The notes under the pieces: generated by a model
Seen by the model: only the letters and a program-made list of their open reading frames with translations
The model's database searches: none
Told to the model about the DNA's origin: nothing
Shown here: in pieces, positions 1-20,605 of the stretch
How positions within the stretch are numbered: the first letter of the stretch is position 1
Layout: each line of letters opens with the position of its first letter
Source: a virus
Virus record (IMG/VR): IMGVR_UViG_3300013005_000210
Coordinates: 1-20,605 of that record
Reading direction: 5' to 3' (one strand)
Length of the DNA stretch: 20,605 nucleotides
Translations under genes and position numbers: made by a program

Positions 1-365
1 TCACCAACGATATCACCTACAGGTCCTAGTACGTTTAGGGTTACGTCTTTCTTGTAGAAGTCTGAGTATCCAGCACGGCCAGTTACTGATTCGTATCCTA
101 GACGAGCCCACTCCATAACTGCCTGAGCACCTGAGGGAGTGATTGGATCGTAAAGGTTTAGAGTCATGTTCTGCCACTCTCTTTTACCACGGATTTTTCT
201 GTAAGTGTTGATGTGGTCAAGCTTGATAACACCATCAGTGAATGAAGGTGAAGTTGCACTCTTAACCAAGTATGATGGAATTCCATCGATGTACATGATA
301 AACCTGTTAGCTACCTTCGGCTCGAAGGCGGTGAACATGATTTCGTTTGGATCTAGTACTGGCAT
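1..365 (-). CDS. gp19: Tail tube protein, gp19-like (3' end beyond window)
   Basis: The reading frame starts at the ATG at 365-363 and stays open to the window edge, giving 121 residues without a stop. The product begins MPVLDPNEIMFTAFEPKVAN, and the stretch RFIMYIDGIPSYLVKSA and the later region WARLGYESVTGRAGYSDF are typical of the T4 gp19 tail tube fold used by myoviruses. Tube subunits stack as hexameric rings inside the contractile sheath and carry DNA during ejection. T4 gp19 is about 163 residues, so roughly a quarter of the gene is missing. It lies 31 bases after the sheath gene, the T4 order. There is no Shine-Dalgarno sequence before the ATG. A TATTTATA box lies 21 bases upstream. 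The identification rests on motif recognition and on the sheath neighbour. Confidence 0.85.
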   Translation of the reverse strand, partial: MPVLDPNEIMFTAFEPKVANRFIMYIDGIPSYLVKSATSPSFTDGVIKLDHINTYRKIRGKREWQNMTLNLYDPITPSGAQAVMEWARLGYESVTGRAGYSDFYKKDVTLNVLGPVGDIVG

Positions 366-386
366 TTTGCTGTCTGATTATTTAAT

Positions 387-394
387 TATAAATA
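387..394 (-). promoter_or_regulatory. TATTTATA box before tail tube gene
   Basis: The coding strand reads CTATTTATAATTAAA in the sheath-tube gap, with the 8-mer 21 bases from the tube ATG. It is one of seven identical 8-mers placed between genes. It is the reverse complement of the T4 late promoter TATAAATA. A promoter-like role is inferred only from its position and recurrence. Confidence 0.45.
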
Positions 395-396
395 GC

Positions 397-2124
397 TTAT
401 ACGTTAAATGTTGCTCCTGTAGGTTGAACTACGAAGTCAAGTACGATGAATTCCGCAGTCTTGGTAGGTTGGATGAAGATCTGACCTACTAACTGGTTTC
501 TATCGATAACGTCAGCAGTGTTGTTGGTGTCGTCCATTACAACTCTGTAAGCGTACAAGCCTTGGCGCTGTACTACTGTGTCTAAGTAAGGATTTACTAG
601 AGCAAGGAATCTGTTACGAGTTGTGATTGTGTTCTGTTCGAATACTAGGTTGTTAGCCTGATCACCAATGAAGTTCTTAAGGTTGATAAGTAATCTTCTT
701 ACGTTTACTCTGTCTAGAGCTGAAGACTTAGTCTGTAAAGTCTTCTGACCGTAAGCAACTACTCCTGTTCCTGGGAATGTAGCAAGTGGGTTAACTTTGG
801 CTAAGTAAAGAGTGTCTCTGTCTGATTGAGAAAGCTTTCTTGCTGCCATAGTCACGCCTGGGATACCACCTCTTAGTAGGCCTGCTGGTGCGAACCATTC
901 AGCACCTACTTTGTCGTTGAAGGCAAATACACCGCCTAATACTGTAGAGGCTGGAGACCAGATGTCTCTTCCTAGTTCCTGACTTCTAACTTTAACCCAA
1001 GGCCAGTAAGTGGCTGCGAATGAGCTGTTAAGTGCAGAAGCTTGAGTAGTTGCACCTGTTAATGTACCTGCGTAAGGAACGGTGTCAAGAATATAGATTA
1101 AATCTCCTCTTTCTTCTGCAAGGTCTACAAAAGCCCCTACTCGTGAAGAGTGTACGCTATCGTAGATACCTGGGGTTAGAAGTACGTTGAATTTGTACTC
1201 GTCTCTGTTCCCTAGAGTTAGTTTAGCAAGAGCGTAAGCACTGCTATTAGAAGGATCAATACCTTGTGATTCTGTTGCAGATGGAGCTGATGATCCGAAT
1301 GCTGCAGCTACGTTGTTGAATAGGGTACCAGTTGCTCCTGTGAATGAACCGTGAGCTGAACCAGAAGCTCCTGCTAGTCCTGCAGCGAAGTATGGAGTGT
1401 AGGCTGATTTAGCAGTACCTTTGTTATCAAAGTAATCTGGGGTCTTAACTGCTACAGAGTCTACGTAAACGTACTTAGAAGCGTTTTGGTATTCTCCGTT
1501 GATTGATACAGCTCCGTCTACACCTACTGTTTTGTACATATCACCGATCTGCTTAGAAACGTAGTTTGGTGATTTAGGGTCAAGAGATAGGTTAGAGTAA
1601 GACTCGAGAATGATTTTATTTCTTTCGTTATCGTCACCTCTTCTAACTACAAGCGAGAAAGTACCGAGAGAAGAATTGGCAGAAGTAATCTCCCATCTTA
1701 CATTATCTACTGAACCTGTACCAAGTGCGTTGTTGCTGCCTACGCTACCGCTGTTGTTCATGATCGTACCCTCGCCGATAGTAGCAAGAGTGAAGAGCGT
1801 TGTACTAGCACTTGCTACAGTAGCAGTAGCAGGAGAGAACGACTGGTCAGATACTCTGGTTACTAGAAGGCTTGTACCGCCCTGCTCGAAATACTTCTCG
1901 GCAGTTAATGCAGTGAAGTGTGAGTAGTAGTCGCTACCTGATTTGAATGAGCCACCGAATACGTTTAAGTACTCGCCATATGAACGAACTACAGTCGGGA
2001 TGCTAACAGGACCTCTTGCGGTAGGTCCTACAAGCGCTGTAGAAATTTCAGCAGCAGCTGGGGTTACGAAAGACAGGTCATTCTCTCTTGAAAAAACGCC
2101 TGGTGATAAAATTCTTTCTGCCAT
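397..2124 (-). CDS. gp18: Contractile tail sheath protein, gp18-like
   Basis: This 575-residue protein begins MAERILSPGVFSRENDLSFV, the usual sheath N-terminus in which an LSPGV motif leads into the strand that links neighbouring subunits. Residues of about 20-80 include VGPTARGPVSIPTVVRS and YGEYLNVFGG, typical of the phage tail sheath family. The last 100 residues (NTITTRNRFLALVNPYLDTV and the closing IFIQPTKTAEFIVLDFVVQP) match the C-terminal sheath domain that packs on the tube. The middle (about 90-330) is variable, Ser/Ala/Gly-rich surface domain. T4 gp18 is 659 residues, so this one is compact. It polymerises round the tube and contracts to drive it through the envelope. The start has no Shine-Dalgarno sequence but is preceded by ATCAAA. 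A TATTTATA box lies 26 bases upstream. Confidence 0.95.
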   Translation of the reverse strand: MAERILSPGVFSRENDLSFVTPAAAEISTALVGPTARGPVSIPTVVRSYGEYLNVFGGSFKSGSDYYSHFTALTAEKYFEQGGTSLLVTRVSDQSFSPATATVASASTTLFTLATIGEGTIMNNSGSVGSNNALGTGSVDNVRWEITSANSSLGTFSLVVRRGDDNERNKIILESYSNLSLDPKSPNYVSKQIGDMYKTVGVDGAVSINGEYQNASKYVYVDSVAVKTPDYFDNKGTAKSAYTPYFAAGLAGASGSAHGSFTGATGTLFNNVAAAFGSSAPSATESQGIDPSNSSAYALAKLTLGNRDEYKFNVLLTPGIYDSVHSSRVGAFVDLAEERGDLIYILDTVPYAGTLTGATTQASALNSSFAATYWPWVKVRSQELGRDIWSPASTVLGGVFAFNDKVGAEWFAPAGLLRGGIPGVTMAARKLSQSDRDTLYLAKVNPLATFPGTGVVAYGQKTLQTKSSALDRVNVRRLLINLKNFIGDQANNLVFEQNTITTRNRFLALVNPYLDTVVQRQGLYAYRVVMDDTNNTADVIDRNQLVGQIFIQPTKTAEFIVLDFVVQPTGATFNV

Positions 2125-2150
2125 TTTGATGAAAGGTTAATTGATCTTAA

Positions 2151-2158
2151 TATAAATA
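2151..2158 (-). promoter_or_regulatory. TATTTATA box before sheath gene
   Basis: The coding strand reads ATATTTATATTAAG in the 54-base gap before the sheath gene, and the 8-mer ends 26 bases before its ATG. No terminator hairpin is visible in this gap. See the finding on the recurrent box. Confidence 0.45.
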
Positions 2159-2178
2159 TGTGTCTTTAGTACAAACCA

Positions 2179-3186
2179 TTAGTTTCTCAAATAGCCATCG
2201 ACGTAGGTCAAGCTTCCGGTTACTACCATTAGAGGACGTGAATACCTAGCCTGACTTCCTGTAGTTTCTACTACAGCGTTGTTGAATGTATAGGTCCTTA
2301 GTTGAGGGGTTGCTGTTTCTGCAGGTTTATCGCGTAATGCTATATCTCCCCAGGTCTGGTTAGGAAGGTAGCTACCGCTTGTAAACGTAATAGAAGCAAT
2401 AGAGCCTGAGAAATAACTATTTTTAGCTGGAGATCCTCCAATATAGAAGTGTGTATTATTGGTAGTATTAAAATTTGGGTTTATCTCAATTGGGAAGCTT
2501 GTCTTGTTTCCTACTCCTCCAAAAGTCATTATATTCCCTTTCAATATAACAAAAGTAGAAGCGACGTATATTGGGTTCATTCTATTTGCATAATAGGTAT
2601 ACTGATTGGTTGTATGTTCAGCATATCCAGCTGCCTTAGCCCAGCCTAGATCTGTGCTTGTATACCAGGTATAAGGTACTGTTTGTCCATTTAAGGTAGT
2701 TACGTCGTGAGTCATCTCTAAATAGAGAGTAGGACCTATTGTATAAAGTTCTAAAGATTGACTCATTGCACTTCCACTGTAGGTATGAAAGATTGTACGG
2801 CGGGTGTTGTCTGAGAAAAGTACCGGTTTGAATACTAGTGCAATTTCAATCTGGTTGTTAGCAGCTCTTCCAGTACCTGCCTCATTACCTCCTACTAGGG
2901 AAGCTGATAGGGCAGTTGCTCCGTCGAAGAATGCTGCCTTCTTAAAAATTGAAGGTGTTGTTCCGGAACCCTGTGAGGTGTCTGATCCTTGTGATGAACC
3001 GCCTGTAGTTGGGCCGGCCGGAGGTGGTGCTAGCGTAGAGACAGCAGGTCTGCTGATAGGCTGTGCAGCCTGTCCGCTAGTAATGGTACGGGCTGCTCTC
3101 GATGTTAGATTAGAGAACTGTAGTCTGTACTGCTGTGCCTGTACAGAGCTAGGTTGTAATCCAGATTTTTTGTCTCCTAAAGCCAT
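2179..3186 (-). CDS. LamG-like adhesin or virion decoration protein with Pro/Ser/Gly linker
   Basis: The protein has 335 residues. Residues 1-40 form a short polar head (MALGDKKSGLQPSSVQAQQY) that could attach it to the virion. A low-complexity linker follows at about 40-80, rich in Pro, Ser, Gly and Thr. A beta-rich domain then starts at AAFFDGATALSASLVGG and has the LamG/concanavalin pattern of alternating strands, including HFYIGGSPAKNSYFSGSIAS near residue 250. Unlike the six LamG genes upstream it lacks both the N-terminal SYLGEPTVNL-type signature and the C-terminal YNRALT signature. It is therefore not a simple copy of them. It is set apart by a terminator upstream and its own TATTTATA box, immediately before the sheath gene. 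A carbohydrate-binding role is inferred from the fold; the target is unknown. Confidence 0.65.
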   Translation of the reverse strand: MALGDKKSGLQPSSVQAQQYRLQFSNLTSRAARTITSGQAAQPISRPAVSTLAPPPAGPTTGGSSQGSDTSQGSGTTPSIFKKAAFFDGATALSASLVGGNEAGTGRAANNQIEIALVFKPVLFSDNTRRTIFHTYSGSAMSQSLELYTIGPTLYLEMTHDVTTLNGQTVPYTWYTSTDLGWAKAAGYAEHTTNQYTYYANRMNPIYVASTFVILKGNIMTFGGVGNKTSFPIEINPNFNTTNNTHFYIGGSPAKNSYFSGSIASITFTSGSYLPNQTWGDIALRDKPAETATPQLRTYTFNNAVVETTGSQARYSRPLMVVTGSLTYVDGYLRN

Positions 3187-3201
3187 GTGGGGAAAGTTTT
3201 A

Positions 3202-3209
3202 TATAAATA
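3202..3209 (-). promoter_or_regulatory. TATTTATA box directly after a terminator
   Basis: The coding strand reads CTATTTATATAAAA, 15 bases before the ATG at 3186. It begins two bases past the T-run of the terminator at 3211-3232. A terminator followed at once by this box is the best positional argument that it restarts transcription. Confidence 0.5.
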
Positions 3210-3210
3210 G

Positions 3211-3232
3211 AAAAAGAGGGCCGAAACCCTCT
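3211..3232 (-). terminator. Rho-independent terminator
   Basis: On the minus strand a 6-bp stem AGAGGG/CCCTCT closes a TTTCGG loop and is followed by TTTTT. This is a standard intrinsic terminator shape. It would end the transcript carrying the two small genes at 3795-3270 before the LamG-like gene at 3186. Confidence 0.8.
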
Positions 3233-3269
3233 GGTGTGTGCATGGCATGCAAGTCGTTAAAAATACGTG

Positions 3270-3434
3270 TTATTTTGTAGTACTGTAAGGGAAGAGATTA
3301 TTTAATTGCTCTTGTCTTTTCTTGCATCCGCAGTCCGGAATACCGACTGCATGAGTTACTGTTTCTACAGCCTTTGCAATTCCTGTTACCTGTGTTACTT
3401 TTGCGATTGAATCGCCGAGTCCTTTTGATTCCAT
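3270..3434 (-). CDS. Small protein, 54 residues, with Cys-x-Cys-x-x-Arg C-terminal motif
   Basis: The frame runs from ATG at 3434 to TAA at 3270-3272. The product begins MESKGLGDSIAKVTQVTGIA and ends with DCGCKKRQEQLNNLFPYSTT plus a lysine. The N-terminal half is a probable amphipathic helix. The C-terminal half carries a Cys-x-Cys-x-x-Arg motif followed by LNxLFPY. I recall similar small phage proteins that combine a cysteine pair, basic residues and an LNxxFP ending, but I know no assigned function. Start and stop sit neatly between the 115-residue gene (13 bases upstream) and the terminator. That placement, and a codon-like composition over the full length, support a real gene. There is no Shine-Dalgarno sequence; the upstream region is TTTAATATTTTTTAAGTT. 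Confidence 0.75.
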   Translation of the reverse strand: MESKGLGDSIAKVTQVTGIAKAVETVTHAVGIPDCGCKKRQEQLNNLFPYSTTK

Positions 3435-3447
3435 AACTTAAAAAATA

Positions 3448-3795
3448 TTAAATTGGTGCTCCTTCAGTTCTAGGGGCAGTCCACTCTTCGGTAGCTAGGA
3501 TTGCTAGAATCTCAGAATGATTATATTCCGTTACTACGTCGTAGTCCAGAAAGTCCGGACGGCCGTAAGTTCCGGCCAGAGTCACAGAGGTCCTCTCCTC
3601 ACCGGTTTCAATGTCGGTAAAGGTGTGGGTGATGTCCTGGGGTATGATATTGATTTCATACTTGATGAAGGTCTTAGAACCGTCTACCGAATGCCGGAGG
3701 CTTTCAGGGGAAGATTCCATTACTTGACTGAAGTCGATGTTGGTTACTTCGGTGACCGGGATGATCACCCAGCGCCTGTTTTCAAACATACTCAT
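3448..3795 (-). CDS. Conserved-type phage structural-region protein, 115 residues, unknown function
   Basis: The product begins MSMFENRRWVIIPVTEVTNI and contains HSVDGSKTFIKYE at about residues 36-48 and YNHSEILAILATEEW near the C-terminus. It has no signal peptide or membrane segment and is acidic, with mixed alpha/beta character. The core phrase RRWVIxxVTE followed by a TFIKY strand resembles small proteins I have seen beside tail genes of T4-like phages, but no function is attached to them. A second in-frame ATG two codons later (MSM) could also serve as the start. It follows the LamG gene at 3828-5048 and precedes the 54-residue gene by 13 bases. A TATTTATA box lies 16 bases upstream of the ATG. 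Confidence 0.8.
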   Translation of the reverse strand: MSMFENRRWVIIPVTEVTNIDFSQVMESSPESLRHSVDGSKTFIKYEINIIPQDITHTFTDIETGEERTSVTLAGTYGRPDFLDYDVVTEYNHSEILAILATEEWTAPRTEGAPI

Positions 3796-3811
3796 GGTTT
3801 TTTAGTTTAAT

Positions 3812-3819
3812 TATAAATA
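3812..3819 (-). promoter_or_regulatory. TATTTATA box before the 115-residue gene
   Basis: The coding strand reads ATATTTATAATTAAAC in the 32-base gap after the LamG gene, 16 bases from the ATG at 3795. The flanking sequence closely matches the box before the tail tube gene (both TATTTATAATTAAA). Confidence 0.45.
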
Positions 3820-3827
3820 TCAATATC

Positions 3828-5048
3828 TTATATCTTATACCGGGCTCTATAAGTGCTAAAATTCTGTAGAATCTCTGAGGTTGTCAGAGCTCTATTGTAC
3901 GTTTTAACTACTGGTATTTTTCCGTTAAAGAAGTAATTGTCCGGATCCCCTCCTACTCTGAGGGCTGAGCTTATAGTGACTCTGGAAGCGTGAGTGGTTC
4001 CGCTTAACGGGTATGTAATTTCTTTGTCTCCGTCCACCCAAATATCGTAGCTGCTTCCATTCCAGTTAAACAGTACGTGGTGGTACCCTACTGGACGGGC
4101 AGTTTGTGTAGAGGTCGCACCTCCTCCGTTCCAGATATGTATTGCTTCATTACTAAATCCACCTGTCCATGCTCCTAGGTGGACTCCGTTACTAGTTCCG
4201 TTCCATGAAATAGGAGTCTGGTAGGTTGAAGGTCCTCCAATAGCGGTGTCGTTCCCGGGAATAGCGTTGTTGTTGTACAGCACCATCTCCAGGCAATACA
4301 TCTCCCCGCTACAGGCTGCTGTAATCGAATCGTTTGTGCCGTCAAACTCCATATTACCGGGTGAAACAAATGAAGCATTCGAAACGTCGAAAGTAAAACT
4401 GTTCTTTACATCCAATAAACTTCTAGTTGCTGTTCTTTCACCGTTTACAAAGGCTGTACTGTATGCCCTGTATTCAACTCTTGGGTTTTTCATGTAAAGG
4501 GTACCGCTTGATGCCATGCGGGGTCCGCAGCCTCCCGGGTAGACTAGCATTCTAAGGGTGCCGGCTCCGCCTGTTGGACCGGAAGTAAAAGTGAGGGTGC
4601 GCCAAACACCTACCTCCGAGTTTACATTAGTAGATCCTCCTAAGGCGTTTTCAAAAACAAGTAGAGTTGAGTTTTCCGGAAAGCCTGTAGCATCAGGAGT
4701 TACGTAGTAATCCATCGTGAAGGTTGCATAGGTTCCACCGGGTATTGCTAGGTCATTGCCGTGGTAGTGACATCCATTCGATCCTAGAGTGTACTTGTAG
4801 ACTACGTCCCCGGGCTGTGTGAGGTAGTCCCCTATCATCTGCCCCCAACCCAGTCTCACAAACGTACCGTTTCCGTTTACTTCAAATCCAACGTTGTTGT
4901 CTGAGGCTGGGCCTGGTCCGGCTGTACCCGGGAGTGCGAACTTGTTGATGGTTGGTTGACCTCTAAAGCTGTTGATAGTATCTGCGGTATCATACCCGAG
5001 TATGAGTCCGTCGGTGACTGTTTTGCTGAAGCCTGCTGCTATTGCCAT
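3828..5048 (-). CDS. LamG-fold adhesin, long architecture (406 residues)
   Basis: The N-terminal signature GLILGYDTADTINSFRGQPT lies at residues 14-33. It is followed by a beta-rich middle domain (about 45-195) with carbohydrate-binding-module-like strands ending TLYMKNPRVEYRAYSTAF. The LamG domain is at about 215-400 and opens with NMEFDGTNDSITAA. It closes with the family tail YNRALTTSEILQNFSTYRAR. LamG/concanavalin domains usually bind glycans, and in phage tails they commonly act as receptor-binding or decoration domains. The product is probably displayed on the virion and binds the host surface. It is the last gene of the LamG array. Its ATG lies only 3 bases after a TATTTATA box, which itself starts 1 base after the stop of the preceding gene. 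Confidence 0.8.
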   Translation of the reverse strand: MAIAAGFSKTVTDGLILGYDTADTINSFRGQPTINKFALPGTAGPGPASDNNVGFEVNGNGTFVRLGWGQMIGDYLTQPGDVVYKYTLGSNGCHYHGNDLAIPGGTYATFTMDYYVTPDATGFPENSTLLVFENALGGSTNVNSEVGVWRTLTFTSGPTGGAGTLRMLVYPGGCGPRMASSGTLYMKNPRVEYRAYSTAFVNGERTATRSLLDVKNSFTFDVSNASFVSPGNMEFDGTNDSITAACSGEMYCLEMVLYNNNAIPGNDTAIGGPSTYQTPISWNGTSNGVHLGAWTGGFSNEAIHIWNGGGATSTQTARPVGYHHVLFNWNGSSYDIWVDGDKEITYPLSGTTHASRVTISSALRVGGDPDNYFFNGKIPVVKTYNRALTTSEILQNFSTYRARYKI

Positions 5049-5051
5049 AAC

Positions 5052-5059
5052 TATAAATA
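5052..5059 (-). promoter_or_regulatory. TATTTATA box 3 bases before an ATG
   Basis: The 12-base gap between two LamG genes reads ATATTTATAGTT on the coding strand, followed by ATG. The box nearly fills the gap. If it were a promoter like the others, the transcript would be leaderless or start inside the gene. This site therefore argues for caution about the promoter reading. Confidence 0.4.
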
Positions 5060-5060
5060 T

Positions 5061-6188
5061 TTAGAGACCGTAACGTCCTTTGATTGCGTTGAAGTTTTGC
5101 TGGATTTCTGAGGCTGGTAGTGCTCTGTTATAAACTTTAGCTACTGGTACTTTACCGTTAAAGTAGTAGTAATTGTATTGGTAGTCCCATCTTCCTAATA
5201 CTATTGGTCTGTTTGTAAATTTTACAGTTTTAGTTAAAACAAAAGTAGAATCTAAGGCACCATTAACATATAGTTTAACTGTATTTGAAGGCTGGTCGAA
5301 GGTCATTACAAGATGAAAAGGAGTCCCTATAGTAGCGGCATATGTTGTATATTTGGAATCATATTCTCTAGTATTGTCTGTGTATCCTATAGATATTCCT
5401 ATTCTATTACTACTTATATGGTTAAGTCCAAAATTACTTGTATTAGCATAATCGTGATTTGAGATTATACCTGCTGGGGATTGTGGTCCTCCGGAGATTG
5501 TTGTTATAACTTCAAATGTCTGAGATCCGTTTAGTGTTATATTTTCAGAAGTCAGTATGTGGTCATCCGTACCATCAAAAGTTATTTGAGCATTTGCATC
5601 AAATGATACATTTGTTAGATCGATGGTTGATCTGCCGGTTAAGTCTTTGAGGCCTTGGGTGACGGAACGGGTTCCGGCGGTGAACTGGGTTGGATGTGTT
5701 TTTTCTTCAATCTGTGGGGCGGCGATATCGATCGTACCTAGTTGATTGTACCGGTATACTGTAACCTGAGAGATTGTACCGGTCATATCACTCCTACTAT
5801 AAGAGTACTTATTCCAGTCTTGAGTAAGAGGTCCGTCACCAAAATACCACCACCCACCGTCAGGACCGGTTCCTGTGTATACATACATTAGGTAGGTACT
5901 AGAGGTAGCAGATCTAGATCGCATCCACACTGAGTAGGTAAAGGTTTTACCTGTAGCTGCAGTATTTGTAGTATTTCTAGGGTTTACAAAATAGCCACTG
6001 CTATATTGAGCAAACCCGATAACGTTAGTTTGAGGGGGGATATCAGACGTGATAACATTAGCATTACCGTCTGGTGAAATTACAAGATTAACCGTCGGCT
6101 CTCCTAAATACGAACGCTTGATATTCGCTAGATCATAAGCAAACACCAGTCCGGTATTATCTACGTACGGGGATATTCTACTTGCCAT
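5061..6188 (-). CDS. LamG-fold adhesin, long architecture (375 residues)
   Basis: The N-terminal signature GLVFAYDLANIKRSYLGEPT spans residues 13-32. A middle beta domain (about 55-165) contains TFTYSVWMRSRSATSSTY, the carbohydrate-binding-module-like pattern. The linker QFTAGTRSVTQGLKDLTG joins it to a LamG domain (about 198-372) that begins AQITFDGTDDH and contains the strand VKLYVNGALDSTFVL. The tail is VPVAKVYNRALPASEIQQNF. It is clearly a paralogue of the 395-residue protein encoded at 6930-8117: both share the RSxTQGLKDLTG linker and the SYLGEPTVNL signature, and the DNA of those stretches is similar. Its ATG overlaps the TAA of the preceding gene by one base (TAATG), so translation is probably coupled. 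A role as a glycan-binding tail adhesin is inferred. Confidence 0.8.
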   Translation of the reverse strand: MASRISPYVDNTGLVFAYDLANIKRSYLGEPTVNLVISPDGNANVITSDIPPQTNVIGFAQYSSGYFVNPRNTTNTAATGKTFTYSVWMRSRSATSSTYLMYVYTGTGPDGGWWYFGDGPLTQDWNKYSYSRSDMTGTISQVTVYRYNQLGTIDIAAPQIEEKTHPTQFTAGTRSVTQGLKDLTGRSTIDLTNVSFDANAQITFDGTDDHILTSENITLNGSQTFEVITTISGGPQSPAGIISNHDYANTSNFGLNHISSNRIGISIGYTDNTREYDSKYTTYAATIGTPFHLVMTFDQPSNTVKLYVNGALDSTFVLTKTVKFTNRPIVLGRWDYQYNYYYFNGKVPVAKVYNRALPASEIQQNFNAIKGRYGL

Positions 6189-6928
6189 TACTTACCGAAT
6201 CTAGATTTAGTCATGTTGTAGTTCTGTAGAATTTCTGAGGCTGTGAGTACTCGGTTGTATAGTTTAATACTAGCTCGTCTTCCGTAATGTTTCCATCCGT
6301 ACAGGCTTCCGAATACTATTCCTCCTCCATCATACACAGCGGTTCCGGCAGTGTTAGGAGTACTTGCAGCACCCATGTAAATTCCGTCCATATAAAGTCC
6401 TACCTGACTAGCTCCTCTGTTCCAGATCATTGTACGAGCTCTCCAGGTGTTAGTCTGGTTAATAACTCCTGTTGAAATGTACACATCGTCTTCGTAGGAT
6501 CCTCCTGAGTTACTGCTCATACCAAATCTTACAGAATTTAAACCATTGCCATGGTTCCAATCAAATCCAGTAGCGCCTCCTCCGTAAGCTATATCACTGG
6601 CTACACTACCTCCGTCTGCTTCCGGATAATCTACAGAATTAGTCCAGATAATTTCTTCAATAGTCCATCCGCCCGTGGTTGTAGTAAGTGCAGAATTTAA
6701 GCTAGTACTATGTGGAATACTAATTGTAAAAAAGTTAGATACGTTTCCAGAATTTCTTAAGTATCTTTGACTGGTAACAAATTCTCCATTGCTTATAGTT
6801 CCGTTATTACCGTTCCCGCTCACATCATACCAGGTAGCTCCAGATCCCGGATAAGATCTCACATTACCGGCATCCAGGGATAGTACCAGTCCTTCTCTTA
6901 TAATATTCGGTCCTCTTCTAATTCCCAT
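6188..6928 (-). CDS. LamG-fold adhesin, short architecture (246 residues)
   Basis: The short form has no middle domain. The signature GLVLSLDAGNVRSYPGSGAT at residues 13-32 runs straight into WYDVSGNGNNGTISNG, the first LamG strands. The domain fills the rest of the protein and contains VGLYMDGIYMGAAS near residue 178. It ends with the family tail KLYNRVLTASEILQNYNMTK. This is the simplest complete example of the fold in the window and a useful reference for the nested 560-residue protein. The start is preceded by TAAG from the upstream gene's stop, a one-base gap. A chance AGGA within the preceding Gly codon and stop could act as a weak ribosome-binding site. The predicted role is host-surface glycan binding. 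Confidence 0.8.
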   Translation of the reverse strand: MGIRRGPNIIREGLVLSLDAGNVRSYPGSGATWYDVSGNGNNGTISNGEFVTSQRYLRNSGNVSNFFTISIPHSTSLNSALTTTTGGWTIEEIIWTNSVDYPEADGGSVASDIAYGGGATGFDWNHGNGLNSVRFGMSSNSGGSYEDDVYISTGVINQTNTWRARTMIWNRGASQVGLYMDGIYMGAASTPNTAGTAVYDGGGIVFGSLYGWKHYGRRASIKLYNRVLTASEILQNYNMTKSRFGK

Positions 6929-6929
6929 C

Positions 6930-8117
6930 TTATCCTATGTTAAAACGTGATTTAATCGCGTTATAGTTTCTTGCCACTTCGTCGGCTGTTAATGCTCGGT
7001 TGAAAATCTTTACAGACGGTACCTGGCAGGGTAGGTAAGAGTATACCGATTCGCCACCGCCGTCTACCTGAGCTTTGCTGATTCCGATATTGCCAGCGGA
7101 TGGGGTCAGGCTAGGATTATACTCCTGAGTGGCGGTAGTAGCTGATCCATTCAAAGTACCGTTTGCATAAAGTTTTATAGTTCCTCCAGAGTAATCATTT
7201 ACCAGTACTAAATGATGGTAGCGACCTGGTGTTAGATTAAACCCTGCAGTATTTCTATAAGCATCTGCTCCCCTGATATAGCCGTAGATTGTACATGCTG
7301 TACCGGAACTATTTCCGTACCAGTATAGAGCGGTTCCGCTGTAGTATGTAGCTCCTACTAAAACCCCAGCTCTAGTAGTGTTGTTGTAAAAGTTAGGAGG
7401 TGCAGCTGTAGGATATGCGTCAATCTTTACCGTACATTCAATAGTGAAGTTTGAAAGAGCCGGTAGGGTAGTCAAGGGGATTCCGGTATCAAGAGTATCG
7501 TCAGTTCCATCAAAAGTCATTTGAGCATTTGAGTCAAATGATACAGTAGATAGGTCGATTGTCTTATTTCCTGTCAAGTCTTTTAATCCCTGGGTTGCTG
7601 ATCGGGTTCCGGCTACAAAGGGGGTAACGTGTGATTTGTATTCAACCTGCGGATTATATAAAGTTACAGCTCCTCCGGAATCAAAATTAATATCCAGAAA
7701 ATAGTAAGGTCCGTCGTACGTACCCCGGGTACCGTATCCACCTAGCCTCCCTGATACGTTAGTTGAATAGTTTAAACCTGTTATGCCGGTATCACACCAG
7801 TCTATGCCTATACCACCTACTAAATTTTCGTAGTATACACTGCATGCATATGTTGCTCCGTTTATTAAATCCCCCTGGTTGGTATAAACTCTGACAGTAC
7901 TAACTCCTGTTCCGTTATTTACAAACCTGTACTTTCCGTTGCCTAGATCAGTTCTAGTACATCTACCGTATATGTCAGTAGCTCCGTCTATAAGGTTATA
8001 AGCGCCGGCACTGTATAGCAAATTAACCGTCGGCTCTCCCAGATACGAACGTACAGTATTACCGGTATCGTAATGAAATACCAGACCGTCGGCAGATGTT
8101 TTAGGAGAGAAGAACAT
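6930..8117 (-). CDS. LamG-fold adhesin, long architecture (395 residues)
   Basis: The signature GLVFHYDTGNTVRSYLGEPT is at residues 11-30. A middle beta domain follows to about residue 155 and ends NPQVEYKSHVTPFVAGTRSA. The linker TQGLKDLTGNKTIDLSTVSF leads to a LamG domain starting AQMTFDGTDDTLDTGI, with TIKLYANGTLNGSATTAT as the typical ligand-face strand. The tail is KIFNRALTADEVARNYNAIK. It is closest to the 375-residue paralogue: signature, linker and the phrase SFDxNAQxTFDGTDD are shared. It begins 15 bases after the 706-residue gene, and the upstream sequence TTATAATAGCAAACT has no Shine-Dalgarno sequence. It is probably displayed on the tail or fibre and binds host glycans. Confidence 0.8.
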   Translation of the reverse strand: MFFSPKTSADGLVFHYDTGNTVRSYLGEPTVNLLYSAGAYNLIDGATDIYGRCTRTDLGNGKYRFVNNGTGVSTVRVYTNQGDLINGATYACSVYYENLVGGIGIDWCDTGITGLNYSTNVSGRLGGYGTRGTYDGPYYFLDINFDSGGAVTLYNPQVEYKSHVTPFVAGTRSATQGLKDLTGNKTIDLSTVSFDSNAQMTFDGTDDTLDTGIPLTTLPALSNFTIECTVKIDAYPTAAPPNFYNNTTRAGVLVGATYYSGTALYWYGNSSGTACTIYGYIRGADAYRNTAGFNLTPGRYHHLVLVNDYSGGTIKLYANGTLNGSATTATQEYNPSLTPSAGNIGISKAQVDGGGESVYSYLPCQVPSVKIFNRALTADEVARNYNAIKSRFNIG

Positions 8118-8132
8118 AGTTTGCTATTATAA

Positions 8133-10253
8133 TTAGGACACCACCCATAAGCTCCACTGAGTAGTAGAAGCATAGACAGAAGATTCAGACCATCCTGCAT
8201 ATCCAACAACTGCTGTTTTTAACGGGTTACCTCCGTTAACTCCTATACCGAAAGCTGAGCCGGCTGTACCGTAGCTTAAAGCTCCTGTATTCCCTGTGCT
8301 TTCATCCAGAATACTTCCTGCTCTGATTCTACCGCCTGAGTTTCCAGCACCGCCTCCGTAGTGACCTTCGTGTTTAAGATCCATTCCGTACATATAGATT
8401 TCTGTTCCCATAGTAGCAGTAATACCTGCGTCAGCGCCTTGGACTGTCCTGTAGTCCTGATTCATTCCGTAGTGAGGAGTGCTTCTGTTTCCGGAATCAT
8501 TCCAGCTTCGTTGCTGGGCTACTAGCATACTAGAAGCAGCAGTTGCTAACCTAAACGTTACTGGGTAGTTTGTAGCTCCTAGTTTAAAGTAAAATTCCGA
8601 TAGAGGAACTGTATGGTAGCTTGCATATTTACTTGCTACGTTACTATTTAAATCAAAGTCTGATGTGTTTTGAGTGCTGCTATTCTCCCATAGGGCATTA
8701 TCTGGAAGAAATCCGTTTCCTCCTCCTCCTTTCATAACACAGATCATACCTTTACCGGCATGAAACATTACTGGTGCCTGGAAGGTCGATCCTCCTATTG
8801 TAAACCAGTAGATACCGTCCTGGGCGTCTGGGTTTGCTGTTTTAATATCCGAAGCTGAAGAGGCAGGGTAGTTTTGAGTTCCTATGGTGATATTGTGAGG
8901 ATATCTCTTAGCATAGTTCTTATAATTTTCTGCAATTTCTGCTGCTGTTAGTTCCCGGTTATACGTGTTGAGTACCGGTACAGTTCCCTTATGGTAATAG
9001 TTTGTAGAAGATCCATTATTAGTGTATGCTCCTATAACCATAGAAGTGTAAGTAGGTATAGCTGAAGTCTGACCTGAGTTTGTAGACCATAGTACTCCAT
9101 CTCTATATATATTCATAATACCGGTACTTACATTTTTTGTAAATACCCAGTGGTGCCAACCTAGTACTTCGTTACCTGCATACTTATAGTTACGGTTAAA
9201 AGGATGTCCACAGTCCCAGTAGATGTTACCATCTGACCAGGGTAGGTGAATATTAAAGCTCTGATCTGAACCGTTATGAGACCCTGCTATAACAGAAGAG
9301 CTTCTAATTTCATCTCCGTAATTTACAATCTCTACTGTTACCTGGCTTCCTGCCGGTACTACTTTTGAAGCATGTGAGGTCAACTGTATGTAATCATTTG
9401 TACCATCGAAGACAAAGCTTCCTCCTCTACTTGGACTCCACTGTATTCCGTTTACAAGCTCTCCAAGGGCGTAGGGGCCGGCTGGGTTTCGAGTGGCGCC
9501 TGCTGGTCCTTTTAGAAGCTCTCTAATTTTAGGTTCAGTACCGTCTACTAGATCTACTCTAGGATCATAAAACTGTAGACGGGTTGTACTATCCCCGCAG
9601 TAGTAGTGGTAAGTTCTATGATTAAGAGAAGTCGTAGAAGGACCTGATTTACAGTCGTTGCCGATGTTACATCCGTTTATACCGCCTACTTTTTGACCTC
9701 CGTTCTCAACAGTCCAAAACCCTGTATCCGGGTGGCCGGCTGAGCTATTATAAGTATACGGGAAACAATGTCCTACAACTAAGTACCACTGATTTTGAGT
9801 TAAACCTCCAGCTCCGCCACAATGCCAGTATGGGTTACATTCCTCTCCTCCGTCTGATAATCTTAATACGCATTGTCCGCCGCCGTTTGTACCCAGGTAA
9901 AATGTTCCGCCGCCTGTACTAGAGGTTCTCTTAACCCATACGGAAGTTCTATAAAGTTTTGTATTATCTATACCAAACCCGTCAGCGTTCCATCCGCCGT
10001 CGGCGTTGCCATCGCCGCTTGCTCTTGTTTCCCAGACGATAGCATTATTCCCCCAAGGGTCTGTACCCCAGACTCTTTCGTTTTCGTTAGTATTTCCGTT
10101 TTGAGAATATCCCGATGCTCCGCCGGATCCTAATCCCCATGACGACATGTTTTTAAAAGTAGACCAGCGAGTAATAGTATTGGTGTCTGCTGCATCTAAA
10201 GCAAACGCTAGGCTGGTTGCTAGGCTATTCCTAGGTCCGGACGATGATCCCAT
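8133..10253 (-). CDS. Large adhesin: beta domain + LamG + fibrinogen-like C-terminal domain (706 residues)
   Basis: Residues 1-30 carry a diverged form of the family signature (SLAFALDAADTN). A middle domain (about 35-245) has strands such as TKLYRTSVWVKR and several cysteines. The LamG domain (about 275-430) opens SFVFDGTNDYIQLTSHASK and ends with the family tail YNRELTAAEIAENYKNYAKR at 431-450. About 250 further residues follow, beginning NYPASSASDIKTANPDAQDG, IYWFTIGGSTFQAPVMF and GMICVMKGGGGNGF. This arrangement resembles fibrinogen/ficolin-type recognition domains, in which PDGxYWI and a pFxVYCDM...GGGW stretch open the fold. The end of the protein is TQWSLWVVS. No other LamG member in the window has this extra domain, so this is probably a dual-specificity adhesin. 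The gene starts one base after the stop of the 43-residue gene. Confidence 0.75.
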   Translation of the reverse strand: MGSSSGPRNSLATSLAFALDAADTNTITRWSTFKNMSSWGLGSGGASGYSQNGNTNENERVWGTDPWGNNAIVWETRASGDGNADGGWNADGFGIDNTKLYRTSVWVKRTSSTGGGTFYLGTNGGGQCVLRLSDGGEECNPYWHCGGAGGLTQNQWYLVVGHCFPYTYNSSAGHPDTGFWTVENGGQKVGGINGCNIGNDCKSGPSTTSLNHRTYHYYCGDSTTRLQFYDPRVDLVDGTEPKIRELLKGPAGATRNPAGPYALGELVNGIQWSPSRGGSFVFDGTNDYIQLTSHASKVVPAGSQVTVEIVNYGDEIRSSSVIAGSHNGSDQSFNIHLPWSDGNIYWDCGHPFNRNYKYAGNEVLGWHHWVFTKNVSTGIMNIYRDGVLWSTNSGQTSAIPTYTSMVIGAYTNNGSSTNYYHKGTVPVLNTYNRELTAAEIAENYKNYAKRYPHNITIGTQNYPASSASDIKTANPDAQDGIYWFTIGGSTFQAPVMFHAGKGMICVMKGGGGNGFLPDNALWENSSTQNTSDFDLNSNVASKYASYHTVPLSEFYFKLGATNYPVTFRLATAASSMLVAQQRSWNDSGNRSTPHYGMNQDYRTVQGADAGITATMGTEIYMYGMDLKHEGHYGGGAGNSGGRIRAGSILDESTGNTGALSYGTAGSAFGIGVNGGNPLKTAVVGYAGWSESSVYASTTQWSLWVVS

Positions 10254-10254
10254 G

Positions 10255-10386
10255 TTATAGGCTGGCTAAAAATTCTTCGGCTTGTTCCCGGGTCGGGAAA
10301 GCTCCTATAGGATTTCCATTACGTACATAAGCAACTAAAAAGATAGTAGCTTGTCCGGTTCCTAATTCAAAAATTTCAGGTGTCAT
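10255..10386 (-). CDS. Small protein, 43 residues, nested between two adhesin genes
   Basis: The frame runs from ATG at 10386 to TAA at 10255-10257. The product begins MTPEIFELGTGQATIFLVAY and ends with TREQAEEFLASL. Its start overlaps the TGA of the 560-residue gene as ATGA, and its stop is one base from the ATG of the 706-residue gene. It thus exactly fills the space between two coding regions with the tightest possible coupling. The composition is typical of a folded small alpha/beta protein: a strand with IFLVAYVRNGNPIGAF, then a helix REQAEEFLASL. It has no signal peptide, cysteine or membrane segment. I do not recognise a family. A role as adhesin chaperone or attachment factor is possible but unsupported. 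Confidence 0.75.
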   Translation of the reverse strand: MTPEIFELGTGQATIFLVAYVRNGNPIGAFPTREQAEEFLASL

Positions 10387-12065
10387 AGTCCAAATCTTGT
10401 TTTAATCAAAGAATAATTTCTTGCAACTTCGGTAGCAGATAAAGCTCTATTATAAACTCTAAATATAGCAAAAGCACCTCTGTACAGGGATCCTCCTCCA
10501 CTATATGTTCCTAATGCGTATCCGTTAGATCCTCTACCCATGCCACTATTGTGGAAATTATAATTAGAAGTTCCTGAGTTGTATGCTCCGTTTATGTAGG
10601 TTTTAAGATCTCCGGTAGTGTTATCCGTAACAGTATTTTTAAATACCCATGTAAAAATATTCCAAGTATCATTACTCCAATACCCCATACCGCCGGGGTA
10701 AGCCCCGCTAGGACTATCGGGGAAGTAGTGAGATCCCATACAGGAACCGTGGCAGTAGAACATTGGGCCGTAGTTACCATTAGCGCCCATTGATAAAACA
10801 CCGTAAGAGCCGCCCTGGTCTAAGCCATTATGGTAGAACATTAACTCTAATGTAAAATCTGACCATCCCCCTGTTAGTGTTGTATTACCAATCCAGTCAC
10901 TTGTTCCATCTAAGTTTACACTCGGTACTCCTTTAATAGTTTCAAAAGTACATCCTCCGTATAAAGTTGCATGGTGTCCATTTCCTGAGGTATCGTACCA
11001 GACTGTGTCTTGAGTTGAACCATAAGGGGTAAAAGTACCGCTAGAGGTAAAGGTATGAAACGATACTCCATTAGAAAAAGAATAAGTTCCTCCTGTAGCT
11101 GCTTGAGGTCCGTTGTAACGAACAATTACAATTCCTGAACCCCCTTCTCCTCCTTTGTTGTTGGCGTTGTAGTGAGATCCTCCTCCGCCTCCACCTCCGG
11201 TATTAGCTCCTGCGTTACCTCCTGGCTGTTGATTACCTAATCCGCCATTGCTGCCGGCATTCCTGCCGTTAGTATCTCCAAACCCTACAGTGTTTCCGTT
11301 TCCACCAGCTGCTCCGCCTCCTCCTCCTCCGAGCCCGCCGTCGCCGCCCTTGGTTCCGGAGTAGCAAGAACCGCCTCCACCGCCGCTGTAGTAGTAAGGA
11401 CTCATTCTTGATATAAGAATCCCAGGACCTCCGTGGCCGGCGTTACCGCTAGGAGCAACGTGACCTGGTCCACTAGTACCTCTTCCTCCGGCTCCTCCGC
11501 CGCCTCCTGACCAATGGTCGTCGGCACCTGTAGTCGGATTACCGGAGTTCCCGCCCGGATATCCCTGACCTACAATATTGTTTGTATCAACGTACCGCTC
11601 TCCTCCGTGAGTGTATGCTGAACATCCTCCTCCGGATGCTCCTGAACCTCCTATACCTGAATTTGGAGTGTATCCGTAGTATGAGCTTGCTCCAAATCCT
11701 CCTCCTTTTGCAGTTAAGTTTCCAAATACTGAATCGGATCCGTTGGTTGCTGAGATAGTGAATTGGTGACTGTTCGGTTGCGGACCTGCTCCATCGGTTC
11801 TGTAACCGCCATTGCCTGCTGGTGCTCCGAAGCCTCCAGCTCCTACAGTGACTGTGATGCCTACACCCGGGGTGACTTTGTAGTTAGGGTCGTAAAGCAC
11901 TCCGCCGCCGCCTCCACCACCGCCCATATCCATACCACCGCCTCCGCCTCCGCCAACGACCATAACTTCAACTGATCTTACGGTCCGGGCTGATGTTAGG
12001 TCAGCAGCATCGAGATTCAGAATAAGCCCATCTCTTTGTATCTGTGGATTGCTTGAAAACGCCAT
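10383..12065 (-). CDS. LamG-fold adhesin interrupted by a glycine-rich receptor-binding-type domain (560 residues)
   Basis: The first LamG strand, DGLILNLDAADLTS, is at residues 12-25. A glycine-rich domain then occupies about 29-349. It begins VEVMVVGGGGGGG and contains repeated GGGG runs, and ends with the usual closing strands SGIVIVRYNGPQAATGG and FHTFTSSGTFTP. The LamG fold resumes at TVWYDTSGNGHHATLYGG (about 354) and ends with RVYNRALSATEVARNYSLIK. Compared with the 246-residue paralogue, the whole glycine-rich domain sits between strand one and the WYD segment. Glycine-rich domains of this kind occur in phage tail adhesins, and those of T4-type gp38 adhesins form polyglycine-helix bundles that bind receptors. 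The gene is preceded by A-rich sequence (AAAGAAAAAAGA) and a TATTTATA box 11 bases from the ATG, and probably heads the LamG transcript. Confidence 0.8.
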   Translation of the reverse strand: MAFSSNPQIQRDGLILNLDAADLTSARTVRSVEVMVVGGGGGGGMDMGGGGGGGGVLYDPNYKVTPGVGITVTVGAGGFGAPAGNGGYRTDGAGPQPNSHQFTISATNGSDSVFGNLTAKGGGFGASSYYGYTPNSGIGGSGASGGGCSAYTHGGERYVDTNNIVGQGYPGGNSGNPTTGADDHWSGGGGGAGGRGTSGPGHVAPSGNAGHGGPGILISRMSPYYYSGGGGGSCYSGTKGGDGGLGGGGGGAAGGNGNTVGFGDTNGRNAGSNGGLGNQQPGGNAGANTGGGGGGGSHYNANNKGGEGGSGIVIVRYNGPQAATGGTYSFSNGVSFHTFTSSGTFTPYGSTQDTVWYDTSGNGHHATLYGGCTFETIKGVPSVNLDGTSDWIGNTTLTGGWSDFTLELMFYHNGLDQGGSYGVLSMGANGNYGPMFYCHGSCMGSHYFPDSPSGAYPGGMGYWSNDTWNIFTWVFKNTVTDNTTGDLKTYINGAYNSGTSNYNFHNSGMGRGSNGYALGTYSGGGSLYRGAFAIFRVYNRALSATEVARNYSLIKTRFGL

Positions 12066-12076
12066 TCTTTTTTCTT

Positions 12077-12084
12077 TATAAATA
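12077..12084 (-). promoter_or_regulatory. TATTTATA box before the LamG array
   Basis: The coding strand reads CTATTTATAAAG, 11 bases before the ATG at 12065, in the 37-base gap after the methyltransferase gene. It probably marks the 5' end of the adhesin transcript. Confidence 0.45.
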
Positions 12085-12102
12085 GGACGGCGCCTTAAGG
12101 TG

Positions 12103-13350
12103 TTAGAGTTTTCCTAGCATGTAATCCTGAGCTTGCTTGGTTTTATCGCAAGTATTCTTCATTAATTCGATAGTCTCAGGGTCAATAAGCTGTGGGTGAA
12201 CCCACCAATCCTCGTAACTACTATTCTTATCTACCGAAATGTTAGTTACTAAAAGTTCGTATCCTTTCTCTTGCAGATACTTTCTAGACTTGTCTCTATA
12301 GGTTTTTGTAGAGTCGTAGTAGTAATCATGCTCATAGGTAATTACTGCAAATCGATACTCATCAAACGGTATAGCTTCTAGGATAGCGTAGGTATTGTAC
12401 TCCGGGTCGCAGTCAAGCTGTAGGAAATCAATATCCTTTCCTAGATCTATCTTGCGTAGGAAGTCTCTATAGTCGGTGGCTACTGCATCCTGGCAGTATA
12501 CCGGGTTTTTCCTAGCAGCTTTAAACTTATCAGTCACTGCCTGATCAATATCAATTGATGCTCCTTTCCATCCGTAGGATTCTTCCAGAAGAGCGGTATT
12601 GTTGTTGTGGTGAGGATCTCCTGATCCAATCTCCAGGTAGGTTCCGTTCTTTTTACCTTTCAGTGCTGCTAGCACAAACATATCCTGGTAGGCTTGTGCA
12701 AAATTCTTTTCAATCTTTTCAGATCCTGGGAATTTATATTTAAGTTCCGGGTGCTGTTCTTTAGTATACGGGGTGATTGGGAATAACTCTCCTTTGAGTT
12801 TAATGATATTATCTCTAGTAACATTTGCGAATAAGTCACTCATGTAGTAACTGTCCATGATCCAGCGCAGCATACCTCTTGATTCATCGCATTTACCAAT
12901 CCACCAAGCCGAAACTGCTTTTTGGAAATAGAGAGCGTACTCTGCCGGGTACTCTACATCGGTTACTAGTGAACGATACTCATGCTTGATAAACTGCAGA
13001 CCGGTACAGGCGGTTGTATAGCATTCCTGCCATTTTTGCTCACGTTCGTAGTACCGGCTGAGGAGGAAGTAACCTTCCGGACGGTCCGGACGAACGGAAA
13101 TAGCATGCAGAAGTTGTCCGGTGGCAGAATGCTTACGTTCTTTTTGCTTATTAATGTTTAAGAAGTTACGAAGCAGGCATTCATACTGCAGATCTTTATC
13201 GGTTGTAGTTTCAGCAACTCGTAAGTAAAAGGATAGAGCGGCAGCAATCTGACCTCTTATGTCGTATTCGTACCCGATAAGAAAATTTACACCTGGATCT
13301 CCTGGAGATTGTATAAATGTCTCAATCGCTTTTTGTAAATTACTGTCCAT
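12103..13350 (-). CDS. TPR-like N-terminus fused to FkbM-type SAM-dependent methyltransferase
   Basis: Residues 1-200 form helical repeats of TPR type: NFLIGYEYDIRGQIAAALSF, then HAISVRPDRPEGYFLLSRYY, and QKAVSAWWIGKCDESRGML. From about 218 an FkbM methyltransferase begins with FAQAYQDMFVLAAL. Its SAM-binding motif I is TYLEIGSGDP at 237-246, followed by GASIDID (acidic loop) near 263-269. The later motif DFLQLDCDP lies at 308-316 and FAVITYEHD at 334-342, matching the family's DFLxIDxEG and ItxEhD features. FkbM enzymes O-methylate sugars or secondary metabolites. The substrate here is unknown; a glycan is plausible given the two genes upstream. Its start overlaps the end of the propeller gene by 11 bases. 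Fusion of TPR repeats to FkbM is seen in surface-glycan loci and some marine phages. Confidence 0.8.
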   Translation of the reverse strand: MDSNLQKAIETFIQSPGDPGVNFLIGYEYDIRGQIAAALSFYLRVAETTTDKDLQYECLLRNFLNINKQKERKHSATGQLLHAISVRPDRPEGYFLLSRYYEREQKWQECYTTACTGLQFIKHEYRSLVTDVEYPAEYALYFQKAVSAWWIGKCDESRGMLRWIMDSYYMSDLFANVTRDNIIKLKGELFPITPYTKEQHPELKYKFPGSEKIEKNFAQAYQDMFVLAALKGKKNGTYLEIGSGDPHHNNNTALLEESYGWKGASIDIDQAVTDKFKAARKNPVYCQDAVATDYRDFLRKIDLGKDIDFLQLDCDPEYNTYAILEAIPFDEYRFAVITYEHDYYYDSTKTYRDKSRKYLQEKGYELLVTNISVDKNSSYEDWWVHPQLIDPETIELMKNTCDKTKQAQDYMLGKL

Positions 13351-14326
13351 CTATAAAATCTTGTATAACTTTCTTAGGAGTTTTTAAAATATACGCAGTA
13401 TTATCCTGAAATCCAAAAGTAATGAGGATATCTCCCTGGTATTCTGCAATCCCGCAGGTAAATTCTACGTGACCGGTCAAGTATTTAAACTCTTTTGATA
13501 TCTTAACAAGATTCCAGTCTTTATCCCAAACCAAGAACCGGTGGTAGTAGTGACAGTCTTTATTACCTACTTCGTTATACCACATATCTACTTCGTGGGT
13601 AACAGTGATGTAACCGCCTTCCCAAGGAATGACCTGAGAACCTCCTCTAAAATCTCGGTAACCTTGTAGGTAGTTTTGACTCTGATGGATAATCTTGCTT
13701 GATTTTGTTGCAAGATCTACTTCTACTACTTCGGTAGGATTGCTCCATTTTACAAACCTAAAAGGCTGGTCAATGATCGGCATCCAGTTCTTCTCGCAGT
13801 ATGAATTCGGATCACTAGGAGGTTCGATTCGGGTACGGGACAGTTCCTTTACTCCGTCCTCGTATTCTACTACTTCGCTAAATTCCATTCTACCCTCTCC
13901 GTTGGTCTTGGTATCTCTTCGAACACCAATTAGGTAGAGTTTATTATCCCATCTTACTACTCTAGCATCTTCTAGCCCGATAAAATCCCAGACCGGGGTT
14001 ACATCCAGTCGGGAGGTGTCTACTTTACTGCCCTTAACAAGGTTGAGCTCTTGATCTAAAATGCATAGATAGTTGATCGTACGTAGCTTTAAGTCGTCTT
14101 CAGGATGCATGTAAGTCATGGGTCCCCAACGGCTATGAAACTCTTTACGGCCTTCGTTATGGTAGAGGTTGTACTGTACGTGACGTAGGTTCACTAGAAT
14201 CCTATCTCCATCAATGTAGACTGAGGGGTTGCATAGTCCTGTTCCTTCGGTGTACTCGGCCGGTACAAGCAGAGGGCGGATTATTCCTCCTGCTTCAATA
14301 ACCCTTTTTACAAAATTAATTTCCAT
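13340..14326 (-). CDS. GH130-like five-bladed beta-propeller glycosidase/phosphorylase-type protein
   Basis: The 328-residue protein shows propeller blades of the GH43/GH130 type. Residues 31-49 (CNPSVYIDGDRILVNLRHV) match the opening NPS-W/Y blade. FIGLEDARVVRWDNKLYLIG at 115-134 corresponds to the GxEDPR core motif of GH130, with Ala in place of Pro. CEKNWMPI (177-184), FRGGSQVIPWEGGYITVTHE (226-245) and HVEFTCGIAEYQGDILITFG (286-305) are the later blades with conserved acids and His. GH130 enzymes phosphorolyse or hydrolyse mannosides; homologues in this size range are often annotated only as glycosidase-like, and activity is not certain. It has no signal peptide and so acts in the cytoplasm. 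It overlaps its upstream and downstream genes by 11 bases each, suggesting coupled translation and a shared substrate. Confidence 0.7.
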   Translation of the reverse strand: MEINFVKRVIEAGGIIRPLLVPAEYTEGTGLCNPSVYIDGDRILVNLRHVQYNLYHNEGRKEFHSRWGPMTYMHPEDDLKLRTINYLCILDQELNLVKGSKVDTSRLDVTPVWDFIGLEDARVVRWDNKLYLIGVRRDTKTNGEGRMEFSEVVEYEDGVKELSRTRIEPPSDPNSYCEKNWMPIIDQPFRFVKWSNPTEVVEVDLATKSSKIIHQSQNYLQGYRDFRGGSQVIPWEGGYITVTHEVDMWYNEVGNKDCHYYHRFLVWDKDWNLVKISKEFKYLTGHVEFTCGIAEYQGDILITFGFQDNTAYILKTPKKVIQDFIDGQ

Positions 14327-15221
14327 CTACTGCTTTAATAATATCAGCTATATTAAAAATCTCATCCGGACTTTCGTAAGGACATTGAATAGCTGCTCCG
14401 TCAAAAGAATAATCGAAAAGATACGAATTAATTAGCTTAGGAGCAAACTTAGGAGGGCTTGCTTGAATATTTGTATGTAGATCGTATCCAAATACTTTAG
14501 GAGATGTTCCTACCCACATCACGGTAGATGGTAGATTGAAAGCAGCTGCAGCGTGCTGTAAGCATGAATCTATAAGGATTCTTTTTTCTGAAGCTGCTAG
14601 AACTGTCAACAGTTCAAAGTTTGATAGAGGCTGGTAGATTGCTTCTGCACCCGGAATAGCTTCTCTTTCACTCCTACAGATCTGAATTACATGGTAGTCT
14701 TTGGAGTAGTGCTGTACCAGTAGGTTTGAGATAGCTGGCGGAATATCTCTAGTCCAGCTATAAACCTGCTGATCTTCTAAGGGACCTCCTCCGGTTTGAA
14801 TCACTATTACTGGTTTCTCTCGTCTCCAGGCATTGGCAAATCTCTTCTGTACCAGGTTCAGAAAAAGCACCGGCTTTTGTTCGGTATATTCTAGTCCTAG
14901 AAGTTCACACCAGCTTTTGATAATATGCTGCTCTTTCTGGATGTGTCCATTCTGGAAGTATCCTTCATGGCGGAATACTAATGTATCTTTATCTTCGATA
15001 TAATTCTGATAGAAGTACGGAGTGTTGCCTACCGGGTATACTCTCTCTACTTCCGGGAAATTCAAGAAGATTTCCGGGTAAGAAACCACCAAAATAATCT
15101 TACGGTCGGGATATGTCTGTTTAATGGAGGAAAGCAGCGATGTAGCTGCTATGTTTTTACCCAGTCCGCCTTCAATGTGCCAGACCAGGTACTTATCCTT
15201 CCCTTGATAACCTGCTTTCAT
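14316..15221 (-). CDS. GT9-like (heptosyltransferase-type, GT-B) glycosyltransferase
   Basis: The protein has 301 residues. The N-terminal half begins YLVWHIEGGLGKNIAATSLL (11-30), the Gly-rich turn and helix that start GT-B folds of the ADP-heptose:LPS heptosyltransferase family. The C-terminal half has VIVIQTGGGP (138-147) at the start of the nucleotide-binding domain. The donor-site signature ILIDSCLQHAAAAFNLPSTV lies at about 215-234, followed by VGTSP, equivalent to the family's DSGxxHxAxAxxxPxxxxfGxTxP. In bacteria such enzymes add heptose or related sugars to LPS. Here the acceptor is unknown. There is no signal peptide. A 36-base gap with a stable hairpin separates it from the gene upstream, and it overlaps the propeller gene by 11 bases. 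Confidence 0.75.
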   Translation of the reverse strand: MKAGYQGKDKYLVWHIEGGLGKNIAATSLLSSIKQTYPDRKIILVVSYPEIFLNFPEVERVYPVGNTPYFYQNYIEDKDTLVFRHEGYFQNGHIQKEQHIIKSWCELLGLEYTEQKPVLFLNLVQKRFANAWRREKPVIVIQTGGGPLEDQQVYSWTRDIPPAISNLLVQHYSKDYHVIQICRSEREAIPGAEAIYQPLSNFELLTVLAASEKRILIDSCLQHAAAAFNLPSTVMWVGTSPKVFGYDLHTNIQASPPKFAPKLINSYLFDYSFDGAAIQCPYESPDEIFNIADIIKAVDGN

Positions 15222-15236
15222 ATTAAAACTATTTTA

Positions 15237-15252
15237 AGACAGCAAGCTGTCT
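15237..15252 (-). other. Hairpin with CUUG tetraloop in intergenic gap
   Basis: On the minus strand AGACAG and CTGTCT form a 6-bp stem closed by G-C on a CTTG loop, 5 bases after the stop of the 127-residue gene. CUUG loops are unusually stable. The sequence that follows is TAAAATAGTTTT, without a clean T-run, so this is either a weak terminator or an RNA stability/processing element before the glycosyltransferase gene. Confidence 0.55.
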
Positions 15253-15257
15253 ATTAC

Positions 15258-15641
15258 TTAAAGACTCCCTGAAGTAGATACTAGAGTCCAGTCACCTACT
15301 GCTAATCCAAACATATTAGGAACGTTCTCTAGGGTGTAGTTTAGGTGAGCGTAAACGTGCTTGGCGTACTGACCTGTCATTCCGGCCGGGTAAGTCAATG
15401 ACTCGTAGTAAGTGTTCCATTCGTCGACTGGAAGTACTAAACGAGTTTGGTTGATACCAAGCGGGTTTTGAGAGGTATAGTTAACAAAGACTATACCGTT
15501 AAGGGTAACGAAAGAGTCACCAGGCATGTTGTGGGTGGGGTCTACGTAGATAGTCTGGTTAGCAATTAATACTAACGAAGAAGTTGCCTGTGTTACGGCA
15601 TCGTAGATAACCGGACGATTTGAAAGTAGGTGGTAAGCCAT
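15258..15641 (-). CDS. Unknown beta-rich protein, 127 residues
   Basis: The product begins MAYHLLSNRPVIYDAVTQAT and is rich in beta-forming and aromatic residues, with ANQTIYVDPTHNMPGDSFVT at about 27-46 and EWNTYYESLTYPAGMTGQYA at about 74-93. It has no cysteine, signal peptide or membrane segment. Its composition (Thr, Asn, Tyr, Val and Leu) resembles that of small virion proteins more than enzymes, but I do not recognise it. It lies between the sulfotransferase and glycosyltransferase genes, 37 bases after the former, with a TATTTATA box 16 bases before its ATG. The start has TAATATGG and no Shine-Dalgarno sequence. A structural role is a guess from composition and location only. Confidence 0.75.
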   Translation of the reverse strand: MAYHLLSNRPVIYDAVTQATSSLVLIANQTIYVDPTHNMPGDSFVTLNGIVFVNYTSQNPLGINQTRLVLPVDEWNTYYESLTYPAGMTGQYAKHVYAHLNYTLENVPNMFGLAVGDWTLVSTSGSL

Positions 15642-15657
15642 ATTAGTGTTTATATCT

Positions 15658-15665
15658 TATAAATA
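15658..15665 (-). promoter_or_regulatory. TATTTATA box before the 127-residue gene
   Basis: The coding strand reads ATATTTATAAGATATAAAC in the 37-base gap, 16 bases from the ATG at 15641. It is the rightmost of the seven boxes and probably separates the sulfotransferase transcript from the glycosyltransferase transcript. Confidence 0.45.
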
Positions 15666-15678
15666 TAGTTAAACTCTC

Positions 15679-16500
15679 TTAGATTTTGTACTCGAAAGCA
15701 TCATAAAACCATTGGTAGTTATCGGTGATTAACTGACAGCCGGTTGGTCCTAAGATTTCCTTATAGTCTTCTTTCACCGGCTCTATTTTATTTTTAATTT
15801 TGTGATCTCCAAACACTCCCCATACCTTGTCATCTTCGTAGGTAAGCTGTTCTACGTTATTAAAGTCATGCTTGTAGTGTGGTAGCTCTAAGTACTCGTA
15901 GATTCTTTTTAGTTCACGGTCTGGGCTGGTTGTAAGGTCTTCAAACTTAATAAAAAGTACATTTTCGTGAGTACCTTCTAGCAGGGATTGGTAGATTCGG
16001 TCCATAACCGGTCCGATGGGTACTGTATTAGACCAGTGTACTATTCTCTTGTCGGTTGTAGTGCCTGTTAGATCTGCCCAGTTTAAGATTCCGTGTTCAA
16101 TCTGAGGATTTGCTCGGTATTTCTTTTCCATAGAAGCATAAACTGCTCTAGGATCTCTAATCATAGAGATAATCTTGGGATTTTCGTCAAAGAACTTGAG
16201 GAAGTTATATTCACCTGACCATCCTCTGCATTTATCCATTACGTATGGACGGTCGGTAATAGCTTCAAAGTATCCGTGAACCGCTCCTTTGCAGTAACCC
16301 TTCCAGGCTTTTTCCATAGTTTCAGCATCCTGGGCTTTAACTTCTGGACTGGTTGAGTAGATGGTTCGTGCGTTGTATAAGAAGTCAAATACTCCTGAGG
16401 TAGGAGTAACGTATAGGTCAGGGTTCTGTCCTAAAATGTTTTGAATGAGTGTAGATCCGGCTCGAGGCATCGAGCTATTGTACATAACTTTTTTTACCAT
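15679..16500 (-). CDS. PAPS-dependent sulfotransferase
   Basis: The protein has 273 residues. The 5'-phosphosulfate-binding loop is NSSMPRAGSTLIQNIL at residues 8-23, with Arg13, Ser16 and Thr17 in the positions that bind the sulfate and phosphate of PAPS. The 3'-phosphate-binding motif is IRDPRAVYASM at 114-124, with Arg115 and Ser123 as the conserved pair. FIKFEDLTTSPDRELKRIYE further on is the usual FxxYEDLxxxPxxxLxxI segment that closes the sulfotransferase fold. The length is normal for the family. It would move sulfate from PAPS to a hydroxyl or amino group on a glycan, lipid or protein tyrosine. No PAPS-making enzyme is present here, so the donor must come from the host or from elsewhere in the genome. 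It starts 4 bases after the 86-residue gene. Confidence 0.85.
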   Translation of the reverse strand: MVKKVMYNSSMPRAGSTLIQNILGQNPDLYVTPTSGVFDFLYNARTIYSTSPEVKAQDAETMEKAWKGYCKGAVHGYFEAITDRPYVMDKCRGWSGEYNFLKFFDENPKIISMIRDPRAVYASMEKKYRANPQIEHGILNWADLTGTTTDKRIVHWSNTVPIGPVMDRIYQSLLEGTHENVLFIKFEDLTTSPDRELKRIYEYLELPHYKHDFNNVEQLTYEDDKVWGVFGDHKIKNKIEPVKEDYKEILGPTGCQLITDNYQWFYDAFEYKI

Positions 16501-16504
16501 AATA

Positions 16505-16765
16505 TTATCCTATATAATCTTCTCCGGCTACAATAGCGTCGTTGAGGGTTGTGAACTGTTCGATAGTTAAGGCATTTGTAAACCATGTCTGAGACATAAG
16601 TCTCTTAAGGTGGCCTACATTACGAATAACGTAAGTTTTTCTTTCAAAAACATTTGAACTGCTTAATCTATCATCAGAGGGATCAATTACCCCTGTAACT
16701 AGCTTATTAAGCAGAGTCGCTACGCTTAGAGCATTGGTTATAGCAGTTGTGACTTGGTCTGACAT
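16505..16765 (-). CDS. Unknown small alpha-helical protein, 86 residues
   Basis: The product begins MSDQVTTAITNALSVATLLN and appears almost wholly helical. A polar region around residue 30 (DPSDDRLSSSNVFERK) separates two helices, and the second half contains NVGHLKRLMSQTWFTNALTI. It has no cysteine, signal peptide or membrane segment. It lies between the last S74 fibre gene (35-base gap) and the sulfotransferase gene (4-base gap), so it may be co-translated with the latter. I do not recognise a family. Small helical proteins beside fibres sometimes act as assembly factors, but nothing here demonstrates that. Upstream sequence is A/T-rich (TTAATTAAAAACAGATCGT) with no Shine-Dalgarno sequence. 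Confidence 0.75.
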   Translation of the reverse strand: MSDQVTTAITNALSVATLLNKLVTGVIDPSDDRLSSSNVFERKTYVIRNVGHLKRLMSQTWFTNALTIEQFTTLNDAIVAGEDYIG

Positions 16766-16800
16766 ACGATCTGTTTTTAATTAATATATGAAACTAAATG

Positions 16801-17829
16801 TTAAATTCCAACTTTAAGTTTAAGAGCTTGTGTTCTTTCATCAAGTTCTTGAATAGCTTTAGTTAAAGGTGCTATAAATTCAGCATAGGTGATACGGTAA
16901 GCATCTTGACTTTCAGTGTAGCCTAGTCCTGAAAAGTCTGTAATCTCTAATTCTTCAAGTGCCTGTTTTACTTCCTGTGCAATGAATCCATAATCTTTTC
17001 TAGCAACAGCTAATGTACCGTCTTTTTGTCCGTAAGGAAAATTACATTCACGAACATAGTTTTCTCTGTTATCGAAATTAAAGCTTACCGGTCTTAATTT
17101 CTTAATAAACTGTAGTCCTGTCTTACAGGTTAAGGGAGTAATATCCGTCTTATCTCTAGCGTCTGAGAAGTATGACCAGCCGCCCCATACACAGTTATCG
17201 ACATTATTGCTTGAACCGCCCCACACCATGTGACAGTTAGCTGAAACAGAAGTGTTGGTTCCAATTACTACAGTTCTGTTTAGGTTTGAAGAATAAGCAG
17301 CACAGAATCCTATTACTGTGTTCTGTACACCGCCTGTGTTGCATCTACCTGCTCTAAATCCGATAAAGGTATTTTCAGTTCCTGTGGTGTTACATGCTGC
17401 ATCTACTCCAATGAATAGGGCATTATCGGCGTTAGCACATCTACCGGCATTTACCCCTAGAGCTATACTCTGTACGTTGGTTGAACCTCCATCAAAAGCA
17501 AATGAACCTATAGCAACGTTATGACGGCCGCTTGTAGCAGCACGCTGTGCTCTCTGTCCTACGGCTGTGTTTTGGTAGCGGTTTCCTGATCCATTAAAAG
17601 CACAGAAGCCTATACCTACATTACTTACGTTGTAGTTAAATTCCCCGGCTCTTGCTCCTGCAAAAGCACTATAACTAGTATTATTAATTCCTGATCGGTA
17701 TCCTGCCAGGGTTGCGTAGTTGTTGGTACTGTTGCCGGCATATCGGCCAAAAGCGGCTGTTTGAGATTGATTACCTGCTGCTCTACCAAAGCGGAAGCTA
17801 TTAACTGTAGATTGTTGTAAAGATGCCAT
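16801..17829 (-). CDS. Tail-fibre protein with YadA-head-like repeats and S74 chaperone (342 residues)
   Basis: The N-terminus MASLQQSTVNSFRFGR is shared with the 344-residue protein and may be a capping or attachment element. Residues of about 25-215 are short repeats of NTAVG/NVAIG type, the left-handed beta-roll pattern of trimeric adhesin heads. The C-terminal domain from 220 is a peptidase S74 intramolecular chaperone, opening YFSDARDKTDI. Ser222 and Lys227 have the Ser-x4-Lys spacing of the self-cleaving dyad known from phage endosialidase. It continues with YGFIAQEV and ITYAEFIAPLTKAIQELD, the conserved trimerising helices. In the family this domain guides trimer folding and is then cut off. 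It starts one base after the stop of the next gene upstream. It contains nine cysteines, many within the repeats. Confidence 0.85.
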   Translation of the reverse strand: MASLQQSTVNSFRFGRAAGNQSQTAAFGRYAGNSTNNYATLAGYRSGINNTSYSAFAGARAGEFNYNVSNVGIGFCAFNGSGNRYQNTAVGQRAQRAATSGRHNVAIGSFAFDGGSTNVQSIALGVNAGRCANADNALFIGVDAACNTTGTENTFIGFRAGRCNTGGVQNTVIGFCAAYSSNLNRTVVIGTNTSVSANCHMVWGGSSNNVDNCVWGGWSYFSDARDKTDITPLTCKTGLQFIKKLRPVSFNFDNRENYVRECNFPYGQKDGTLAVARKDYGFIAQEVKQALEELEITDFSGLGYTESQDAYRITYAEFIAPLTKAIQELDERTQALKLKVGI

Positions 17830-17830
17830 A

Positions 17831-18871
17831 TTATACTGCTAGTGCTTCTAAGGTTTCTAATCTCTGAGCGGTCTGTTGTACAGCTTTTGCAAGAGGTGCT
17901 ATCATATCAGCATAAGATAGTCTGTATCCATCTTTTTCTTCGTTGTAACGAAGTGCTTCGAAGGTAGTCCCAAGACTGTCTGTGAGTTGCTTCATTTGCT
18001 GGGCGATAAATCCGTATGATTTTTTAGGACTGGTTAAAGTACCGTCTTTTGTACCGTATTCAAATCCGCATCTTTGGACGTACCTATCCCTGTAATCCCA
18101 GTTAAAAGAGACTGTGTCTAGATTACGAATAAAATCTAAACCTAATTTATTATCTAGGTTTTCGATATTTGTTTTATCTCTGCAGTCCGATACATTAGTC
18201 CATGCTGCTGCTACGCCGTTATAGTTTAGACTACTACTCCCCCAGGCTGTATGTCCTACACAGTTACGAGGGTTTGAATTTTCTCCTACACCTATAGTAC
18301 AGTTGACTGAGGTTGAACAAAGATTAGCTCTCCATCCTATTCCGATGTGACAGCCTCCGGAAGATATGTTGTTAAGTGCGTTACAACCTATTGCTACATT
18401 ACCATTACCGGTAGATAATCCAAGTGCGCCGAAGCCTATACCTACGTTACAAGAACCTCCTTGTAGGTTGCATCCAGCACGTGCACCTATTAATACGTTA
18501 GAAACTCCTGTGGTTACGTTACATCCTGCAAAAGCACCGACCATGGTGTTAGAGCCTCCTACAGCGTTTCTTGCAGCCATATAACCAACGGCTGTTAGGT
18601 TGCTGCTTGTCATAAGGTACCCTGCAAAAGCTCCGACGGCTGTGTTACATAGTCCGGATGAATTAGCTGTTAGTGCAGCAAAGCCAATAGCTGTATTGCG
18701 GTTACCTGTAGAGTTATTGTATAGTGCTAGTCTTCCAATAGCGGTATTGCAGTACCCGGTGCTGTTGTTTTTCAAAGCTTCAAATCCAAAAGCAGTATTA
18801 CTTATACAGTTACCGCCGCCTCTTGAGGCGCAGACTGAGTTAGCGTTAGCAAAACTTGCAAATGTAGCCAT
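17831..18871 (-). CDS. Tail-fibre protein with YadA-head-like repeats and S74 chaperone (346 residues)
   Basis: Residues of about 23-215 are clear tandem repeats with the core NTAIGxxAL: CISNTAFGFEALKNNSTGYC, then NTAIGRLALYNNSTGNR and NTAIGFAALTANSSGLC. Each turn is roughly 20 residues or shorter, as in YadA-type beta-roll heads that form trimers. The S74 domain starts at NVSDCRDKTNIENL, with Ser228 and Lys233 as the predicted self-cleavage pair. It continues with YGFIAQQM and LSYADMIAPLAKAVQQT. The N-terminus (MATFASFANANSVCASRGGG) differs from its two neighbours, so it may attach differently. Fourteen cysteines are present, very many for a phage fibre. The upstream gene's stop is one base away. 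The likely product is a trimeric receptor-binding fibre tip. Confidence 0.85.
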   Translation of the reverse strand: MATFASFANANSVCASRGGGNCISNTAFGFEALKNNSTGYCNTAIGRLALYNNSTGNRNTAIGFAALTANSSGLCNTAVGAFAGYLMTSSNLTAVGYMAARNAVGGSNTMVGAFAGCNVTTGVSNVLIGARAGCNLQGGSCNVGIGFGALGLSTGNGNVAIGCNALNNISSGGCHIGIGWRANLCSTSVNCTIGVGENSNPRNCVGHTAWGSSSLNYNGVAAAWTNVSDCRDKTNIENLDNKLGLDFIRNLDTVSFNWDYRDRYVQRCGFEYGTKDGTLTSPKKSYGFIAQQMKQLTDSLGTTFEALRYNEEKDGYRLSYADMIAPLAKAVQQTAQRLETLEALAV

Positions 18872-18872
18872 A

Positions 18873-19907
18873 TTAAGAGTTCAGTTGAGCTTCTATTAAA
18901 TCTAAATCGTTGTTGATCTCTTGCAGAGCCTTGGTAAGACTCGCAACCATATCCAGGTAGTTAACCGTATACTGGTCCCGGAAAGTATCGTGGGAGATAG
19001 CATCAAATTTTTCTCCTACAGACCTAGCTGCAAAGTCTAACTCTTGAGCTAAAAATCCATAGTGTACTTTATCTTGTTTTAAAGTTCCATCTTTTACTCC
19101 GTATTCGAAACCGCATTGATTTACGTACTTCTCTCTGTTGTCCCATTTGTACTTAATAGGGTTAAGTTTACGTATAAAGTTAAGTCCTAGATTAGTTAAC
19201 GGCTGGATATTTGTTTTATCTCTACAGTCTGAAACGTTATTCCAGCTGGTATATATACAGTTACAGATATTGTTTTGATATCTTCCTATTGAGCTTTGAC
19301 AGCTTACTCCGTACCCGTTGTGCTGGTAGGCATACCATCCTACATGCAGATCAAAGTTTGATCCTCCTAGAAATCTTCCCGTGTAGAATCCTACTAGAGT
19401 AGCGAGATCTCCTGTAGTGTTGTACTGTCCTGCTCTTGAAGATAGTACTGTGAGAGTGGCTCCTCCTCCGTTTTCTTTAGCATTAAACCCTACTGCTACG
19501 CTACCTCCGGATAGACTGACCCCTGCTCGGTGTCCTACTGAAACTGCATAGTTTCCGCTATAGTAGCCGGCCTGAAATCCAATAGTTACAGTACATTCAT
19601 CAGCATATCTTCCAGCCTGAGCTCCGATATGAGTTCCACCGGCATATCCTCCGACATTAAATCCTGCTAATCTACCTATGCCGGTATTTTTAGAGTTATT
19701 AGAGGAAGCGAGAGCTTGAGCACCAAAAGCAGTATTGCATCCTCCTGTGGACTTGTTGTTTAGGGTGTTGTACCCAAAGCCTGTATTGCAGGCTCCTGAA
19801 GATATACTAATTAAAGAGTTAACTCCGAAAGCGGTATTAGATACTAAAGCACTATTACCTCTTCCGAACTTTAAACTATTAACTGTGGATGCTTGTAAAA
19901 TTGCCAT
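18873..19907 (-). CDS. Tail-fibre protein with YadA-head-like repeats and S74 chaperone (344 residues)
   Basis: The N-terminus MAILQASTVNSLKFGR is nearly the same as in the 342-residue protein. Repeats of NTAFG/NTGFG type run from about 24 to 140 (CNTGFGYNTLNNKSTGGCNT) and then become irregular to about 215. The S74 domain opens NNVSDCRDKTNIQPL with Ser226 and Lys231 as the predicted self-cleaving dyad. YGFLAQEL and YTVNYLDMVASLTKALQEI follow, ending in a short coiled coil. As in the family, the chaperone should form the trimer and then be released. The gene is one base from the stop of the collagen-like fibre gene and heads the run of three such proteins. The upstream sequence AGCTAAGTAGT has no Shine-Dalgarno sequence. 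Confidence 0.85.
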   Translation of the reverse strand: MAILQASTVNSLKFGRGNSALVSNTAFGVNSLISISSGACNTGFGYNTLNNKSTGGCNTAFGAQALASSNNSKNTGIGRLAGFNVGGYAGGTHIGAQAGRYADECTVTIGFQAGYYSGNYAVSVGHRAGVSLSGGSVAVGFNAKENGGGATLTVLSSRAGQYNTTGDLATLVGFYTGRFLGGSNFDLHVGWYAYQHNGYGVSCQSSIGRYQNNICNCIYTSWNNVSDCRDKTNIQPLTNLGLNFIRKLNPIKYKWDNREKYVNQCGFEYGVKDGTLKQDKVHYGFLAQELDFAARSVGEKFDAISHDTFRDQYTVNYLDMVASLTKALQEINNDLDLIEAQLNS

Positions 19908-19908
19908 A

Positions 19909-20605
19909 CTACTTAGCTTCTAATTTAGTTACTCTTGCAATAAGGTTACTAATCATTAGTTCTTGCTGTTCAACTTTTTCACTTAGTTCCTTAACTGCCT
20001 CTACTAGGACAGCTGTCATACGCTGGTAGTAGACGCTGTCTACTTCTCCGTCCTTGTACTGTATTAGTTCTGGGAAGGTCTTGTGTACTTCTTCTGCTAT
20101 AAATCCGATCTGTCTTCTATCTTCTCCTTTTCTCATAAAGGATACACCTTGTACGCTTTTCAGAGATTGTAAAGAAGATGATAAAGCTAAAATACTTTCC
20201 TTGTATTTTAATGCAGAAGATTCTGATAGTGCAGCAACAGTTAACGTAGTCCCATCAAAGGTCATGTTACCACTACCGGCTGGGTTATTAGATCCGTCCT
20301 TGTATACTACCTGGTTAGCAGAACCTGCTACCGGGCCAGTTGAACCAGTTATACCTTGAATACCTTGAGTAGCAGAACCGGTAGTACCTTGAATACCTTG
20401 AGTAGCAGTACCAGTTGTTCCTTGGATACCTTGAGTGGCAGTTCCTGTTATACCTTGAATACCTTGAGTAGCAGTACCAGTTGTTCCTTGGATACCTTGA
20501 GTGGCAGTTCCTGTTATACCTTGAATACCTTGAGTGGCAGTTCCTGTTATACCTTGAATACCTTGAGTGGCAGTTCCTGTTATACCTTGAATACCTTGAG
20601 TGGCA
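19909..20605 (-). CDS. Collagen-like repeat fibre with C-terminal S74 chaperone (5' end beyond window)
   Basis: The frame is open to the right window edge, so the N-terminus is missing. The internal ATG at 20265 is not the real start, because repeats read through it in frame. The visible part begins with eleven-residue repeats of ATQGIQGITGT type, collagen-like Gly-x-y triplets broken once per repeat. A linker (NQVVYKDGSNNPAGSGNMTF) follows. The S74-like domain contains ALKYKESI, IGFIAEEVHKTFPELIQY and VYYQRMTAVLVEAVKEL. A coiled coil ends the protein (EKVEQQELMISNLIARVTKL). The presumed dyad sits in SALKYK rather than the usual SDxRxK: Ser and Lys are kept but Asp and Arg are replaced. It is probably a long trimeric fibre shaft. 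Its TAG is one base before the next gene. Confidence 0.85.
   Translation of the reverse strand, partial: ATQGIQGITGTATQGIQGITGTATQGIQGITGTATQGIQGTTGTATQGIQGITGTATQGIQGTTGTATQGIQGTTGSATQGIQGITGSTGPVAGSANQVVYKDGSNNPAGSGNMTFDGTTLTVAALSESSALKYKESILALSSSLQSLKSVQGVSFMRKGEDRRQIGFIAEEVHKTFPELIQYKDGEVDSVYYQRMTAVLVEAVKELSEKVEQQELMISNLIARVTKLEAK
20347..20605 (-). repeat. 33-bp tandem repeats encoding collagen-like units
   Basis: Seven full 33-bp units and a 28-base partial unit run from 20347 to the window edge and continue beyond it. They stay in frame and encode eleven residues each. Units differ at a few positions; two types alternate over part of the array, giving a 66-bp higher order, while the last units at the edge are identical. 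Confidence 0.95.

Follow-up and report, generated by a model that had tools for sequence, protein, structure and literature searches.

The window, that is, the whole 20,605-nucleotide stretch of IMG/VR record IMGVR_UViG_3300013005_000210 that was analysed, carried a cassette of enzyme genes at 12103-16500, all on the minus strand. An ORF check of the sequence reproduced the coordinates of the original prediction. The genes of the cassette and its neighbours were as follows.

10383..12065, minus strand: glycine-rich and LamG-type adhesin, candidate acceptor (Gly_rich_2 1.2e-6; Laminin_G_3 8e-6, just under the cut-off)
12103..13350, minus strand: TPR and FkbM-type methyltransferase protein, 415 aa (TPR ~1-200, FkbM-type ~205-415)
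13340..14326, minus strand: predicted GH130-fold mannoside phosphorylase/transferase-like enzyme, 328 aa (AF2 model and structure matches)
14316..15221, minus strand: predicted GT9-fold, heptosyltransferase-like glycosyltransferase, 301 aa (AF2 model and structure matches)
15258..15641, minus strand: 127-aa ORF with no function assigned, between the sulfotransferase and the GT9-like gene
15679..16500, minus strand: sulfotransferase, 273 aa (Pfam Sulfotransfer_3)
16505..16765, minus strand: 86-aa ORF, also located directly before the sulfotransferase in the relatives L164 and L165
16801..19907, minus strand: three S74 (chaperone-released) fibre genes, candidate acceptors (PF13884 matches at the corresponding places in G001)

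The cassette was indeed a real enzyme set inside a fibre locus, with the S74 genes on one side, the LamG-type adhesin on the other and a sheath gene further out. PF13884 gave four matches in G001, the longer record containing the window, and they were located at the fibre genes. A different gene set occupied the same place in L165, thus the island was variable. The 127-aa ORF, which was absent from the original prediction, was spaced by 37 bases from the sulfotransferase and by 36 bases from the GT9-like gene. It had no match in Pfam, PHROG or NCBIfam, and among the sequences fetched it was present only in copies of this phage. Hydropathy showed no transmembrane-like stretch in any of the five proteins to which it was applied.

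The 11-base overlaps at the GT9-like/GH130-like and GH130-like/TPR-FkbM junctions were confirmed in the coordinates. They were rejected as a special design, since overlaps of 4, 8 and 11 bases were usual among GH130/TPR pairs (8, 9 and 5, respectively, of the 33 overlapping clusters drawn from the best 80 GH130-found loci).

The source was a large tailed, T4-like phage, likely with a flavobacterium-like host. The terminase of G001 was 74.5% identical to that of Flavobacterium phage immuto, and no match to psbA was found in G001, a record that may be incomplete; hence, a cyanophage origin was not supported. Phage immuto, the nearest sequenced isolate, was not among the matches for any of the four proteins, therefore the module is dispensable in the wider group.

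The sulfotransferase assignment was strong: the protein matched Pfam Sulfotransfer_3 at 5.2e-17 (63.3 bits, cut-off 27), which made this earlier call firm. Its profile matches in PDB were headed by protein-tyrosine sulfotransferases. Residues P12, R13, G15, S16, R115 and S123 were invariant in 21 aligned rows, and the PRAGSTL loop and the R-x7-S motif were taken by us to be PAPS-type motifs.

The GT9 Pfam match of the next enzyme was 0.048, below the cut-off, and the earlier call was supported by the predicted fold. The AF2 model (pLDDT 82.5, pTM 0.83) had a GT-B fold nearest to GT9/WaaC/WaaF/TibC entries with Z of 18.4-21.5, followed by three NDH-PSI chains (Z 16.2-17.1) and by other rows at 11.1 or lower. 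Lys22 was invariant in 20 of 20 rows at the position where WaaC and TibC have the catalytic Asp, which in WaaC is presumably D13. Lys22 was aligned with the Asp of a bacterial protein, taken for GT9 by eye, in a weak local alignment (E 0.0043, probability 8%). According to the TibC report (PMC4358343), the catalytic Asp is D110, and the enzyme is a bacterial autotransporter heptosyltransferase that glycosylates an adhesin protein and forms an iron-finger dodecamer. The phage enzyme resembled TibC in the GT9-like fold but had Lys at the catalytic position, and TibC aligned only from about residue 85. The predicted fold was equally near to the LPS enzymes WaaC/WaaF and to TibC.

The GH130-like protein of the window had no Pfam match of its own, while the GH130 family was matched by 21 of the 44 aligned members at E up to 1, the best being 9.1e-5. 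A phage-only GH130 profile run against PDB sequences returned no GH130 match and two chance matches. The propeller call was nevertheless supported by the predicted fold (AF2 model, pLDDT 85.9, pTM 0.88). The PDB structures at ranks 1-21 had Z of 20.9-24.2 at an identity of 10-16%. Four of them (3r67, 4onz, 3taw and 1vkd, which we take to be GH130) carried no label beyond putative or predicted glycosidase. The other 17 were GH130-type mannoside enzymes by name or according to PMC4599007. Rows from Z 18.5 down belonged mostly to GH43, and Leishmania MPTs stood among them at 17.6-18.3. The matches included the Uhgb_MS mannoside synthase at Z 21.6 and the GDP-Man mannosyltransferase MPT-2 of Leishmania at Z 18.3.

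Residues N33, R48, E119, D120, K179 and D308 of the GH130-like protein were invariant in the alignment. According to PMC4264767, the reference residues of Teth514_1788 are N28 (mannose-site Asn), D92 (catalytic Asp) and D281 (C-terminal Asp). D120 and D308 were aligned to sites of this type in weak HMMER alignments, D308 in a second alignment as well, and N33 was matched to the mannose-site Asn by conservation and spacing alone. K179 corresponded in spacing to Lys199, which is the beta-1,2 determinant in BT3780. The residues predicted to hold mannose are retained in the phage protein. The propeller fold and the mannose-site residues Asn, Glu-Asp and Asp are common to it, to GH130 phosphorylases and synthases (Teth514_1788, Uhgb_MS; PMC4264767, PMC4599007) and to Leishmania MPT. 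Unlike those enzymes, the phage protein is paired with TPR-FkbM, and its activity is predicted. Some GH130 relatives adjoined mannose-6-phosphate-isomerase-type and nucleotidyltransferase domains. A synthetic role may be suggested because of these partners and of the synthase and mannosyltransferases among the structural neighbours. Among predicted viral folds, the nearest was one uncultured phage protein (rank 1), followed by giant-virus proteins. A region of GH130-like fold was found in pithovirus, solivirus, indivirus and satyrvirus proteins (TM-score (query) 0.65-0.76), frequently as part of a longer polypeptide, these being predicted structures with automatic names, some for glycan enzymes.

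The TPR-FkbM protein of the window matched TPR_17 at 0.0049 and Methyltransf_21 at 0.022, both under the Pfam cut-off, so the FkbM-type assignment is putative and weaker than the other three family calls. Among 30 members, the best matches were 7.4e-10 to TPR_17 and 2.2e-4 to Methyltransf_21 (FkbM), the latter family being matched by 8 of the 30 at E up to 1. The sequence of the motif region was also taken into account for the FkbM-type reading.

The distribution in other viruses showed that the four genes are two modules, GH130 with TPR-FkbM and sulfotransferase with GT9. Domain profiles were used to find the four-gene order, and the GH130/TPR count covered only loci found through GH130 (the best 80 loci of a longer list, giving 55 clusters). 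Within these, the TPR partner was fused to, overlapping or at most 50 bases from GH130 in 49 of the 54 testable clusters, 7 clusters being fused. The sulfotransferase and GT9 were within 700 bases of each other in 13 of 14 clusters. Among the sequences fetched, the window order of all four genes was confined to near-identical copies of this phage; both modules were also present, in other layouts, in L145 and L080. One conserved four-gene operon was therefore rejected, and the pairs mostly travelled apart outside those copies. The finding that would have counted against the original prediction, namely relatives with the genes single and unlinked, was not observed for the two pairs, which kept their linkage, whereas the four-gene set itself was not conserved. 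The other finding that would have counted against it, a loss of catalytic residues, was observed in part: the GT9-like protein was without the usual Asp, and the GH130-like protein kept the mannose-site residues.

Two cultured Synechococcus phages, DSL-LC02 and S-SCSM2R, carried the GH130-FkbM pair. In DSL-LC02 it was flanked by a gene annotated as collagen-like protein on one side and by a tail fibre gene on the other, and in S-SCSM2R the genes before it carried the annotations ribonucleotide reductase, DNA ligase and baseplate wedge. In 5 of the 8 long genomes used, the immediate neighbour of GH130 was a collagen-like or S74 gene. The Fisher p of 3e-5 is optimistic, since the collagen-like criterion was picked after such ORFs had been seen near many loci. 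In the other 3, the window phage among them, GH130 was 4-7 genes from a collagen-like/S74 gene (p 0.17-0.21). The sample consisted of 8 of 11 numbered GH130-bearing records of at least 100 kb, G014, G015 and G016 being the other three; the long records to which L087 and L116 belong were outside the 11. G017, which was in the sample, had been reached from an FkbM-found locus. G015 and G016 resembled G012 in layout, and the G014 locus L064 has a collagen-like ORF.

Six of the 10 common neighbour families tested matched virion, sheath, adaptor or terminase families or included a minor-coat match. A podophage, HTVC111P, had a fibre gene that matched the window S74 fibre and overlapped a GT9-like gene by 1 base. 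NTxxG-repeat fibres were rejected as a specific partner of sulfotransferase-GT9, as only 7 of 17 clusters had one at a distance of six genes or fewer. Radical SAM/SPASM domains were fused to GH130 or FkbM ORFs in relatives. A 2OG-Fe(II) oxygenase adjoined sulfotransferase-GT9 in G004, G005 and W03 and was at most 1.3 kb away in G003; PF13640 oxygenases were found in 8 of 16 records and not in G001. An APS kinase match directly followed GT9 in L080, the only one of the 16 records to have it. The Ser/Thr/Asn richness that had been ascribed to the adhesins was present but modest, at the 83rd to 91st percentile of the 111 proteins of this phage. Overall, the neighbours favour a virion over a host target.

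It was proposed, at about even chances, that cytosolic enzymes decorate the fibres or adhesins of the phage itself with a methylated, sulfated glycan, within a variable island of the host-recognition type. We infer the order of the steps, the direction of the GH130-type reaction, the acceptor and the biological use as follows. GT9, or another phage glycosyltransferase, would place the first sugar. The GH130-type enzyme, working in the synthetic direction, would add a beta-linked mannosyl from mannose-1-phosphate or GDP-mannose. TPR-FkbM would O-methylate the sugar, its TPR part holding the enzyme or the substrate, and the sulfotransferase would sulfate the glycan from PAPS. Altered receptor binding or fibre protection may be the use. 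The set suggested originally, which adds, methylates and sulfates a sugar, holds as plausible glycan builders; its "trim or rearrange" step is not favoured, since the synthase-type neighbours fit synthesis. Decoration of own fibres is helped by the protein-modifying partners, the radical SAM/SPASM fusions and 2OG-Fe(II) oxygenases, and by the linkage and fibre neighbours of the GH130/TPR-FkbM pair. Weighing against it are phage immuto, which gave no match to the module, the long genomes in which GH130 stands apart from such fibre genes, the missing Asp of the GT9-like protein and its equal nearness to LPS enzymes, and the rarity of APS kinase.

The fibre island is also compatible with remodelling of the host surface, where the enzymes would change the O-chain or capsule during infection and keep out co-infecting phages. 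Glycosyltransferases of the pelagimyophage host recognition cluster have been interpreted in this way (PMC7029224). As far as the available text of that paper goes, the pelagimyophage/cyanomyophage cluster is likewise variable, lies in the structural region and combines tail fibres with glycosyltransferases and radical SAM cassettes; its enzymes are read as acting on the host O-chain, and neither the GH130-FkbM nor the sulfotransferase-GT9 pair is named. GT9 is also the LPS heptosyltransferase family, G001 has a separate ~16 kb cluster with GT1, GT2 and sugar epimerase genes, and a related sulfotransferase of S-SRM01 lies near annotated glycosyltransferase and nucleotide-sugar epimerase genes. 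However, the linkage was to structural and fibre genes, the radical SAM/SPASM fusions and oxygenase neighbours of relatives suit a protein substrate better, and the five tested proteins were without a transmembrane-like stretch, although LPS-type transferases can be cytosolic. Host-surface remodelling was therefore considered possible but rather unlikely.

A catabolic GH130 enzyme, a phosphorylase or hydrolase that degrades host mannan or a storage glycan or trims a glycan, was considered improbable. Many characterized GH130 enzymes do break down mannosides, and the kept mannose-site residues, the position of K179 and the best structure matches, mostly phosphorylases, agree with a catabolic role; the coupling to TPR-FkbM, the fibre neighbours and the synthetic enzymes among the matches do not. 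It is more improbable still that the cassette is passing cargo of a variable island with no joint function: L165 has another gene set at this place and the four-gene order is not conserved, yet the two pairs keep linkage and active-site residues across wide divergence. We know of no sulfotransferase or FkbM protein from DNA hypermodification. An action on small metabolites or on phage DNA, where sugar would be attached to modified bases, is hardly credible, for although glucosylation of DNA by phage glycosyltransferases is reported (PMC12619734) and ribonucleotide reductase genes stand just before the pair in S-SCSM2R, the neighbour families tested included no nucleotide-modification family except NUDIX hydrolase.

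Decoration of own virion proteins has a parallel in mycobacteriophages, where, according to the citation of Freeman et al. 2023 in PMC12619734, sugars on capsid and tail tube subunits were experimentally shown. At the present locus, decoration is predicted from the genes. The mycobacteriophage system reportedly uses different enzymes. In mostly non-subscription literature, no paper was found that tied FkbM to glycosyltransferases or sulfotransferases of phage tail fibres or cyanophages.

Beyond this phage, we tentatively suggest, as a possibility that is still doubtful, that GH130-TPR-FkbM may be an undescribed, widespread virus machine that beta-mannosylates and methyl-caps collagen-like/S74 fibres, here with a sulfating GT9 module added. 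Its GH130-like core would be common to giant viruses, so that one enzyme family would serve both these and tailed phages in coating their fibres with sugar. The GH130-FkbM pair is open to testing because the two cultured Synechococcus phages carry it. If the proposed decoration of own fibres is right, phage enzymes would provide the fibres of many T4-like phages with methylated, in some cases also sulfated, sugars. This would matter for host range and for the prediction of binding from the fibre sequence alone, and GH130 enzymes would gain a viral, synthetic role.

The window, a virus record of 20,605 bases, matched the first 20.6 kb of G001, a 173-kb IMG/VR record, at 99.98%. The terminase of G001 was 74.5% identical to that of Flavobacterium phage immuto, and a search of this record for psbA gave no match. 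The minus strand of the window was read in the following order:

minus strand, S74 fibres (S74, a chaperone-released fibre domain)
minus strand, 86-aa ORF
16500-15679, minus strand, sulfotransferase
15258-15641, minus strand, 127-aa ORF
15221-14316, minus strand, GT9-like protein
14326-13340, minus strand, GH130-like protein
13350-12103, minus strand, TPR-FkbM protein
minus strand, glycine-rich/LamG-type adhesin
minus strand, further adhesin-like ORFs
minus strand, tail sheath
minus strand, tail tube

The LamG type was assigned by Pfam for two ORFs, and the remaining adhesin-like ORFs and the tail tube were assigned by eye. The predicted 11-base overlaps of GT9 with GH130 and of GH130 with TPR-FkbM were both exact by coordinates. 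Among the sequences fetched, the 127-aa ORF was found only in copies of this phage. The LamG/ConA-like adhesin ORFs at 3828-8117 form an array with a common N-terminal segment, and two stretches within it showed ~74% DNA identity across 156 bases.

It was concluded that the cassette consists of two linked pairs. A GH130-only scan of viral contigs was evaluated for the best 80 loci of at least 600 relatives, so the figures concern close relatives. The TPR partner overlapped GH130 in 40 loci (33 of the 55 clusters at 90% identity), lay within 50 bases in 18 (9), was fused in 16 (7), was 51-1500 bases away in 2 (2) and farther in 3 (3); the last contig (one cluster) stopped 67 bases past GH130. 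A sulfotransferase in the same orientation as GT9, and no more than 700 bases from it, was located in 25 of 27 loci and 13 of 14 clusters. Hence, within the two pairs the genes mostly do not occur singly and unlinked, and both pairings are kept in most clusters. The expectation that related phages would share the four-gene order failed among 188 sequences, where, apart from the window, it was seen in just three other records, all of this phage (L005/L085/L161, L086/L162 and L088/L163; L087 leaves its contig within GH130). Since the pairs are linked widely and the full order is limited to this phage among those sequences, the two pairings seem to be ancient and their union into a set of four a recent event.

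Other arrangements were also observed. In locus L145, GT9 and sulfotransferase precede a fusion of GH130 with FkbM and radical SAM/SPASM, which is followed by a TPR protein, and in L080 both modules lie 5.9 kb apart with adhesin-like ORFs in between. L165, a near relative by its GT9 and S74 genes, has an oxygenase, a DUF6445 protein, two GT2 enzymes and a flavin oxidoreductase in place of GH130-FkbM and the adhesins, making this a swap site.

Further, radical SAM + SPASM fusions were found in L016, L048, L128 and L145, a GT2 fusion in L033, and a fused mannose-6-phosphate-isomerase C-terminal domain in L206; in L205 the gene after FkbM combines the latter domain with a cytidylyltransferase-like one. 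A 2OG-Fe(II) oxygenase gene adjoins the sulfotransferase-GT9 pair in three relatives (G004, G005, W03) and lies within 1.3 kb in G003. An APS kinase match adjoining GT9 in L080 (134 aa, covering 4-94 of 152 positions) would supply PAPS. Directly after sulfotransferase-GT9, L080:4045-5034 holds this gene together with a pair of short ORFs that belong to a single type; the one scanned was cytidylyltransferase-like.

The AlphaFold model of the GH130-like protein (pLDDT 85.9, pTM 0.88) was poor around residues 57-78. Foldseek placed beta-1,2-mannobiose phosphorylases and one mannoside synthase on top. The 21 best VIA-align entries (Z 20.9-24.2, 266-282 residues aligned, rmsd 3.0-4.2) comprised 17 GH130 mannoside enzymes and 4 labelled just putative or predicted glycosidases; entries at Z 18.5 and below were mainly GH43. 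The proposed GH130-like identity is thus upheld by the predicted fold. In a BFVD search with 13340-14326, the top viral fold was an uncultured phage protein, followed by proteins from pithovirus, solivirus, indivirus and satyrvirus; several of these giant-virus matches carry the names fucosyltransferase, LicD-type or pyruvyl transferase.

Loss of catalytic residues, which was to count against the original prediction, was found in part, for GT9; GH130 keeps its mannose-site residues. N33, R48, E119, D120, K179 and D308 of the GH130-like protein were invariant across 44 aligned members. By weak alignments, E119-D120 and D308 stood opposite E91-D92 and D281 of Teth514_1788, whose roles are described in PMC4264767. 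R48 and K179 are spaced like Arg89 and Lys199 of BT3780, a mapping by spacing, not superposition (PMC4599007). The GT9-like model (pLDDT 82.5, pTM 0.83) resembled a Veillonella GT9 (Z 21.5), WaaC (19.2), WaaF (19.2) and TibC (18.9), and the catalytic Asp position was occupied by Lys in 20 of 20 aligned rows. Alanine at this Asp in TibC abolished or largely diminished activity, according to PMC4358343; the GT9-like protein may work by an altered mechanism or may have lost sugar transfer. The sulfotransferase was recognized by Pfam (E 5.2e-17), and protein-tyrosine sulfotransferases led its PDB profile matches. The TPR part of TPR-FkbM was clear across the family (30 members); the FkbM domain matched weakly for the window protein, with a best value of 2.2e-4 among the 30.

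Among 50,697 phage records, matches were found for GH130 in 3 (2 over most of its length), TPR-FkbM in 4, GT9 in 3 and sulfotransferase in 10. The two longer GH130 matches came from the Synechococcus phages DSL-LC02 and S-SCSM2R; in each, a TPR-FkbM relative adjoins GH130 with an 8-base overlap. In DSL-LC02, a collagen-like protein gene lies to one side of the pair and a tail fibre gene, beyond another FkbM gene, to the other; the collagen-like and tail fibre genes are on the opposite strand. In S-SCSM2R, the pair is preceded by annotated ribonucleotide reductase, DNA ligase and baseplate wedge/tail pin genes, not fibres.

Genome collections yielded 28 GH130 loci. Nine showed 38-50% identity and an adjoining TPR-FkbM relative; phage-type genes were seen by eye in L200 and L202-L206, and L199 and L201 are short contigs. 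The other 19 were distant relatives (23-30%), and the surroundings of the two inspected (L209, L219) resemble exopolysaccharide genes. In Betaproteobacteria bins (L212, L213, L220), a phage FkbM profile match lies ~1 kb downstream of distant GH130 relatives. L203-L206, from bins called Rhodobacteraceae/Bacteroidetes, are probably phage contigs; there, GH130-FkbM is followed by a nucleotidyltransferase-like gene (the L205 copy, which was scanned, has a mannose-6-phosphate-isomerase-type domain) and neck-type phage genes, assigned by eye.

For 8 long records, the distance between GH130 and the closest S74 or collagen-like (at least 8 Gly-X-Y) gene was counted in genes. It was 1 in five of them (p 0.017-0.022 each), 4 in G001, 5 in G012 and 7 in S-SCSM2R (p 0.17-0.21). 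The combined Fisher value of 3e-5 is optimistic, because the collagen criterion was chosen after such ORFs had been noticed near many loci. Across 85 clusters, some found via FkbM, a collagen-like gene was the immediate neighbour in 22 clusters and stood no more than six genes away in 38, raw counts that include many short contigs. Ten common neighbour families compared with PHROGs gave tail sheath/stabiliser (2), virion structural (1), head-tail adaptor (1), terminase (1), glucosyltransferase + minor coat (1), NUDIX (1), unknown function (1) and none (2). In the podophage Pelagibacter phage HTVC111P (24562-27878, L293), a tail-fibre gene matching the S74 fibre of the window has a 1-base overlap with a GT9-like gene, a fibre-glycosyltransferase linkage beyond T4-like phages.

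Elsewhere in G001, at 92.0-107.7 kb (92013-107703), there is a further and larger cluster of glycan genes of GT1, GT2 and epimerase types, with matches in 6 of the 10 proteins scanned; it may be a source of sugar donors or of a host-directed glycan. An RmlD-type reductase, a C-methyltransferase and a DUF6445 protein are encoded at 53.7-57.1 kb.

Virion glycosylation by phages is known, reportedly from work by Freeman in 2023. Open-access word searches for a paper naming the pair found none, which is weak evidence of absence. Glycosyltransferases within T4-like fibre islands are already known, and similar islands have been interpreted as remodelling the host surface (PMC7029224 for both); for the present genes we consider such remodelling less likely than a virion target. 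We favour the virion on two grounds: the pair is mostly found by fibre and structural genes, and among the partners seen in relatives are types of enzyme that commonly have protein substrates.
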